This document shows, in pieces, positions 1 through 64,000 of a DNA stretch of 64,000 nt. The notes below the pieces were generated by a model. It did no database searches, was not told where the DNA came from, and was given only the letters and a program-made list of their open reading frames with translations. The translations under genes and the position numbers were made by a program. Position 1 is the stretch's first letter. Every line of letters starts with the position of its first letter. The DNA is from Deltaproteobacteria bacterium. Lineage in GTDB: Bacteria; Myxococcota_C; UBA6777. The stretch covers positions 1 through 64,000 of the forward strand of contig PCBK01000029.1 in the NCBI GenBank assembly GCA_002731275.1. The letters are read 5' to 3'.

Positions 1-1758
1 ATTACAAGCGGCCCACTGACCCCCTGTACAGAGCTGCGTGCTCGCCGCACCGTCTGCACAGGTGCAGGGTTTTGTCGCCCCTTCTGCCGGGCATGTTTGG
101 GGATTGGTTGTCCCCTGACAATTGCAGGCTCCCCACGAACCACCGTCGCAAAGCTGTGTCCCTGTCCCTCCTGTTGGGCAACTACATTGTTGTTGTTGAC
201 CCGTCGTACACGTTGGATTGGTCGTCCCCTGACAAGAACATTGTCCCCAGGCTTTTCCATCACTGTTGCAGGTTTGTGCGCCTTTGTTACCATCTGTACA
301 GACACAAGCCTGTGTCCCACCAGGAGCACAGACGTTGCCCGTACCACCATTGCAAGTACACTGTCCCCATGCGCTCCCATCGGAGGCGCATGTTTGTGAG
401 CCGTTGTTGCCATCTGTGCAGACACACGCTTGTGTTGCGCCGGCGGTACAGGTCGTTGTGGTCCCACCACACTTACATTCTTCCCACTTGGAGCCATCAG
501 AAGCACATGTCTGTGTACCGCTTTTGCCGTCAGTACACGTGCAAGCCTGGGAGGCGCCGGCAGTACAAGTCGTTGTGGTCCCACCACACTTGCAATCTTC
601 CCATTTCGAACCGTCCGAAGCGCACGTCTGTGTCCCATCTTTGCCGTCGCTACATTTACAGGCTTGTGAAGCTCCTCCCGTACAGGCTTGTTTGGGACCA
701 CAATCACAAGCACCCCATTTGGAGCCATCAGGTGCACACTCTTGGGTTTTGGTCGAACCATCAGGACATTGACACGCCTGGATGGCACCTGCCGCACAAG
801 TCGGGGCGCTGCCGTCGCGACATTGCCCTGAGACGCACTTGAATTTGCCACTGCTCCCACAGTCAGCGTCTTTGGTACAGCGTTGAACAGGACATGTTCC
901 CGAGGCCGGGAAGCATTGCGAACCTGCTCCTGAGCCATTGCAAGTTTGTCCCGAGGGGCAGAGGTTGTCAGGGCTGCAATATTGAATACAGACGGACTTG
1001 CTACCGAGGAAGTCACACTTGTGACCTGCGCCACAATCAGCGTCGTTTGTGCATAGCGTACAGTATTTTGTGCTTACGGTAGGAGGGGTGATGGCGCACT
1101 TGGAAGATTTACACTCCATGCCAGCAGGGCAATTCGTGTTGGTGGTACATTCAGGTTGGCCACTTGGGCTTAAGAAGCATGCGCCGGCGATGTCGTCTGG
1201 ATCGAGCGTTCGTTTGCTGATGTCACCACTCGAAAAGCTCCCAGCCATGGTCGCAGAGTTGACCTTACTGGGGATCAAGCCAATCATCAGCCCTGCCGCG
1301 ACCATCGCCATACTCTGCATATCGTACTGACTGAATTGCGGGTTGAGGGACCAGTCAAGTGTCACGTTGATACCGACATCTACAGTGCTGTACTTGTTCG
1401 TCTTCGCGTCGTAGTACGATTTGAGCGAGTAAACATTGGCAAGATTTTTGAAGACGATGACGTTGACTTTGTCTTGGGAGTTCATCCCTGTGTTGGTGCG
1501 ACCTGCATATGAAAATTTGATGTCTGCGCAGCCGATCTTTTGCCACTCAGCGAAGGCGTTCTTGAAGATCGTCTCGACCTGCGCTTTGGGGATCTTGTTG
1601 AAAGACCCAAAGTTCAAGTGCCAACGGATCGTCTGGCCTTTTTTCCAGCGGATGGCTTTGTTGCCATTTTTGAAGTAGTCGTAAGCATGCGCTTGAAGCG
1701 ACCATGTGCTCACAAATAAACAAACAAGAAATACATTCCATCGAAGTAATCGTCGCAT
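1..1758 (-). CDS. Secreted matrixin-fold protein with cysteine-rich repeats, copy 1 (3' end outside window)
   Basis: The frame is open from an ATG at 1758 to the window edge, so the C-terminus is missing. Residues 1-25 form a signal peptide ending in AHA. Residues about 27-190 resemble a matrixin/metzincin catalytic domain and end in a Met-turn-like SATM. The HExxHxxGxxH helix is absent: aligned on the conserved Gly-Leu it reads VAAGLMIGLIP (residues 153-163), so all three His ligands and the catalytic Glu are gone. A Cys-rich linker follows, then tandem repeats of about 39 residues of the form CxxGxxQxCxCxDG..GxQxCxxDGxxWxxCxC. It is a paralogue of the next gene, and its last visible residues are identical to that gene's last repeats. 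Probably a secreted non-catalytic binding or structural protein; the role is unknown. Confidence 0.8.
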   Translation of the reverse strand, partial: MRRLLRWNVFLVCLFVSTWSLQAHAYDYFKNGNKAIRWKKGQTIRWHLNFGSFNKIPKAQVETIFKNAFAEWQKIGCADIKFSYAGRTNTGMNSQDKVNVIVFKNLANVYSLKSYYDAKTNKYSTVDVGINVTLDWSLNPQFSQYDMQSMAMVAAGLMIGLIPSKVNSATMAGSFSSGDISKRTLDPDDIAGACFLSPSGQPECTTNTNCPAGMECKSSKCAITPPTVSTKYCTLCTNDADCGAGHKCDFLGSKSVCIQYCSPDNLCPSGQTCNGSGAGSQCFPASGTCPVQRCTKDADCGSSGKFKCVSGQCRDGSAPTCAAGAIQACQCPDGSTKTQECAPDGSKWGACDCGPKQACTGGASQACKCSDGKDGTQTCASDGSKWEDCKCGGTTTTCTAGASQACTCTDGKSGTQTCASDGSKWEECKCGGTTTTCTAGATQACVCTDGNNGSQTCASDGSAWGQCTCNGGTGNVCAPGGTQACVCTDGNKGAQTCNSDGKAWGQCSCQGTTNPTCTTGQQQQCSCPTGGTGTQLCDGGSWGACNCQGTTNPQTCPAEGATKPCTCADGAASTQLCTGGQWAACN

Positions 1759-1958
1759 TCTTCAGCCTCTTCTCATGGGGGCGGTTGCCAAAAAACCCAT
1801 TCCGATCGAGTTATGTCTTTTTTATTCTTAAGAAATTCTACAACGTATGAGACGTTGAAACAAGTCTCTCTTGTTTTCGGCAGCTTTTTGTAATGGTTTC
1901 GGGGGAAGCCCTTTTTCAGCGCAGGGCTTGTCATCGTGGGGGGAGCAAAAAGAGTGAT

Positions 1959-3845
1959 TTACTTGCGACGGAGTCGGAGGGAAAACCAGAGGAGGAGGAC
2001 ACACCAGAAGAAGAAGGGGGGCACACCAGAGGTCTCATGTGTTTGCGTTGAACAGCCACAACCTTCGCCAGGACCGCCACCTGTTTGACAATTACAAGCG
2101 GCCCACTGACCCCCTGTACAGAGCTGCGTGCTCGCCGCACCGTCTGCACAGGTGCAGGGTTTTGTCGCCCCTTCTGCCGGGCATGTTTGTGGATTGGTCG
2201 TCCCCTGACAATTACAGGCAGCCCACGCGCCGCTGTTACAGAATTGCGTTCCACTGCCACCACCTGCACATGTACAAGCCTGTTGTTGGCCGTTGGTGCA
2301 GGTGGTGGGTGTGCCCTGACAAGAGCACTGTCCCCAGGCTTTTCCGTCTGTATTACACGATTGTGCGCCGCTGCTGCCGTTGGTACAGATACACGCTTGT
2401 GTGCTGCCGGGAGCGCACACGTTGCCTGTGCCACCGCCACACGTGCACTGTCCCCAGGATTTTCCATCAGAAGCACATGATTGTGAGCCATTTTTTCCAT
2501 CTGTACAGACACATGTTTGTGTTCCTCCAGGTGTGCAGACGCCGCCTGTTCCGCCGCAAGTGCAAGTTTCCCATTTGGAACCATCAGAAGCACATGCCTG
2601 TGTACCGCTCTTGCCGTCAGTACACGTGCAAGCCTGGGAAGCGCCGGCAGTACAGGTCGTTGTGGTCCCACCACACTTACAATCTTCCCATTTCGAACCG
2701 TCCGAAGCGCACGTCTGTGTGCCATCTTTGCCGTCGCTACATTTACAGGCTTGTGAGGCCCCTCCTGTGCAAACAGTCCCACTTCCTGAGCAGTCGCAAT
2801 TTCCCCATGTCGCGCCATCTGCGCTACATTTTTGGGTGCCTTTTTTATTGCCACAGAAGCACCCTTGGACCTTGTTGGGCGTGCAGTTTGGGAGGACACA
2901 TTTACCTGTGATACACTTGTGTCCGCCGCCGCCAGTCGCGCAGTCGGCGTCACTTGTGCACGTTTGGGCTGGGCAGATACCAGGGTCTGGGTAGCAAAGC
3001 GCAGCGAAGCCCGTGCCGTTACAGGTATGGCCTGTGGGGCAGAGGTTATCAGGGCTACATTTTTGGATGCAGACGGAGTCACCACCGAAGAAGTCGCAAG
3101 TATAGCCTGCGCCACAGTCCGCGTCTTTTTGGCAGAGCTTGCACATGTTGGGTTGTTTGGTGGGAGCGGTGAGGGCACATTTGGCAGATTTACAGCTAAG
3201 ACCGGGAGGGCAATCTGTGTCTGCTGCGCACTGTGCCTTGTTATTTGGATACAAGAAGCATGCACCGTTGAGGTCATCTGTGTCGAGTGTTCGCTTGCTG
3301 ATGTCACCTGCTTGGAAGGTGCCAAACATCGTCGCGTCCATGACCTTGCTTGAGCTCAAACCGATGAGTAGACCCACGACGTACATCGCTGCACCTTCGA
3401 GGTCTTGTTGACCTCCGTTCGGTGTCACGGACCAGTCGACTGTCGGGCTCAGGCGGACATCAATGTCCGAGAGGTTGCCGTTCGCGTCAAGTCCATAAGA
3501 GGTCGACATGATGGTCCCACCAGACGTGGGGAGGAAGGCGATGACGTTCTTTTTGTCTTTGTTACTTGGGGCAATGTTCGCGACACCACGGTAGACGAAG
3601 GTCAGATCTGCGCAGTTGATCTTCTTCCAGTCATCAAAAGCCTTCTTGAAGGTCGTCTCGATGACGGTCTTGGGGATTTTGGTGAAGGCGCCGAGATTCA
3701 GATACCACTGGATCTGTTGCCCTTTGGACCACCGCAGTGGCTGCCCGTTCTTTTGGTTCTTGTTGTACTCATAGGCGTGGGCGAGTGGGCTGAGGCTCCA
3801 CAATCCAACCAAACATACACTTGCCATAAAGATTCGTCTGAACAT
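1959..3845 (-). CDS. Secreted matrixin-fold protein with cysteine-rich repeats, copy 2 (complete)
   Basis: This is a 628-residue protein. I chose the ATG at 3845 over one at 3866 because it follows GGAGA and aligns with the paralogue's start. The signal peptide is residues 1-24 (ending AHA). The matrixin-like domain (about 26-195) again lacks the zinc motif: YVVGLLIGLSS at 155-165 replaces HExxHxxGxxH. A Cys-rich linker (about 205-330) precedes seven repeats of about 39 residues with six Cys each. The C-terminus is GCGCSTQ, a short linker, a hydrophobic stretch (PFFFWCVLLLWF) and RLRRK. This matches the layout of a MYXO-CTERM sorting signal (Cys motif, membrane segment, basic end), which suggests surface anchoring after processing. 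Substrate or partner unknown. Confidence 0.85.
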   Translation of the reverse strand: MFRRIFMASVCLVGLWSLSPLAHAYEYNKNQKNGQPLRWSKGQQIQWYLNLGAFTKIPKTVIETTFKKAFDDWKKINCADLTFVYRGVANIAPSNKDKKNVIAFLPTSGGTIMSTSYGLDANGNLSDIDVRLSPTVDWSVTPNGGQQDLEGAAMYVVGLLIGLSSSKVMDATMFGTFQAGDISKRTLDTDDLNGACFLYPNNKAQCAADTDCPPGLSCKSAKCALTAPTKQPNMCKLCQKDADCGAGYTCDFFGGDSVCIQKCSPDNLCPTGHTCNGTGFAALCYPDPGICPAQTCTSDADCATGGGGHKCITGKCVLPNCTPNKVQGCFCGNKKGTQKCSADGATWGNCDCSGSGTVCTGGASQACKCSDGKDGTQTCASDGSKWEDCKCGGTTTTCTAGASQACTCTDGKSGTQACASDGSKWETCTCGGTGGVCTPGGTQTCVCTDGKNGSQSCASDGKSWGQCTCGGGTGNVCAPGSTQACICTNGSSGAQSCNTDGKAWGQCSCQGTPTTCTNGQQQACTCAGGGSGTQFCNSGAWAACNCQGTTNPQTCPAEGATKPCTCADGAASTQLCTGGQWAACNCQTGGGPGEGCGCSTQTHETSGVPPFFFWCVLLLWFSLRLRRK

Positions 3846-4092
3846 CAAACTTCCGTCTCCAATCAAGCCAAACCATCAAGGCCGTCACAACAGCCAGAAC
3901 AGATATCGTCCGTGAATATAACACAATTTTTGAACGCACGATATCCTCGTCGCTTCCATCTCGGTCGCGTATCGATGTAGTGATACACATGGTGTAGAGT
4001 ATAGCATCGACGAAGAGAGGAGAAAAGTTGTGTTTTTTCGTCTTGTTTGGTGAAGGGGGGAGGGCGCGTAAGTGTTTTTCTTCTCGGTGGAT

Positions 4093-7000
4093 TCAGGCTT
4101 CTTGGGACGCTTCGAATTGCTTTTGTTCGCGGTCACCGACGAGGATGACATAGAAGCAGGGGACGATGACGAGGGTGAGGAGTGTTGAGACGAGGAGACC
4201 GAAGATCAGGACAGCGGCCATACCGTTCCACATCGCACCACCTGTGAGCAGCAGTGGCAAGAGGCCGCCTACTGTGGTGAGGGTTGTGAGCAAAATTGGT
4301 CTCATGCGGCGGAGTCCTGCTTCCTTCAGTGCATCCAGGTAGGCAGCACCTTCGCGAATACGTGTCTGCACATAGTCGAGCAGGATGATGGCGTTGTTGA
4401 CGACGACACCGCACAGGCTGACGACACCGAGGAATGACATAAAACCAAAGGAGTTGAAGGTCACATAGAGGCCGATGATTGCACCGATCATCGACAGCGG
4501 GAGGGTCATCATGATGATCGAGGCGTGGCGGAAGGAGTTAAATTGGATGATCAACAGCAAGATGATGAGCATGATGCCGAGCACCATCGCGTCGGCCAGA
4601 TCCTTGAAGCCTTCCGAACGTTTCTCTTCCTCTCCTGCGGCCTCATACCGATAGCCCGCGACTTGTGGAAGACGCTTGAGCTGTTTGCGCAGCGTAGAGA
4701 GGACGGTCGAGGCGAGGACACCGTTGACACCACATGAGATTGTTACGTAGCGTTGGTTGTTGCGTCGCTGGATAATCGCGTCATCCCAGCGTGGGACAAA
4801 GGTCGCGATCTCAAGAAGCGGCGCTGACGCGCTGGTCTTCTCTGCGCGGATGGGGATCGCGGCGTTTTGCAGGATTGTCAGGCGCTTTTGGAAGACCGTA
4901 TTCGCCCGGATGACAATCGGGATCTCATCATCACCATCGAGCAGTGTTCCTGCGTTATAACCTTCGAGGAGGGTCTGTGTGACTTTGGCGACGGTCAGGT
5001 TGTCAAGACCGACAAGTGAGGCCCGGTAATCATCGACCTTGACGTCTACGTTGAAGATCTTGGTTCCCGATGAGATCTTGACGTCGACGGTCCCTGGAAT
5101 ACGCAGCAGGAGCTTCTTGACTTGTGTGGAGAGTTGACGAAGGACGACGAGATCATCCCCATATACTCGCAGCTCAACAGGGTTATTTGCGGAAGGGCCA
5201 CGTTTGAATTGTTCTGCGGTGATGGAGGCTTCGGCGATCTTGTTGGCAAAGACTTTGTTGAGCTTCGCGACAAGTCCTGGCGTGACAGAGGGCGAAGATG
5301 TTCGTATGACGAGTTGAGCGTAGCTCGCGTTTTGGGGTTCTTGCTTGAGACCCCCTGTAAAACGCGGCGCACCTTTGCCGATAAAAGACGTGATGGTTTT
5401 GATGCGAGGGCGATACTTGTTGAGGAGCGCTTCGACGTCTTTGACGACTTGGGTCGTCGCTTCAATCGAGCGGCCATCAGGGAGAGACACCTCGATTGTG
5501 AACATGTCTCTCTCCGCTGCTGGAAAGAATGACTTTCCGATCAACACGAATCCCACAGCCATCGCGATGAAGCCCACGAGTGCGGCCATGAGCACTGTTT
5601 TTGGGTAGGCGAGCGCGTAGTCGAGTGTGCCGCGGTAGGCGACCTGAATCGAGCCCATCCAGCCCGTCTCGACATCGCTCTCTTCGGCGTCCTTGTTTCG
5701 TATTGTGCGGGGTTTGAGAAAGTAATAACTCATCAGCGGTGTGATGGTCATCGCGACGAAGAACGAGCACGCAAGGACGATCCCTACGACGACCGGGATC
5801 GAGCGGATAAAGTCGCCGGAGATACTCGGCATCAACGCGAGCGGGAAGAAGATCGCGATGGTCGTGAGCGTCGACATCAAGACTGGATACGCCAACTCAG
5901 CAGCACCTTGCCATGAGGCTTGGAAGGTTGTGTAGCCTTCTTCGAGCTTGGTAAAGATATTATCCGTGATGACGATCGCGTTATCGACGAGCATACCGAG
6001 GGCTATGATCAGTGCGGCGATCGAAATCTGTTGAAGATCCCAACCGATGAGTTTCATGATCCAAAAGGAGATCAACATCGACAGTGGGATCGCGATCGCC
6101 ATCAACAGACCTGTCCGAAATCCCATAAACAACATCGCGACAAACAACACGATCGCGATCGCCTGGAAGAGGTTGACCATAAAGTTTGAGATGCTCTCGT
6201 CGACGAGTTGGGGTTGATCGGAGACCTTCGCGAGTTGGATCGATTTGGGCAGCGCGCTTTTGAGTTCGAGCAGGGCTTTGTCGATCTTTTCGCCCATCTT
6301 GATGACGTTGAGACCGGGACGCATTGTGACGGAGAGCACGATGGCTTTTTTGCCCTCGTAGCGGATCAGATGTTTGGGGCGTTTGAGTGTGCGTTCGATG
6401 TTGTAGAGGTCTTGAAGCATCACGACTTTGCCGGACTTTGGATCGCGGCTGAGGATGATTTTGCCGAGCTCCTCTGCCTTCTGGATGCGACCTGTGGTCT
6501 TGAGTTTGACCTGTGTGTTTTTGGGATACAACGACGCGCCCGGATAGATGATATTCTTTGAGCGGAGTGAACCTGCGACACGCCAAATGTTGGGGAGGTT
6601 TTTGGCGGTCGTCTTCACCCGCCCGTAGAGATGGATGACTTCGTCTTGTTCTCCTGCCATGTCGACTTTTCCGACGGATGAGATCCGCTTGAGTCGGTCG
6701 CGGATCTGCTTGGCGTAGGTTTTTAGTTGTGGGTATGTTTCATCTTTCCCTGTCACGGCGAGCAAGAGGGAGGCAGTGTCGGAGAATTCGTCGTTGATGA
6801 GGGGGCCTTGTATCGTCGAAGGTAGCTCGCTGCGGGCTTCTTCGACTTTGTTCCTCATCTTGTCCCAGTTTTCCTTTGTTGGGCGTCCGTAGACCAGCTC
6901 TACGAGGATAATGCTGATGCCTGGTTTACTCGTCGAGCTGACGATCTTGACGTCGGTGATCTCGGAGAGCTTTTGTTCGAGTTTTTTGGTGACAAAGGTC

Positions 7001-7182
7001 TCGACATCGAGCGTCGAAGCGCCAGGATACATGGTGATGATCTGTGCGATAGGCACAGGGATCGAAGGCATTTCACGCCTTGGTAGACTTTGGTAGCTTG
7101 AGATGCCGAGATAGGTGAGCGCGATGAACGCTGTCAGCGTCACGGCGCGGTATGAGACGGCGAGTTTCGCGAGCTGTTTCAC
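4093..7182 (-). CDS. RND family efflux permease (AcrB/MexB-like, HAE1 group)
   Basis: This is a 1029-residue inner-membrane proton-driven pump. TM1 starts at about residue 12. Two large periplasmic loops (about 35-330 and 560-860) flank TM bundles. TM4 carries GMLVDNAIVITDN, the place of the AcrB Asp-Asp pair; here one Asp is kept and the second is Asn. TM10 carries GVVVNNAIILLD, typical of the family. Length is normal. The start overlaps the end of the adaptor gene by four bases, so the two are translationally coupled. No TolC-like outer-membrane partner lies nearby. The substrate (drug, lipid or metal) cannot be told from sequence. Confidence 0.93.
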   Translation of the reverse strand: MKQLAKLAVSYRAVTLTAFIALTYLGISSYQSLPRREMPSIPVPIAQIITMYPGASTLDVETFVTKKLEQKLSEITDVKIVSSTSKPGISIILVELVYGRPTKENWDKMRNKVEEARSELPSTIQGPLINDEFSDTASLLLAVTGKDETYPQLKTYAKQIRDRLKRISSVGKVDMAGEQDEVIHLYGRVKTTAKNLPNIWRVAGSLRSKNIIYPGASLYPKNTQVKLKTTGRIQKAEELGKIILSRDPKSGKVVMLQDLYNIERTLKRPKHLIRYEGKKAIVLSVTMRPGLNVIKMGEKIDKALLELKSALPKSIQLAKVSDQPQLVDESISNFMVNLFQAIAIVLFVAMLFMGFRTGLLMAIAIPLSMLISFWIMKLIGWDLQQISIAALIIALGMLVDNAIVITDNIFTKLEEGYTTFQASWQGAAELAYPVLMSTLTTIAIFFPLALMPSISGDFIRSIPVVVGIVLACSFFVAMTITPLMSYYFLKPRTIRNKDAEESDVETGWMGSIQVAYRGTLDYALAYPKTVLMAALVGFIAMAVGFVLIGKSFFPAAERDMFTIEVSLPDGRSIEATTQVVKDVEALLNKYRPRIKTITSFIGKGAPRFTGGLKQEPQNASYAQLVIRTSSPSVTPGLVAKLNKVFANKIAEASITAEQFKRGPSANNPVELRVYGDDLVVLRQLSTQVKKLLLRIPGTVDVKISSGTKIFNVDVKVDDYRASLVGLDNLTVAKVTQTLLEGYNAGTLLDGDDEIPIVIRANTVFQKRLTILQNAAIPIRAEKTSASAPLLEIATFVPRWDDAIIQRRNNQRYVTISCGVNGVLASTVLSTLRKQLKRLPQVAGYRYEAAGEEEKRSEGFKDLADAMVLGIMLIILLLIIQFNSFRHASIIMMTLPLSMIGAIIGLYVTFNSFGFMSFLGVVSLCGVVVNNAIILLDYVQTRIREGAAYLDALKEAGLRRMRPILLTTLTTVGGLLPLLLTGGAMWNGMAAVLIFGLLVSTLLTLVIVPCFYVILVGDREQKQFEASQEA

Positions 7183-8468
7183 TTGGATGGCCCTCCGTCA
7201 AGGACGAGCAGGCTGCGGCCCGCGTCGAGTCTATGTTGTCCCGCGATGATCACCTCAGCGCCGTCCTTGAGACCTTTTTTGATCACGATCTGGTTGCGGA
7301 AGGTGTTGCCTGTCTCGACGAGCACCTGTTTGGCCTTGTTGTTCTCGTTGACATACACGTATTTTTTGGCGCCGTCATGAAGGACTGCGTCGAGGGGGAC
7401 GGAGATACCTTTCTTACTATCTTGACGTGGAAACGCGACGATGACGACCTTTCCTGGAAGGAACTTGCGTACGGGTTTTCCGTCTTCTTTGCGGACAATA
7501 GGGTTGTCAACCTCGATCTCGACAGGGTAGGTGAGCGTGGATTTGTCGATGACGACACCTTTACGAGCTAGCTTTCCGACGGCTGCGATTTTGCGGGGCT
7601 TGAACATGATAAATGCTTTTTGGCCGAGTGAGATGTGTTCGATGACGCGTTCGGGGACACCTACACGAATGCGTACTTTGCGCAGATCCATCAAGACAAA
7701 CGCCGATCTTTGCGAAGAGACGAGTTCACCGACGGAGACATTTTTTTGCGCGATGACCCCCTGAAAGGGAGCGCGAAGCTCTGCATCTTTGAGTTGTTTT
7801 TTGGCGAGCGCGAGCTGCGCGCGAGCTTGTGAGGTCTTTACACCCGCGACCTGAATGTCCTCTTTTTGGTACCCTCGAAGGTACATTTGGTACGCCTGTT
7901 TGGCTTGACTCATCGATGCCTTCGCGGTCTCGTAGTTGGACTTGGCGCGTGTAAATTGTTCGTTGGAGATGGCGTCTGATTTTTTCAGGCGAAGCGAGGA
8001 TTGGTAATCGATACGCGCTTTCTCGTACATGGCTTTTGCGCGTCTGTAAGCCGCATAATTTTGTCGAACGACCTCTTTCCGATAACCCTTCTTCATCTTG
8101 CGGTAGGAAACTGCGGCCTCGTAGTATCGAGCTCGTGAGAGTTTGAGATTGATCTTGACGCTCTCTTTGTCCAGCGACGCGAGGACGAATCCATCTTTTA
8201 CGGGATCACCCTCTTCGACGTTGATCTTGGCGACGACGCCAGAGACCTGAAATGCCAACTGTGACGACTGATAGGCTTCTGTTTGACCGAAGACTACGAC
8301 GGGTTTTTGGAGGAGTTTTGTTTGGACTTTGAGGACACGCACTGCGACTCTCGGTGCCTGTCCGATGCTCGTTCTTCGTGTACAACCTGAGAACATCATA
8401 CAACACGACAAGAACCCTACGATGCACCACGTTTGTGCACCCAACCATCCATCTATTCGACTTTTCAT
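7179..8468 (-). CDS. RND efflux periplasmic adaptor (membrane fusion protein), lipoprotein
   Basis: This is a 429-residue protein. The ATG at 8468 has AAAGG eight bases upstream; a TTG six bases earlier is less likely. The N-terminus carries a lipobox (MFSGC), so it is probably lipid-anchored in the inner membrane. A biotinyl-lipoyl half-domain (about 55-90) precedes a long helical hairpin rich in Lys, Arg and Ala (about 95-205). The second lipoyl half, with ELRAPFQGVIAQ, follows, then beta-barrel domains. It would link the RND permease to an outer-membrane channel. It is first in the two-gene operon and shares ATGA with the permease gene. Confidence 0.92.
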   Translation of the reverse strand: MKSRIDGWLGAQTWCIVGFLSCCMMFSGCTRRTSIGQAPRVAVRVLKVQTKLLQKPVVVFGQTEAYQSSQLAFQVSGVVAKINVEEGDPVKDGFVLASLDKESVKINLKLSRARYYEAAVSYRKMKKGYRKEVVRQNYAAYRRAKAMYEKARIDYQSSLRLKKSDAISNEQFTRAKSNYETAKASMSQAKQAYQMYLRGYQKEDIQVAGVKTSQARAQLALAKKQLKDAELRAPFQGVIAQKNVSVGELVSSQRSAFVLMDLRKVRIRVGVPERVIEHISLGQKAFIMFKPRKIAAVGKLARKGVVIDKSTLTYPVEIEVDNPIVRKEDGKPVRKFLPGKVVIVAFPRQDSKKGISVPLDAVLHDGAKKYVYVNENNKAKQVLVETGNTFRNQIVIKKGLKDGAEVIIAGQHRLDAGRSLLVLDGGPSK

Positions 8469-8631
8469 AAACAAGACCTTTCGTTTGGATCTTATAAGGA
8501 GAGAGCGGCGAGGCTGCCTTTTATTTTAGGCGGAGTATACATTTTTGCTTGGCGGATGCGTAGGTCTTTTGTCGAGGCTCTTCTACTTTTGTGCGATGCG
8601 TTCGGATGTCACAGAGAGGGGGTTGTGAGGG

Positions 8632-10083
8632 CTATTTTGTGTGCACGAATGTGATGAGAGGGGTGCGTTTGGGGTTGGAGGCGAGTTGGGGGGTCAATTG
8701 GATCGGTGTTTTGGCGGCCTGTTGTTGATCGAGCATGTAAAAAAGAACTGCGGTCGCCCCTGCAGCAGCCGTAACGCCTAAGGCAGCGTGTCCTCCTGTC
8801 AGCAAGCTCGCCGAGTTTTGTTCGGCTTTGGCATCCCTGCGACTGTTTTTGAGGCTTTGTTCGGCCTGTGCGTATTGTTGGTAGCCGAAGCCGTAAAGCG
8901 CACCCGTGGAGAGCAGGCCAAAGCCCACGATCCCTAGTGAGGCATAAAGGGCTGTTTGCATCGTGCTCTGTGGACGCTCGGGGATAGGGAGAATGCGTCC
9001 AATTCCCTTTGAAGCGGAGGAGCCGTAGGAGAGCACCTCCATCTTGTTGTTTTGGACACGAGCGCGTTGACCTTTGGAGAGGATGACATTTTGTACGTGA
9101 TAATTGCGTTGTCCGCGTCGGATCACGATGTATTGTCCTTGATGAAGGCCGAGGACTTGGTAGGCGCCTTTCTTTTTGATCAGCTCGGCTGCGAGGGTGC
9201 GTTTGTGTTTATTAAGGATGTAGTATGTGCCGTCGAGCTGTTTGCCGAAGTGGAGTTGGGCAAAGGACTTACGTGGGTGTGTCAGGATGAGTTGTCCGTG
9301 GCCACGTAATTCGTTGCGGAAGCTCGGATGTTGAATCCCGCTCGACAGAAAGAGGGTGTGGGTGATGGTGTGTTGATAGGCGTAGTTGTACACCTCGTTG
9401 AGCGTGACTTTTGTGTCTGCGTTGGCGTCTGCTGCGCCGCGAAGTCCAGAGATGAGATAGTGTGTAAAGATCGAACCCTTCAGTCGTTCGAGTTCGTGTG
9501 AATCCTCACCTTTACCGCTGGAGGTGATGATCGCTTCGCCTTCTGTGGTGAGATTGCTGATCTGAGGAGGAAGTTTGACCTGCTTATTGGTGCGACGGGC
9601 ACCTTTTTTGCGGATCATTTGTGCGCTCTGGCATGTATCGAAGATACCCACTTTGACTTGGGCTGAGGAGCGTTTGAGGCGTGCTCTGATCCAGGTGAAC
9701 GCGACGGGTGTTCTGCCCAAGTGCATCGCCTTGGTGTCTGCGTGTCCCGAGTAGTAGAACAGCAGCATCGTCGGTTGTTTGGGAGAGGTCTTGCGCAGCT
9801 GCTTGATCTGCTGTTCGATCTGTTCGATGGCCTTTGTGAGTTGGTTGTCATCTTTGCCGAGAAGTACGCGGGTACGTCTTGGTGCAAAGCCACCCAAGTC
9901 TTTCAGAGTGTTGTGCAGCCGCTGCACGTCGCGCTCTGCGTAGCGAAGGGGACGATCGAGTTTGTTACCTGCGTTGTTGCCGACGAGCAGCGCAAAGCGC
10001 ACGATCTCTTTTTGAGAGGCGAACACCCACGCTGGTGACAGACAAAAACATAACCATACAAACCAATTGATGGCTATCCGCAT
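8632..10083 (-). CDS. Secreted caspase-family (peptidase C14-like) protein
   Basis: This is a 483-residue protein. I chose the ATG at 10083 because GGAGG lies just upstream and it gives a clean signal peptide (residues 1-23); a longer frame from 10137 lacks both. Residues about 27-250 form a caspase-like p20 domain: LLVGNN at the first strand, the catalytic His in YYSGHAD (His114) and the nucleophile in FDTCQS (Cys151). Both catalytic residues are present. The C-terminal part has two hydrophobic segments (about 375-395 and 430-450) and may be membrane-anchored. It diverges from an ECF sigma / anti-sigma pair across about 290 bases, an arrangement I recall from Myxococcota. Its substrate is unknown. 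Confidence 0.87.
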   Translation of the reverse strand: MRIAINWFVWLCFCLSPAWVFASQKEIVRFALLVGNNAGNKLDRPLRYAERDVQRLHNTLKDLGGFAPRRTRVLLGKDDNQLTKAIEQIEQQIKQLRKTSPKQPTMLLFYYSGHADTKAMHLGRTPVAFTWIRARLKRSSAQVKVGIFDTCQSAQMIRKKGARRTNKQVKLPPQISNLTTEGEAIITSSGKGEDSHELERLKGSIFTHYLISGLRGAADANADTKVTLNEVYNYAYQHTITHTLFLSSGIQHPSFRNELRGHGQLILTHPRKSFAQLHFGKQLDGTYYILNKHKRTLAAELIKKKGAYQVLGLHQGQYIVIRRGQRNYHVQNVILSKGQRARVQNNKMEVLSYGSSASKGIGRILPIPERPQSTMQTALYASLGIVGFGLLSTGALYGFGYQQYAQAEQSLKNSRRDAKAEQNSASLLTGGHAALGVTAAAGATAVLFYMLDQQQAAKTPIQLTPQLASNPKRTPLITFVHTK

Positions 10084-10372
10084 TGGATTCCTCCATCCCA
10101 TATGAGGGACACACACTGTTGATGGGGTCAGCTGCAATGAGAGCGGGAATGATCAAGCACTGTAAAGCGCACCATCACCAATACGACCTGCTAAGAGGTG
10201 TATGGGAGCTGTGATCATCTGCCTGTTGGAACGCACGAGGGGGAGGTGATGTGTGTACATACCTCAAAAATTGATGCCTTTGTATATGATGCGTTGTCAC
10301 AACGAAAATCGCAAGCAAAAAGTTTTTTTTCCCACGATCGGGGAGGTGGATCGTCATTAAGGGTGTAGTCAC
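10084..10372. other. Divergent intergenic region, caspase gene / ECF sigma gene
   Basis: These 289 bases separate the minus-strand caspase-like gene from the plus-strand sigma gene and must hold both promoters. I see an A/T-rich tract ending in eight T at about 10320-10330 and a GGGGAGG stretch near 10340. No convincing consensus promoter, terminator or small ORF with a ribosome site was found. Confidence 0.5.
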
Positions 10373-10921
10373 TTGAGCAAGGAATTGGATAGAGAGCCAT
10401 TGGAAGCACGAGAACTCGCTGATATATATCATAAATATGGTCATTTGGTCTTGCGTATTTGTCGCGAGATCTTGCGTCAAGAACACGATGCCCAAGACGC
10501 AATGCACGAAACCTTTCTCAAGTTCTGGCGTTACGCCCCAAAACTACGAAATCGCGAGGAGTTTGTGGGAGGTCTTCGACGGACCGCGGTCTCCTGTGCG
10601 ATCGATTTGTTGCGATCGCGTAAACGTCAGGGACGCTACCAAGAAGCCTGGGCCGAGCTTCGTGAGGTCGTCCTCTCCGAGAGAGAGCAACACGACACAC
10701 AACGTTTGTTCCAGCGCGATGTCATCAGTCTCTTATTTCGGGCTGTTAAGGTCGATGAGAGCACTCTCCAGATGGCGTACTTTTACTATATGGACGAGAT
10801 GACCCTCGAAGAGGTGGCGGAAGCCACCGGTTTCTCTCGTCGCTCTGTGGGCATGAAATTGGAACGATTTCGCGCACAGGCGCTCAAATATTGTCGCAAC
10901 CACGACATCTCTTTGTCATAA
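10373..10921 (+). CDS. RNA polymerase ECF-type sigma factor
   Basis: This is a 182-residue protein starting at a TTG with AAGGGTG about eight bases upstream. Region 2 covers about 15-80 (LADIYHKYGHLVLRICREIL and DAQDAMHETFLKFW). Region 4 covers about 125-175, with a helix-turn-helix (MTLEEVAEATGFSRRSVGMK). Length and layout fit sigma-70 family ECF factors. It directs RNA polymerase to a small regulon. The next gene carries an HxxxCxxC zinc motif typical of anti-sigma factors, and the divergent neighbour is a secreted caspase-like protein, probably a regulon member. Confidence 0.88.
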   Translation: MSKELDREPLEARELADIYHKYGHLVLRICREILRQEHDAQDAMHETFLKFWRYAPKLRNREEFVGGLRRTAVSCAIDLLRSRKRQGRYQEAWAELREVVLSEREQHDTQRLFQRDVISLLFRAVKVDESTLQMAYFYYMDEMTLEEVAEATGFSRRSVGMKLERFRAQALKYCRNHDISLS

Positions 10922-11024
10922 ACGTGACACAAATGGTTACACCCAAAAGTCTCCCGATGATATCATTGGAAGGCATTGATATACCGGGGCTATACACTCT
11001 GGTGTGGACATGAGGCTTGAACAC

Positions 11025-11843
11025 ATGCACTCGTTAACACAACCGATCTCCACCAACACCGAGCGACACCATCCTTCGCGTATGCGTTGGGACATGTTTT
11101 TGCTCGAAGAACTCGCTGTCTCTGAACATAAACAGCTACAGGCTCACCTTGAGACATGTTCCCATTGTCAGGAGCAGGTTACGTCGATGCAGGCGGAGCG
11201 TAGAGCGTTTGAAGAACAGCTCGACATGAGCGCCTTTATGGGCGAGATGATGGAGCGAGAGCGCACATCATCCTCCTGGTCTTTCCAATGGGATATGTTG
11301 CTTCGTCCCTTTGTTTGGGGACCTTTGATGACCGCTGCGGCCTTTGCGTTGTTTTTTGGTATGCAGTCGAACAACAAGGTTGTGACTTCCCCCTATGGAA
11401 CAGGGCAGCTCCAAAAACAATATCATCGTGCGGTCGGTGTGAAGGGGACGCCTGCGCTGTCGATCTATCGCTTTCGTGGTACACAACGTATCACCGCACG
11501 CTCAGGGGCGACATACAAAGAAGGTGACACGCTCGGTTTTGCCTACCGCGGAAAAGGATTTCGTTACCTGTTTATGGTCTTGATCGACGCAAAGGGGGAG
11601 GTGAGCTGGCTCTATCCAGGCGAAGACGGCAAACGTTCGATGCCGATCGCCTCCCACGGCCAACTCAAAGGAAGCATTGAGCTAGATGGTAGCAAAGGAA
11701 AAGAACGTCTGTTGACATTCTTCTCGATGAAACCGCTGACCAAGGAAGCTGTGAAGACACTTATCCCGCAAGTCAAAGAGACCCGCCGCATTCCCTCCAA
11801 AGATAACCCCATCTTCGCACATCACTTTTTGATCCAAAAATAA
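11025..11843 (+). CDS. Zinc-finger (zf-HC2-type) anti-sigma-like membrane protein
   Basis: This is a 272-residue protein. The ATG at 11025 has GAGG nine bases upstream; in-frame GTG (11004) and ATG (11010) starts are possible. Residues 41-48 hold His-x3-Cys-x2-Cys (HLETCSHC), the zinc motif of many ECF anti-sigma factors. One hydrophobic segment (about 95-115, VWGPLMTAAAFALFF) would cross the inner membrane. The C-terminal about 150 residues are probably periplasmic, with a beta-rich part (LGFAYRGKGFRYLFMVLI) resembling DUF4384-like sensory domains. Inference: it binds the upstream sigma factor and releases it on an envelope signal. The gene stops immediately before the convergent dehydrogenase gene. 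Confidence 0.75.
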   Translation: MHSLTQPISTNTERHHPSRMRWDMFLLEELAVSEHKQLQAHLETCSHCQEQVTSMQAERRAFEEQLDMSAFMGEMMERERTSSSWSFQWDMLLRPFVWGPLMTAAAFALFFGMQSNNKVVTSPYGTGQLQKQYHRAVGVKGTPALSIYRFRGTQRITARSGATYKEGDTLGFAYRGKGFRYLFMVLIDAKGEVSWLYPGEDGKRSMPIASHGQLKGSIELDGSKGKERLLTFFSMKPLTKEAVKTLIPQVKETRRIPSKDNPIFAHHFLIQK

Positions 11844-14750
11844 CTACTTTACGATAGCTTTGTGGAAAATTTCGATGGGAGCAGGGGCTTCGTATGCTGC
11901 GCCGTCGAGGATCTGATGGCGACAGGAGGTCCCTGGCGCGAGGACGTCTGCTTCACCACGCTGTCGAACCGCAGGCAACAATACGATCTCGCCAATCTTC
12001 ATCGACAGATCGTATTTGTGCGCTTCAAAGCCGAATGAACCAGCCATACCACAACATCCGGAGGGGATCTCTTCGACAGTTGTCCCTGGTATCATCTTGA
12101 TCAGCTCCAGCGAAGGACCCGTCCCAACGAGGGCTTTCTGATTGCAGTGTCCGTGTACACGGTAGGTCTTGTCACTCTCCTTCAAATCAAAGGAGATCTC
12201 ACCCTCGTTGACCTGTTGGACGATGAACTCTTCGATCATCAGACAGCGCTTGGACATCTCTTTGAGATACGCTAGCTCTGGAAAGAAGTCGGGATACTCA
12301 TCTCTAAAGGTTAGAATCATCGATGGTTCCGCGCCAATCATGTAGGTGTCTTTTTGGACAAGTTCTTTCAAAAAGAACAGGTTTTTTCGGGCGAGTGATT
12401 TGGCGCTGTGTAGCAAACCTTTGGAGATCCGCGTCCGTCCATCGTCGCTGATCGGCGCAAGTTCGACGTGATAGCCTGCGGCTTCCAGGGTCTCGATGGA
12501 GGCTTTTCCGATGTGGGGTTCGTTGTAGTTGATCGCGACGTCCGCAAAAAAGTAGACGGTCTTGTTGAGCTTACCGGCGTTGGGGTGGCGTGCTTCTTTG
12601 GGGCGATGCAAAAACCACTTCTCCAGGGTGATGTCTGCGTAGACAGGAAAGCTCCTTCTTTGGTCGACGTGGAGGAGTTTTTCATTGAGCCACTTGATCC
12701 AGGGGTGACGCAACAGTTTGTTGGCGAGAGACGCGAAGGGCGCGATAAATCGATTCATCGTGCCGAGGTGTCCGATCGCGAGTGCGTGGAGGGGTGTACC
12801 GAGCAGATCCCAGCGGCGCTGTAAGTATTCGTATTTGATCTTGGCCATATCGACACTTGAGGGGCACTCTGACTTACAGGCTTTACATTCGAGGCACATG
12901 TCCATAGCGTCCCACACCTCTTGTCGTGTGAAGGCCTCGTTCGGACCGTATTGTGCGATCGCTGTTCGCAGGACATTGGCGCGACCACGGGTCGTGTGCG
13001 TTTCCTCTCGTGTACCTTGATAAGAAGGGCACATCGTCCCCTGTGCTTCGGGGGATTTGCGACATGCACCGGCCCCATTGCAAAATTCGATCGCGCGTAG
13101 ATACCCATGTTGTTTTTCGAAGGTCATCTGTGTTGGGATGTCGTGGGTCACGTAATCAGGCGGATAGCGTTGATCTGTGTCCATCGGCAGGGCGTCGACG
13201 ATCTTGTTGGGGTTGAAGATCTTGTTGGGGTCAAAGGCGTGTTTGGTCTCTTTCAGCGCGCCGTACAATTTGGGGCCAAAGAACTTCTCAGCGAATGGCG
13301 CACGTAGTCGCCCATCGCCGTGTTCTGCGGAGACAGAGCCGCCGTATTTGATCACGAGGTCGACGACTTCGTGGGAGATGTCGACCATCTTTTTGAGGTC
13401 TGTGGGGTCCTTGAGGTTGAGGATGGGTCTCATGTGGAGGACGCCGACAGAGGCGTGTGCATAGTATGTGCAGTTTGTGTCGTACTTCTCCATAATTTTC
13501 TGGAAGTTTTCGACATACTCGGGGAGGTGCTCAGGTGGGACACCTGTATCTTCCATGAACGTTGCGGGTTTTGCATCACCGGGTAACGCCATGAGAAGGC
13601 CAAGGCCGGCTTTGCGCAGCTTCCAGACTTTGTTGATGTCATTGCCCCAGAGTTTGGGGAAGGCGTAGCCGAGACCTTCGCGCTTGAGGTGTTCGATCAG
13701 GCCGTCCATTTTGGCCTCGATCTCCTTCTTTGAGTAGCCATAAAATTCGACGGGGAGGATGGCTTGTGGTTTGCCTTCGATGAAGAAACGCAGGTGACGT
13801 GCGGCGTAACTCTTGTCGGCGAGGTCGAGGACGACACGGTCCATCAGCTCGATGGCGCAGGGAGCGTGTTCGAGGGCGATGACAGTTGCGCGCAAGGCTT
13901 CACCTAGATCATCAAATTGAAGGGCGACAAGGCCGTTCATCTCGGGACGCTGTACGAGTTTCATACGCGCTTTGGTGACGAGGCCAAGTGTACCTTCTGA
14001 AGCGCAGAGTAGGCGGCTGAGGTTGAGTGGTTTGCGCTCGTCGATCAACTCGTCGAGGAGGTATCCTGTGTTGCGCCGGAGGATCTTGGGGTATGTGTCC
14101 TCGATGTCTTGCTTATAGGTGTCGATGATACGTGTGATTTCGCGGTATATATGGCCTTCGAGATCTTGTTGTTGCTTTTTGCGTTCGACCTCGGCGGGGG
14201 TTAGATCCTTGAATCGCACGAGAGAGCCATCGTGAAGGACGACATCTGTTTCAAGAGTGTGATCGACGGTTTTGCCCCAGTGAAGGGAGTGTGCACCACA
14301 GGAGTTGTTGCCGATCATGCCACCGATCATGGCGCGGTTGGAGGTCGAGGTGTCTGGACCGAACATCAAGTTTTCGTGCGCGACCATTCTGGTCAGATCG
14401 TCCTGGATGACACCGGGTTGGACGAGCGCCCACTCTTCTTCGGGGTTGAAGTCGAGCATCTTGTTCATGTACTTGGAGATGTCGAGGACGATACCTTTTC
14501 CAACACACTGCCCGGCGAGAGATGTGCCGCCTGCTCGTGGGATGATTGGGACGCCGTAGGTGGAGGCGACCTGGACAGTGCGGATCACGTCTTCTTCGTG
14601 TCGTGGGATGACGACGCCGTAAGGTTCGACTTGGTAGATCGATGCGTCCGTGGAGTAGAGCATTTTGGAGAGGGAGTCCGTGCGGACTTCGCCTTCGATG
14701 CTGTGTTGGAGGGCGGCAAAGGCTTCTTTGGCCGCAGTTGAACGGGACAT
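11844..14750 (-). CDS. FAD-linked oxidase / Fe-S oxidoreductase fusion (D-lactate or D-2-hydroxyglutarate dehydrogenase type, YdiJ-like)
   Basis: This is a 968-residue protein with AAGGAG ahead of the ATG at 14750. The N-terminal half is a PCMH-type FAD domain (about 20-230, with IPRAGGTSLAGQ) and an FAD-oxidase C-terminal domain (about 260-520). The second half has ferredoxin-like cysteine clusters (CNGAGACRKS..MCPSY near 575-595 and CLECKACKSECP near 640) and a CCG domain ending in SGCCGMAGSFG. Such fused GlcD/GlpC proteins oxidise D-2-hydroxyacids and pass electrons to quinones or cytochromes. The exact substrate is not decidable from sequence. It stands alone, convergent with the anti-sigma-like gene. 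Confidence 0.88.
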   Translation of the reverse strand: MSRSTAAKEAFAALQHSIEGEVRTDSLSKMLYSTDASIYQVEPYGVVIPRHEEDVIRTVQVASTYGVPIIPRAGGTSLAGQCVGKGIVLDISKYMNKMLDFNPEEEWALVQPGVIQDDLTRMVAHENLMFGPDTSTSNRAMIGGMIGNNSCGAHSLHWGKTVDHTLETDVVLHDGSLVRFKDLTPAEVERKKQQQDLEGHIYREITRIIDTYKQDIEDTYPKILRRNTGYLLDELIDERKPLNLSRLLCASEGTLGLVTKARMKLVQRPEMNGLVALQFDDLGEALRATVIALEHAPCAIELMDRVVLDLADKSYAARHLRFFIEGKPQAILPVEFYGYSKKEIEAKMDGLIEHLKREGLGYAFPKLWGNDINKVWKLRKAGLGLLMALPGDAKPATFMEDTGVPPEHLPEYVENFQKIMEKYDTNCTYYAHASVGVLHMRPILNLKDPTDLKKMVDISHEVVDLVIKYGGSVSAEHGDGRLRAPFAEKFFGPKLYGALKETKHAFDPNKIFNPNKIVDALPMDTDQRYPPDYVTHDIPTQMTFEKQHGYLRAIEFCNGAGACRKSPEAQGTMCPSYQGTREETHTTRGRANVLRTAIAQYGPNEAFTRQEVWDAMDMCLECKACKSECPSSVDMAKIKYEYLQRRWDLLGTPLHALAIGHLGTMNRFIAPFASLANKLLRHPWIKWLNEKLLHVDQRRSFPVYADITLEKWFLHRPKEARHPNAGKLNKTVYFFADVAINYNEPHIGKASIETLEAAGYHVELAPISDDGRTRISKGLLHSAKSLARKNLFFLKELVQKDTYMIGAEPSMILTFRDEYPDFFPELAYLKEMSKRCLMIEEFIVQQVNEGEISFDLKESDKTYRVHGHCNQKALVGTGPSLELIKMIPGTTVEEIPSGCCGMAGSFGFEAHKYDLSMKIGEIVLLPAVRQRGEADVLAPGTSCRHQILDGAAYEAPAPIEIFHKAIVK

Positions 14751-14863
14751 GTGACAAATCTCCTTGCTGTATTGGTGTGTGGTCTGACACCAGCGGTGCC
14801 GCGCGAATATACCACACCCGATATCATGACACCAACAAACGCCACGTCAAGGATACAAAGTGC

Positions 14864-16555
14864 TCACTGTGATGTGTTTGTTGTTGGGAGCGAGCTGGGA
14901 GGTCTCTGTTTGGGGTGGGTCGCCAGATATCGCTGTAGCTGAAAAAGAAGACGCAAAAGCGAGCGGTAGCGAGGGAAGCGTTTTTGTCCTCTTTGGACGA
15001 CCTTGAGAGACTCTTGAAAGCGTCCAAGTCGCACAAAGGCGACACCTAGATTGTAGTATGAAGAGGGTTCATGAGGTAACAACTCTAGCGCACGTTTTGC
15101 AGCCGAAAGGGCGCGGGTGTGTCGATGCAAGTTGATCAAACAGCCCGCGTAATTTCTCCAGGCACGTCCGTAAACTGGAGCGTAACGGGTGGCTGCTGCA
15201 AAGTACTCCAGCGCACCTTTGCATCCCTTTTTCATCCGGACTGCGTGTCCATAGTGATAGAGAATATGACCGTCTTTTGGACGCCTTTGTAGATCCGCAC
15301 CGTACAATGACAGAGCGTCTTTCCAGTGCTTCGACTCTTGATGAAGTGTAACACCTGCGTAAAGCAACAAGAGGCTCCCAACACTGCCCACAAGCCAAAG
15401 AGAGCGAGCTGAGGCGTGTTTGCGTAGCCCATTCACAGCCAAGCCGATGAGCACGCAGAGTCCAACGGCAGGAAAGTACAAGTAGCGATTGCCCAGCAGT
15501 TTCAGTGTGGGGACGGAGACTGTGTAGGGAGACAGGCAGATCAAAAACCATCCAAGCCCAAAAAGTGCCCCTCCTGCGTATGTATTTTGTCGAAACCACA
15601 ACCAAAACAGCCATACGATTGTGAGAAGCAAAACGCCGAGTAAAGTGAGCGTATACCACACAGGGAGCGGTGAATAGGATGCGATGGTCAAGCCATTCTG
15701 GAGGGTGAGGGCGTGCCAGAGATAGTGCCATACGATCGAGGTGTAGTGATGGAGGTGAGACCAGAGCGAGCTTTCAACAAGCGCTGTGCTCGAAGAGATT
15801 CCGATACTTGCGCGTATCAGGAAGACACTCCCGACACCCACTGTTGGCATGAGGAGCCATCCCCAATGCCAGGACTTTCGTTCGATGTTGTTGGGGTTCC
15901 AGAGCATGAAAATGGCAAAGAGACTAGGCATCACGACGTGAATCTCTTTGCAGAGAAAGGCGGCCATACTCAACAAGCCAGCACCTGCCGCCCTGATCCA
16001 TAGATATCGAGGGCCGTGTTCCACGTCCTCTTGTGTGGTAGGCCAACACAAACAGGCGAGCAGCGCAAACAAGACACCGAGTGTGTCGTGTCTGCCTGTG
16101 AGCCACATGATGGGTTCTGTCATCCCTGGGTGGAATGCGAAAAAGAGTCCTCCCCACCAAGCTGCAAGCCGGTCGTTGAGCCAGCGCAACAACAATAGAA
16201 AGACACAAAGGGTTACGCTCATGTGCACGAGGATATTGACGATACGCGAGATGACGAGCTGTTTGCCAAAGAGCTGGGTTTCGAGCCAAAAGCTGAGCAT
16301 CGCGATGGGATGGTACGCTTGGCCTTCGCGTCCCATCGCACCTTGCCATGTCCCGTGCAAAAAGACATCTCGCCAGCCCTGTGAAGATGTTAACTGTGCG
16401 TTATGTTGGACGAGAAAGACATCATCCCATACATATGTTCCAGAGAGAGAGAGGGCCAGTGTTGTGATGAGGCCGAGGAGGAGGAGTCCCAAGAAGAGAA
16501 ACGTTGTCTGTCTGTGCTGTGAGATCGATGCTTTTGGCAAGTATAACCGCTCCAT
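14864..16555 (-). CDS. GT-C type membrane glycosyltransferase-like protein with C-terminal TPRs (TMTC-like)
   Basis: This is a 563-residue protein from the ATG at 16555; an in-frame TTG at 16579 is an alternative, and neither has a good ribosome site. About ten or eleven hydrophobic segments span residues 20-420. The first periplasmic loop carries YVWDDVFLVQHN, the Asp-containing motif placed like the catalytic Asp of GT-C (PMT/TMTC-like) enzymes. The C-terminal part (about 430-545) has TPR repeats (AWRNYAGCLINLHRH.., SSYYNLGVAFVRLGRF). It probably transfers a sugar from a lipid carrier to an acceptor. Donor and acceptor are unknown. Confidence 0.72.
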   Translation of the reverse strand: MERLYLPKASISQHRQTTFLFLGLLLLGLITTLALSLSGTYVWDDVFLVQHNAQLTSSQGWRDVFLHGTWQGAMGREGQAYHPIAMLSFWLETQLFGKQLVISRIVNILVHMSVTLCVFLLLLRWLNDRLAAWWGGLFFAFHPGMTEPIMWLTGRHDTLGVLFALLACLCWPTTQEDVEHGPRYLWIRAAGAGLLSMAAFLCKEIHVVMPSLFAIFMLWNPNNIERKSWHWGWLLMPTVGVGSVFLIRASIGISSSTALVESSLWSHLHHYTSIVWHYLWHALTLQNGLTIASYSPLPVWYTLTLLGVLLLTIVWLFWLWFRQNTYAGGALFGLGWFLICLSPYTVSVPTLKLLGNRYLYFPAVGLCVLIGLAVNGLRKHASARSLWLVGSVGSLLLLYAGVTLHQESKHWKDALSLYGADLQRRPKDGHILYHYGHAVRMKKGCKGALEYFAAATRYAPVYGRAWRNYAGCLINLHRHTRALSAAKRALELLPHEPSSYYNLGVAFVRLGRFQESLKVVQRGQKRFPRYRSLLRLLFQLQRYLATHPKQRPPSSLPTTNTSQ

Positions 16556-16571
16556 TGGCTGGCGGGGAAGT

Positions 16572-16587
16572 GATAACAAACGTTATC
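16572..16587. promoter_or_regulatory. Inverted repeat upstream of the GT-C/TPR gene
   Basis: GATAAC-N4-GTTATC is a perfect six-base inverted repeat lying 17 bases upstream of the ATG at 16555. It could be an operator half-site pair or a small mRNA hairpin. Nothing else supports a regulator. Confidence 0.3.
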
Positions 16588-16648
16588 TGTTTGTCGTGGG
16601 TGTTGTCAAGGGAGTGTGGAGGGCCGCAGCTTATCTGCTGAGTGGGTG

Positions 16649-17431
16649 TCAGCTGTTGTTCTTCAACTCACGAATGGCACCGAAAACAGCTGCGGGATCG
16701 GAAGAGTCAGCGCCGGTGTTGGCTGCGGATTGTTTGATGGCTGGTTGTTCGACGCGCAAAAATGGATTGACTTGCCACTCAACACCGATTGTAGAGGGGA
16801 TGGTGGGTTTGTTTTCTGCACGCAACGTTGCGACTTCGTCGAGTTTTTGTTGGATGATTGCGTTGTCTGGATCGACCTTTGCAGCAAAGCGCAGGTTGGA
16901 CGCGGTGTACTCGTGACCACAGTACACCCGTGTTTCGTGGGGAAGGGCGCCGAGCTTTTGGAAGGAGGTGTGCATCTGCGCTGCTGTCCCTTCAAATAAG
17001 CGCCCACAACCGCCGTAAAACATCACGTCTCCACAAAACAGGTCACCTGTCTGCTCGAAGTAATAGGAGATATGTCCGTTTGTGTGTCCTGGTGTGAAAA
17101 AGACTTTGGCGGAGACTTCGCCAAAAGTGACGATATCACCTTCTTGCAGGGGATAGGTCATACCAGGAATGCGTTCTTTGTCGCTGTGATGCCCGTACAC
17201 TTTGATTTTAGAGTAACGTGCGATGAGATCCCGGTTACCGTTGATGTGGTCCCAGTGATGATGTGTATTCAAAATGGCGACAGGGGTGACGCCTTTGGAT
17301 TCGATGACTTCTATCATTTTGTCGGCTTCAGGGCAGTCGACGATTGCAGCTTTTTGGGTCGATTTGCAGATGAGCAAATAGGCGTAATTGTCCTGGAGCT
17401 GAGGGACCAGGACCACTTCGAGCTCATGCAT
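16649..17431 (-). CDS. gloB: Hydroxyacylglutathione hydrolase (glyoxalase II)
   Basis: This is a 260-residue cytosolic metallo-beta-lactamase-fold enzyme. It hydrolyses S-D-lactoylglutathione to D-lactate and glutathione, the second step of methylglyoxal detoxification. THHHWDH (residues 56-62) is the binuclear metal motif. GHTNGHI, GDVMFYGGCGRLFEG and YCGHEYT supply the remaining ligands in the usual order. Length is that of the family (about 250-260), and the C-terminal domain for glutathione binding is present. GGAGAG precedes the ATG at 17431. Confidence 0.95.
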   Translation of the reverse strand: MHELEVVLVPQLQDNYAYLLICKSTQKAAIVDCPEADKMIEVIESKGVTPVAILNTHHHWDHINGNRDLIARYSKIKVYGHHSDKERIPGMTYPLQEGDIVTFGEVSAKVFFTPGHTNGHISYYFEQTGDLFCGDVMFYGGCGRLFEGTAAQMHTSFQKLGALPHETRVYCGHEYTASNLRFAAKVDPDNAIIQQKLDEVATLRAENKPTIPSTIGVEWQVNPFLRVEQPAIKQSAANTGADSSDPAAVFGAIRELKNNS

Positions 17432-17736
17432 GGCGCTCTCCAGTGGTTGAGAGGTGAACGGAGATTGTACTGTCTACCTGGATGTTTTCACGAGGGGAGA
17501 GATCCAAAGAGGGGCAGATCGGTTACCCGACAGATGGATATCAAAGGACTGGCAGACGTTGGCTTTGACGAATATGTACACTATATCGCGAAGCGACAAG
17601 CACAAACAAGAAGTTTTGCACAATGTTCGCATCTCAGCCTGCTCGGGGGGACTGAAATGATGCTGTATGTGTGCGTGTTTGGGGAGCGATGTACGGAGCA
17701 AAGGGGAAAGGAAAAAGGAGCAGAGAGAAGTGGGGA
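17432..17736. other. Intergenic region upstream of gloB
   Basis: These 305 bases lie between gloB and the lipoprotein gene, both on the minus strand. They hold a candidate minus-strand promoter (listed separately) about 150 bases from the gloB start. I see no small gene or clear terminator. Confidence 0.5.
17580..17609 (-). promoter_or_regulatory. Candidate sigma-70 promoter for gloB
   Basis: On the minus strand, TTGTTT (17609-17604), an 18-base spacer and TATAGT (17585-17580). The -10 matches five of six consensus bases; the -35 is weak. The leader would be about 140 bases. Confidence 0.3.
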
Positions 17737-18684
17737 TTAGTCGATGAGATCAGCTTTCCAGGTAAAGTTTCCGTTGCCGTTAGAGGCTGTACAGGAACCT
17801 GTTTTGCCACCATCTGAGGTGCCACAGCTAAAGGAACCATTTTTTCCGCGGACGACGAAGCTCGCTTCATCATTTTTTGCCGCAAATTCGAGGACAACAG
17901 TCCCTTCTCTGCCTTCAGGTCCTTTGACATAACCGACGACTTCGAGTTTCGCGGAGTTGTTACTGCCGTTGTAGCTCGCGCGGAAACCGCCTTTGCTGTG
18001 TGCTTCGCGACCATCGGATTTCTTCACGTGCAGCTCATAAGCGTAGACGACTTCGCCAGAGCGGCTGAGGCCAGACATGGAAGTGCTCGCTTTAAGTCCG
18101 AGCGCACCGTGAACACAGTTGCCTTTTGCGTCACAAGCGTTGTTGAAGACGATCTCCATTTGACCTTCGTCTCCGTTGAAGTTCATCAGACGAACAGAGA
18201 CAGAACCTGAGCCAGGATTGGCGGAGAGGAAGCAGCCGAGGTTGACTGTGAAGGAGGCGTTCTCACCATCCGCTGAACCGCTGAAGCAGCCGGGGATCAT
18301 CAAGGAACCTTTGGCCACGAGTCCACCTTCTTCGGAGAAGATCTTTTTGTGGGAGTAGTTGTCTTTTGTGGGGAGAACTTGTGTGACTGCCGGGACGATT
18401 GCTTTGGGGATTCCTGCGTTGACGAGGTAGTCGCTCAAGCTGACAGGGCGGAAGGTCTTGACGCGGACGAATTTGGTTTTTCCTGCGTCGGGCGTCAGGG
18501 ACGTCGCGCTGCCTTTTGCTTTGTATCCAGACCAGGCCGATGAGGTGGTGTCTGAGGAGACATCGCCAGAGGGACTGGAGATGTTGGATTCTACTTCATC
18601 ATAATCGGGGTGGGTGGGGGCACATGCAGTCATGCCCATCGAAAAGCTGACAACAGCAGCGAGTGCGATCTTTGTCCAGCGCAT
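17737..18684 (-). CDS. Secreted lipoprotein of unknown function
   Basis: This is a 315-residue protein starting at the ATG at 18684, which has GGAGG seven bases upstream. An N-terminal hydrophobic segment ends in GMTAC, a weak lipobox, followed by a Ser/Thr/Asp-rich linker of about 40 residues. The rest is beta-rich and Gly/Ser/Asn-rich with scattered Cys pairs (IPGCFSG, NACDAKGNCVHG, FSCGTSDGGKTGSCTAS). I do not recognise the family. It sits behind a perfect consensus sigma-70 promoter and a good ribosome site, so it is probably abundant. Likely an envelope or surface lipoprotein. Confidence 0.72.
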   Translation of the reverse strand: MRWTKIALAAVVSFSMGMTACAPTHPDYDEVESNISSPSGDVSSDTTSSAWSGYKAKGSATSLTPDAGKTKFVRVKTFRPVSLSDYLVNAGIPKAIVPAVTQVLPTKDNYSHKKIFSEEGGLVAKGSLMIPGCFSGSADGENASFTVNLGCFLSANPGSGSVSVRLMNFNGDEGQMEIVFNNACDAKGNCVHGALGLKASTSMSGLSRSGEVVYAYELHVKKSDGREAHSKGGFRASYNGSNNSAKLEVVGYVKGPEGREGTVVLEFAAKNDEASFVVRGKNGSFSCGTSDGGKTGSCTASNGNGNFTWKADLID

Positions 18685-18800
18685 AGGGACCTCCATAAAC
18701 AGGTGTTGGGTCAATATCAACGCGGTGACCCTTGATGGAAGAAAGGATTCTATCGGTGAAGATACTTACGTTGCATTCAAAATACTTGATAATCCAAACG

Positions 18801-18829
18801 ATTATAAAAGATTCATTCATGTTTGTCAA
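18801..18829 (-). promoter_or_regulatory. Perfect consensus sigma-70 promoter of the lipoprotein gene
   Basis: On the minus strand, TTGACA (18829-18824), exactly 17 bases, then TATAAT (18806-18801): twelve of twelve consensus bases with ideal spacing. The transcript would start near 18794 and have a leader of about 110 bases before the ATG at 18684. It implies strong housekeeping expression. Confidence 0.75.
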
Positions 18830-19052
18830 AAGAGACTTCCAAGACACGATACCATCTTTTTGTGGGACCGTTTTGCCTTTAGCAATAACTATACCAGACG
18901 GCCTTTTATCCGCCTCGATCATCTGAGGTGAGAGCGCCGACATCCCCTACGCTCTGTGACATTTTGACAATTTCAGGACATCAGTGGTGCTTCTTTGCCA
19001 TGTCTTTCCCAAAAAAGATCGATACAACAAAATGTTACAGACGGGCCAAAGG

Positions 19053-19070
19053 TGGAGTAAACATACTCCA
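19053..19070. terminator. Stem-loop downstream of the aminotransferase gene
   Basis: TGGAGTA-AACA-TACTCCA is a perfect seven-base stem with a four-base loop, about 37 bases past the aminotransferase stop. No T-run follows on the minus strand, so it is a transcript-end or processing hairpin rather than a canonical terminator. Confidence 0.35.
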
Positions 19071-19106
19071 TGGGGTGAGGTGATTTATCCACAGATGGGG
19101 AGAGCT

Positions 19107-20315
19107 TCAGGTGGTGAGTTTGGCGCGAAGGCGCTCGGCGGATTGCTTTATGGTCTCATCGTCTTTGCAAAAGGCGAAGCGAAGGAAGTGTTTGGCGAGA
19201 TGTTTGTGTTCATCCGAGTAAAAGTGAGAGGGTGGGATCGCGGCAACACCGACGTGTTCTGTGAGATATTGACAGGCTGCTTCGTCGTTGTCAAAGTCTA
19301 GTTTTTCGGTGTTTCCGATGACAAAGTAGGTTCCTTCGGGGACATATGGATCGAGCCCAACTTCGCGAAGGATGGCGACGAGTTGATCGCGTTTGCCCTG
19401 ATAAAGTTGGCGTAATTCGTCGTAGTAGCCGTTTGTTTGTGAGGCCTCGATGGCCTCTGCGACGGCGAGCTGAAGGGGAGTAATGCCACAAAAAGGGATC
19501 CACTGATGGGCCATTTGGATGGCATCTGTCAGCGCTGGTGAGGCGATCGCCCAACCGATCTTCCAGCCTGTGACGCTGAAGGTTTTTCCCGCGCTACTCA
19601 ACGTGACTGTGCGCTCCCACATCCCGTCCAACGTCGCGATAGGAATGTGTGTGGCCCCTTCAAAGACGAGTTTATCGTAGACTTCGTCGGAGAGAACGAG
19701 CAGATCATGTTCGATACAGATGTCCGCGAGCGCCTGCAATTCTTGCCGGGTAAAGCACTTCCCTGTAGGGTTATGGGGGGTGTTGAGCACGAGCATTCGT
19801 GTCTTTGGTGTGATGAGTGCGCGCAGCTCGTCGAGATCGAGTGACCAACCCTTGTCCTCAGTGGGGCGCAATGGCACGTATCTGGGGACACCTCCTGCCA
19901 TCGTGATCGAGGCGGGATAGGAGTCGTAAAAGGGCTCGATCAAGATCACCTCATCGCCGGGGTTGATCAGCGCCTGGATGGTTGCGTAAATTCCCTCTGT
20001 CGCGCCGATCGTAACGGTTATCTCCGTGTTCGCGTTGACATCACGTCCCCAATCCTTTTTGGCTTGTTGTGCGAGCACCTGGCGAAGTCGTGGCATACCG
20101 CCGAGAGGCGCGTATTGTTGATACCCTTCGAGCGTCTGTCGCGCTGCCTCCATCACAAAGGCCGGTGGATCAAAGTTGGGAAACCCCTGACCGAGATTGA
20201 TCGCGTTGTGTTGCTGTGCCAGGCGAGTCCAAACCGAAAAGACGGTTGTACCGAAACCTGCGATGCGTTCTGCTTTGATAGGTCTTGGAGAAGATTGATC
20301 TGCCATGGGACTCAT
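19107..20315 (-). CDS. PLP-dependent aminotransferase class I (kynurenine / methionine aminotransferase-like)
   Basis: This is a 402-residue fold-type I aminotransferase. INLGQGFPNFDPP near the N-terminus and LNTPHNPTGKCF fit the kynurenine-oxoglutarate / methionine (YbdL-like) aminotransferase branch. The PLP Lys lies in SSAGKTFSVTGWKIGW (about residue 240), and the carboxylate-binding Arg lies in FLRFAFCK near the end. It would move an amino group from an aromatic or sulphur amino acid to a 2-oxo acid in the cytosol. The start could also be the ATG three codons later. Confidence 0.88.
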   Translation of the reverse strand: MSPMADQSSPRPIKAERIAGFGTTVFSVWTRLAQQHNAINLGQGFPNFDPPAFVMEAARQTLEGYQQYAPLGGMPRLRQVLAQQAKKDWGRDVNANTEITVTIGATEGIYATIQALINPGDEVILIEPFYDSYPASITMAGGVPRYVPLRPTEDKGWSLDLDELRALITPKTRMLVLNTPHNPTGKCFTRQELQALADICIEHDLLVLSDEVYDKLVFEGATHIPIATLDGMWERTVTLSSAGKTFSVTGWKIGWAIASPALTDAIQMAHQWIPFCGITPLQLAVAEAIEASQTNGYYDELRQLYQGKRDQLVAILREVGLDPYVPEGTYFVIGNTEKLDFDNDEAACQYLTEHVGVAAIPPSHFYSDEHKHLAKHFLRFAFCKDDETIKQSAERLRAKLTT

Positions 20316-20605
20316 TACCTTATCTTGTGTGTTGTGGACAATTGTGGTCTCGTTCTACCAAAGAATCCCCACCGCAAGCAAGGCGAATTTCTGTCATCGC
20401 GGAGTGATGAAGCTTACCTTTCATGGCTTGTGATCAGGAAGAGACTGCTCCTCTCACAAAGTCAATGTGTGATGACGATGTTGCATGTTGTCCACTTGTT
20501 CGGATACAAGGGTGTGAGCACGATTTCTGTCATGTCCAGAGAGAGCTTGTGTTATCTGCGTGGTCTGTTCACGTCACTGGAAAAGAAGCAAATAGGAGAG
20601 AATGA

Positions 20606-21997
20606 ATGGGGCACGCCATTCACTTTTTGCAGCGGCTGGAGCGGCTCTCTGCCAGAGAGTCAGCGCTGGCACTGCGTTTGTACCGCCAGCCAGCGCTGGT
20701 CGCCGAGTGTCTGGCTTTTTGGCAGCCTCCCGGCGACGCAGAGCGCTTTGCGCTACCACTCACTGAAGGGACAAAGGGACCTTATCTGGTCGTCGCGCAA
20801 GATGGACACGTCGTGACCTGTCTCGCAAAAGGTATGGGGATCGGTGGCTTACCAACACTGTCATTTGGGCAGTTGAATGCTTATCTCGAACGAGCCTCAC
20901 AACAGCGATCACATCGTTCCATCGCGCAAGAACTTGTCGGCGACGGCGAGATTGAAGATCTACTCTCGCGTATCCTCGTCGCTGGCCAAGGTCTTTCACG
21001 CGAAGAGATGTTAGGGCTCTCGACATTACAGCCGATGCTGGCGCTCACCTTCGTACGTGCGTTGTTCCAAGACTTCGATGACATGGAACAATGTCAGGAT
21101 CAGTGGGCACCCAAGCTGGTCAAGCGTTTACCTGAGGACCTGTTGTTGCGGTATATGCAGCGACATTGGGGGCTCGGTCATCTGCTCGTGTTGTGTGCCT
21201 GGAATGGTGCATCCCCGCTTGGACCTTTCCTACAACTGCTCGATGAATGGACACCTCCTCCGTCACTCGCATGGCCGGTCTTTCGTCAAGGTGATCTTGT
21301 GCTCGGTGTCCGCGCTGTGTGGGCGATTGGCAAGCTCGGACGAGTGTGGTTGCCCTTTTACAAAAAACAACTCATCGAATCTTCTTCCGCGCTCGGTTGG
21401 CTCGAAGCCATTGTGATGTTGCTTGTCCTCTCTTTGCGCCATAAAAAGTGCCGCGCAGAGGTGCACAAGCTGCTCTCGCAACGTCTCGATATGCCTGATG
21501 TTGCAGCGATCCATTGGGGAGGGTTGCGAGATGCAGTCCACCATCTGTGTCTGCGTCTGATAAACGAACCTGAGACCCTAAAGGCCGAACAGTCAGCACA
21601 TGCAAAGCAGATCTTTTGGAAGGTCCTCTCCGAGCGCGATGTCCCTCCACTCTACACATATGACACACCCGAAGAGGTCCCCATCTCGTTGGCGCAAGCG
21701 TTTTTGGCGAATCTCTCCATCGATTACTTGAATGATGGCAATGGCTTGCTCTTGCTCTTTCAAATGATACCGTGGCTGGCGTCGATTGACGCCGAGGCGC
21801 TGTACCTACCCAAGGGCTTGCTCGATGTGTTGGATATCACGTGGAGCGCAAGTGACGCGAAGGTCTTGATCGAACGCAGGCGACAATTTTACGAGATCTT
21901 CCACCAACCCAAAGTGTCACACAAGGTAGGACGCAACGAACCATGCCCTTGTGGCAGTGGAAAAAAGTACAAAAAGTGTTGCGCAAGAACCGGATGA
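20606..21997 (+). CDS. SEC-C motif protein of unknown function
   Basis: This is a 463-residue protein with AGGAGAG ahead of the ATG. The C-terminus is [18 protein letters not shown], a complete SEC-C zinc motif (CxC-x8-CC) as found at the end of SecA and many unrelated bacterial proteins. The preceding about 430 residues look helical with Leu-rich stretches and contain no motif I know. SEC-C tails often mediate binding to ribosomes, SecB or other proteins. It is monocistronic. Confidence 0.8.
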
Positions 21998-22068
21998 ACG
22001 ACCCAATAGTAACTCCCATTAGAAAATATGTGTCACATCGAGAAAGATTGTGTTATCTCACAGGCTAG

Positions 22069-22094
22069 ATCTATATCAACCAAAACATATAGAT
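22069..22094 (+). promoter_or_regulatory. Hairpin in the lysA leader
   Basis: ATCTATAT, ten bases, ATATAGAT is a perfect eight-base inverted repeat 61 bases before the lysA ATG. It could be an operator or a leader hairpin. The leader is too short and lacks the features I would expect for a lysine riboswitch. Confidence 0.4.
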
Positions 22095-22155
22095 GATGGA
22101 ATCGTGGCTCAAGAACCGACGTGTCGTTGGTGGAAGATAGAAAGGAACGAGCAAG

Positions 22156-23490
22156 ATGGATTGTGCAAATAGCGAAACAAAGCCGATCTATGGCATCAAT
22201 GATGAAGGCGTGATGACCCTCGCTGGGCATGATGTACGCGAGCTGCTCGCGAAGTACGGCAGCCCCGTTGTTGTTATGCTGGAAGATGTTGTGCGTGGCA
22301 ATTGTCGGGCATATCGACAGCAAATCGAGCGCTATCCTCGTTCTCGCGTGTATTACGCATCCAAGGCTTTCTTGACGACGGGGTTTTGTCGTCTGATCGA
22401 AGAAGAAGGGATGTGTCTGGATGTCGTCTCTTGGGGCGAACTTCACACGGCCTTGTCCGCAGGTTTTCCTCCTGAGCGGATCTTGATGCACGGTAACGCG
22501 AAGACCGTCGACGATCTCCGCCTTGCGTTGGACGCTGGTGTCGGTCGTATCGTGATCGACAACCTCGACGAAGTGGAGCGACTTGCCTGGTTGACCGAAG
22601 AGATGGGCAAAGAGGTCAAGGTCTTTATCCGTGTGACCCCTGGCGTGAAACCTTCGACGCACAAATACATCCAGACCGGACAGGTCGACTCCAAGTTTGG
22701 CTTCAACCTCGCCGGTGGCGCTGCTGAAGAAGCTGTCAAACGGATCCTTGAGATCCCACGTCTGCACCTCGTTGGCTTACATTGCCACATCGGTTCGCAG
22801 ATCTTCGACCTCAAACCTTACAAGATCGCGGCGCGAGCGATGATGGAATTTTATAAGCACGTCCAGCAAGATCTCGGCGCACCCCTCGATGAGCTGAATA
22901 TGGGCGGTGGTCTGGGAATTCGCTATACACCAGATGACGCACCTCCAACTGTCAAGGAGCACTTGAGCGCGCTGAGAGGGCACATCGTCGAGCTTTGTGA
23001 TGAGCTTGGTGTGGAGCTTCCGCTGTTGTGTGATGAACCTGGACGTTCAATTGTTGGGCGCGCAGGGGTGACGTTGTACACAGTACAAAGCGTCAAAAAG
23101 ATCGAAGGTGTGCGCAACTACGCGAGCGTCGATGGGGGGATGACAGACAACCCTCGCTTTGCACTTTACCAAGCCGATCACCAAGTGTTATTGGCCAACC
23201 ACATGAACGATCATGCTTCGATGTTGTGGTCCATCTCTGGTCGATGCTGTGAATCGGGAGATATGCTGCAAAAGGACGTCTACCTGCCAGACGTGAAGCA
23301 AGATGACATCCTCGCGTTGCTCTCGACGGGCGCATACACGTACAGTATGTCCAGCCATTACAACAGATTGCCCCGTCCTGCGGTCCTCTTGGTGAGTGAA
23401 GGCCGCGTCGGTGAGCTCGCTGCGCGCGATACACCAGAAGATATCACTCGCTTGGATCGTATCCCCGAGTGGTTGGAGCAAAAAGGATGA
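22156..23490 (+). CDS. lysA: Diaminopimelate decarboxylase
   Basis: This is a 444-residue fold-type III PLP enzyme. It decarboxylates meso-diaminopimelate to L-lysine, the last step of lysine synthesis. Visible motifs are VYYASKAF (PLP Lys), HCHIGSQI after LVGLH, the Gly-rich MGGGLGI phosphate-binding segment and CDEPGRS. The CCESGD motif near residue 358 supplies the second-subunit active-site Cys. Length is normal. AAAGGA precedes the ATG. Its stop overlaps the aspartokinase start by four bases (ATGA), so the first and last enzymes of the lysine route are coupled. Confidence 0.96.
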   Translation: MDCANSETKPIYGINDEGVMTLAGHDVRELLAKYGSPVVVMLEDVVRGNCRAYRQQIERYPRSRVYYASKAFLTTGFCRLIEEEGMCLDVVSWGELHTALSAGFPPERILMHGNAKTVDDLRLALDAGVGRIVIDNLDEVERLAWLTEEMGKEVKVFIRVTPGVKPSTHKYIQTGQVDSKFGFNLAGGAAEEAVKRILEIPRLHLVGLHCHIGSQIFDLKPYKIAARAMMEFYKHVQQDLGAPLDELNMGGGLGIRYTPDDAPPTVKEHLSALRGHIVELCDELGVELPLLCDEPGRSIVGRAGVTLYTVQSVKKIEGVRNYASVDGGMTDNPRFALYQADHQVLLANHMNDHASMLWSISGRCCESGDMLQKDVYLPDVKQDDILALLSTGAYTYSMSSHYNRLPRPAVLLVSEGRVGELAARDTPEDITRLDRIPEWLEQKG

Positions 23491-24905
23491 CCACGACCCC
23501 TCGTATTGTCATGAAGTTCGGCGGGACAAGCGTCGGGACGCCTGAGGCGATGGAGCGAACGGCACGTCATATCGCGGTAGAGTCGCGTTGGCCTGTTGTT
23601 GTTGTCTCGGCGCTCGGTGGCGTGACCAACCTGTTGATCGACGCGGCTGAACGCGCACAAAGAGGTGAAGCCTACCAGAGCGTGTTCGACGAAGTGATCG
23701 AACGGCACCAAAAGATCGTCGATGTGCACGGGTTGGATCAAGGTCCACTCGTCGAAGAGTTGGCGCACAAGCTCGGACGGTTGCTCTCAGGGATCGAGAT
23801 GCTCAACGAATTGAGCCCACGTACCCGGGACTTGCTTCTCTCTCTCGGTGAGCGAATGAGTGTGCGTTTGCTCGCTTCGATGCTCCGCAAGATGGGACTC
23901 GCAGCCAAAGGTTGGGACAGCTGGGAGCTGGGCTTGTTGACTGACGCGCGATACAACAAGGCGTGTCTGTTGCCCGAGTCCGATCCACGTATTCAAGAGG
24001 CCTTTAAGCAATTTGTGAAGCCCGGTGAGATCGCGATCGTCACTGGTTTCATTGGCCGCACGATTGATGGGGAGGTGACGACACTTGGACGCGGGGGAGG
24101 TGATCTCTCAGCGGCGATCTTTGGCGCGACCATTGGGGTTGAGGAGATCCAGATCTGGACGGACGTTCCTGGATTTTTGCGGGCAGATCCGCGTGTGGTT
24201 GGGAGCACTTCGATCATCCCTCACATGCGCTTTGAAGAGGCCGCCGAGTTAGCGTACTTTGGCGCAAAGGTATTGCACCCTCGTACCATCGAACCTGCAC
24301 GACGACAGGGGATCCCTGTACGGATCTTGGGGACCTTTCAGATCGATCCTGAGCACCCTGAAGAGATCTACAAAAATGGAACGTTGATCGGTGTCGATGC
24401 GCCTCCCGAGCCGCTGCGGGCGATCGCGGCCCGTCACGATGTCGACTCTCTGCACATCCAGTCTTCTCGAATGCTCGAAGCACCAGGATTTTTGTCGAGA
24501 GTCTTTACGATCTTTGCGCGACACGGGATCTCAGTCGACGTGATCGCGACGAGCGAGGTCAGTATTTCGATGACCCTCGACAAGCACGATCAAGGTATGC
24601 ACGAGGCGATTCAGGAGATCTCTGCATTTGCGGAGGTTGAACACGCTGAAGAGCGCAGTATTTTGTGTCTCGTCGGTGAAGGTCTCAAGACTGATACGAC
24701 GCTGTTGGCTCGTGTCTTTGAGATCCTATCACAGCATGAGCTCCCTCTTCATGTGATCTCCCAGGGTGCATCGCAGATCAACATCACACTCGTCACAGAG
24801 CCTGCATTTGCGAATATCGCGATGGAGGTCCTTCACAAGGAGTTTTTCTCTGGGCAAGATGGTGCGACAACGTTTTCGGGGATCTTTCCACAGTTGTCCA
24901 AGTAA
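23487..24905 (+). CDS. lysC: Aspartate kinase (monofunctional, lysine-pathway type)
   Basis: This is a 472-residue protein. The ATG at 23487 is embedded in lysA's stop (ATGA), so translation is coupled. It phosphorylates aspartate, the committed step of the Lys/Met/Thr pathway. The kinase domain opens with VMKFGGTSVG and contains FIGRTIDGEVTTLGRGGGD, WTDVPG and FEEAAELAYFGAKVLHP. Two ACT domains follow (about 320-465), the usual site of feedback by lysine or threonine. Size resembles E. coli LysC. The symbol is inferred from pairing with lysA. Confidence 0.92.
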   Translation: MTTTPRIVMKFGGTSVGTPEAMERTARHIAVESRWPVVVVSALGGVTNLLIDAAERAQRGEAYQSVFDEVIERHQKIVDVHGLDQGPLVEELAHKLGRLLSGIEMLNELSPRTRDLLLSLGERMSVRLLASMLRKMGLAAKGWDSWELGLLTDARYNKACLLPESDPRIQEAFKQFVKPGEIAIVTGFIGRTIDGEVTTLGRGGGDLSAAIFGATIGVEEIQIWTDVPGFLRADPRVVGSTSIIPHMRFEEAAELAYFGAKVLHPRTIEPARRQGIPVRILGTFQIDPEHPEEIYKNGTLIGVDAPPEPLRAIAARHDVDSLHIQSSRMLEAPGFLSRVFTIFARHGISVDVIATSEVSISMTLDKHDQGMHEAIQEISAFAEVEHAEERSILCLVGEGLKTDTTLLARVFEILSQHELPLHVISQGASQINITLVTEPAFANIAMEVLHKEFFSGQDGATTFSGIFPQLSK

Positions 24906-24959
24906 CAGGGGGCTTGTTGAAGGCGGCTGGAGAAGGGGGAGGCGGTTGGCGAGCGGGGA

Positions 24960-26720
24960 TCAGGGGCACATGATACCGTCATCGATCTTGCCGTTACAAT
25001 CGTTATCTTTACCATCGCAGACTTCGGCTTGTGGGGAGGCTGAGGCGTAGCAACCTCCCCATTTTCGGAACACGTTACAGGTCTGGATTCCTGCTTTACA
25101 TGTCCCTACACAGGTGTACTTTCCATTTGCGCCGAGAGTACAGCCCGTTGATGCGAGATAGCACTCTCTCGTCGTTTTGGGGGTACAGCCTGTACATATC
25201 TCGTCGACTTTTCCGTTACAGTCGTTGTCGATTTTGTCACATGTCTCTGTTTGTGGGATGACTTCACCTGTGCACATCGTCCATTTACCGACGCTACAAG
25301 TTTGAATACCTGCACGACAAGGACCAACCCCTTGGGTGTTAGGGGCGCCTGTGTAACAGGATTGAGAGAACCCATCGACATTTCCATCGCAATCGTTGTC
25401 TTTGCCGTCACATATTTCTTTGCTCGGTGTGACCTCGTTGAAGCAGTTTCCCCACTTGGCATCAGCACCACAAGTTTGAATCCCCGTTTTGCACACGCCT
25501 TTTCCACGTGTTTGTGCAGGACCTGTATAGCAAGGGCGTCTCGCGCCAGGTTGGCAATCTCCACAGACATCTTCGTCGATTTGACCGTCACAGTCATTAT
25601 CCTGTTTGTCGCAGGTCTCTGTTTGTGGGGTGACCTGCCCTGAGCACGGTGTCCATAACCCCTTAAAGCAACGTTTTACGCCGGCTTTACAAGCACCTAC
25701 GCCTTGTGTCTTGGTGGGGCCAGTGTAGCAGGTCTGTGGTTGGTCAAACTCATCTGTTTGGCCGTCACAGTCGTTGTCCACTCCATCACAATCTTCTTGT
25801 TTGGGGAGGACTTGTCCCTGACATGGTCCCCAAGTCCCGGCTGCAGAACACAGTTGCTTACCTGCTCGACATGCGCCTTGATTGAGCGTGCCCTCTGGAC
25901 CGTTGTAGCAGGCTCTTGCTTCACCTGCCTTGCATGTCTCCTTGCCACAGTTGTCGTCGATTTTTCCGTTACAGTCGTCATCCTGTCCGTCACATGTCTC
26001 TTGTTGGGGCGTGACCTCACCGCGACATTGTGTCCATTTTCCGCTGGCGCAAGTGCTGTAACCTGATTTGCATGTACCGATTCCGAGGGTGGGGGCGGGG
26101 CCTGTGTAGCAGCGTTTGGAGAGGATCTTTTCGTCAACTTGGCCGTTGCAGTCGTTGTCCTGGTTGTCACAGACTTCGGGCTGTGGGACAATCTGGCCTG
26201 TACAAGCGCCCCACTTTTCGTCGAAGCAGGTCTGTGTACCGTCTTTACAAATACCAACGCCGCGTGCTGGTTTGGGGCCTGTAAAGCAAGGTCTTGTTTG
26301 ACCATCTTTGCATGGGCAGCCCTCGTCAACTTCGCCGTCGCAATCGCTGTCTTTCCCATCGCAGAGCTCGAGCGCGGCGGGGCGGACATCACCTTCACAG
26401 ACCATCCATTTTCCGTTTGTACAGGTTTGCGTGCCAAGTTTGCAACTGCCTACGCCGCGAGCGCTGGCGGGGCCTGTGTAGCATTCTCTTGTTGAGCCCT
26501 CTGCGCTACAGGGTTCGTTGGTACTCTGTCCTGGTTTTTTTTGGCAGAGACCGAGATCTGTCGCACAATGCATCCCTTCAGGGCAGTCAGTGTCCCGACT
26601 ACAGGCGTAGTTTCCATCGAGCAGGGGAGGGGAGAAGATACATCCTTGGCTGAGCCACATCATCAAAAACGCGACCATGAGCAGCGGGGTATGGTTGCGT
26701 ACATACTTGTGAATATTCAT
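24960..26720 (-). CDS. MopE-type cysteine-rich lipoprotein with eight Asp-rich repeats
   Basis: This is a 586-residue protein. I chose the ATG at 26720 because GAGG lies seven bases upstream; a start six codons earlier is possible. The lipobox is LSQGC at about residue 27. Residues 40-60 hold a Dickkopf-like CxxDxDCPxG segment. Eight repeats of about 60 residues follow, each combining CYTGPxxTxGVGxCKxGxQTC..W..C with a CDGxDNDCDGxxDE box. These Asp boxes are the putative metal (Ca/Cu) sites of the MopE family. The protein is probably on the outer-membrane surface, as a structural, adhesive or metal-binding component. Confidence 0.85.
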   Translation of the reverse strand: MNIHKYVRNHTPLLMVAFLMMWLSQGCIFSPPLLDGNYACSRDTDCPEGMHCATDLGLCQKKPGQSTNEPCSAEGSTRECYTGPASARGVGSCKLGTQTCTNGKWMVCEGDVRPAALELCDGKDSDCDGEVDEGCPCKDGQTRPCFTGPKPARGVGICKDGTQTCFDEKWGACTGQIVPQPEVCDNQDNDCNGQVDEKILSKRCYTGPAPTLGIGTCKSGYSTCASGKWTQCRGEVTPQQETCDGQDDDCNGKIDDNCGKETCKAGEARACYNGPEGTLNQGACRAGKQLCSAAGTWGPCQGQVLPKQEDCDGVDNDCDGQTDEFDQPQTCYTGPTKTQGVGACKAGVKRCFKGLWTPCSGQVTPQTETCDKQDNDCDGQIDEDVCGDCQPGARRPCYTGPAQTRGKGVCKTGIQTCGADAKWGNCFNEVTPSKEICDGKDNDCDGNVDGFSQSCYTGAPNTQGVGPCRAGIQTCSVGKWTMCTGEVIPQTETCDKIDNDCNGKVDEICTGCTPKTTRECYLASTGCTLGANGKYTCVGTCKAGIQTCNVFRKWGGCYASASPQAEVCDGKDNDCNGKIDDGIMCP

Positions 26721-26849
26721 GAAAATGCCTCTATACAAACAAGAGCGAGCCTACACGCTGTGTGTCAGGCGATGAGTTTACTTACGTATACAATGTCTTT
26801 TGTCGACGTGCATTTTATCCTCACTTGCTTGAAAAACAAAATCCTAAGT

Positions 26850-27935
26850 TCATCGTGTTTGGATGATCTGTCCATCTTCAAGTGTGAATGGTAACCGTGG
26901 GCGTGCGATAAAGAGGGGTTGAATATTCCAGAAGAGAAGGGGGAGGGGGTGGGCGCGTTTGGATTCGGCATGATCGCGAAGTTGGATGTGAAGATGAGGT
27001 GTGGAGGCGTTGCCACTGTTACCTACATTGGCGAGATGTTGCCCTTGCTTTACCTTCATGCCGACACGGACTTTGAGGGAGTTGTGTTGCAAGTGAGCGA
27101 GGAAGGTGTAGCGTTTGGGTGCATGTTTTAGCAGGAGCATGTTGCCCCATCGTGGCGAAGGAGCGGGGTGTCCAGGTGGGCGGTCTGGGATATGCCCGAT
27201 CGCCTTGAGCACAATCCCGGCAGCGGGAGCGTAAACTTTTTGACCAAACCCCAAATAACTCTTGTTTTTGCGCGGGCTGCCTCGGAGAATTGTGTTGTCC
27301 GGTGCGATCTTAATCAGGTCGAGAGCATGACGTTGTGGAACAAAAGGGGTCCCACTGTTTCGAAGTGCTAGGCGTTGTCTGTGGGGCATACCCGGGCGCG
27401 TCCCGCCTGCAACCCACCAGAGGCCACGCACTGGAAATAACCACTTGCGTTGAGGCTTGAGTGGTCGAGGTTTGATCGTAAATGTACGCGAGATCCGGTG
27501 TTGTTTACTCTTCAAAAAGATCTTTACCAACAGCGTGTCGATGTACGGTTTTACCGAGCGAATGGTGGGAAGAGGGAGATACAAGATCTTACCCGGTGGG
27601 AGTGTGGTGTCGTGGTGGGGGCGCCACGTCTGTGCTGTCGTCCATTTTTGTGCGTAGGTGAGTAGCTGTCTCGCCGTATACGTGAGGATGTGGGTCGAGC
27701 GCCCACGTTTGATGAGGTAGACCTGCATAAATTGCAGTTGGACACGTCTCTTGGGAGGGCACTTGAGGCTCATATCAAGTTGGAGCGTTCGGTGAGCTTC
27801 GTGCTGAAGCCAGTGGGGATGTTTGGGGAAGATATGAAGTCTTACATTGGGTGGAGGGAGGGGCTTGGAAGCCTCTGATGGTGAGGCCCATAGCGAAAGA
27901 AAAAACAATGACAAGAGCGCGATGAATGTATGCAT
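26850..27935 (-). CDS. Secreted M23 (LytM-type) peptidase family protein
   Basis: This is a 361-residue protein with AGGAG seven bases ahead of the ATG and a signal peptide of about 22 residues. The N-terminal domain (about 25-165) is beta-rich and unknown. The M23 domain (about 195-335) keeps HxxxD (RHALD), KVYAPAAGIVL and the HLH metal/catalytic motif (STPHLHIQL). It would cleave peptidoglycan cross-bridges, or be a degenerate divisome activator; the core motifs look intact. It lies downstream of a divergent promoter region shared with the acyl-CoA dehydrogenase gene. Confidence 0.85.
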   Translation of the reverse strand: MHTFIALLSLFFLSLWASPSEASKPLPPPNVRLHIFPKHPHWLQHEAHRTLQLDMSLKCPPKRRVQLQFMQVYLIKRGRSTHILTYTARQLLTYAQKWTTAQTWRPHHDTTLPPGKILYLPLPTIRSVKPYIDTLLVKIFLKSKQHRISRTFTIKPRPLKPQRKWLFPVRGLWWVAGGTRPGMPHRQRLALRNSGTPFVPQRHALDLIKIAPDNTILRGSPRKNKSYLGFGQKVYAPAAGIVLKAIGHIPDRPPGHPAPSPRWGNMLLLKHAPKRYTFLAHLQHNSLKVRVGMKVKQGQHLANVGNSGNASTPHLHIQLRDHAESKRAHPLPLLFWNIQPLFIARPRLPFTLEDGQIIQTR

Positions 27936-28154
27936 ACAATTTCTCCTGCGTGGTGAATTGACGAAGCTGCTTGTCCCACCCGGCGTTTTCCATCCAATGG
28001 CCTTAGTACGATGTGAGTTGGGGGGACGTCAAGTGGAAGCGGGGAGCGTGGTGGAAGCGTTGATGTATACAAATAGATGGGAATGGCCTTTGAGTCTGTT
28101 GATTGGAGTGCCAATCATGTGCTATATCTGCTTGTTGTGACCTGAAACCAAGTC

Positions 28155-28170
28155 GCGTGATGTTTCACGC
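28155..28170. promoter_or_regulatory. Palindromic operator candidate before the acyl-CoA dehydrogenase gene
   Basis: GCGTGA-TGTT-TCACGC is a perfect six-base inverted repeat overlapping the predicted -35 element. A repressor binding here would block transcription. Its regulator is unknown. Confidence 0.4.
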
Positions 28171-28192
28171 TTTATACGAATAACAGTATGAT
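28164..28192 (+). promoter_or_regulatory. Candidate sigma-70 promoter of the acyl-CoA dehydrogenase gene
   Basis: TTCACG (28164-28169), 17 bases, TATGAT (28187-28192). The -10 matches five of six consensus bases and the -35 four of six. The leader would be about 35 bases to the ATG at 28233. Confidence 0.45.
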
Positions 28193-28232
28193 ATGTAACG
28201 ATCTTCACTGAGCGAGTAAAGGAGAACGCTAT

Positions 28233-29384
28233 ATGCTCAATTTCGATTTGAGTCCCGATCAAGAGGAATTTCGTCAGCAGGTTCGTCGGTTTGCTGAAAA
28301 CGAGATCAAACCTAAAGCCATTGAGTTGGATGAGAAAGAAGAGTTTAGTGTTGAGCTGACGCAAAAGATGGCCGAGCTGGGTTTGTTTGCCTTTTTGATC
28401 CCCGAAAGCTATGGGGGGGCAGAGAGTGATTATTTGAGCTACGTGATCGCAGTCGAAGAGATTGCACGTGTGGACGGTTCACACGCAGCGACGGTTGCGG
28501 CAGCCAACTCTCTTGGTGTGGGGCCGATCGTATACTTTGGCTCAGATGAGCAAAAACAGCGCTGGTTGCCTGAGCTTGCGACTGGAGAAAGTCTCGCGGC
28601 GTTTGGTCTGACAGAGCCTAATGCAGGCTCGGATGCAGGCGGTTCCAAGACCAACGCGGAGTGGAATGGTGAGGAGTGGGTGCTCAACGGGAGCAAGATC
28701 TTTATCACCAACGGTTCATCGCCGATGACAAAGATCGTCGTGGTACAGGCGGTCACAGGTGTCGATGAGAACGGTCGGAAAGAATACACATGTTTTCTGG
28801 TACCAACCGACACGCCTGGTTTTTCGGCGAAGACAATGCATGGCAAGATGATGTGGCGCGCGTCCAACACTGCGGAGCTGTATTTCGACGATGTAAAATT
28901 GCCAGAGTCGGCGATTTTGGGTAAACGTGGAGATGGTTTTCGCCAGATGTTGTACACCCTGGACAAAGGGCGTCTGAGCATCGGTTCGATGGGGCTTGGT
29001 GGCGCACAAGGTGCGTACGAAATGGCGCTCGCGTATGCGAAAGACCGCAAACAATTTGGCACACCCATCAGCAAATTCCAGGCTATTGGCTTCAAACTCG
29101 CAGACATGGCTGTTGAGATCGAAGCTGCACGCAATTTGTTGTACAAGGCGTGTTGGTTGTGTGATGAGAAGCGTTCCTTCAAGAAGGAAGCAGCGATGGC
29201 CAAACTTTATTGCTCAGAAGTGATGAAGAGAGTGGTTGCAGATGCCGTCCAGATCCATGGTGGATATGGTTTGATGAAAGAATACCATGTTGAGCGCTTT
29301 TACAGAGATCAAAAGCTGCTTGAGATCGGAGAAGGAACCTCTGAAATCCAGCGCTTGGTGATTTCGCGAATGTTGGGTTGCTAG
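28233..29384 (+). CDS. Acyl-CoA dehydrogenase (short-chain / butyryl-CoA type)
   Basis: This is a 383-residue FAD flavoprotein, with AAAGGAG ahead of the ATG. It introduces the alpha-beta double bond into acyl-CoA thioesters. Family signatures are FGLTEPNAGSDAGG, NGSKIFITNG, KDRKQFGTPIS and QIHGGYGLMKEYHVERFYRD. The catalytic base sits in IGEGTSEIQR (Glu367), the position used by short- and medium-chain enzymes. Length is standard. It is monocistronic, behind a promoter overlapped by a palindrome. Chain-length preference is not decidable. Confidence 0.94.
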   Translation: MLNFDLSPDQEEFRQQVRRFAENEIKPKAIELDEKEEFSVELTQKMAELGLFAFLIPESYGGAESDYLSYVIAVEEIARVDGSHAATVAAANSLGVGPIVYFGSDEQKQRWLPELATGESLAAFGLTEPNAGSDAGGSKTNAEWNGEEWVLNGSKIFITNGSSPMTKIVVVQAVTGVDENGRKEYTCFLVPTDTPGFSAKTMHGKMMWRASNTAELYFDDVKLPESAILGKRGDGFRQMLYTLDKGRLSIGSMGLGGAQGAYEMALAYAKDRKQFGTPISKFQAIGFKLADMAVEIEAARNLLYKACWLCDEKRSFKKEAAMAKLYCSEVMKRVVADAVQIHGGYGLMKEYHVERFYRDQKLLEIGEGTSEIQRLVISRMLGC

Positions 29385-29511
29385 ACATCGACACAGGTGA
29401 GTTGCCAACACAGCGTAATGTGGAAACCTATTCGCTATTGACTTGTTTTTGGCTATCGGCGAAGATAGATGTTGTGAGTGCTCTTAATGTAGAAAGCGAA
29501 GCGAGGAAGAG

Positions 29512-31104
29512 ATGGGCAACATAGCCATCGGTATCGATCTAGGAACCACAAACTCTTGCGTTGCCCTCGTCGAGGACGGGGCGCCCCGCGTTGTTCCTAA
29601 CTTGTGGGGTGACCGTCTGCATGCATCTGTCGCCTTTTTTGGCGAAGATGGGCAGGTGATCGTCGGCAACGAAGCCAAGAGACAGGTGATTCTCAACCCC
29701 GGCAGGACAATTTGGTCTGTAAAGCGCATCATTGGTCGAAAGAGTTTCTCGGCCGAGGTCAAAAAGGCGCAGGCCATTTGTGCCTATGAGATCGTCGAAG
29801 GGCCAAACCATGCTGTGCGTATCGCAATTGATGGTAAGCTCCTCTCCCCCGAAGAGATCTCCGCATATATCCTCTATGAGATGAAGAAGCTCGCCTCCGA
29901 ATATCTCGGAGAAGAAGTCACTGACGCCGTCGTGACCGTTCCGGCGTACTTTAACGACAACCAACGTCAAGCGACACAAGATGCCGGCCGTATTGCCGGA
30001 CTCGGTGTCATGCGTATGATCAACGAGCCGACTGCGGCTGCACTCGCTTACGGTTATGGGCGCGATCTTCGCCAACGTGTCGCGATTTACGACCTCGGTG
30101 GTGGGACTTTTGATCTCTCGATCCTGGAGATCGATGGCGATATCTTCGAAGTCCTCGGTACGTCAGGTGACTCTTACCTCGGCGGTGACGACTTTGACCT
30201 GCGCTTACTCTCCCATCTCGCCGATCGTTTCTTCAACGATTATGGCGTCAATATCCGCAACAACAAATTTAATCTGCAAAAGCTTCGCGAAGCTTGTGAA
30301 GAGGCCAAAAAACTCTTCTCCACACACGAAGAGGTGCTGATCTCCATCCCCGACGTGTTTGAGGATGAGCTTGGCAATATGCAGCTTGAATATCTCGTCA
30401 CACGCGAAGAGTTTAACTCTCTCGTCATGGATCTCGTCCAAAAGAGCTTTAAGGTCTGTGACGAAGCGCTCTACGCTGCTCGTTGTACAGTGCAAGATCT
30501 CGATGGTGTGATCCTCGTTGGTGGACCGACTCGGCTCCCCATCGTCCGAGAAGCCGTTGGGTATTACTTTGGTCGGACCCCTGATACCTCCCTCAACCCG
30601 GATGAAGTCGTCGCCCTCGGTGCGGCGATCCACGCCGCAGGGCTCAAACAAAGCAGCAGCCACACCTCTTCAACACACGCCGTCCCCGCACATTTGCTCG
30701 ATGTGACACCACTGTCTCTCCAAATCGCGACAGTGGGAGGGTACACAGAGCGAATTATTGAGCGAAACACTCCCGTCCCCATCGAACGCTCCAAGATCTT
30801 TACGACTGTGCGAGATGGGCAAGAGAGAGTGCATATTCGCGTCTACCAAGGGGAGTCCAATCGAGAAGAAGAAAACGTTCTGCTCGGTGAGTTCATCTTC
30901 TCAGGTTTTCGCCTTGGGTACCGTGGTGAGGTCCAGATCGAAGTGACCTTCGCGATCGATGCGAACGGTCTTGTCCACGTCACTGCGCGTGATATGGAGA
31001 CCAACAAAAGACAGCAGATCACCATCACGCTCTCAAGTAGCCTCAGCGAAGACGAGATCCAACGTATCATGGTGGACAATCAAGACGGATTGGCCCCTGC
31101 TTAA
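29512..31104 (+). CDS. Hsp70 (DnaK-like) chaperone lacking the helical lid
   Basis: This is a 530-residue protein. The ATPase domain (1-390) keeps IGIDLGTTNSCVAL, VTVPAYFNDNQRQAT, NEPTAAALAYG, DLGGGTFDLSIL and VGGPTRLP. The linker LDVTPLSL and the beta-sandwich substrate domain (about 398-510) follow. It then stops: the alpha-helical lid of about 110 residues present in canonical DnaK (about 640) is missing. It is therefore a DnaK paralogue with fast substrate exchange or a dedicated client. A J-domain gene follows 150 bases on, and HPF after that. Confidence 0.92.
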   Translation: MGNIAIGIDLGTTNSCVALVEDGAPRVVPNLWGDRLHASVAFFGEDGQVIVGNEAKRQVILNPGRTIWSVKRIIGRKSFSAEVKKAQAICAYEIVEGPNHAVRIAIDGKLLSPEEISAYILYEMKKLASEYLGEEVTDAVVTVPAYFNDNQRQATQDAGRIAGLGVMRMINEPTAAALAYGYGRDLRQRVAIYDLGGGTFDLSILEIDGDIFEVLGTSGDSYLGGDDFDLRLLSHLADRFFNDYGVNIRNNKFNLQKLREACEEAKKLFSTHEEVLISIPDVFEDELGNMQLEYLVTREEFNSLVMDLVQKSFKVCDEALYAARCTVQDLDGVILVGGPTRLPIVREAVGYYFGRTPDTSLNPDEVVALGAAIHAAGLKQSSSHTSSTHAVPAHLLDVTPLSLQIATVGGYTERIIERNTPVPIERSKIFTTVRDGQERVHIRVYQGESNREEENVLLGEFIFSGFRLGYRGEVQIEVTFAIDANGLVHVTARDMETNKRQQITITLSSSLSEDEIQRIMVDNQDGLAPA

Positions 31105-31254
31105 TTTTGCACTCGGAAAGGCATGCCATGCACCGAACGTTATCCTTCCCCCTCATCACTCCTATTGCCAGATCTGGAACGATAACTTACAGCATTCTCT
31201 TCCCTTTCGATGTTTTGTACCTTGTGTCCTTGCAAACCACGGAGAGGAGACACA

Positions 31255-31752
31255 ATGGATCTCTCTAAACTTATCGCGCTCGCGTCCAAAATCGATCAGC
31301 TCGACTACTACCAAGTGCTCGGGTTGCAACGAGAAGCCGACATGCGAGACATCCGCGCTGCATACCACAAACGCGCTCGCGCCATTCATCCTGATCTGTT
31401 CTACGAGCACCCCAACGAAGAGTTCCGCTTCGCCATCGACAAAATTTTCAAACGAGTCGCTGAGGCCTATGTGATCCTGCGTGATTCGGAAAAACGAAAG
31501 TTTTACGACAAAGGTCTTGATGGCGAAAACAAGCGTCTTCGGTATACTGACGTTGATGAGCAAGCCATGCGTGAAGAGAAACGACACGCATCAGGAAAAA
31601 CACTTCAAGGCCGTAAGTACTATAAAGAGGCTGTCCGTCTTCACGAAGAAGGCAATCTCAAAAAAGCGATCCAAACGCTCAAAATGGCCATCGGTTTTGA
31701 AAGCGACAACGAATCTTTCCGGGAAGTCCTTGAACAATGGACCGAAGAGTAA
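31255..31752 (+). CDS. J-domain co-chaperone (class C)
   Basis: This is a 165-residue protein. The ATG at 31255 follows GGAGAGGAG; an upstream in-frame ATG (31210) has no ribosome site. The J domain is residues about 17-85 (DYYQVLGLQREADMRDIRAA) with HPD at 45-47. There is no Gly/Phe or zinc region. The C-terminal about 60 residues are TPR-like (GRKYYKEAVRLHEEGNLKKAI). It probably stimulates the upstream Hsp70. The stop codon lies inside a perfect seven-base inverted repeat (GAAGAGT-AAAA-ACTCTTC, 31744-31761). Confidence 0.9.
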   Translation: MDLSKLIALASKIDQLDYYQVLGLQREADMRDIRAAYHKRARAIHPDLFYEHPNEEFRFAIDKIFKRVAEAYVILRDSEKRKFYDKGLDGENKRLRYTDVDEQAMREEKRHASGKTLQGRKYYKEAVRLHEEGNLKKAIQTLKMAIGFESDNESFREVLEQWTEE

Positions 31753-31816
31753 AAACTCTTCACCAACTGACTTCCTTTTTTATGACCCGTAAAACTAGAT
31801 AAAGGAGAAACCACGC

Positions 31817-32233
31817 ATGAAAATAGAGATTCAATGCAAAGGGATGACTATCACCGATGCTATTCGCAACCACGTCGAAGATAAGGTTGGGAAACTCGAG
31901 AGGGTGCTTCCCGCAGGCGTTGAGCCCGTCGCTCACCTCGCCTTTGAATCCGAAGCTCATGGTGGTTCCTACTCCGCTGAGGTCAACCTCCGTGCCTGGG
32001 GACAAGACGTCGTCTCCAAATCCACAACCGATGACCTGTACAAAGCCATCAGCGAAGTAGCCGACCAACTCAATAAGCAGATCCGCCGCTTGAAAGACAA
32101 ACAAAAAAGCCGCGTCAAAGGTGGAGCTTCTGTTCGACATCACCAAGAGCCCGTCGAACGCGTTGATGAACGCGAAGAGTATGAGCAAGAATACCAGGAG
32201 AGCCTGCGCACCACCGAGACCCAAGAAGGGTAA
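31817..32233 (+). CDS. hpf: Ribosome hibernation promoting factor (HPF/RaiA family)
   Basis: This is a 138-residue protein with AAAGGAG before the ATG. The N-terminal beta-alpha-beta fold (1-100) matches HPF/RaiA: ITDAIRNHVEDKVGKLERV and the basic helix LYKAISEVADQLNKQIRRLKDK. It binds the 30S decoding region and stops translation in stationary phase or stress. The C-terminal tail (105-138) is charged and lacks the dimerisation domain of long HPF, so this is the short form. A terminator-like hairpin follows, closing the Hsp70/J/HPF group. Confidence 0.9.
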   Translation: MKIEIQCKGMTITDAIRNHVEDKVGKLERVLPAGVEPVAHLAFESEAHGGSYSAEVNLRAWGQDVVSKSTTDDLYKAISEVADQLNKQIRRLKDKQKSRVKGGASVRHHQEPVERVDEREEYEQEYQESLRTTETQEG

Positions 32234-32601
32234 CGCCGTCCAACTCTCCACCCCCACCTACACATCAAAACACATGTGACTCGGTGTGTTTTTCCCGCCC
32301 CACATCCCCACTCCCCTCGCACAAGAGTTTACAACATTTTCCCATGTTGGTGTCTCACCTCTTGATGAATCACGAGTTTTTGTTCCGTCTCTGATTTCGT
32401 ACACTTGGCCTTGATTGGAGAGGCCCAATAGCGGTCGACATCGGTGAGGTGGGTTGCTTTTCTTACCTCATCTACCTTATCTTTATAGGACATTCAACTC
32501 AGCGTCATGACGAGCTTTGCTTTCATCTTTGTGACATACACCAACGGTAGCTCGAATCCTTTTCACAAGAAGCGTTGACGATCAGAAAGGAAGCCAGTCA
32601 C
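32234..32601. other. Intergenic region between hpf and prkA
   Basis: These 368 bases hold the hpf terminator candidate at the left end and must hold the promoter of the prkA-yeaH-spoVR operon. Pyrimidine-rich tracts dominate 32330-32500. No clear sigma-70 or sigma-54 element stands out, and no small ORF with a ribosome site was found. Confidence 0.5.
32267..32293 (+). terminator. Rho-independent terminator candidate after hpf
   Basis: AAAACACA, ten bases, TGTGTTTT forms a perfect eight-base stem whose 3' arm runs into five T. The A/T symmetry would let it work on either strand. It lies 33 bases past the hpf stop. Confidence 0.55.
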
Positions 32602-34695
32602 ATGAGCAATGTTTCTGAAGAACATACAGCCCCCTCCGGCTCCATGCTAGAAAGCATTCGTAAACACCACAACGTCGAAGAATATCGTGAACTTCATTGG
32701 GAAGGCACCTTCGAGGAATACCTCGAAATTGTCAAAAAGAATCCCTCTGTTACACGCAACGCCTTCCAGCGCGTCTACGACATGATCATGGAAGTCGGTA
32801 CCGAAGAGTACATCGACAACAAGAAAAAGATCATCCGCTACAACTTCTTCAAAGCCGAACAATTCGGTGGAGCCGATGCCATTTTTGGTCTCGACATCCC
32901 TTTGATGAAGCTCGTCAACTTCTTCAAGTCCGCGGCTCTCGGCTATGGAACAGAGAAGAGGGTTCTCCTCCTCCACGGCCCTGTCGGTTCGGCCAAAAGT
33001 AGTATCGCTCGCTCCCTCAAGCGCGGGATCGAAGCTTACTCCAAAACACCTCAAGGTGCTTTGTACACCTACTACTGGACGATCCCACACGATGAAGATG
33101 AGCTCAAGGAGCTCTTCCCCAACGGTGTCGAGATCATGCCTTGTCCCATGAATGATGAGCCTCTTAACCTCATCCCCATGGACATCCGCAAGCAATTCTT
33201 GCTCGATGTTGGGATCGATCTCGATGCACATCGTATCAACCTACCCAACGATCTCAACCCCGCATGTCGCCACGTCTTCAACTCGTTGATGAACAAGTAC
33301 GATGGCGATCTCGTCAAAGTGCTCTCCCATGTCACCGTCAAACGCTTGATCCTCAGCGAACAAGACCGCGTCGGGATCGGGACATTCCAGCCAAAAGATG
33401 AGAAAAACCAGGACTCCACAGAGCTCACAGGTGACATCAACTACCGTAAAATCGCGATCTACGGCTCGGACTCCGATCCTCGCGCCTTCAACTTTGACGG
33501 TGAGTTTAACGTCGCCAACCGTGGTATTATCGAATTTATCGAGGTCCTCAAGCTCGACGTCGCCTTCTTGTACGACCTCCTCGGTGCGTCACAGGAACAC
33601 AAGATCAAACCCAAGAAGTTTGCACAAACAGACATCGACGAGGTGATCATCGGTCACACCAACGAAGCTGAATACAAAAAACTCCTCAACAACGAGTTTA
33701 TGGAAGCACTTCGTGACCGTACTGTGAAGATCGACATCCCCTATATCACCCGTCTTCGCGAAGAAGTCCGCATCTACGAGCGCGACTTCGGTCAAAACAA
33801 GATCCGCGGCAAACACGTCGCACCCCATACTCTCGAAATGGCTGCGATGTGGGCGATCTTGACTCGTCTCGAAGAGCCCAAAAAAGCCAACCTCACGTTG
33901 CTGCAAAAGCTCAAGCTCTATAACGGAAAGAGTCTCCCCGGATACACCGAGGACAACATCAAAGAGTTGCGCAAAGAAGCACCGAGAGAGGGGATGCAAG
34001 GGATCTCACCTCGTTACATCCAGGACAAGATCTCCAACGCTCTTGTCTCCGAGAAGAGCACCACGAGTATCAACCCCTTTATCGTGCTCAGCGAGCTTGG
34101 TAGCGGACTCCGCCATCACTCTCTCGTGACCAACGACGAAGAGCGCAAGCGCTATATCGAGATGCTCGATGTCGTCAAACAGGAGTACGAAGACATCGTG
34201 AAAAACGAAGTCCAGCGTGCGATCTCTGCAGATGAAGAGATGATCGCGAAGATGTGCGCTAACTACATCGACAACGTCAAAGCATATACACAACGTGAGA
34301 AGGTCAAAAACCCCTTCACCGGACAATACGAAGAGCCCGACGAGCGACTCATGCGCTCCATCGAGGAGAAGATCGATATCGCCTCCTCGCGCAAAGATGA
34401 TTTCCGTCGTGAGATCATGAACTATATCGGTGCTCTCGCTGTCGAAGGGAAGACTTTTGACTACCGAACAAACGAGCGCCTTCACAAGGCCCTTGAGCTC
34501 AAACTCTTCGAAGACCAAAAAGACTCCATCCGTCTCACCTCCCTCGTCTCCAACGTCATTGACAAGGACACCCAGGGCAAAATCGATGTCGTGAAAGAAC
34601 GATTGATCCGTGATTATGGATACAACGATGAGTCTGCGACAGATGTCTTGAACTTCGTCGCTTCGATCTTCGCGCGTGGTGACGCAAAAGAGTAA
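32602..34695 (+). CDS. prkA: PrkA-type serine protein kinase / AAA ATPase
   Basis: This is a 697-residue protein. The ATG at 32602 follows AGAAAGGAAG; an upstream TTG (32575) is unlikely. The N-terminal AAA part contains [19 protein letters not shown] (P-loop, about residue 124) and the PrkA C-terminal domain follows (about 400-690). Family members (E. coli YeaG, Bacillus PrkA) act in stationary-phase, nitrogen or sporulation responses; kinase and protease activities have been reported. It is the first gene of the conserved prkA-yeaH-spoVR operon, which is complete here. Confidence 0.95.
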
Positions 34696-34734
34696 GGTGA
34701 GCTTTACGTCTCGTGTGTTCATCTAAGCCCCGAA

Positions 34735-34764
34735 GAGGCTGTGGAGTGAAAAATCGACAGCCTC
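34735..34764 (+). promoter_or_regulatory. Intercistronic hairpin between prkA and the yeaH-type gene
   Basis: GAGGCTGT, 14 bases, ACAGCCTC is a perfect eight-base inverted repeat in the 106-base gap. No T-run follows, so it is more likely an mRNA-stabilising or processing element setting prkA above downstream genes than a terminator. Confidence 0.45.
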
Positions 34765-34801
34765 CTCGGTGTTCTCATCCTCGAATGGAAAGGTCTATTG
34801 G

Positions 34802-35911
34802 ATGAAGATCAAGCAGGATCACAGTCGGTTTCGACAGATCGTTCGTGGGCAAATCAAAGATAACCTGCGCAAATACATCTCCCAAGGCGAACTGATCGGG
34901 CGCAAAGGGAAAGAGGCGATCTCCATTCCCTTGCCCCAGATCGATATCCCTCGCTTTCGCTATGGCTCGAAAAACTCCGGTGGACTAGGGCAAGGTGAGG
35001 GCGACGTCGGTGACGCCGTCCAACAAGGCGATCCCCAAGAGGGCGAGGGCGAGCCCGGAAAAGCTGGAGAAAATCCAGGTGAGCATGTCCTCGAAGTGGA
35101 TGTCCAACTCGATGAACTCGCCGAGCTTCTTGGAGAAGAGCTACAGCTCCCCAATATCCAACCCCGTGGCGAAAAACAGGTCGCTGTCGAGAAGGATAAA
35201 TACTCTGGTATTCGACGTGTTGGTCCTGAGTCCCTTCGTCACTTCAAACGCACATACCGCGAAGCGCTCAAACGTCAAGTCGCTTCCGGAGTGTACAAAT
35301 CCAAAAATCCTCTCATCGTCCCTATCCGCGAAGACAAGCGCTTTCGCTCTTGGAAGACCACCTCTATCCCACAATCCAACGCCGTCATCATCTACATGAT
35401 GGACGTCTCTGGTTCGATGGGTGACGAGCAAAAAGAGATCGTACGGATCGAGTCTTTCTGGATCGATACTTGGCTGCGCCATCAGTACAACGGGATCGAG
35501 AGTCGGTACATCATCCACGATGCCACTGCTCGTGAGGTCGATGCTCACACCTTCTTCCACACAAGGGAGTCTGGTGGGACGATGATCTCTTCGGCGTATC
35601 GACTTTGTCAGAGGATTATTGACGAAAACTATCCCAAAGAACAATGGAACATCTATCCCTTCCACTTCTCCGATGGGGATAACTGGTCACAAGATGACAC
35701 CTCCCGTTGTATGGACCTCTTGCGCAATCATTTGCTGCCAGTCAGCAACATGTTTTGCTATGGACAGGTCGAGAGTCCTTATGGTTCTGGACAATTCCTC
35801 AAAGATCTCGAACAAGTATTTCCCGAAGATGATCGTTTGATCACTTCGGAAATTCGCGACAAAGATGCGATTGTGCAGTCTATCAAGGAGTTCTTGGGCA
35901 AAGGGATGTAG
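34802..35911 (+). CDS. yeaH: YeaH/YhbH family (DUF444) von Willebrand A-like protein
   Basis: This is a 369-residue protein. The ATG at 34802 has GGAAAGG upstream; an earlier in-frame TTG gives an unlikely extension. An acidic Gly-rich segment (about 60-100) follows a basic N-terminus. The C-terminal half has a vWA-like fold with [11 protein letters not shown] (about residue 200), a MIDAS metal motif, and GGTMISSAY. Members always accompany prkA and spoVR; the molecular role is unresolved. It is slightly shorter than E. coli YeaH (427). Confidence 0.92.
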
Positions 35912-35955
35912 GGCCGACTTGTGAGCGGACAAACCAACTGAAAGGGATTTTGGAC

Positions 35956-38667
35956 ATGAAGTTTGGGCGACAATTGCCTGAGGATTTGCGTGAGCTCCAG
36001 ATCGAGATGGAAGGCTATGCGCGTGAGTATGGTTTGGACTTCTTCCCCACCATCTTTGAGGTCCTCGACTACGATCAAATCAATCAGGTCGCTGCCTACG
36101 GTGGATTCCCTGTGCGCTATCCTCACTGGCGCTTTGGGATGGACTATGAGCGGCTCTCAAAAGGTTACACATACGGGTTGCAGAAGATCTACGAGATGGT
36201 CATCAACAACAACCCATGTTACGCCTATCTGCTCGAATCCAACTCGTACATCGACCAAAAGATCGTCATGGCGCACGTCTTTGGTCACTGTGATTTCTTC
36301 AAAAACAACGAGTATTTCAAGCACACCAACAGGCGTATGATCGACGAGATGGCCAACCACGCCATCCGTATTCGCCGGTACATCGACCGCTATGGGATCG
36401 ATCGGGTGGAGGAGTTTATCGACACCTGTCTCTCTCTCGATAACCTGATCGACTACTATTCTCCGTACTTTGAAGACATGGATCTTCAAACCGAAGACGA
36501 AGATGAAAATGATGATGTCCCCCGACTCCTCAATGAGAGAGAGTACATGGAGGATTACATCAACCCTGCCTCTTACATCGAGGCCGAACGCGAAAAACTC
36601 GAAGCCGAGCGCGCCAAAAAGAAACGCTTCCCACGCAAACCCGTCAAAGACGTCATGTGGTTCTTGATGAAATACGCTCCACTGACTCACTGGCAACGGG
36701 ACGTCATCTCCATTATCCGAGAAGAATCATACTACTTCGCGCCACAGGGCCAAACCAAGATACTGAATGAGGGGTGGGCTTGTCTTGCTCCTGACTCATG
36801 GGCGTTTACGGGCGATGGTATGCTTTCTATGGCAGAAGTCGTGTGGGAGAAAACTTCGGCCATATCGGACGGAGAATCCATTCGTGGGATCTATGGTCGG
36901 AATATTATTCCTGATCATCCGATGGTAACGTTAAAAACAAGGCGTGGTCTTGAGATTTCAGGCTCAAATAATCATAGGGTGCTTTTACCTGATGGTGAAA
37001 CCTGGAAAAGGCTCGATGAGTTCTCTGTTGGAGATGCTGTTGGGATTTCTGGAGGAGCTGGTCTTTGGGCTCAGGAGAAGGTCAAGATCGACTGGAAACC
37101 TGCGCAGAGAGTGAGCTTGCATGATATTGCTGAGAAAGTCGGTGTCTCTGTGTGGACAGTCATCCGGCATCGAAAAGGGAAAACGACACAAAGCCAAGCT
37201 GCAATTGCAGCTGCGCTTGAAGTGTATGAAACGCCCGAAAATCAGGAACTCTCGCTCTCTTTGTCAAAGCGCCAACCTATCGAAGTTCCAGAGGAAGTTG
37301 ATGTCTCTTTAGGAGCGTTTTTAGGTTACCTTATCGGTGATGGCCACATCAGTCGTGTAAAAGGACACCTTGGATTGACCTCTGGAGATGAAGAGCAGGC
37401 TCTTACCTTTCTCCAGTTAGCACAGGAGCTTTTTGGAGTCACTGCGAGTTTTTTCTTGGACGAAAATCGCTGGAGAGTATTGGTTCATTCCAAAAACTTG
37501 ATGGACTTTCTCCAGGAAACTTTCAATTTGACAGATGGTCCTTCTGCTGGTGTTAAAAAGATTCCAAAGCAAATCCTGCGCTCACCGGAACCTGTCATTC
37601 GTGCGTTTTTGCGGGCTTACTTTGACAGTGACGGATACGCAGGTAAACAAGGCGTTATTTTAAGTACGAAGAGCGATGAACTCTCCGAACAAACGCAGTT
37701 GTTACTGCTCAATTATGGGATCCTATCTCGTCGTCGGAAGCTACAAGATGGTTGTTGGCATGTTCATGTTGCTGGTGCTTCTGCGCGAGTTTTCTCCGAG
37801 AAAATCGGTTTTGGACTGGTTCGAAAGCAGGAAGCATTGGATGCCTATGTCAATGATCGTAAGTGGTTCAAGAAAGAGTCATGGACAGATGAGATTGTCT
37901 CTATCGAACACGGTCAGGGTGATGTTTATGACATCTCCGTTGAAGAGACCCATCGTTATGCAGCGCAGGGGTTCATCAATCACAACTCCTATTGGCATGC
38001 CAAGATCATGACCGAGAAAGCCGCCAAGGACAGCGAGATCATCGACTTTGCAGATGCACACGCTGGGGTCGTCGCGACTTCGCGTACACAACTCAACCCA
38101 TACAAACTTGGGATCGAGCTGCTGCGTGATATCGAAGAACGCTGGAACAAGGGACAATTCGGGAAAGAGTACGATGAGTGTGATAGCCTCTACGATCGTA
38201 ACAACTGGGATTTGAAGCTGGGCAAAGGCCAGGAGAAGATCTTCCAAGTCCGACGTATCTACAATGATGTCACCTTCATCGACGAGTTCCTCACCCCCGA
38301 ATTTTGTATGCGCCACAACATGTTTGGCTTTGATTTCAACAGAAGCTCCGGACAATACGAGATCTCTACACGAGATTTCAAAGAGATGAAGGAGAAACTG
38401 TTGTTCCAATTGACCAACTTTGGACAACCCTTTATCCGCGTGGTCGATGCCAACTTTGAAAACCGTTCGGAGCTCTTGCTCGGCCACAGACACGAAGGCG
38501 TCGATCTTCGTGTGGATTACGCGCGGGCCGTTTTGGAGAACCTCTTCAAAGTGTGGAAGCGACCCACCAATATCTCGACACGTATCGAAGGAAAAGGACG
38601 TTTGTTCTCGTATGACGGGAAGGAACACTCCATCCGTGAGTTTGATCACGTCGATATCCGTGATTGA
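35956..38667 (+). CDS. spoVR: SpoVR family protein interrupted by an intein
   Basis: This is a 903-residue precursor. The ATG at 35956 lies nine bases after AGGG; a TTG two codons earlier is an alternative. The exteins (1-275 and 678-903) total 501 residues, the usual SpoVR length (E. coli YcgB about 510). The conserved NEGWA-SYWH motif is split exactly between Ala and Ser by a 402-residue intein, and both flanks continue the SpoVR alignment. SpoVR acts with PrkA and YeaH; in Bacillus it is linked to spore cortex formation, elsewhere to stress. Function here depends on splicing. It is the third gene of the operon. Confidence 0.95.
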   Translation: MKFGRQLPEDLRELQIEMEGYAREYGLDFFPTIFEVLDYDQINQVAAYGGFPVRYPHWRFGMDYERLSKGYTYGLQKIYEMVINNNPCYAYLLESNSYIDQKIVMAHVFGHCDFFKNNEYFKHTNRRMIDEMANHAIRIRRYIDRYGIDRVEEFIDTCLSLDNLIDYYSPYFEDMDLQTEDEDENDDVPRLLNEREYMEDYINPASYIEAEREKLEAERAKKKRFPRKPVKDVMWFLMKYAPLTHWQRDVISIIREESYYFAPQGQTKILNEGWACLAPDSWAFTGDGMLSMAEVVWEKTSAISDGESIRGIYGRNIIPDHPMVTLKTRRGLEISGSNNHRVLLPDGETWKRLDEFSVGDAVGISGGAGLWAQEKVKIDWKPAQRVSLHDIAEKVGVSVWTVIRHRKGKTTQSQAAIAAALEVYETPENQELSLSLSKRQPIEVPEEVDVSLGAFLGYLIGDGHISRVKGHLGLTSGDEEQALTFLQLAQELFGVTASFFLDENRWRVLVHSKNLMDFLQETFNLTDGPSAGVKKIPKQILRSPEPVIRAFLRAYFDSDGYAGKQGVILSTKSDELSEQTQLLLLNYGILSRRRKLQDGCWHVHVAGASARVFSEKIGFGLVRKQEALDAYVNDRKWFKKESWTDEIVSIEHGQGDVYDISVEETHRYAAQGFINHNSYWHAKIMTEKAAKDSEIIDFADAHAGVVATSRTQLNPYKLGIELLRDIEERWNKGQFGKEYDECDSLYDRNNWDLKLGKGQEKIFQVRRIYNDVTFIDEFLTPEFCMRHNMFGFDFNRSSGQYEISTRDFKEMKEKLLFQLTNFGQPFIRVVDANFENRSELLLGHRHEGVDLRVDYARAVLENLFKVWKRPTNISTRIEGKGRLFSYDGKEHSIREFDHVDIRD
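36781..37986 (+). mobile_element. Intein with LAGLIDADG homing endonuclease in spoVR
   Basis: The element is 402 codons. It begins with Cys1 (CLAPDSWAFTGDG, block A). Block B has SNNHRVLL with the conserved His. The splicing end reads VYDISVEETHRYAAQGFINHN (block F, then block G ending His-Asn), followed by Ser+1. Two LAGLIDADG (DOD) motifs keep their Asp: FLGYLIGDGHI (near 37315-37350) and FLRAYFDSDGYA (near 37605-37640). An extra LacI-like helix-turn-helix lies between the N-terminal splicing block and the endonuclease. All splicing residues look intact, so it is probably active and possibly still mobile. Confidence 0.95.
37111..37230 (+). other. LacI-type helix-turn-helix embedded in the intein
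   Basis: Intein residues about 111-150 read VSLHDIAEKVGVSVWTVIRH followed by a basic turn and an Ala-rich helix. This is the LacI headpiece pattern (x-DIAxxxGVSxxTVxR). It sits ahead of the first LAGLIDADG motif, where inteins sometimes carry extra DNA-recognition regions. It probably adds DNA-binding specificity to the homing endonuclease. Confidence 0.75.
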
Positions 38668-38826
38668 GATTCGCCTACCTGACAGATTCCCCTACAGTCA
38701 AATGCCTGTACTCAATGCGCCTAAAATGTTTGTATGCTGTTCTTTGGGGGCGAAGGCTTTCCATTTGGTCAGTGATCTGATACAAATGTAAGGGTCCCTA
38801 TCACTTCGAATTGTTGCGGGTTTATC

Positions 38827-40230
38827 GTGAGCGAAAAAGAAAATCAGTTTGGAGCACCGACACCTCGTCCTTCTGGTTCGCCTGTCACACAGGCGATGCA
38901 AATGGAGGATTTTTCGGATGTTCTCAACTTCAATAAGTATAAGCTGAAAGTCATCGAAGGTCCTGACGCAGGCAAAGAGATCGTCGCAGAACGTCGTGTC
39001 GTCACACTTGGTAGTGCGTACGATGGCGATCTCGTGCTTGATGATGTCACTGTCTCTCGTCGACACTGTGAAATTGTGTTCGATGGTGGCGGCTATCTCG
39101 TCCGTGACCTCGGCAGTAAGAACGGCACCTATATCGAATCTTTTCGTATCAAAGAGGGCTTCTTGCGTCCTGGATGCCGACTCGGATTGGGTAGCACCAC
39201 AATTAGCTTTGAGCTCGTTGGTGAACAGATCAACGTCTACCTGAGTCGTGGTGACCGTTTTGGTGATCTTTACGGCCAGAGCCTTGAGATGAAAGAGGTC
39301 TTCGGGATCCTGCAGCGTGTCGCTCCGACAGACGCTACAGTCCTCGTGACCGGTGAGAGTGGGACGGGGAAAGAGCTCGCCGCACGCGCCATCCACAACC
39401 ACAGCAAACGCGCCGATAAACCCTTTGTCGTCTTCGACTGTTCGGCTGTCCCTCGCGAACTGATCGAGAGCGAGTTGTTTGGACACGTCAAAGGAGCCTT
39501 TACAGGCGCCGTCCAGAGCCGTCCTGGTGCGTTCTTGTCCGCAAATGGCGGGACGTTGTTCCTCGATGAGCTCGGAGAGTTGCCCCTCGATCTCCAACCC
39601 AAACTGCTACGTGTGCTCGAAAATCGCGAGGTCAAACAACTCGGTAGCAACGAGACAAGACAGATCGATGTGCGGATCGTCGCGGCGACCAACAGACCCC
39701 TTGAGCAGATGGTCAGCGAAGGTGAATTCCGACAAGATCTGTACTATCGTCTCGCTGTGATCCAGGTCCCTCTTCCACCTTTGCGTCATCGACGTGATGA
39801 TGTGGCTTTCCTGGTGGATCTGTTCCTGCGCGATCTCGGTCGCAGTGGACCGGGATTTGTGGTCTCTCACGATACGATGGAGAAGCTCAAACAATACGAA
39901 TGGCCCGGTAACGTCCGTGAACTTCGCAACTACGTTGAACGGGCGACGATCCTTTCAACAGGTCGGCAGATCGACGCAAACCTCGTCCCACAAGGTGCAG
40001 GAGGACTTGGTGGACAGCAGGGTGGCAATGGTATCGAGACCTCTATCGATCTGAACGTGCCTTTCAAGTTGGCCAAGGAACAACTCATCGATCGCTTTGA
40101 GCAAGAGTACCTGATGGCGGCACTTGAAGCCCATGATTGGAACATCACACAAGCCTCACAACAAATCGGTATCCATCGAAAATCCCTCGAATATCTGATG
40201 AAAAAACACAGCTTGCGACGCCCTTCGTAA
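38827..40230 (+). CDS. FHA-domain sigma-54 transcriptional activator
   Basis: This is a 467-residue protein starting at a GTG. An FHA domain (about 40-125: [23 protein letters not shown].., LGSKNGTYI) recognises a phosphothreonine. The AAA+ domain (about 145-370) has Walker A GESGTGKE, the sigma-54 contact GAFTGA (in [11 protein letters not shown]) and Walker [13 protein letters not shown] Fis-type helix-turn-helix closes the protein ([18 protein letters not shown]). FHA activators are common in Myxococcota and answer to Ser/Thr kinases. It lies 159 bases after spoVR and may regulate that operon. Confidence 0.93.
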
Positions 40231-40265
40231 GCATATCGAGACACGTTACGTAAGGAGTGACGGCC

Positions 40266-41960
40266 ATTAAAGAGCTTTTTGGAAATGTCATCGGGCTCAA
40301 GCCCAGCCAGAAAAAACGTCTTTCCACATTGTATCGACGAAAGCTGGCTCGCCAGGCTATGGCACCTCAACACTTTCTCCGCGCCCTCACAGAACTCTCC
40401 CACGAGATCGAACGCCAAGTCGGTGTTCTTGTCGACCGCAAGGGAGAAGTGACCTCTGTGATCGTCGGGGATGCACACCAAATCGTCATCCCCGCACAAG
40501 GTCGGATCCGCGAAGCCCACGGTCGTCTTCGTGGCCTTCGTCTTATTCACACCCACCTGCAAAATGAACCGCTCTCAAAGGACGATCTCAACGACCTCTC
40601 ACACCTGCGCTTCGACTTTATGATGGCCGTTGGTGTGACGGAAGATGGATTCCCCGGACACATTTACTACGCCTATTTGTTGCCCGAAAATGCGGCGGGA
40701 GATCTGTGGAAAACGGAAGGGCCTCATACTGCAGCCGAGCTAGAGAAAGACGACTTTCAGTTTTGGATCCGAACTCTTGAGGATGAGTTTGCGCGTGCTG
40801 CGACGCTCGGGAGCGAAGTCGCTGACGGAAACAGAGCGATTCTTGTCGGAGTCTATCCTTCCAAGAAGTTCGATATAGACGCTCGAATGGGAGAGCTTGA
40901 GGAGTTGGCCAACTCTGCAGGGTTGTACGTGATGGGTCGGGTGATCCAACGACGTCCCAAGCCCGATCATCGCTTTCTTTTGGGGCAGGGGAAACTCGAA
41001 GACCTTATCTTGCGTTCGATGCAACAAGGCGTCGACATTTTGGTGTTCGATTCAGATCTCTCTCCTGGACAGTCGAGGAATATCGCAGACGTGACAGAGC
41101 TGAAGATCCTGGATCGCACACAGCTGATCCTCGATATTTTTGCCCAACGCGCACACTCTCGCGACGGTAAGCTGCAGGTCGAGTTGGCGCAACTAAAATA
41201 CATGCTGCCGCGGCTCAATCGTATGAACAAGGCGATGAGTCGATTGACAGGTGGGATCGGTGGCCGTGGTCCTGGTGAGACCAAGTTGGAGATCAACAGA
41301 CGTCGCGCACGTGAGCGGATCAGTCGCTTGGAGAAACAACTCAAACAGGTTAAGACCAGACGACAGGTCCGACGTAGCAAACGCAAAAATCACAACGTCC
41401 CGATTATCTCCGCCGTGGGGTACACCAACGCCGGTAAGTCGACCCTCGTGAATACCCTCACACATAGCGAAGTGGTCGCCGAAAACAGAATGTTTTCGAC
41501 CCTCGATCCTGTCAGTCGACGGCTGCGCTTTCCCGAGGAACGTGAGGTCATTTTGACGGACACTGTGGGGTTTATTCGGGATCTTCCGCCAGAGCTAAAG
41601 GCTGCCTTTGAGGCGACTCTTGAAGAACTTGAAGATGCCAACCTTTTGCTTCAAGTTGTCGATATATCGGATTCTTCATTTACAAAGCAGATCGAAGCCG
41701 TGGACGGAATCTTGCGTGAACTTGAGCTACATCAACTCCCACGGCTGCTGATCTTGAATAAGATAGATAAGATTCCAAAAGAAGAAGCAGAGAATCTCTG
41801 TCGGACACACGACGCGATCGGGGTGTCTGCCCTGGATCGAGAGACACTGCGACCCCTTTTGGAGGTGATAGAGATGCGTCTATGGAACCATAATCGCTCG
41901 GTGGATCGGGGATACGAAACACAAGTTGAGGACGCGGACACCGACACTGTTATTGAGTGA
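40266..41960 (+). CDS. hflX: GTPase HflX (long form), probable AUU start
   Basis: The protein has about 564 residues. A good ribosome site AAGGAG (40252-40257) lies eight bases before an in-frame ATT at 40266; the only upstream candidate (GTG 40257) overlaps the site itself. Starting at ATT gives MKELFGNVIGLKPSQ, which matches my recollection of other long HflX N-termini. The HflX N-terminal and helical domains (GGIGGRGPGETKLE) precede the G domain: GYTNAGKST (about 385), DTVGFIRDLP, NKID. HflX splits stalled or hibernating 70S ribosomes. A GTG start cannot be excluded. Confidence 0.9.
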   Translation: MKELFGNVIGLKPSQKKRLSTLYRRKLARQAMAPQHFLRALTELSHEIERQVGVLVDRKGEVTSVIVGDAHQIVIPAQGRIREAHGRLRGLRLIHTHLQNEPLSKDDLNDLSHLRFDFMMAVGVTEDGFPGHIYYAYLLPENAAGDLWKTEGPHTAAELEKDDFQFWIRTLEDEFARAATLGSEVADGNRAILVGVYPSKKFDIDARMGELEELANSAGLYVMGRVIQRRPKPDHRFLLGQGKLEDLILRSMQQGVDILVFDSDLSPGQSRNIADVTELKILDRTQLILDIFAQRAHSRDGKLQVELAQLKYMLPRLNRMNKAMSRLTGGIGGRGPGETKLEINRRRARERISRLEKQLKQVKTRRQVRRSKRKNHNVPIISAVGYTNAGKSTLVNTLTHSEVVAENRMFSTLDPVSRRLRFPEEREVILTDTVGFIRDLPPELKAAFEATLEELEDANLLLQVVDISDSSFTKQIEAVDGILRELELHQLPRLLILNKIDKIPKEEAENLCRTHDAIGVSALDRETLRPLLEVIEMRLWNHNRSVDRGYETQVEDADTDTVIE

Positions 41961-42053
41961 GATCAATTTGATTGATGAGACCGACTTCATCTGTGATATC
42001 TGACGTCTTTGTTGGTTCTCCTTTGATCTCTTGACGAAAGCCAGGAGTGTGAC

Positions 42054-42329
42054 ATGCCAAAAAAGAAAAAACAAAAGAAGACAAAAAGCCGTGCCCAACG
42101 TTCTCATGAACGTAAATTGAAAACCTCCAACAAGAAGAGAAACACCGGTGGTGATTCGGGAGGTGTGGGAAACTCCCACGGCTTAATCGGAAGTATGCGC
42201 GGGACGATGCAAAATGCTACCTCTGGGAAGAGTGAGAAGGCCAACGCCTGGATCTCGGCGTTCTTGTGGCTCGCGGTGGTTGGGGCGGGTGTCTTTGCAT
42301 TGTATCGATTTGGGTATATCAAGTTTTAG
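42054..42329 (+). CDS. Small basic single-pass membrane protein
   Basis: This is a 91-residue protein with AGGAG before the ATG. Residues 1-30 are extremely Lys/Arg-rich, 31-60 Gly/Ser/Asn-rich, and 66-86 form one membrane segment (ISAFLWLAVVGAGVFALY) close to the C-terminus. The basic part would lie in the cytoplasm and could bind RNA, ribosomes or phospholipid. I do not recognise the family. The ribosome site and position between hflX and the LysM gene make it a likely real gene. Confidence 0.65.
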   Translation: MPKKKKQKKTKSRAQRSHERKLKTSNKKRNTGGDSGGVGNSHGLIGSMRGTMQNATSGKSEKANAWISAFLWLAVVGAGVFALYRFGYIKF

Positions 42330-42593
42330 TCTACACCGCGGCAACGGGAGGACTTTGTCGATGGTGCGATGGGGTTGAATGTCCAGGCTCTGTGAGTGAT
42401 GTTGTATATGCGCATGGAGTCTGTACCCCCTTCTTGAGGGCTTCTGGGGAGTCTGTCGGTCTTTCTTGACTTTTCATCTACAATTCGACTATTCTGAAAG
42501 CCATCATGGATGCCGATAAGTCCTTTACCGATGCAGCCATTTGTGGTGTTGTGTTCTTGTTACGTTATTGTCCCAATGAAGGAGATGTAGTTC

Positions 42594-43778
42594 ATGAAGC
42601 GTTTGGTTCAGATGTCGATGCTGGCGACCTGTTTGTTATGGTCGTGTGCTGCAATAGCGCAAGACGATCCCGATGAAAACAAGCAGGAGAAAACTGCACC
42701 TGCACCCACACCGCCTGCAGATGCAAAAAAGCCTGCTGACGGACCTGGACAAGGCGGCACCTCCTTGTCATTCTCTCCTCGTGCTTCCTGGAACAATGCT
42801 CCTCGTGAGTATCTCGTTCAACCAGGTGACACATTGTGGGACATTTCCAGACGCTTTCTCGGGAGTCCCTGGTTTTGGCCGAAACTGTGGTCCAAAAACC
42901 CCCACATTCAAAACCCCCACTGGATCTTTCCTGGTAACCGCATTCGCTTCCGCAAGGGTGAGATCCAAGTCGTGCGAAAGAAAGAGCAGAAAGAACTCCC
43001 CGACATCATCAGCGGGAAGGGCAAGCTCGATCTGACCGACACAGGCATCTCGATCGCAGGCGGTGGTCTTGGTTACAACGGCTTGTTACGCAAAGAGCTG
43101 CGCGCGCGTCGTGACAGCTTTATCGATCGCAAAGGTTTGAAAAAAGCCGGACGTATCATCGGCGCTCCCGAAGGACAGACTCTCATCACAAAAAATGACA
43201 CTGCCTATCTCTCCTTCAAAAACTTGCGCAACGTAACAGCTGGTGAAAAGTACACGATCTTCCGTGTGATTTCGAAGATCAAAGATCCCAAAAGTGGTCG
43301 CAATGTTGGATACATGATCCGCTTGCGTGGTGTTTTGCAGATCTCCGAGCTGAAGAAAAAACTCGCTGTCGCACGTGTTCTCGACGCGTACAGAGAGATC
43401 GAGAAAGGTGACCTTGTAGGTCCCTACATCAGCAACCGCCTCACTGTTCGTGTTCGACGCAACGAGGCGCTTGTCAAAGGTTACGTGTTGCGCGCAACCT
43501 CAAACGTCACGCTCCTCGGACAGTTCTACCAATTGTTCATCAACAAAGGAAAACGACACGGTGTGCGTCTTGGAAACACATTTGATATCTATCGCATGGG
43601 AGGGGGACGCAATCACCCTGCAGTCGCTGCAAAAGAAGATCCCAATCCCAAAGTTCGACAGAAGATCGGTACGGCGATCGTTATCGATGTACGCCTTGAT
43701 ACTTGTGTCGCTGTCGTGACCCAGAGCTTGCTCGAAATCCAGGCCGGTGATAGTGCCGAAACCAGCCTCATCAACTAA
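42594..43778 (+). CDS. LysM-domain envelope protein
   Basis: This is a 394-residue protein with AAGGAG ahead of the ATG. The signal peptide covers residues 1-22; LLWSC could be a lipobox, so soluble periplasmic and lipoprotein forms are both possible. A Pro/Ala/Lys-rich linker precedes a LysM domain (about 66-120: YLVQPGDTLWDISRRFLGSPWFWPKLW..NPHWIFPGNRIRF), which binds peptidoglycan. The remaining about 270 residues are beta-rich with no known motif; the pattern (LysM plus long C-terminus with RVLDAYREIEKGDLVGPY) is common in Myxococcota. Probably a cell-wall-bound structural protein. Confidence 0.85.
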   Translation: MKRLVQMSMLATCLLWSCAAIAQDDPDENKQEKTAPAPTPPADAKKPADGPGQGGTSLSFSPRASWNNAPREYLVQPGDTLWDISRRFLGSPWFWPKLWSKNPHIQNPHWIFPGNRIRFRKGEIQVVRKKEQKELPDIISGKGKLDLTDTGISIAGGGLGYNGLLRKELRARRDSFIDRKGLKKAGRIIGAPEGQTLITKNDTAYLSFKNLRNVTAGEKYTIFRVISKIKDPKSGRNVGYMIRLRGVLQISELKKKLAVARVLDAYREIEKGDLVGPYISNRLTVRVRRNEALVKGYVLRATSNVTLLGQFYQLFINKGKRHGVRLGNTFDIYRMGGGRNHPAVAAKEDPNPKVRQKIGTAIVIDVRLDTCVAVVTQSLLEIQAGDSAETSLIN

Positions 43779-43909
43779 GACCCCTCAAACAAACCCGCTC
43801 TTCTGCTCTCTTGTCTTTCGTTTGATTTGTCATCATCTCGACACGATGCCTTCCCCAACAAGCCATGACGAAAACCTCGCCTGCTTTGATGTGAGCATCA
43901 AACAGCTCC

Positions 43910-43940
43910 ATTCATGAACCGTTCGTGTTTTCGCATGAAT
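43910..43940. promoter_or_regulatory. Inverted repeat upstream of the Ser/Thr kinase gene
   Basis: ATTCATG, 17 bases, CATGAAT is a perfect seven-base inverted repeat, with a nested odd palindrome GAAC-C-GTTC at 43916-43924. It ends about 18 bases before the predicted -35, a usual position for an activator site. Confidence 0.35.
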
Positions 43941-43958
43941 CGGATTTCTTTGGGACTC

Positions 43959-43987
43959 TTGTGTTTGCGGTGGTCCGTTTGTACAAT
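43959..43987 (+). promoter_or_regulatory. Candidate sigma-70 promoter of the Ser/Thr kinase gene
   Basis: TTGTGT (43959-43964), 17 bases, TACAAT (43982-43987). The -10 matches five of six consensus bases with ideal spacing. The leader would be about 55 bases to the ATG at 44050. Confidence 0.45.
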
Positions 43988-44049
43988 GCCTTTAGAAGAA
44001 GCTGCGCCCCCAGCCCATTTTGAAGTTCCCCCTTGAAAGCGGTACACAC

Positions 44050-45612
44050 ATGATTGGTAAGATCCTCAACAATACGTACAAATTGGAAAGAGCACTCTCA
44101 GAAGGCGGAATGGGGCAGGTCTTTGTCGCTTCTCACTTGCGGATCCCTCAACGTGTCTATGCGATTAAGCGCCTCCTACCCGAGCTTGCTGCTTCACCTC
44201 GTTTTCGTGAGCGTTTCCAGGCAGAAGCGCAAGCGATGATGGAGTTGTCACACCCCAGTATCGTCAAGATCGAAGACTTTCTGATTGAAGACGACACCTA
44301 TTTTCTCGTGATGGAGTTTGTGGAGAGTCGCTCACTTGAGGAGAAGATCCTCGAAGAGAAGCGCATTGGACTCGAAGAGGTCCACACCTACATGATCCAA
44401 CTCCTCGATGGATTGGAGTTTTGTCACCAAAAAGGCTTTGTGCATCGTGACCTCAAGCCTTCTAACCTCCTGCTCACCAAACAAGGGGAGCTCAAGATCT
44501 CCGACTTTGGGATCTCCCGACAAGAAAAACGTCTGGACGGGAAAAAACTGACCGCGACCGGAACGGTCCTTGGGACGCCTGAGTACATGAGCCCTGAACA
44601 GATCATGGGCGGAGATCTTGATGGTCGAAGTGACCTCTATTCTACCGGGATCATCTTATTTGAGATGCTCACAGGACACTTGCCCTTTGTGCGTACGGCT
44701 GATCAGCAAGGTACTTACTCTGTGATGTTCGCTCATATCAATGAGGAACCCCCTCCTATCACAGATGTCTCCATCCCTGCATATCTTCGCTCTGCTGTTC
44801 GGTATTGTCTGGAAAAACACCCAAGCGATCGCTTTCAATCTGCGCGTGAACTCAGAGAGTACTTGGAAGACGGGTATGCTGAGTTTCATGAGAAAGGTGA
44901 GCTGCCAACCTCATCATCTTCTGGGCCCGATCTTGCCTTGCCAACACCTGCACAGAAACCTGGTACCGTCCAATTTGTTCGCGGTGAGCAAGCACCTGTC
45001 GCAACACCAACACCAAGAAAAACGGTGGACACTGAACAAGAGTCACAAGAGGTCGAGGTGATCGAAGTCGTCTCTTCCAGCCCTTCTGTAGAAGAGGCCT
45101 CGCCCGTTGTTGATGGGGATGGTGAGGAAGAAAACACCGTGCCTGAGCGCGAAGCTTCGCGCTCCTTTTCGGGTACATTTACGAGCATCGCGTTACTTTT
45201 GATTGTGCTTGTTGGCGGTATTGGCTGGATGATGCGTACACGCGCTCCCGTCTCTGGTGACGAACAACCACAGCAAGCAGGACAACGAGATGCTGGACAC
45301 TCCTTGTTAGGAGAGCGGAAACAGCAGCCAAAGATGCGCCCCTCACGCTACCCAAAGCTGCTCCCTTCTCAACCAGAGAAGACTCGCCGACAACCGCCAC
45401 CAGTTCGTGTTCGCAAAACACCCGGTGGGCCTGACTTAAACAAGTGGCCTCGGCCTGTCTCCGAAGAGTGTGCCGTGTTGCTCCGTTCTTGCATGGAGAG
45501 CTGTTACAAGAGACAAAAGAGCCAAGACTTTGCGCCGGCAAAGGCGTGCCGCCGGCATTGTTGGAAGTTGCGTCTGAGAGGACCTTATCGAAGATTTTGT
45601 AAGGACTCATAA
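44050..45612 (+). CDS. Transmembrane Ser/Thr protein kinase (PknB-like)
   Basis: This is a 520-residue protein. I chose the ATG at 44050, which puts the kinase domain right at the N-terminus; a TTG ten codons upstream exists. The kinase domain (about 10-270) has LSEGGMGQVF, YAIK, HRDLKPSN, SDFGIS and GTPEYMSPEQ, all intact. A Pro/Ser/Glu-rich juxtamembrane linker (about 285-375) leads to one TM segment (about 378-397). The extracytoplasmic tail (about 400-520) ends in a compact six-Cys module (EECAVLLRSCMESC.., ACRRHC.., RFC). It would sense an envelope signal and phosphorylate cytosolic targets such as FHA proteins. Confidence 0.93.
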   Translation: MIGKILNNTYKLERALSEGGMGQVFVASHLRIPQRVYAIKRLLPELAASPRFRERFQAEAQAMMELSHPSIVKIEDFLIEDDTYFLVMEFVESRSLEEKILEEKRIGLEEVHTYMIQLLDGLEFCHQKGFVHRDLKPSNLLLTKQGELKISDFGISRQEKRLDGKKLTATGTVLGTPEYMSPEQIMGGDLDGRSDLYSTGIILFEMLTGHLPFVRTADQQGTYSVMFAHINEEPPPITDVSIPAYLRSAVRYCLEKHPSDRFQSARELREYLEDGYAEFHEKGELPTSSSSGPDLALPTPAQKPGTVQFVRGEQAPVATPTPRKTVDTEQESQEVEVIEVVSSSPSVEEASPVVDGDGEEENTVPEREASRSFSGTFTSIALLLIVLVGGIGWMMRTRAPVSGDEQPQQAGQRDAGHSLLGERKQQPKMRPSRYPKLLPSQPEKTRRQPPPVRVRKTPGGPDLNKWPRPVSEECAVLLRSCMESCYKRQKSQDFAPAKACRRHCWKLRLRGPYRRFCKDS

Positions 45613-45717
45613 ACATCCACATCGCGCTCTGGTTCGTAGAGGTTATGAACACTTGAGTTGTGGTTCTCTGGTGGATTCTTTTTTTATAGTTTATTTTTTG
45701 AACGAGAAACAAACAGC

Positions 45718-45733
45718 CTGGAAGGTTTTCCAG
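45718..45733. promoter_or_regulatory. Inverted repeat before the cysteine-rich lipoprotein gene
   Basis: CTGGAA-GGTT-TTCCAG is a perfect six-base inverted repeat with a T-run (TTTTTT) about ten bases downstream. It may end the kinase transcript or act as an operator for the next gene. Confidence 0.35.
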
Positions 45734-45814
45734 TGAGGTAGTGTTTTTTGGGCTGAGTTGGCATATCGGCCAAATGATCGTGTTGCCTTTGTGGGTGTGT
45801 GGAGAGGCGAATTG

Positions 45815-48778
45815 TTGATTGTATTGGACATACGACATCAGCGAGCAACTACTTTGAGCTTATGGCTCGCGTTGTGTTGTCTGCTATGGGCGATGGCTTG
45901 CTCTCCGGCGAATCATGAGAAAGTCGATGAGACGCCTTTTTCAGATGCTGGCCCGCAGGATGGCGTTGTGGGGGATCGTAGGGCTTGTCAGAATGACTTG
46001 GACTGTCCGAATCCACAACACATTTGCAAGTCAGGTGTGTGTGTGGATCGACGTGGTTGCAAGGTCGATGCGGATTGTAAGGATCCAGCACACCCCAAGT
46101 GTCTGGATGGGATTTGTGATGTGTTGCCCCCTGAGTGCCGAGCCGATACAGACTGTCAGGATGCTTCAAAACCCTACTGTTTAGAGGGGCGTTGTCAGGC
46201 GAAGACATGCCTCGTTGATGCCGACTGCTCAGAGCCTTTGAGGCCTTTTTGTGTTGCAGGGGTGTGTGCTGCGAGCGCAAGCTGCACGAAAGATCTCGAT
46301 TGTAAGAACCCAAAAGCACCCCTTTGCCGAGATGGACTTTGTGTCGCCAACCGAGACTGTGTAGAGCACGCAGACTGTAAGAATCCACAAGCGCCTGTGT
46401 GTCTCTCTGGGAGCTGTGTAGCAGAGTGTTTGGTCGATAAAGATTGCAAGGATTTGTCGAGACCCTGGTGTGTGGATCGTCGCTGTGTCTCTGGGGCACA
46501 GTGTTTCCAGGACTGGGAGTGTCGAGAACCTGCCTTACCTGTCTGTCGTTCCGGGCGCTGTAGTCCGATGGGTGTGGAGTGTTTTAGTTCTTTTGACTGC
46601 AAAGAGGGTGCGCGTCCACTTTGTTTCGAGCGTCGCTGTATCGCGGCGGAGTGTCGCCGGGATGCGGATTGTATGCTGCCGAACAAACCGCGTTGTCAGG
46701 AATACCGATGTGTCCCTGATTGCCAAAGTGATGTGGATTGTGGGAGCGGTCAACAGTGTGCAAACGGTCGTTGTACACCACGGACGGAGTGTCAAAGTGA
46801 TGCCGACTGTGTAGACCCTGCTCGCTCGATTTGCTTTGCAGGGGTTTGCTCACCTCCATTACCTGAGTGTCAGGAAAACCTCGATTGTTCAGATATCTCC
46901 AAACCCAATTGTGCAAGTAATCAGTGTGTGCTTGAGGCGGTCTGTCAGCAAAATAGCGATTGCACAGAGAGCGCACGTCCACTATGTGTTTCTGGTGTAT
47001 GTGCGCCAAAGAGTGGTTGTAAGCTGGATTCGGACTGTAGAGATAAGAGCAAGCCATTTTGTGATGTGCGCACTGGAAAATGTGGCCAATGTGCGAGTCA
47101 ACGGGACTGTGCGAGTTGGCAATTCTGTCACGCGACGGCGCTGACATGTGCGATCAAGCCAGGCTCGTGTGCTTCTGACTTTGATTGCCGTGGTGTGTTG
47201 GGAAAACCTTTTTGTGTCGCGAATGTATGTGCTCCATGCCGAACGGGTTCGGACTGTAAGTCGTTGCACGAATGTCAGGCGAATCAATGTGTCTTTGTCG
47301 GTTGTAAGAGTGATACAGAGTGCAAGCCCAGGGTTTGCTCTTCGACGAAGAAGATCTGTGTGGAGTGCACAACGGATCGTCATTGTGGGAGCAACGCACG
47401 TTGTGATCAGACACTCTCTCGCTGTGTACTGCGTGCAGGGTGCACAACGGACTCCGACTGTTCAAAGTCCAAACCCGCGTGCCTGTTGGCGAGCAAGTCG
47501 TGTGTGGAGTGCACGGATAATTCGTACTGTCCGAGTGGATATCAGTGCAATCAGAAGACCAATTTATGTGTCAACTGTACATCGACATCGGATTGTTTGC
47601 GGGGGCAAGTCTGTTTGGGAGGGAAGTGTACGGTTGGGTGTGTGGCTGACAAAGATTGTCGCGTCGGAAAGATCTGCCAACAAAATCAATGTGTCGATGG
47701 ATGTCGTCGTACTGGAGATTGCCAGAGTGGTTACACCTGTCTCAACAATCTCTGTGTGGCTGTGTGCAGTCCTGATACGACGGGCAATGGCTACGATCTC
47801 AAATGTCGCTTGTTGGATAGCAGCAAGCGGTATTGTAAGCCTGTACTGAATCAGTGTGTGCAGTGTTTTGCCAATACACATTGCCAGTCTTACGGGAAGG
47901 ATCGACCTGTTTGTGACCTGAAGACGCATACTTGTGTGTGTAATGGTGACAGTGATTGCACGGCGTCATCGAATTCGACGAGTGGGGCGTGTGAGACAAC
48001 ATCACGTCGTTGTGTCGAGTGTACCAACGATACACATTGCCGTCGGGGATACATTTGCAATGCGTCCAATGTGTGCGAGTTGGGGTGCCGAAAGGATCTG
48101 GATTGTGCAGGAGGCCAAAAGTGTTCGTCCAACAAATGTGTGGAGTGCACGAGTGATACAGATTGCCAGGGGCGTTCGCGTCCTGTGTGTTGGAAGGGGG
48201 CGTGTGTGGAGTGTGGGGCAGATAAGGATTGTCCCACACAGACTGTATGTGAACCAGCCCTGAAGCTGTGTTATCGGGCTTCGGAACCTATCCAGTGCCA
48301 GCCTTGTGCGCAAGGTGCGCGCTGTGCAGTTGGGCATCAATGTGTCAGGGCAGTGATCAGCAGCAAGGCAGCGGAGACCGTTTGTTTGCGTCAGTGCAAA
48401 GCCAACGCGGACTGTCCTCGCGGGTTTACATGTGGAAGTCCTAGCCGTCCTTCGTTACAAGGCTATTGCTGGCCAGCGAGCGGGACCTTATCTTCTTCTT
48501 ATCGTTCGTGTCGTGGTGTGTTTGATATCGGAAAGGTTTGTGACAGTAAAAAGACAACGACCAAGACCTGTGGCCTCTCTGGTATCACGATGAACACCTA
48601 CTACACAGATGCTTTTTGCTCAACTCTCGAAGGCGGTGTGTGTCGGGTGGGTTGTCGCTGGCAGGGCGATTCGTGTCCTGTAGGTTATCGTTGTGGTTGT
48701 CCTTCGGGATATGTTCCTTATGGGAGTTACAGCTGTCGTAGCGCTTCGGGGACGACGTTGGCGCGCTGTGTCCGGTGA
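45815..48778 (+). CDS. Giant cysteine-rich lipoprotein with Dickkopf-like repeats
   Basis: The protein has about 987 residues. The TTG at 45815 has GGAGAGG seven bases upstream and gives a compact lipoprotein signal ending in WAMAC; a frame from 45758 adds an implausible leader. The rest is about 25-30 short repeats of the form CxxDxDCxxPxxPxCxxGxCV, the Dickkopf N-terminal-like cysteine pattern known in myxobacterial secreted proteins. The last about 130 residues are a different Cys-containing domain. With well over 100 Cys it must fold with many disulphides outside the cytoplasm. Probably a surface-exposed lipoprotein; ligand unknown. Confidence 0.85.
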   Translation: MIVLDIRHQRATTLSLWLALCCLLWAMACSPANHEKVDETPFSDAGPQDGVVGDRRACQNDLDCPNPQHICKSGVCVDRRGCKVDADCKDPAHPKCLDGICDVLPPECRADTDCQDASKPYCLEGRCQAKTCLVDADCSEPLRPFCVAGVCAASASCTKDLDCKNPKAPLCRDGLCVANRDCVEHADCKNPQAPVCLSGSCVAECLVDKDCKDLSRPWCVDRRCVSGAQCFQDWECREPALPVCRSGRCSPMGVECFSSFDCKEGARPLCFERRCIAAECRRDADCMLPNKPRCQEYRCVPDCQSDVDCGSGQQCANGRCTPRTECQSDADCVDPARSICFAGVCSPPLPECQENLDCSDISKPNCASNQCVLEAVCQQNSDCTESARPLCVSGVCAPKSGCKLDSDCRDKSKPFCDVRTGKCGQCASQRDCASWQFCHATALTCAIKPGSCASDFDCRGVLGKPFCVANVCAPCRTGSDCKSLHECQANQCVFVGCKSDTECKPRVCSSTKKICVECTTDRHCGSNARCDQTLSRCVLRAGCTTDSDCSKSKPACLLASKSCVECTDNSYCPSGYQCNQKTNLCVNCTSTSDCLRGQVCLGGKCTVGCVADKDCRVGKICQQNQCVDGCRRTGDCQSGYTCLNNLCVAVCSPDTTGNGYDLKCRLLDSSKRYCKPVLNQCVQCFANTHCQSYGKDRPVCDLKTHTCVCNGDSDCTASSNSTSGACETTSRRCVECTNDTHCRRGYICNASNVCELGCRKDLDCAGGQKCSSNKCVECTSDTDCQGRSRPVCWKGACVECGADKDCPTQTVCEPALKLCYRASEPIQCQPCAQGARCAVGHQCVRAVISSKAAETVCLRQCKANADCPRGFTCGSPSRPSLQGYCWPASGTLSSSYRSCRGVFDIGKVCDSKKTTTKTCGLSGITMNTYYTDAFCSTLEGGVCRVGCRWQGDSCPVGYRCGCPSGYVPYGSYSCRSASGTTLARCVR

Positions 48779-48897
48779 GGAGTGTTTGTCTCCCTTTGTC
48801 TGAAGGGGAGCGAGCAGAGCGCTGTTTGTGGTATGTAATGGATACCTGATAAAACAGCATTCCGATCCACCTTCAACGATAGGATGGTCCATTTGCC

Positions 48898-49608
48898 ATG
48901 GGACGTTTGATTTCTTATTTATTTTCCCCCAAAAAGTTGTTGGAAGCGATCCGCGAGCACAAAATCCAGATCAAGGGTTTCTTTGTGTTGAGTCTCGCCT
49001 CCGTTTTGACTCTTCTTACAGTCCTGCCGATCTTTGGTATCTTGTTGGCCAAGATTATCGTGTCTGGGGTGTTGCCCTGGTCCGCTTTGTGGAAGGCGTT
49101 TAAGACAACCGCAGTGTTGATGATGGGGATCCCACTTATCAAGTGGCTTGGGCAGAGCTATGTGATTCGCTTTCACCTACGTTCGAAGCAGTATGTCGAA
49201 CAAACACCGACGTTTTCGGTGATCTTGTTGGCGCGTAGCTTTGGCTTGTTGCCGATCATCTTGTTGTTGCCTTTGAAGGTGTTGTTGTTGCCACCACAAG
49301 ATATCGTCTGGCACCTGTTTTTTCCTCCCGTGACGTCGATTCTTTTGACGGGGATTGAGCAGGTCGCGACGTTGCCTGCATGGTCCATGTTGGATTTCTT
49401 TGTGTTGACGCGTGCAGCGCCGTATGTGCGACCGAGTTTTTGGATCTCTGTGGTGATGTTCTTCTTGACGTTCTTCTTGACGTTTCGAAAAATCCGTCAG
49501 CTCAGTGAGCTGCCGTCGGGGTTTGTCTTTGGGAGAGTGTTGTTGGCGGTGATCTCTTGGGATCTGTGTAGTTTTGGTGTGTTGATGTTGTTGCCAACGA
49601 TATTGTGA
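48898..49608 (+). CDS. Integral membrane protein of unknown function
   Basis: This is a 236-residue protein with about five or six hydrophobic segments (near 28-50, 60-80, 105-130, 140-165, 178-198 and 212-234). It opens with LISYLFSPKKLLEAIREHK, a short amphipathic stretch seen at the start of some Yip1-like membrane proteins. That resemblance is loose and I do not assign a family. It lies 119 bases after the cysteine-rich lipoprotein gene and converges with the S1-domain gene. Confidence 0.7.
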   Translation: MGRLISYLFSPKKLLEAIREHKIQIKGFFVLSLASVLTLLTVLPIFGILLAKIIVSGVLPWSALWKAFKTTAVLMMGIPLIKWLGQSYVIRFHLRSKQYVEQTPTFSVILLARSFGLLPIILLLPLKVLLLPPQDIVWHLFFPPVTSILLTGIEQVATLPAWSMLDFFVLTRAAPYVRPSFWISVVMFFLTFFLTFRKIRQLSELPSGFVFGRVLLAVISWDLCSFGVLMLLPTIL

Positions 49609-49641
49609 AGGGGAGGATGAGGGGAGGGGAGTGGGTCGAGA

Positions 49642-51075
49642 TTAGTTGTTGATCTTGATATTTTTGAGCATATCGCCGAGCGTTCCGAATACTTTTTCGG
49701 AGGACTCGTTGGAGGACGAAGCGGCGCGGTTGTTGTTTCGCGGTGCTTGGCTGCGTTCGCGTTTGGGTCTGGAGGCACGAGGTTGCGCATTCGCAGGAGC
49801 ATCTGTGAGTGCTTTGATGCTCAGGCCGATGCGGCGCTTTTCGGCGTCGTTGCGGATCACTTTGACTTCGATCGTTTCACCGATATTCACGACATCGTTG
49901 GGGTGTTGGATGTGCTGGTGTGAGAGCTCAGAGATGTGGATCAAGCCATCGATTCCAGGAAGCAACTCGACGAAAGCACCGAAGTCCTCAACGCGGACAA
50001 CTTTTCCATTCACAACCGCATCTTCTGGGAAGCGCTCGATCGCTTGTTGCCAGGGATTTTTTTCGAGGGCTTTCATCGACAAGGAGATACGTTGTTGGGT
50101 GGGGTCGACTTGAAGGACTTTGACTTGGACCTTCTGCCCTTTTTGTAAGACGTCTTTGGGGTTGTTGGTTCGTTGATGGGAGATCTCGGAGACGTGGACA
50201 AGCCCTTCGACAGTTGGTGCGATCTCAACAAATGCGCCATACGAGGTGAGAGAGGTGACGACACCTTCGTGGTCGCTACCTGCTTGCAGGTCTTGGAGGA
50301 ACGTGACTGCAGACTCTTTGGCCTCTGCTTCGAGGATGGCACGGCGTGACATCACGATTTGGCGGCCATTTTCTTTCCACTCAAGGATGTGGAAGGTGAG
50401 GGTCTGACCGACGTATTTTTCGATATTGTCACAGTAGCGTAGCTCGATGTGAGAGGCTGGGCAGAAGGCACGACGCCCTTGAAGGCGAAGTTCCAGACCT
50501 CCCTTGTTACGTGCGACGACCTCTGCTTCGAGGGGCTGCTTGGCATCAAACGCGGCTTTTAGAGAGGCGAGAAGTTGCTTCTCTTCTTCGCGTTTTTTGC
50601 GCTCTTCTTCGGCCTTGGCGGCTTTCGCTGCAGCCTCAGCGGCGAGCTCTTCCTCACTCTTTGTGGGGGCTGCGACGTCTGCCTGAGGGGCTGTTTCAGC
50701 TTCAGCTGCGGCTGCTTCAGCGGTAGGAGCTGAAGCTGTGGGAGTTTCTGTTGTAGGAGCTTCAGCGGTGGCGGCTTCAGTTGTGGTTGTCTCTTCTACA
50801 GGCGCAGCGGCAGTTTTTTCTGTCGATGCAGTGTCTTCAGTTGTGGCTGTAGCTTCTTGTGTGGCTGTGGCTTCTTGTGTGGTTGTGGCTTCTTGTGTGG
50901 CTGAAGTGGCCTGTGTTTGTACCTCAGGGGAGGGGGTGGTGTCTTGTGCTTCTGTGGTTGTTTGCGTTTCTGCTGTCATGGTTGTTTGAGCTGCCTCGGC
51001 GTCGTTTGTTTGAGTGGGTTGGGTTGTGGTTGATTTGTTTTCTTGTTTATCCGACAAGAGGGTGGAACTCTCCAT
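49642..51075 (-). CDS. Ribosomal protein S1-like RNA-binding protein with three S1 domains
   Basis: This is a 477-residue protein. The first about 150 residues are low-complexity Thr/Ala/Glu-rich, then a Lys/Glu-rich coiled segment. Three S1 (OB-fold) domains follow, near 185-255, 265-345 and 350-425. The last two are canonical (GVVTSLTSYGAFVEI..VEGLVHVSEISH; GKVVRVEDFGAFVELLPGIDGLIHISELSH). A basic tail ends the protein. S1 proteins help bind mRNA to the 30S subunit; three domains instead of six is frequent outside Enterobacteria. Whether this is the main S1 or an accessory RNA chaperone cannot be decided here. Confidence 0.85.
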   Translation of the reverse strand: MESSTLLSDKQENKSTTTQPTQTNDAEAAQTTMTAETQTTTEAQDTTPSPEVQTQATSATQEATTTQEATATQEATATTEDTASTEKTAAAPVEETTTTEAATAEAPTTETPTASAPTAEAAAAEAETAPQADVAAPTKSEEELAAEAAAKAAKAEEERKKREEEKQLLASLKAAFDAKQPLEAEVVARNKGGLELRLQGRRAFCPASHIELRYCDNIEKYVGQTLTFHILEWKENGRQIVMSRRAILEAEAKESAVTFLQDLQAGSDHEGVVTSLTSYGAFVEIAPTVEGLVHVSEISHQRTNNPKDVLQKGQKVQVKVLQVDPTQQRISLSMKALEKNPWQQAIERFPEDAVVNGKVVRVEDFGAFVELLPGIDGLIHISELSHQHIQHPNDVVNIGETIEVKVIRNDAEKRRIGLSIKALTDAPANAQPRASRPKRERSQAPRNNNRAASSSNESSEKVFGTLGDMLKNIKINN

Positions 51076-51208
51076 GATATCTCTCCCTGGATATAGACCT
51101 GTTCACGTTACAACAATCCATCAATAACTTCATTGCAAGTCTGAAAAATGATCCAAATGCACTTTCTTTTTGTCGAAAGGCTACACTTTCAGGATGCAGA
51201 AGGTGGGG

Positions 51209-51625
51209 TTAAGGTTTTTCATACTGAGGAGGAAATCCTGCTTCTTTCCATTGTTTAAATCGTAAACGACTGTTTTGACGGAGAGATGCGTTGTACACCT
51301 CAGCGAAGTCGACGACGACAGAAAATTGCTTTACATAGTCAAAGGGAGCTTCTCGTCCGAGGACGATGGCCTGTGCACCTTCGACTTGAAGATCTTCGTG
51401 TGAGATCATGATTGTGTGACAAGAGACATCACAAGGATAAATGGCGTGGGGGATAAAGCTTGTTTTGTCGAAAGTCCAGAGCAGTTGATCGAGTTGTTGA
51501 GCGTGTTCGGGATCGCGAGCGAGGATCAACGTCTGGAGTGATTGTTGGTGGAGTTGTTTGACCTGTTGGCAGACGGACAAGTCCTTTGTTGGGGTGTCCA
51601 GGTGGATAAATCGGACTTGAGGCAT
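51209..51625 (-). CDS. holC: DNA polymerase III chi subunit
   Basis: This is a 138-residue protein from the ATG at 51625 (GGAG upstream); longer in-frame starts exist at 51643 and 51664. VRFIHLDTPTKDLSVCQQV, LILARDPEHAQQLDQLLWTF, FIPHAI and APFDYVKQFSVVVDFAEVYN match the HolC pattern (strand, LDxLLWTFD, FIPH, VVxDxAE). Chi links the clamp loader to single-stranded-DNA-binding protein during replication. Length is that of the family. It diverges from the PHP gene. Confidence 0.82.
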   Translation of the reverse strand: MPQVRFIHLDTPTKDLSVCQQVKQLHQQSLQTLILARDPEHAQQLDQLLWTFDKTSFIPHAIYPCDVSCHTIMISHEDLQVEGAQAIVLGREAPFDYVKQFSVVVDFAEVYNASLRQNSRLRFKQWKEAGFPPQYEKP

Positions 51626-51954
51626 GGTAACAAATTGCTCCATGAGGTCGAGAAAACAAGACAAAACTACACATCTTTTGACGTCGTGCGACTACTATGT
51701 AGGACATAGCATGGCATTTGTAAAGTGTTGGGGGAGAAACAATTTGGCAAACTCCTTGGAGACTGACAAAACCTGCTTTTTTTTGGAAAGGTTGGGCTGG
51801 TCCTTGCATCCGTAGAAAAATATGATATGTTCTATATCTCGAAAAAGAGAGCGTAAATAACAATTATAGAAGAAGCCCGAGACAAGGGCACTATCGCTCC
51901 AAATGACACAGTCACACCTTGTGGAGCATGGTTTTTGCGACGAGGAATAGGGTT
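51626..51954. other. Divergent intergenic region holC / PHP gene
   Basis: These 329 bases separate two divergent genes. They contain A/T-rich DNA at 51770-51870, a run of eight T at 51778-51785 and GCCC-N7-GGGC near 51873-51888. A TTGCAT-N16-TATGTT pair near 51805-51835 is a weak plus-strand promoter candidate. Confidence 0.4.
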
Positions 51955-52857
51955 TTGCTGATCGATTTACATGTTCATTCTCATCATTCCATTTCTGGTG
52001 TTCTTGAGCCCGAAGAAATTATTTTGCGTGCCAAACAAGTCGGACTTGATGGTGTTTGCTTTACCGAAAACCAACCCTTCTCGGAGTGGAAAGAGTTAAA
52101 AGAGCTCGGGAAAGTGCACGATGTCGCGGTATTTGTTGGACTTGAAGTGTCCACCGATTGTGGCCACTACCTGTTGTTCTTTCCTGATCCCAAGCAGGTT
52201 GAGCCCGGCGCATGGTTTGACAGCGAAGAGGGCGAAGAGACGACTCTGCTGTTTGACAAAGTACGTGCTGCCGTTGAGCGCCTTGGTGGCGTGATGATCG
52301 CTTCGCGTCCATATGACCTGCGCATCCCCCATCCACTCGGAGATCGGATCTTCTCCCTTAAAGGGATTCACGGGATCGAAGTCCGCAACGGACGCTGCAA
52401 CACGCTCGTCAATGACTTCGCACTTGAAGCGTGTTTCCACCTGCGCTTTGCCGCCGTTGGTGGTAGCCACACACTCGATACCTTGACAAAACTTGGGACT
52501 GTCGCGACGCTGTTTGGTGAGACCATCGCAGACGAAGCAGCCCTGATCAACGCCCTCAAAGAAGGCAACGTCTGGCCTGTTGAAATCTCCGAAACGCCCG
52601 TCCTTCGAAATAATCGGGATATGGGTGATCGTGGAGATCGTCGTGGTCGTGATGACCGTCGTGGTCGTGATGATCGTCGTGGTCGTGATGACCGCCGTGG
52701 TCGTGATGACCGACGCGATTCCCGTGGTCGCGATGACCGTCGTGGTCGCCGTGACTCTCGTGGACGCGACGACCGTCGTGGACGTGATGACCGACGCGAT
52801 TCGAGAAGTCGTGATGATCGTGGCGGTCGACGTGGTGGAAATAGCCGACGTCGATAA
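51955..52857 (+). CDS. PHP-domain protein with Arg/Asp-rich repeat tail
   Basis: The protein has about 300 residues. The TTG at 51955 has GAGGA eight bases upstream and starts the protein right at the domain (MLIDLHVHS); an ATG at 51928 is an alternative with poor spacing. The PHP domain (about 1-210) keeps DLHVHSHHS, FTENQPF and GLEVS. The usual HPYR His is replaced (SRPYDLR), and the SDAH motif reads GGSHT, so some metal ligands differ. The last about 75 residues are tandem RGRDDR repeats, disordered and rich in Arg and Asp, resembling RGG/RD tails that bind RNA or phase-separate. Function unknown; possibly a phosphoesterase. Confidence 0.8.
   Translation: MLIDLHVHSHHSISGVLEPEEIILRAKQVGLDGVCFTENQPFSEWKELKELGKVHDVAVFVGLEVSTDCGHYLLFFPDPKQVEPGAWFDSEEGEETTLLFDKVRAAVERLGGVMIASRPYDLRIPHPLGDRIFSLKGIHGIEVRNGRCNTLVNDFALEACFHLRFAAVGGSHTLDTLTKLGTVATLFGETIADEAALINALKEGNVWPVEISETPVLRNNRDMGDRGDRRGRDDRRGRDDRRGRDDRRGRDDRRDSRGRDDRRGRRDSRGRDDRRGRDDRRDSRSRDDRGGRRGGNSRRR
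52618..52855 (+). repeat. Tandem 18-base repeats encoding RGRDDR units
   Basis: About 12 imperfect copies of an 18-base unit (CGTGGTCGTGATGACCGT type) encode the Arg/Asp-rich tail of the PHP protein. Copies differ mainly at third codon positions, and some carry DSRGRD variants. Such repeats change copy number by slippage. Confidence 0.85.
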
Positions 52858-52910
52858 TTTCACCTCTTGCTCCCCTCTTCAGACATGTCACTCCTTTCCC
52901 CCACCTTTGG

Positions 52911-54347
52911 ATGCCAAACATGAAGCCCAATACCTTTCGGGCACATGCCCATGAACTCGTTGATTGGATGGCTGACTTTCTCGAACAGCTCGAAGAACAT
53001 CGCGTCGTCCCCGAGACAAAACCTGGTGACATTCGTGCGCAGCTGCCGTCCTCTGCTCCTCAACAAGGCGAACCCTTTTCGCAGATCTTTGCGGATTTTC
53101 AGTCGACGATCCTTCCTGGGATGACGCTCTGGAATCATCCGGGTTGGTTTGCCTACTTTCCGGCCAATCACAGCCCTCCTTCGATCCTCGCTGAGATGTT
53201 GATGGCGACCCTTGGCGCGCAGTGCATGTCTTGGCAGACTTCGCCTGCTGCGACGGAGCTGGAGCAGGTTGTGATGCAATGGCTGCGAGAGCTGCTCCAG
53301 CTCCCTGAGACGTTTGTTGGGACGATCCAGGACACAGCATCTTCGTCGACGCTCGTTGCGTTGCTATCGGCTCGTGAGCGTGTCACATCTTTTCAATTTG
53401 GGCAAAAGGGACCCACCGGACTCGATGACAAGGCGTTGTGTGTGTATGCTTCGAAGGAGACGCACTCATCGATCGATAAGGCCGTGAAGCTCGCAGGAAT
53501 TGGTCTGGATCACCTGCGTCATGTCGAGACGGATGCGGACTTTGCCTTGTGTCCCGAGGCTCTTGAGCAGGCGATCAGAGAAGATCTCCAGCGAGGACAT
53601 CGACCGTTTTGTGTCGTCGCGACTGTTGGGACGACGTCTTCGTCTGCGCTCGATCCGCTCCCTGCGATCGGTGCGATCTGTCAGAAGTACGATCTTTGGC
53701 TCCATGTCGATGCTGCGTACGCTGGCACTGCGGCGATCTTACCTGAAAAACGAGCTCTCCTTGACGGGATTGAATATGCCGACAGCTTCGTCTTCAATCC
53801 CCATAAGTGGATGTTTACGAATTTCGACTGCTCAGCGTACTTCGTCAAAGACGTCGATCTACTCTTGCGGACATTCCAGACCAATCCCGAATATCTCAAA
53901 ACGGAGTACGATCCACAGGTCGTGAATTTTCGCGACTGGGGGATCCCTCTTGGTCGGCGATTCCGTGCCTTGAAACTGTGGTTTGTGATGCGTCACTACG
54001 GTGTCGAAGGGTTACAAGATCTGATTCGACAACACATTCGCTGGGCTGGTGAGCTCGTCACGTGGATCGAGGCTGATCCTGATTTTGAGTGCCTTGCACC
54101 TGCGCCACTTGGGCTCGTGTGTTTTCGGTATCATCCGGCTGGATGTGATGATGAAGTGATGCTTGATCGATATAACCAGACATTGCTCGAACGGATCAAC
54201 GCAACAGGCTCATGTCATTTGACTCACACTCGTCTAGGTGGCAAATACACCATTCGTTTGTGTGTGGGGCAGCTTTACACGCAAAGAGAGCATGTTGTGA
54301 AGGCATGGGAGTTGTGCAAGCAGATCGTGCAGGAAGGGTTGGAGTAG
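52911..54347 (+). CDS. PLP-dependent group II decarboxylase (aromatic-L-amino-acid decarboxylase-like)
   Basis: This is a 478-residue protein; the ATG at 52911 or 52920 is the start, and neither has a strong ribosome site. N-terminal motifs GDIRAQLP, HPGWFAYFPANHSPPSILAEML and SPAATELEQVVMQWL are typical of the AADC/tyrosine-decarboxylase branch. WLHVDAAYAGTA supplies the PLP Asp, and NPHKWMFTNFDCS the PLP Lys. It would decarboxylate an aromatic amino acid to the amine in the cytosol. Substrate choice (Tyr, Trp, Phe) is not readable. It converges with lgt-1. Confidence 0.92.
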   Translation: MPNMKPNTFRAHAHELVDWMADFLEQLEEHRVVPETKPGDIRAQLPSSAPQQGEPFSQIFADFQSTILPGMTLWNHPGWFAYFPANHSPPSILAEMLMATLGAQCMSWQTSPAATELEQVVMQWLRELLQLPETFVGTIQDTASSSTLVALLSARERVTSFQFGQKGPTGLDDKALCVYASKETHSSIDKAVKLAGIGLDHLRHVETDADFALCPEALEQAIREDLQRGHRPFCVVATVGTTSSSALDPLPAIGAICQKYDLWLHVDAAYAGTAAILPEKRALLDGIEYADSFVFNPHKWMFTNFDCSAYFVKDVDLLLRTFQTNPEYLKTEYDPQVVNFRDWGIPLGRRFRALKLWFVMRHYGVEGLQDLIRQHIRWAGELVTWIEADPDFECLAPAPLGLVCFRYHPAGCDDEVMLDRYNQTLLERINATGSCHLTHTRLGGKYTIRLCVGQLYTQREHVVKAWELCKQIVQEGLE

Positions 54348-54361
54348 GGAAGGTCTGTAAG

Positions 54362-55423
54362 TCAGGCTGATTGGGGTTTGTTGCGTCGCGCCATGAAGAT
54401 CAAGCCGAGCACAAAGAGACAAATGGAGACAAATTGAGAGGTGGAGAGGATCTCAATTTTGGGGATCGATGTGAACAGATCGTATTGAAAGAGATAACCA
54501 CGTCCAGGATCACCACGAAAGATCTCAATCGTAAAGCGCGCGATGGAGTAAGTGAGCATATACCAGATGAGGACCTGTCCATGGTAGCGTTTGCGACTGC
54601 GAATCCAAAGTAGACCGACGAAGATCAACAACGTGGCGAGCGCTTCGTAGAGCTGTGTGGGATGCAGTTGAATGCCTCGTGGCGCGAGACCTTGTGTGAA
54701 GGTCACGCTCCAAGGGACGAGACCGGCTTTTCCGTGACAGCAACCCGCTGAAAAGCAACCGAGACGACCAAACACTTGACCAAGCGCGATCGAGGGAGCT
54801 GCGACATCTGCGACCTTCCAGAAGTTCATCTTGTTTTTGGTCATAAACCACCAGGCGGCGAAGATCGCGCCGAGTAGACCTCCATAAAAGACTAACCCTC
54901 CTTCCCATACCCGTAAGAGTTTCCAATCCTGCCAGCGTTTGACTTGTTGGAAGTCTGCCCAGTAGGCAGGCCACTCTGTGACGATGTGTAAGACCCGCGA
55001 ACCTACAATGGCCGCGATCAGCACCCAAAAGGCTAGATCGAGGATGCGTTCGGGGCTCTCGTTGACGCGCTTACCTTCGCGGATCGCGAGCATGATCCCA
55101 ACGAGGAATCCGGCGGAGACCATCACACCATAAGTGTGAAGTTGGATCTTGCCGAGCTTAACAACACCAATCCCCGCGAGCAGGATACCGAGCGCGAGGG
55201 AGGCCAGCCCTGAGAGCCAGAGCAGTCCTGTGCCACGTGTCTCTTCTTGGGGTTTGCCTGTCTCTGGATCGATGGGGGGGGGACCACTGACCCACATAAA
55301 GACGAGAAAGCAGACTGCGAACGCGATGGCGATCTGTTGCCAGTACGCGAAGATCTGTGATGTGGGGCCAAACGCCTTATTCATCCATGAGGGGACGTTG
55401 TAGTGGAGCAAAACGGGTTGCAT
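54362..55423 (-). CDS. lgt: Prolipoprotein diacylglyceryl transferase, catalytically intact copy
   Basis: This is a 353-residue inner-membrane enzyme with seven or more TM segments. It moves diacylglycerol from phosphatidylglycerol to the lipobox Cys, the first step of lipoprotein maturation. WEGGLVFYGG, GRLGCFSAGCCHG (Arg220), HPTQLYEA and ARFTIEIFRGD (Arg296, Glu300) hold the residues matching E. coli Arg143, Arg239 and Glu243. It is longer than E. coli Lgt (291) because of an N-terminal extension with extra membrane segments. It is last in the ileS-like, lspA, lgt-2, lgt-1 cluster, separated from lgt-2 by a GC-rich hairpin. Confidence 0.93.
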   Translation of the reverse strand: MQPVLLHYNVPSWMNKAFGPTSQIFAYWQQIAIAFAVCFLVFMWVSGPPPIDPETGKPQEETRGTGLLWLSGLASLALGILLAGIGVVKLGKIQLHTYGVMVSAGFLVGIMLAIREGKRVNESPERILDLAFWVLIAAIVGSRVLHIVTEWPAYWADFQQVKRWQDWKLLRVWEGGLVFYGGLLGAIFAAWWFMTKNKMNFWKVADVAAPSIALGQVFGRLGCFSAGCCHGKAGLVPWSVTFTQGLAPRGIQLHPTQLYEALATLLIFVGLLWIRSRKRYHGQVLIWYMLTYSIARFTIEIFRGDPGRGYLFQYDLFTSIPKIEILSTSQFVSICLFVLGLIFMARRNKPQSA

Positions 55424-55455
55424 AGCATCTCTCTTTTTCGAGCCTTACAAACACA

Positions 55456-55476
55456 CCCCGTCCACAGGACGCGGGG
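55456..55476 (-). terminator. GC-rich hairpin between the two lgt genes
   Basis: CCCCGTCC-ACA-GGACGCGGGG forms an imperfect stem with a two-base bulge. On the minus strand it is followed by TGTGTTTG. It may partly end transcription after lgt-2 or separate expression of the two copies. Confidence 0.4.
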
Positions 55477-55518
55477 CGATCATTGTGGGAGGTGATGTTG
55501 GCAGGAGGGGGTTGTGAT

Positions 55519-56574
55519 TTATGAAGAAGCAGCTTCTTTGGGGTTGGTCGAGAGCAGTTTTAAGGCAGCGAAGGCAAACAAAGCGATGGAGATCGCTTGG
55601 CTCCAGGAGAGAAGGTCAGCGCCTGCTGCGTAGGGGGTGATATCGATCTTTGTGAGGAAGCCTGACGCGTCATCGCCACGGAAGATGTCGATGAAGAAGG
55701 ACATCGCCGGGTAGAGCATGAGGTACCACAAAAAGACCTGTCCGTGGAATTTCTTGGCGCTGCGCAACCAGAGCAAGAACAAGAACAGCGCGAGTACACC
55801 AAGTGCTTCGTAGAGCTGTGTGGGGTGAAGCGCGACGCCACGAACGGCTGCACCTTGTTCGTAAACGACCCTCCAGGCTACATGATTGCCTGCGACTTTA
55901 CCGTAGGAGAAACCAGCAGCGTAGCTTCCGAGCATACCAAAGACTTGGCCAATGGCGACGGAGGGGATCATGATATCCGCGAGCTTCCAGAAGTTCATCT
56001 TGTAAAGGCGGACAAAGAGCCAACAGATGATCAACGCGAGGACAAATCCACCGTAGAACAGAAGTCCACCTTCCCAAAGACGGAAGACTTTCCATTGGTA
56101 CCAGATCTTCACTTTTGCGAAGTCTTGGGCATAGTCACCCCAATGGAGCGCGATGTAGAAGGCTCTTGCGCCGACCATCGCAGCGATCAATAGCCAAAAA
56201 GCCAGATCGAGGATTCGCTCTGCGTCGACGTGAACACGTCTGGCTTCTCGGACCGCGAGCACGATCCCGATCAGGAATCCGACGGCGACGAGGACGCCGT
56301 ATGTGTGCAGTTGGATGTACTGAAGACGTCCGAGGCCGATCCCTCCGAGCATGACAGCCATAGCAAATGCGCCAAGTGTACCGAGCCAACCGAAGGCACG
56401 GCGACCACCTTTGGCGTCGGGCGCGAGACCCCACCACGCGATGGCGATCGCGACGATCAAGCCGCCAACCCACCACTGCCAGTGTGTCATCAAGTAACCC
56501 TTTGGACCCAGCGCTTTGTACAGGTCTGCGGGCAGCAATTCTACGAGTTTTTTGTTCAATAAAACAGGATGCAT
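55519..56574 (-). CDS. Lgt paralogue lacking key catalytic residues
   Basis: This is a 351-residue membrane protein with GGAGGAG before the ATG. It has the Lgt fold with the same N-terminal extension as its neighbour, and keeps WEGGLLFYGG and HPTQLYEA. Its signature GRxGC reads GMLGS: Met214 replaces the Arg equivalent to E. coli Arg143. The ARFTIEIFR segment reads MSFFIDIFR: Ser292 replaces Arg239 and Asp296 replaces Glu243. Two Arg regarded as essential are therefore gone. It is either a non-catalytic partner of the intact copy or an enzyme with changed chemistry. The frame is intact with a strong ribosome site, so it is not a decaying pseudogene. Confidence 0.88.
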   Translation of the reverse strand: MHPVLLNKKLVELLPADLYKALGPKGYLMTHWQWWVGGLIVAIAIAWWGLAPDAKGGRRAFGWLGTLGAFAMAVMLGGIGLGRLQYIQLHTYGVLVAVGFLIGIVLAVREARRVHVDAERILDLAFWLLIAAMVGARAFYIALHWGDYAQDFAKVKIWYQWKVFRLWEGGLLFYGGFVLALIICWLFVRLYKMNFWKLADIMIPSVAIGQVFGMLGSYAAGFSYGKVAGNHVAWRVVYEQGAAVRGVALHPTQLYEALGVLALFLFLLWLRSAKKFHGQVFLWYLMLYPAMSFFIDIFRGDDASGFLTKIDITPYAAGADLLSWSQAISIALFAFAALKLLSTNPKEAASS

Positions 56575-56794
56575 CCGTCTCCTCCAAATTGGGGCAGGGA
56601 CAGGTTATAGTGATAGCTTCAACGTATTGATTTCGATTTCGATTCGTGTGAATGAGGTAGATCATCCTCTACACGAAATCAAGGTCACGTCTCTTTTATG
56701 TCAACACAAAGGCCGTGATTGTACCCATCTACGCGAATATATCAACTGTCTTTTTTGTCTATCCTATCCTCACCATGTCTCTTAACTTGCGTGC

Positions 56795-57994
56795 TTATTT
56801 CTTCTCCAGAGAGTGATCTTCCTCCTGGCCGTTCCTTTCAGTCTCTTGCTCTTGTGTGTCTGGCGCTTGTGCAGGTATTGTCTCTGACGCCACCTGCTCT
56901 GGAGCCGTTTGCACAAGGGAATCTGTATTCTCGTTCGTCACCGAATGTGCTTGTTCGTGTGGAGAGTCCGTCTCTTCTGTCAACTCCAAAGTCGACGTCG
57001 CGACATTCTTCTGCTCGATGGCACCTGCCTCTTGCGTCGTGGGGGTGTCTTCTTGTTCCGTGACTTCGGTAGAAGTGTTTGTTGTTTCGGAGTTGGTTGT
57101 GTTTGTCGTCTCTTGAGCGTTTTCTGTTGCTTCGGTGTCTGTGGTGTCTTCGGCGTTTTCTGTGTCCTCAGCCTTTTCTGTCTCTTCGACTTCGTCGAGA
57201 TCGTCGGTCGTGAGTAGCAGCTCGATCGCGATCAAGAAGACCCCCACAGTGATCGCGATGTCGGCGACGTTGAAGGTCGGCCATTCGTGATAGCCTCCCT
57301 TGATGTGCCAGCTCCACTGAAAGAGTTGCAGCGAAAACGGTTTGATGTTGACGTACCACTTGATGAAGTCGATCACGTAATCGAGGCGTAGCCGGTCGAT
57401 AAAGTTCCCAAGCGCGCCACTCAAGATCAGCGACAGGGAGAAGATCATCAACTTAAACGATGCGTCAATGCGCCAAATCAACACGTACAATATGAAGAGA
57501 ATGGCGATGATGGTGATCGTAATGAAGAAAGGTCTTCGGAAAGAGGAGGGGTATTGCGAGAGCAATCCAAACGCGGCGCCGGGGTTGATCTGGTACTTGT
57601 AGTGGAAGAACCCTTCGACAACGACGCACTCGGCGTGCGTCCCCATGATCACCCTTTGGCAGTTGAGGCTACCTTTGACGTTGTCGACGCGTTTGCGCCA
57701 CGCTGGGACGATGTGTTTGTTGTAGTAGTCTTTACACAGCGCGTAGTTTTTTTCGTCGTACTTGCGGCAATGTTGTCGTATTTGATCGCAATTTTTGCGG
57801 CACGCGACGAGAGAGTGATTGCGCTTGTTTTGTTGTGCGGAGCAACGTTTGGTGCACTCACTGTACACCTTGTAACATCGGTCACATCCCTGGTCTGGGC
57901 GCTTGAGGTAGTGAACAGCCATCTGCTTGGACCACTGATCCAACCCAACAGACGACAAAATGATAAAAAGAATGATGGTATATTTTCGGTTCAT
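56795..57994 (-). CDS. lspA: Signal peptidase II with a ten-cysteine insert and acidic tail
   Basis: This is a 399-residue protein, more than twice the usual about 165. I chose the ATG at 57994, right before TM1; a long frame to 58309 overlaps the upstream gene. Catalytic Asp residues are kept: NFIDRLRLDYVIDF (Asp209) and FNVADIAITVG (Asp245), plus DQ at 19-20 and NPGAAFGL. Between TM1 and the periplasmic strand is an insert of about 90 residues (36-125) with ten Cys. Another insert of about 15 residues precedes the last motif. After TM4, about 135 residues of Thr/Glu-rich acidic tail face the cytoplasm. It removes lipoprotein signal peptides. It lies 25 bases after the ileS-like gene. Confidence 0.9.
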   Translation of the reverse strand: MNRKYTIILFIILSSVGLDQWSKQMAVHYLKRPDQGCDRCYKVYSECTKRCSAQQNKRNHSLVACRKNCDQIRQHCRKYDEKNYALCKDYYNKHIVPAWRKRVDNVKGSLNCQRVIMGTHAECVVVEGFFHYKYQINPGAAFGLLSQYPSSFRRPFFITITIIAILFILYVLIWRIDASFKLMIFSLSLILSGALGNFIDRLRLDYVIDFIKWYVNIKPFSLQLFQWSWHIKGGYHEWPTFNVADIAITVGVFLIAIELLLTTDDLDEVEETEKAEDTENAEDTTDTEATENAQETTNTTNSETTNTSTEVTEQEDTPTTQEAGAIEQKNVATSTLELTEETDSPHEQAHSVTNENTDSLVQTAPEQVASETIPAQAPDTQEQETERNGQEEDHSLEKK

Positions 57995-58019
57995 GCCCCA
58001 GTCCAATGAGGGTAAATAT

Positions 58020-60761
58020 TCAACATGTTTTGACTTCGATTGCAAACAAGGAGTCTCGTGACTGATACGCTTGCGCAGGAGGCTCTTTGTCTTGTTGGAA
58101 CGTGACGCTGTGGACGCCTGCGAGAGATGCGAGAAGGGCACAGAGGTCTTCACTGAGTGGAGCAGGGGCGTCGTCTGTTGTTGCGTAAAGTTGGAGCGTT
58201 TGTGTGTGGAAGTCGATCTTTGGAGATGACTTTCTGTGACGTGTTTTTGCCCAACGTATCGTCTTGAGGAGGTGTCTGATCGCAGACCACTGTGCTCGGT
58301 GAGTCCCATCCATCCCCAGTTCTTTTCGCGTCGGGAAGGTCGCGAGGTGCACGCTCTTTGTCTGCTCTTTTGTGTGGGGGAGATGTTGCCAGTATTCTTC
58401 TGCCGTGAAGCACAAGATCGGGGCCATCACGCGCAACAAGACGTGCAGATGTGCGTAAAGGACCGTTTGGATGGTCTTGCGGTCTTCATTCGGGGCTGTA
58501 TACAGTCGCTCTTTGTGTCTCTCAAAGTAGCCAGCACGTAACTCACGTGAGCAATAGCGCAGAAGCGCTTGGAGCGCTTTGTGTGTCTCATGTGTTTGAT
58601 AGTGCTGTCCGATCTCCTCAGTAAGCGCTGCCAGAGCGTCGAGCATATAGACGTCTTCTTGGTTGAGTGAAGACAGCGCTTGGAGATCTTTTTGTGGTTG
58701 AAAGTCTTGTAAGTTGCCCAGCAGAAACTGAAGCGTGACACGCAAACGTCTGTAGTTTTGGTTGACGTTGTGTAGATGTTTTTGTGTGAGCGTAAAGGAC
58801 TTACAGGCATCGTGTGAAGCGACCCACAGACGGAGAATGTCGCTGCCATATTGCGCGATAAAGGTCTCGGGCTCTTTGGGGAGCTCTTGTGTGGTCTGCG
58901 CATTCGATGATGTCGATGCTTTTGCGATGTCTGCGGAGGCATGTGCGATAAATTTGCTGAAGGGAAACGTCTTTTGCAGCTGCACCGTGAGCAAGAGCGT
59001 GTGTTGTAGCCATGCGTGTCCACGTGCGTTGGACTCCAGGCTCAATGAGAGCGGGAGTGGGTGGTCTTCCTGAAGGATGAGCGGGGCGAGCGCGGCTTCG
59101 AAGTTGACACTGAGCACCTGCTTCTCTTTCCTGAAGGATGAGTGTCCACAACGCATACACGAGAGGATACCTTCGTGGGGGGGGAGCAAGCTCTCAGTCT
59201 CTTCGTCATGCCAAAAGTCCGTGCCTTCTTTGGTGACGCGCTCCTGTGCAAGTGTCCGGATGTGTTCGGGGTCGAGCAGGGGGTGACGACAGCGTTTGCA
59301 GTAAAAAGCCGGGAAGGGAATGCCCCACGTCTTTTGTCTGGTAAAGCACCAATCTGGCCGCTGTCGAAGCTCTTGCTCGATGGCGCGTTTGTATGTTGCA
59401 GGTGCGATCTCGATATCTCTCAGAGTGGCGATCGTTTGTTTGCGCAGGGCGTCTTTGTCGAGATCGAGGAACCAGTGTGGGAGCGCGCGTATCAACAGCG
59501 GTTGTTGGCTATAGGGGCTGTGAGGGGAGAGTTGTTTGGTCGTGAGTTTAAAGGGGCTCAGCAAGCTGTCGAGATGTTGGAGACGTTTTTGGAGTCTCTG
59601 GGTACTCTCTACCGCTTTTTGGCCCGCCAGTCGCCCTGCAAATTGTGTGAAACGCCCTTGAGCATCGACGATCGATCTAGGCTCGATGTTGTGATCTCTG
59701 GTGATTTGGTATGCGTTGAAGTCGTGTCCTGGAGCTAGTGGGACACAACCTGTTCCTGTTGTTGCGTCGACACGTGGTGAGGAGAGGATGGGGGCTTGTT
59801 GGTGGAGCAGTGGGTGTCGTGCGACGAGTCCTTGCAGCGCCCTGCCTGGGAATGTGTGGAGGAGCTCAACGCTTCCCTTTTTCCAACGACATCGTTCGAT
59901 CAGCTCTGGATAACAAGCCTTGGAGACCAAGTAGACTTTTCGTTCGTAGCGAAGCGCGACGTATTCGGCATCTGGATGAAGTCCGAGCCCTTGGTTCGCG
60001 AGCAGCGTCCAGGGCTGTGTGGTCCATGTCGCCAACTCGACATCGCGACCACGCAGCGCGATATCGATGTGGACAGGGTCGCTGATAAGGGGAAACCCGA
60101 CAAACAGCAATGGGGTCTCGACCTCTTGGTGCACGACCTCTGCGTGACTCAGACTTATTTGGTGCTCTGTACACCAGTAAACTGGGGCTTTTTGGCGCTT
60201 GAGGACATCTGCTTCGATCAGGTCTGCGAGTTGTCTGTACACTTCTGCTTGGTAGGAGAAGGAGGAGGTCGCCAGACTTTTGTCGTTTGGAGGTGTCTGG
60301 AGACCCAATCGACTGAGCAGCGCGGCTTTTTGGGCTTGGTCTTTTGCGAGCTGCTCTCTACATTTCTTGCGCAGCGCTGGGGCAGATAGCTCTTGATCGG
60401 ATTGTGTGACTTTGCGCTCTAGCTGGTGAAAGTGTCCGAGTGAGATAGGGATGTGTTGAGCTGTCCATCCCATCATGTCGTGACTTCTTTGTGAAAAGTC
60501 CTTCAAAATTCGATGAATGACAGCTTTGTAAGAGACATGCTTGTCTGGGTAAAAGGGGGCATCCAGGCTGGTATAATGGGGAGCATCAGCGCTGTGGGAC
60601 ATATTTTTTTCGGACTGGCTCAACTCCGCCCACATGGCGATGGTTTCAAGCTCTCTCTCGGCGAGATTGGCTCTCATCGGCAACGGTGAATGGGGAAGAT
60701 GAAGTGTTTCTGGCTCGCTCACACGTGGCTCCGGCTCTGCAGGGGGGGCGACTCTCCACAT
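58020..60761 (-). CDS. Isoleucyl-tRNA synthetase-derived protein lacking catalytic motifs
   Basis: This is a 913-residue protein colinear with IleRS from TLHLPHSPLPMRANLAERE to YGSDILRLWVASHD and YRRLRVTLQFLLGNL. HIGH is replaced by SYKA (77-80) and PGWDCHGLP is gone. The DVWFDSG segment reads SVNFEAA, the DQHRGWF region is lost, and KMSKS is replaced by a Ser/Ala stretch (about 600-612). The editing domain keeps WTTQPWTLLAN and GTGCVPLAPGH, but the Asp after GHG is lost. RPDWCFTRQKTWGIPFP survives. The C-terminal zinc domain is missing. It cannot aminoacylate by the class I mechanism. The frame is intact, so it may be a pseudo-enzyme with a new role. It leads the lspA-lgt cluster. Confidence 0.9.
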   Translation of the reverse strand: MWRVAPPAEPEPRVSEPETLHLPHSPLPMRANLAERELETIAMWAELSQSEKNMSHSADAPHYTSLDAPFYPDKHVSYKAVIHRILKDFSQRSHDMMGWTAQHIPISLGHFHQLERKVTQSDQELSAPALRKKCREQLAKDQAQKAALLSRLGLQTPPNDKSLATSSFSYQAEVYRQLADLIEADVLKRQKAPVYWCTEHQISLSHAEVVHQEVETPLLFVGFPLISDPVHIDIALRGRDVELATWTTQPWTLLANQGLGLHPDAEYVALRYERKVYLVSKACYPELIERCRWKKGSVELLHTFPGRALQGLVARHPLLHQQAPILSSPRVDATTGTGCVPLAPGHDFNAYQITRDHNIEPRSIVDAQGRFTQFAGRLAGQKAVESTQRLQKRLQHLDSLLSPFKLTTKQLSPHSPYSQQPLLIRALPHWFLDLDKDALRKQTIATLRDIEIAPATYKRAIEQELRQRPDWCFTRQKTWGIPFPAFYCKRCRHPLLDPEHIRTLAQERVTKEGTDFWHDEETESLLPPHEGILSCMRCGHSSFRKEKQVLSVNFEAALAPLILQEDHPLPLSLSLESNARGHAWLQHTLLLTVQLQKTFPFSKFIAHASADIAKASTSSNAQTTQELPKEPETFIAQYGSDILRLWVASHDACKSFTLTQKHLHNVNQNYRRLRVTLQFLLGNLQDFQPQKDLQALSSLNQEDVYMLDALAALTEEIGQHYQTHETHKALQALLRYCSRELRAGYFERHKERLYTAPNEDRKTIQTVLYAHLHVLLRVMAPILCFTAEEYWQHLPHTKEQTKSVHLATFPTRKELGMDGTHRAQWSAIRHLLKTIRWAKTRHRKSSPKIDFHTQTLQLYATTDDAPAPLSEDLCALLASLAGVHSVTFQQDKEPPAQAYQSRDSLFAIEVKTC

Positions 60762-61178
60762 CTGATAAGGAAGGGAAAGTTATAACGGAAAGGGACTTGT
60801 TGTCAACCAAATGCTCGTTTTTGTGTGAGAGGCTCACTGCTTTTGTCGACTCCACCTTCATTTGCTCTTCACAACGTGAGCGAACAAAAAGATATTCCTT
60901 TGGGAGTGATGATGCTCAAGCAAGAAGAGAGGCCTTATTCTGTTTGTCGACTGAGGACATCAAAAATGTACGAATAAAGAATCGAATGTGTCAGATTTGT
61001 ATCTCCATAGTGTAGATGCAGAGGTGCTATGTGATCATAAAAGCCGCAACATGGGGCACCAAAATGGTGTTGAGCATGTGAGGGTCACAAAGCAGACACA
61101 ATGTTGATGATGCTCACCGAGCATGTCAACGATATGTTACGCTCAAAGCGTGCGAAAGTGATACGTAAAGGATGCATA
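60762..61178. other. Divergent intergenic region ileS-like gene / histidine kinase
   Basis: These 417 bases contain the consensus promoter for the ileS-like cluster at the left end and GTGAG-AGG-CTCAC near 60830. The right part must hold the kinase promoter. Longer in-frame extensions of the kinase lie here but lack ribosome sites. No separate small gene is supported. Confidence 0.55.
60779..60806 (-). promoter_or_regulatory. Near-consensus sigma-70 promoter of the ileS-like / lspA / lgt cluster
   Basis: On the minus strand, TTGACA (60806-60801), 16 bases, TATAAC (60784-60779). Eleven of twelve consensus bases match. The transcript would begin about ten bases before the ATG at 60761, leaving no Shine-Dalgarno, so the first gene would be nearly leaderless. 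Confidence 0.6.
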
Positions 61179-62531
61179 ATGGGCAGTGAGACGCTTGAGA
61201 GTCGTCTGCAAAAACAAAGGCAGATACGCTTTTTACATATCACACGTTTGTTGATGGTGTTGCTCTGTTGCACGTTTACACTGCGCGCAGGGTTGTTTTT
61301 GTGGCAACACAAGACGTCAGATGGGGTTCTTTGTCTCATTCAGCTGTTCTTTTTTGCATTTCTATGGTGGTCGCGAGGGTATGCGAAACGCGATCTTTTG
61401 CACGAAGTCATCGGCTGGTGGTGTGGCAGCGTCTTGTTCTTTTTTTCCATGATCGTCACCTTCTTCGAGGGAAGAGGTGGACCTCTCACACTTCCCCTGT
61501 CATTTTTCATGATGATGGTCTTTTTTTCGCTCATCACCGCGATCCTTGAGAAGTCAGAGAGAGCCAGTCTGTGGGGGCGTGTCGCAGCGCTGACCTATTT
61601 TATCTGGACGTTTGTGTTCATGTTTTTTGGCAGGGGGGTGAGCGTTGTGCCTGCGTTGAAGATCCTGCTGTTGGTGGTTCCTTCTCTGATGCTCGGTGGT
61701 GTGACGTATCTTATCAGCCTGGTTACACAACCCTTTCATACACTGTTGGCCGAGAGCGAAGAGGCGAAGAAACAACTCCTTGAGAGCAATGAAGAGTTGA
61801 GAAAGGCGCGCATTGAAGCCGAACGCTCCAACGAAACCAAGAGTTTATTTCTCGCAAGTATGAGCCATGAGCTGCGTACGCCTCTCAACGCAATCCTTGG
61901 ATATGCCGAGATGGTGGAGGAGGAACTTCAAGATGAGGGGATGGATGAGCTTTGTGAGGACGTCAAAAAGATCAACAAAGCCAGTCACCACCTTGTCGGT
62001 GTGATCAGTGAATTACTCGATCTTTCCAGGATCGAGTCGGGGCAAATGGAGCTGCGCGAGGAGGTGTTTGTGTTGGGGCATGTGATGCAGGAGGTCTCTT
62101 CAATCGCCGCTCCTCTCGCAAAGAAAAACAACAACCAGTTTCATGTCGACGTAGAAGGTGAACAGTGTGAATTGATTGGCGATCCACTGCGTGTTCGTCA
62201 GTGTTTGATCAACTTGTTGAGCAACGCCTTCAAGTTTACAGAAAAAGGCGATGTCTTTTTCCGTGTTGTACCAGGGAGCTGCTTAGGACTGAAGGGGATC
62301 TCTTTTGAGATCCGCGATACGGGGATGGGGATGAATGAAGAGCAGCTTACCCATATCTTCGATCCATATTGGCGTGCGGTTGAGGTCCAAAAGCATTCAT
62401 TTGTCCAGGGGACAGGTTTGGGGCTTGCGATCACACAACGTCTGTGGTTGATGATGGGAGGTGAGCTACACGTTGAGAGTCAGCCCGGAGAGGGCACGAC
62501 ATTTACACTTTGCTTGCCACTTCATATGTAG
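61179..62531 (+). CDS. Membrane sensor histidine kinase
   Basis: This is a 450-residue protein. The ATG at 61179 follows AAAGGA; the frame can extend to 61101 without a ribosome site. Five or six membrane segments (about 25-190) form the sensor, with no recognisable periplasmic domain. A coiled-coil (about 190-225) leads to the HisKA phosphoacceptor (ASMSHELRTPLNAILGYAEMV, His about 230). The ATPase domain (about 335-448) has an N-box, DTGMGM and GTGLGLAIT. No response regulator lies in the window, so it is an orphan. Signal unknown. Confidence 0.9.
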   Translation: MGSETLESRLQKQRQIRFLHITRLLMVLLCCTFTLRAGLFLWQHKTSDGVLCLIQLFFFAFLWWSRGYAKRDLLHEVIGWWCGSVLFFFSMIVTFFEGRGGPLTLPLSFFMMMVFFSLITAILEKSERASLWGRVAALTYFIWTFVFMFFGRGVSVVPALKILLLVVPSLMLGGVTYLISLVTQPFHTLLAESEEAKKQLLESNEELRKARIEAERSNETKSLFLASMSHELRTPLNAILGYAEMVEEELQDEGMDELCEDVKKINKASHHLVGVISELLDLSRIESGQMELREEVFVLGHVMQEVSSIAAPLAKKNNNQFHVDVEGEQCELIGDPLRVRQCLINLLSNAFKFTEKGDVFFRVVPGSCLGLKGISFEIRDTGMGMNEEQLTHIFDPYWRAVEVQKHSFVQGTGLGLAITQRLWLMMGGELHVESQPGEGTTFTLCLPLHM

Positions 62532-62661
62532 TTCGATGAGGAAGAGATCCCACGATTTGGTAGGTTGACTGGATGCAAAAAAGCGTACGAGCAACGTCTC
62601 CAACTCTTTTTTGCACCCGATCACCTGAGAGATACTTGTGCTGTCTGCCTGAGAGGTCTTG

Positions 62662-63693
62662 ATGTCACCCCAACGCCCCATCTTAAATGAACGTTGTCGG
62701 CCTGGTGAGGTCGGTGACTTGTTGCGTGTTCGCTCTGCTTTTTTGCGCGACGTGCGCGATTTTTTTCATCAACGCGATTTTTTGGAGGTGGAGACGCCTC
62801 TTTTGATCCCTGCTCCTGATCCCTCTCCTCATCTCAACTCATTTCGGACACGCTACACTGCGATGAATGCACAGGAGACGGAGTTGTTTTTACACACCTC
62901 CCCTGAGTTCGCGATGAAGAGGATGGTCGCGCTGGGGTACCCTCGACTGTTCCAAATCTGCAAGTTTTTTCGCAATGGTGAAATCTCCCCCCACCACAAT
63001 CCCGAATTTACAGGGCTGGAGTGGTACCTCATGGGGGCGGATTACCACACCGTGATGTCTCTGACCGAAGATCTCGTTCGTTCCTTGTGGCCGGAGGGTT
63101 CGATCCATTACCAGGGGAACACATTTGACATCTCTGTCCCTTGGGAGCGCCTAACGGTCTTCGAGGCGATGAATTGCTACGCTGGGACCTCTCTCCAGCC
63201 GGGATGTTCACATGAGGAGTTGAGCGCTGTGTGTACACAGAAGGGGCTCTCTGTCGCTGAAGATGACACTTGGGATGATCTGTTCTTCAAGATCTTTTTG
63301 ACCTACGTCGAGCCAGAGCTTGGTAAGACGAGGCCGACCTTTTTAATGGATTATCCGATTGAAATGGCGGCATTGGCCCGGCCCAAACCCGATGAACCTC
63401 GTTTGGCGGAGCGGGTCGAGTTGTACATTGGTGGTTTGGAGTTGTGTAACGGTTACAGTGAGTTAACAGATCCGGAGATGCAGCGGTCGCGTTGGGAAGA
63501 GGAGTGGGCGTACCGTCGTGAGAGGGGCGAAGAGGTGACACGAGAGCGTGGTTTGCTCAATGCGCTCGCGTGGGGGATGGGTGAATGTACAGGGGTCGCT
63601 GTGGGGTTGGATCGGTTGTTGATGCTCAAGCTCGACACGACGTGTATCGAAGATGTCTTACCCTTTCCGATGAAAGAGTTTGTTGAGGGCTAA
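62662..63693 (+). CDS. epmA: EF-P lysine lysyltransferase (EpmA/GenX/PoxA)
   Basis: This is a 343-residue protein with GAGAGG before the ATG. It is a class II LysRS-like catalytic domain without the anticodon-binding domain, the hallmark of EpmA (about 325). Motif 2 is FQICKFFRNGEISPHHNPEFTGLEWY and motif 3 is GVAVGLDRLLML. It attaches beta-lysine to elongation factor P, relieving ribosome stalling at poly-proline. No epmB or efp gene lies in the window. Its stop overlaps the convergent spmB stop. Confidence 0.92.
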   Translation: MSPQRPILNERCRPGEVGDLLRVRSAFLRDVRDFFHQRDFLEVETPLLIPAPDPSPHLNSFRTRYTAMNAQETELFLHTSPEFAMKRMVALGYPRLFQICKFFRNGEISPHHNPEFTGLEWYLMGADYHTVMSLTEDLVRSLWPEGSIHYQGNTFDISVPWERLTVFEAMNCYAGTSLQPGCSHEELSAVCTQKGLSVAEDDTWDDLFFKIFLTYVEPELGKTRPTFLMDYPIEMAALARPKPDEPRLAERVELYIGGLELCNGYSELTDPEMQRSRWEEEWAYRRERGEEVTRERGLLNALAWGMGECTGVAVGLDRLLMLKLDTTCIEDVLPFPMKEFVEG

Positions 63694-64000
63694 CCAAAGA
63701 GCGCGCGGCAGATCCAGACTGCCGCGATGATCCCTGTGAGATCGGCGGCAAGGCAGGCGATGACTGTGTGTCGTGTGGTGCGGACTTGTACTGCGCCGAA
63801 GTAGACGGCCATGACGTAGAAGGTCGTCTCTGTGCTTCCTTGGAAAGTACTGACCATGTATCCGACGAGGCTGTCTGGTCCGTTGGAGTTGATCGCCTCT
63901 GCCATGACGCCGAACGCGCCTGAGCCGGAGAGTGGTCGCAGGATCGCCATAGGGAGGGCTTCTGCAGGCATACCGATCAAGGTCGTGACGGGGCTGAGGA
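63690..64000 (-). CDS. spmB: Spore maturation protein B-like (nucleoside-recognition/Gate domain), C-terminal part
   Basis: Only the last about 100 residues are in the window; the gene continues beyond 64000. GSTETTFYVMAVYFGAVQVRTTRH and ADLTGIIAAVWICRALFG match the SpmB C-terminus, with two membrane segments. SpmA/SpmB-like proteins are found far beyond spore formers, sometimes fused; their transport role is unresolved. It may be an SpmA-SpmB fusion or a separate spmB, which cannot be seen here. Confidence 0.8.
   Translation of the reverse strand, partial: LSPVTTLIGMPAEALPMAILRPLSGSGAFGVMAEAINSNGPDSLVGYMVSTFQGSTETTFYVMAVYFGAVQVRTTRHTVIACLAADLTGIIAAVWICRALFG

Follow-up and report, generated by a model that had tools for sequence, protein, structure and literature searches.

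The spoVR locus of the window

Throughout, the window denotes the whole stretch of DNA analysed (64,000 nucleotides). On its forward strand the genes prkA, DUF444 and spoVR follow one another in this order, the last of them carrying an in-frame insert with the features of an intein:

32575-34695, forward strand: prkA, uninterrupted in the window (Pfam AAA_PrkA and PrkA)
34769-35911, forward strand: yeaH/yhbH, DUF444 (Pfam DUF444 1.8e-91, NCBIfam)
35956-38667, forward strand: spoVR with in-frame intein (Pfam SpoVR 1.8e-134 in two stretches; SpoVR_C)
35956-36780, forward strand: N-extein, C-terminal end QTKILNEGWA (Pfam SpoVR 5-269 of 407)
36781-37986, forward strand: intein, 402 aa, Cys1 to Asn402 (junctions, Pfam, NCBIfam, alignment, model)
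36781-37068, forward strand: N-terminal splicing region, residues ~1-96, with Cys1 and block-B His65 (alignment, invariant columns, model strands; end approximate)
37114-37227, forward strand: LacI-like helix-turn-helix, residues ~112-149 (weak Pfam LacI match, model helices)
37303-37848, forward strand: two-repeat LAGLIDADG endonuclease, residues ~175-356 (Pfam LAGLIDADG_3; acidic D187, D282/D284)
37885-37986, forward strand: C-terminal splicing region with D384, H391 and H401-N402 (NCBIfam intein_Cterm, alignment)
37987-38664, forward strand: C-extein, N-terminal start SYWHAK with Ser+1 (Pfam)

The spoVR frame is open from a TTG at 35950 to 38667 (+), with an ATG at 35956, and the intein makes up codons 278-679 of the frame 35950-38667. 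Calculated from the ATG, the precursor has 903 amino acids and the predicted spliced SpoVR 501, which bears out the product length given in an earlier note on this DNA. The gene is present as a single copy in the window genome. The insert falls exactly between NEGWA and SYWH, in frame and with conserved host flanks, and the Pfam SpoVR (PF04293) stretches on either side of it join at profile position 269/268. The earlier note had placed a 402-residue intein in this motif, correctly to the base.

Splicing residues of the window intein comprise Cys1, block-B His65 (in GSNNHRV), His391, His401-Asn402 and Ser+1; C1, H65, D384, H391, H401 and N402 are invariant among 37 aligned SpoVR inteins. Both LAGLIDADG repeats keep their acidic residues (D187; D282/D284). 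The residues listed in the earlier note for both activities are thus all in place, those for splicing being conserved in relatives as well. Profile matches were obtained with Pfam Intein_splicing (2.5e-12) and LAGLIDADG_3 (1.5e-20) as well as with NCBIfam intein_Cterm; NCBIfam holds exception models for several intein-bearing hosts, and the comparison showed none for SpoVR. The AlphaFold2 model of the intein (pLDDT 95.6) was closest to the crystal structures of the TliVMA intein with its endonuclease (Foldseek E 1e-23). Between splicing block and endonuclease, the model places helices at residues 113-120, 124-131 and 139-149, in the region of the LacI match, which is weak in the window intein (0.015) and reaches E<=0.5 in 21 of the 37 members (best 1.2e-5). 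Besides Cys1, the only cysteine of the intein is C325, in the endonuclease, and none occurs at the C-terminal end of the N-extein. By its flanks, residues and fold the insert is a class 1 (Cys1) intein, with splicing predicted.

Genes for an FHA-domain sigma-54 activator and for hflX lie 3' of spoVR (38827-41960 of the window), an order kept in two genomes of the same family, G002 and G004. The FHA-domain protein may be a regulator of the prkA-yeaH-spoVR module. The window genome holds at least five other inteins, two in DnaB and one each in a PhoH-like ATPase, GyrB and QueC (contigs C175, C143, C48 and C83).

Distribution of inteins at the NEGWA/SYWH site

We scanned about 85,000 species genomes with the degenerate pattern K-x-x-NEGWA-C, which matched at least 112 stretches. 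Among the 112 stretches listed, 45 were SpoVR inteins inserted at precisely this position, and 39 of these were complete. Their hosts belong to at least seven phyla (Myxococcota, Chloroflexota, Planctomycetota, Armatimonadota, Bipolaricaulota, Acidobacteria and Halobacteria), and in IMG/VR at least 12 viral contigs have a SpoVR intein at the same position. Cys1, His-Asn and Ser+1 were present in 49 of 49 complete copies studied. Sizes range from 264 to 420 aa, the short forms coming from the window family and, as a separate case, from Chloroflexota.

Occupancy was counted in evenly drawn samples, leaving out the genome at the centre of each. Among SpoVR-bearing genomes, the SpoVR match was broken at the intein site in 7/96 Halobacteria, 2/48 Myxococcota and 2/22 Chloroflexota; 46 of the 95 Myxococcota sampled lacked SpoVR altogether. 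Other matches to the junction pattern (Legionella, Halieaceae, Sneathiella and many viral contigs) turned out to be uninterrupted SpoVR reading NEGWAC[FYL]WH and were rejected as inteins. The natural cysteine that follows NEGWA in the uninterrupted SpoVR of Legionella and others (L040, L046, L054, L068, L111) occupies the +1 position of the intein site. Phage and plasmid records contained no close relatives of the window intein; the matches there were to endonucleases in other genes, and distant.

The NEGWA/SYWH site of SpoVR is, from these sequence comparisons, a recurrent intein target across many lineages. The earlier note did not count SpoVR among the usual intein hosts; this holds for the open-access literature, where we found no mention of an intein in SpoVR or PrkA, but not for the site, since the search of SpoVR sequences for insertions there, which the note had proposed, returned many, though apparently unreported.

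Full, mini and empty alleles within one family

The window phylum is represented in the collection by five genomes, all of one family: the window genome and G001-G004. The window genome and G003 carry full inteins of 402 aa each, which are 65% identical (exteins 77%). Mini-inteins of 264 aa are found in G002 and G004; they are devoid of the helix-turn-helix and of the first LAGLIDADG repeat, and their second repeat has lost its acidic residues, while all splicing residues are kept. The site is empty in G001, where NEGWASYWH reads through. This intein-free SpoVR is the closest (85%) to that of the intein-bearing G003, and the 60 bases flanking the empty site are identical to G003 at 53 positions and to the window at 51. 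An uninterrupted allele is present in the same family and genus as the occupied ones.

Between G002 and G004, dN/dS was 0.15-0.19 for the mini-intein, 0.17-0.25 for the N-extein and 0.02-0.03 for the C-extein; the comparison of the window with G003 was saturated. These ratios indicate that the mini-inteins are under purifying selection. Decay of the endonuclease with splicing kept, as seen in G002 and G004, is what the homing cycle predicts.

Relationships between lineages

Compared with haloarchaeal copies, the window intein is 49-53% identical, whereas the exteins are only 33-40% identical. In the intein tree the Halobacteria are grouped with the window family and Myxococcota (support 96/92). 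This group is missing from the extein tree, and the extein data reject it with a p-AU of 4e-9, a test for which the group was named after the trees had been seen. The reverse test is weaker: the intein data alone do not reject a grouping of Halobacteria with Bipolaricaulota (p-AU 0.094). Taken as sequence data, the trees make it probable, short of proof, that the SpoVR intein moved between domains.

Further intein sites and viral modules

At least two more intein sites are present in SpoVR. One lies in the VIN.NPC motif (VIN|C..HN|T.PC) of viral L150 and L164 and their relatives L165, L180, L188 and L200, the other in the GH.DFF motif (GH|C..HN|[CS]DFF) of L083 from Fimbriiglobus and of viral L162. 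Several of these proteins hold two inteins each. Inteins at the two further sites match the window intein only distantly and belong to different sub-families. A pattern for the second site gave no matches in 294 Planctomycetota genomes and, among viral contigs, only L162.

The partner protein PrkA is also a host. In G002 (L022) and G004 (L216) it contains a Ser1-type intein at VI[IL]GH|S..HN|TNE, the endonuclease of which looks degenerate, and the N-terminal junction recurs in Planctomycetota and Chloroflexota genomes (L213/G043, L214/G639, L215/G655). Where complete, PrkA inteins have 360-396 aa; both junctions could be read in three of the five. Relatedness between the PrkA and SpoVR inteins was not detectable. 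Five viral contigs that matched the PrkA-junction pattern were discarded, none being readable as PrkA with an intein.

Viral contigs L150 (4061-11489) and L192 (3013-8929) carry prkA, DUF444 and spoVR consecutively, with ThyX, DnaB-like, DnaC-like and sigma-factor genes as neighbours; their SpoVR is interrupted by one or two inteins. Genes for SpoVR and PrkA have been described in a jumbo phage, inteins not being mentioned (PMC8504454), and viral spoVR has been recorded in a marine virome (PMC8940887). Virus-borne copies of the module could serve as partners for endonuclease spread, and hence make a dispensable gene a target.

The split motif in the SpoVR protein

For SpoVR, a stress protein, a sequence search found no known structure. 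An intein-free SpoVR (L072) was modelled at pLDDT 85.5. Foldseek against the PDB gave no significant match for this model (best E 0.23). On re-alignment with VIA-align the top rows were of the metallopeptidase type (Z 11.5, 9.5 and 9.5, for a predicted model whose Foldseek matches were not significant), and the later rows were nearly all zincin metallopeptidases (M9, M2, M61, M48 and others). Invariant SpoVR residues include, in L072 numbering, H106, H110, N267-A271, H275 and H296. In the model SpoVR looks like a zincin-like fold; its HxxxH motif is missing the Glu of HExxH, so that SpoVR is possibly not a peptidase.

E268, of NEGWA, and H275 share one predicted helix, and the intein inserts between them. 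In terms of the model, the insert thus looks as if it splits a presumed metal-site helix and sets these two residues 402 residues apart. Since presumed metal-site residues are separated in this way, precursor SpoVR is probably inactive until spliced.

Origin and role of the insert

The reading we hold with high confidence is that of a canonical cis-splicing, homing LAGLIDADG intein in single-copy spoVR that decays to splicing-only forms. The 903-aa precursor would probably excise the intein by standard Cys1/Asn402/Ser+1 chemistry, giving the 501-aa SpoVR. Once released, the intein probably acts as a site-specific endonuclease through which the element is copied into spoVR alleles that lack an insert, with the LacI-like helix-turn-helix presumably assisting it. 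In lineages where the endonuclease has decayed, splicing competence alone would be retained because SpoVR is still needed. Sporadic occurrence, the empty site, endonuclease decay and the discordance of the trees all fit this homing cycle.

That the insert might be confined to the window genome, as the product of a single recent invasion or of faulty assembly, was worth asking of a draft genome with 5.5% contamination; the presence of the intein at this site in three sister genomes, in at least 45 genome loci and in at least 12 viral contigs rules it out. It is very unlikely that the intein fails to splice, or cleaves instead, leaving SpoVR dead or working as two fragments. SpoVR is dispensable in many lineages, as its absence from nearly half of the sampled Myxococcota illustrates, but no splicing residue varies among 37 divergent copies, mini-inteins included, the frame is open, and the G002/G004 exteins are under purifying selection (dN/dS 0.02-0.25).

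The earlier note had suggested that splicing could act as a post-translational switch for the prkA-yeaH-spoVR module. In such a scheme splicing would be slow or conditional, and SpoVR would become active only when a particular stress or redox state arises. Since invariant residues of what is presumed to be the active site lie on either side of the insert, splicing would control activity by construction; in G002 and G004, PrkA and SpoVR, encoded in one operon, each contain an endonuclease-less intein, the mini-inteins persist under purifying selection, and conditional splicing is known for other inteins, such as that of mycobacterial DnaB (PMC6195587, PMC7360933). Against this, occupancy is sporadic, with the uninterrupted allele in the same family and genus, the window endonuclease is apparently intact, as expected of a selfish element, and a redox trap formed by a cysteine pair would have no obvious partner, the last N-extein residues being free of cysteine and the intein offering C325 only. 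Purifying selection on the mini-intein is, moreover, expected from splicing alone. We found no positive evidence for the suggestion, all observations being expected from a homing intein, and we regard recruitment as a switch as improbable. A broader version, in which the whole module is under intein control and the SpoVR and PrkA inteins are timed or stress-responsive activators spread by module-carrying viruses, appears slightly more improbable again.

Discussion

As a homing element the SpoVR intein has familiar relatives. TliVMA and PhoVMA inteins, PI-PkoII, PI-PfuI and PI-SceI combine, as it does, a splicing domain with a two-repeat LAGLIDADG endonuclease inserted into it, TliVMA and PhoVMA being its best matches in both sequence and fold. 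It differs from these inteins in host gene and site, at about 20% identity, and in the LacI-like helix-turn-helix between splicing block and endonuclease. The gyrB, rir1-b and cdc21-a alleles (PMC4071816) likewise occupy one site each in full, mini and empty states across Bacteria and Halobacteria, but their hosts are replication or nucleotide genes, whereas SpoVR, a stress protein, can be dispensed with. SpoVR is not one of the 13 intein host genes recorded in a survey of 118 halobacterial genomes (PMC4071816).

Like the conditionally splicing inteins of mycobacterial DnaB and P. horikoshii RadA, that of SpoVR sits in a conserved motif of its host enzyme; unlike these, it is not known to splice conditionally, and no cysteine pair or other sensor is apparent in it. 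The PrkA-YeaH-SpoVR modules of E. coli and B. subtilis have the same gene order as the window but are uninterrupted, whereas SpoVR is split in the window and PrkA is split too in G002 and G004. The SpoVR intein belongs to a well-known kind of element; its site is widely occupied but seems not to have been reported.

The usual picture of inteins is one of parasites living in essential genes for replication or ATP handling. In the present case the repeated target is a dispensable stress module, also carried by viruses, with at least three intein sites in SpoVR and one in its partner PrkA over bacteria, haloarchaea and viruses. Viruses that carry the whole module may serve as vehicles for the inteins. 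With its empty, full and endonuclease-less alleles, the window family offers a small natural set on which the homing cycle could be tested, and for SpoVR itself the repeated targeting points to conserved residues that matter in the protein, likely those of a metal site.

Follow-up and report, generated by a model that had tools for sequence, protein, structure and literature searches.

The window, i.e. the whole stretch of 64,000 nucleotides analysed here, carries on its reverse strand a relative of ileS, the gene for isoleucyl-tRNA synthetase (IleRS), from which the hallmark motifs of the enzyme appear to have been erased. The locus therefore raises the question of whether the encoded protein is still an enzyme, a relic in the course of decay, or a protein that has been retained for another role.

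Descent, fold and active-site residues of the lspA-linked protein

The reading frame at 58020–60761 (reverse strand) comprises 913 codons and zero stops, as an earlier note on this DNA had claimed, while each of the remaining five frames across the same interval holds 16–36 stops. The gene and its parts are as follows.

58020..60761, reverse strand: ileS-derived pseudo-synthetase of 913 aa, without synthetic-site and editing-site residues
60779..60806, reverse strand: putative sigma-70-type promoter TTGACA-N16-TATAAC (from sequence)
60513..60542, reverse strand: HIGH region, residues 74–83, KHVSYKAVIH, the IleRS counterpart being GxIHxGHALN
59577..60191, reverse strand: CP1 (editing-fold) domain, residues ~191–395, high-confidence fold kept, catalytic Thr/His/Asp gone
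58887..58928, reverse strand: KMSKS loop region, residues ~612–625, motif absent, disorder predicted
58302..58841, reverse strand: anticodon-binding helical domain, residues ~641–820, the best-kept part (32 of 44 near-invariant columns)

A profile search matched the translated frame to positions 3–838 of the TIGR00392 ileS model, bearing out the claim that the protein aligns with IleRS from end to end, although the score of 416.7 bits lies below the curated family cut-off of 621.4. By descent and fold the protein is an IleRS, as indicated by homology across its full length and by the lspA-linked gene order. Identity as a ValRS or LeuRS was rejected by profile scores and structure. Comparison of a predicted structure with IleRS, which the earlier note had proposed as a check, yielded a confident IleRS fold (AlphaFold2 with a 48-sequence alignment; pLDDT 86.7, pTM 0.81), in which the former KMSKS loop (residues 614–624) is the sole internal stretch with a pLDDT below 50. 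The best PDB matches were IleRS structures, among them 1QU2/1QU3, the complex with tRNA(Ile) (Foldseek TM 0.76–0.81), and VIA-align returned Z-scores of up to 40, with 863 residues aligned to 1QU3. Because the input alignment consists mostly of normal IleRS, towards which the model may lean, these values are taken as compatibility of the window sequence with the IleRS fold and not as its independent discovery.

Individual residues were assessed by aligning the protein with 46 outgroup IleRS; each of the residues named here occurs in 46 of 46 of these sequences (45 of 46 for S621). In the window protein HIGH reads SYKA (H77 to S and G79 to K), D108 of GWDCHG is replaced by L, DVWF reads SVNF (D551 to S and W553 to N), and D579 and Q580 of DQHRGWF are replaced by A and R, respectively. 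Furthermore, KMSKS is gone (K620 to N, with S621 also replaced), and the editing triad T249/H341/D350 has become Q/P/A. The earlier reading of HIGH as SYKA, with KMSKS, GWDCHG, DVWFDSG, DQHRGWF and the editing Asp lost, thus holds against the outgroup, and the structural blocks WTTxPWTL, RPDWC..RQ.TWG and DILRLWVAS, said to remain, are present. In the catalytic half, the zinc ribbon likewise retains both of its CxxC pairs (C488, C491, C535 and C538), and the C-terminal zinc finger is lost, being cut at its first cysteine. A motif swap at HXGH has been reported to abolish IleRS1 activity, and the phylogeny of the same study contains no IleRS1 in which HXGH is altered (PMC10485003). Because HIGH, KMSKS and the editing residues are all gone, charging and proofreading by the window protein are judged very unlikely from its sequence.

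The near-consensus promoter described previously is present insofar as TTGACA (60806–60801) and TATAAC (60784–60779) are separated by a 16-nt spacer. It was not, however, reported by a promoter scanner that requires a T at the last -10 position, and the promoter-like sites found by that scanner occur at chance rate (4 found versus 4.4 expected), and thus the promoter is considered putative. The leader between this element and the ATG at 60761 is short, with no obvious Shine-Dalgarno sequence. No T-box or similar RNA regulatory element was matched in Rfam across 52000–64000, and no tRNA gene was found within the window. The neighbours of the gene are lspA, lgt, a histidine kinase gene and epmA; the latter is an epmA/genX-like gene at 62659–63693 (forward strand; TIGR00462, 345 bits, above cut-off), located two genes away, the product of which we take to be the EF-P lysine ligase, itself a synthetase paralogue.

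The canonical ileS and the locus in related genomes

It had been supposed that a second, real ileS must exist elsewhere, and a genome search located it on another contig of the source genome (G000; 10.75 Mb, 200 contigs, 94.65% complete, 5.5% contamination). This gene (G000:C2:75281-77800) scores 843.7 bits, carries intact HLGH and KMSKS motifs and is unlinked to lspA. That it shares 65% identity with canonical counterparts in related genera argues that it is the canonical ileS of the lineage and not contamination. Weaker ileS-model matches on C134, C125 and C3 look like related class I synthetases. In a quick tree, long branches surround the placement of the canonical ileS, and the window copy itself sits on a very long branch. 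With its active-site residues lost and a canonical copy present in the genome, the window gene reads as encoding a pseudo-synthetase and is referred to below as pseudo-ileS.

The search of the phylum covered five genomes from one family and three genera, i.e. the source genome, G003 (SBHC01000010.1, Deltaproteobacteria bacterium isolate M3003) and G001 of genus g2, and G002 and G004 of genus g3. The order pseudo-ileS-lspA-lgtA-lgtB is common to the window, G003 and G001, and thus to two genera. Downstream of pseudo-ileS, the window contains the following genes.

56795..57994, reverse strand: lspA (signal peptidase II), the ATG of which follows the pseudo-ileS stop by 25 nt, with a Cys-rich insert and a long acidic tail
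55519..56574, reverse strand: lgtA, the first lgt, an Lgt paralogue that is conserved in three genera and has neither the Arg143 nor the Arg239 equivalent (pseudo-Lgt)
54362..55423, reverse strand: lgtB, the second lgt, an intact-type Lgt with FGRLGCFSAGCCHGK and ARFTIEIFRG

The Cys-rich insert of LspA is placed after the first transmembrane segment, and the G003 LspA orthologue is 971 aa long. Among 79 further loci retrieved for IleRS relatives, LspA was found in 64, mostly within ~700 bases downstream of ileS; linkage of ileS and lspA thus appears common in bacteria, and it is because of this that the lspA-linked copy is placed, by gene order, in the ancestral position.

The G003 copy (L039 7859-10846) is complete and has QWSH in place of HIGH, GWDCHS, SAMTT at KMSKS and D/Q/N at the editing positions, while it retains DVWFDSG, the zinc finger and, as DQFRGWF, the greater part of DQHRGWF. 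Despite having neither HIGH nor KMSKS, it exceeds the curated ileS cut-off (632 versus 621.4). The G001 copy is partial, as it is interrupted by a contig end, and its readable half contains DVWFDSG, DQYQGWF and SPMTA for KMSKS; its N-terminus lies on a contig end elsewhere. KMSKS is therefore missing from all three lspA-linked copies, and HIGH from the complete relative, so that no orthologue with both motifs intact, which would have pointed to an assembly error in the window, was found at the locus. Assembly error was rejected as related losses recur in genus g2 assemblies with the same gene order.

A canonical ileS is also present in G001, and elsewhere in the genomes of G002 and G004 (that of G004 being cut by a contig end). 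The canonical IleRS (L044 7216-10074; G001, G002 and G004) is without some of the C-terminal zinc-finger cysteines, having CxRSW and not CxRCW, and the dead genus g2 copies, unlike the canonical IleRS of the lineage, retain this finger. In the G003 assembly no canonical ileS was found. This, together with the score of the G003 copy, might suggest an active, non-canonical IleRS, or else a sequencing or assembly artefact. However, completeness of the assembly is 86%, and a LeuRS-like match was likewise missing from the results of its ileS-model search, because of which we read the missing canonical gene as missing sequence; in addition, the motif losses recur in independent genus g2 assemblies, and an altered HIGH kills IleRS1 (PMC10485003). 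An active enzyme or an artefact is thus scarcely credible.

In genus g3 (G002 and G004), epmA directly adjoins lspA, and a second lspA and two lgt genes are present, with no ileS; no convincing ileS remnant was found between epmA and lspA in this genus. Two tandem lspA genes here replace one (L105 5015-7048, L106 4813-6927). Being cleanly missing in this third genus, pseudo-ileS is dispensable.

Selection, decay and the neighbouring genes

The window and G003 proteins share 35% identity over 904 residues, and throughout this end-to-end alignment the gaps are whole codons. For this pair pS is 0.80 (saturated) and pN 0.47, and for canonical IleRS between genera pN is 0.23–0.25. Synonymous sites are saturated in every comparison available at the locus, even within genus g2, and with dS thus saturated, maintenance of the coding sequence by selection was deduced from pN, a stop simulation and retention by domain. 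In the simulation, in which the excess non-synonymous divergence of ~0.465 substitutions per site was taken as neutral, about 28–31 stops were expected and 0 were observed; ~5 would still be expected at one tenth of this divergence.

Retention was counted over columns with an outgroup conservation of at least 90%, with domain borders set by eye, and 118 of these 249 near-invariant columns are changed in the window copy. Those kept amount to 32 of 44 in the anticodon-binding domain, 32 of 52 in CP1 and 29 of 51 in the second part of the core, as against 23 of 52 in the first Rossmann part, 10 of 32 around KMSKS and 5 of 18 at the C-terminus. Retention is thus unequal among domains (chi-square p = 0.0008), most clearly when the anticodon domain is set against the Rossmann plus KMSKS region (32/44 versus 33/84, Fisher p = 0.0004), and columns also kept by G003 follow the same direction (p = 0.01); the better retention of the anticodon domain may have a structural cause. 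Given that no stops are found where about 28 are expected, that non-synonymous change is far below saturation and that retention is structured by domain, neutral decay, which would have undone the earlier interpretation and does not explain the open frame, is rejected on this sequence evidence as the main history of the gene. The results argue that the protein was under selection for most of the time over which it diverged, and selection today may be weak. The window gene is, in our estimation, very probably a coding-maintained, catalytically dead former IleRS.

The main rival explanation for its persistence is that the lspA-linked ileS, being redundant, is in slow decay with weak residual selection still acting on it, and has no lasting function. 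The gene is gone from genus g3 while its flanking genes are kept, and the window copy has lost the zinc finger together with the above-mentioned 118 columns and lies on a very long branch, all of which speaks against a lasting role. Its 35% identity to the orthologue contrasts with the 65% of canonical IleRS in the same family across genera, and within the window lineage it has diverged faster than its neighbours (35% versus 39–55%). Conversely, a dying gene does not readily account for 0 stops in 913 codons or for retention that is structured by domain, nor for the situation in genus g2, where the conservation of pseudo-ileS (62%) is close to that of lspA (48%) and of both lgt genes (64–69%). 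Such a relic is a real, albeit minority, possibility.

Alternatively, the frame might persist solely because lspA-lgtA-lgtB depend on it for translational coupling or transcription, the protein itself being irrelevant. The distance of 25 nt between the pseudo-ileS stop and the lspA start, as well as the conserved synteny, would suit such an arrangement, while selection on the frame only predicts that residues are lost independently of domain and that amino-acid identity is far lower than observed. Moreover, lspA-lgt-lgt persists in genus g3 in the absence of pseudo-ileS, because of which the proposal that this copy is kept for lspA/lgt expression is disfavoured, and we consider coupling unlikely.

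The two lgt products differ in the signature motif, which is FGMLGSYAAGFSYGK in lgtA and FGRLGCFSAGCCHGK in lgtB. At the lgtA position equivalent to Arg143, M, H, L and L are found in G000, G003, G001 and G002, respectively, and at that equivalent to Arg239, S is found in all four, the equivalence being based solely on alignment of these Lgt proteins with one another and on the published motif. For E. coli Lgt, each of the two arginines has been described as essential or catalytic (PMC4728403). Between genomes lgtA is conserved as well as lgtB (55–69% and 49–64%, respectively), which indicates that lgtA is under selection, and its product looks like a conserved pseudo-enzyme. The apparent pseudo-enzyme nature of this neighbouring lgt product, as well as the missing C-terminal zinc finger and fast evolution of the window copy, goes beyond the earlier note.

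Possible roles and comparison with known systems

The full account that we favour, if tentatively, is that a second ileS rendered the former lspA-linked one superfluous and that the product of the latter persisted as a non-catalytic protein that probably binds tRNA. The second ileS would have taken over aminoacylation, after which the lspA-linked protein would have been retained as a non-catalytic protein that acts by binding. Its most likely ligand would be tRNA(Ile) or the acceptor end thereof, bound through the retained anticodon-binding and CP1 domains, and its role would be that of an accessory, sequestering or regulatory factor and not of an enzyme. What remains of the window protein reads as a tRNA-facing scaffold. 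The protein has a pI of 8.3 and a net charge of +5 (-20 for the G003 orthologue and -27 for the canonical enzyme), and its CP1 domain a charge of +2 (outgroup range -20 to -3); this basic charge fits nucleic-acid binding, in the window copy only and not in G003. It is because catalysis and proofreading are very unlikely, a tRNA-facing scaffold is left and the charge is basic that a non-catalytic tRNA-binding role is favoured.

No new conserved active site is visible, as the residues that have taken the place of the catalytic ones are mostly not the same from one orthologue to the next. No new cluster of conserved residues was detected in the orthologues, the 38 shared, outgroup-rare residues reaching a maximum of 4 per 20 columns (permutation p 0.70). 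New chemistry, e.g. that of an aminoacyl transferase using the Ile-tRNA of the canonical enzyme, has a precedent in SbzA, an IleRS paralogue turned Ile-tRNA-dependent transferase (PMC6331615). SbzA, however, retains HYGH and AMSKA, which are modelled as substrate-holding (PMC12945691), while the corresponding window positions are erased and differ between orthologues. In addition, no biosynthetic cluster was seen beside pseudo-ileS, which adjoins lspA, lgt, histidine kinase and epmA genes, and such chemistry is decidedly improbable.

A further possibility, which we hold to be improbable, is that the pseudo-IleRS senses tRNA(Ile) or isoleucine supply and, together with the pseudo-Lgt, tunes lipoprotein maturation. 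The operon would then hold two conserved dead enzymes, pseudo-IleRS and pseudo-Lgt, beside live counterparts, along with LspA and Lgt, and, if true, this would connect amino-acid status to the cell envelope in a new way.

Irrespective of its role, the gene is of interest as its erosion can be compared across the three genera, from moderate in one copy through heavy in another to clean loss of the gene in the third. Wherever the assembly allows a check, a working ileS lies elsewhere in the genome, and the fate of a displaced essential gene thus becomes directly testable. There is also a warning for annotation, since the G003 copy, which has neither HIGH nor KMSKS, is likely to be automatically called an isoleucine--tRNA ligase because its score exceeds the curated ileS cut-off.

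That tRNA synthetases can have non-catalytic relatives is known. The closest sequence and structure matches of the window protein are bacterial IleRS1 (TIGR00392; 1QU2, 8C9E), with which it shares the full-length fold, CP1, the anticodon-binding domain and the linkage to lspA, but from which it differs in being without HIGH, KMSKS, GWDCHG, DVWFDSG, DQHRGWF, the editing residues and the C-terminal zinc finger. SbzA, the isoleucyl transferase of SB-203208 biosynthesis, similarly accompanies a canonical IleRS as an additional IleRS-like protein, yet it has modified HIGH/KMSKS motifs, residual charging activity and a location in a biosynthetic cluster. The mupirocin-resistant MupA/MupB and IleRS2 are also encoded by a second IleRS gene in the genome; these, however, are active enzymes, and where the cut-offs are 1900 the window protein reaches 102 and 110 bits. 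In HisZ-type non-catalytic paralogues (PMC9437257) the synthetase fold is likewise reused after tRNA charging was lost, albeit in another synthetase class and for another role. The table of duplicated synthetases in that review includes, for IleRS, only IleRS2 and SbzA and no dead full-length form, and the open-access literature on pseudo-IleRS or a second ileS yielded the same two, although a description elsewhere is possible. What is new in comparison with these systems is a full-length IleRS that is dead at both sites, lies in an lspA/lgt operon and has intermediate states in related genera.
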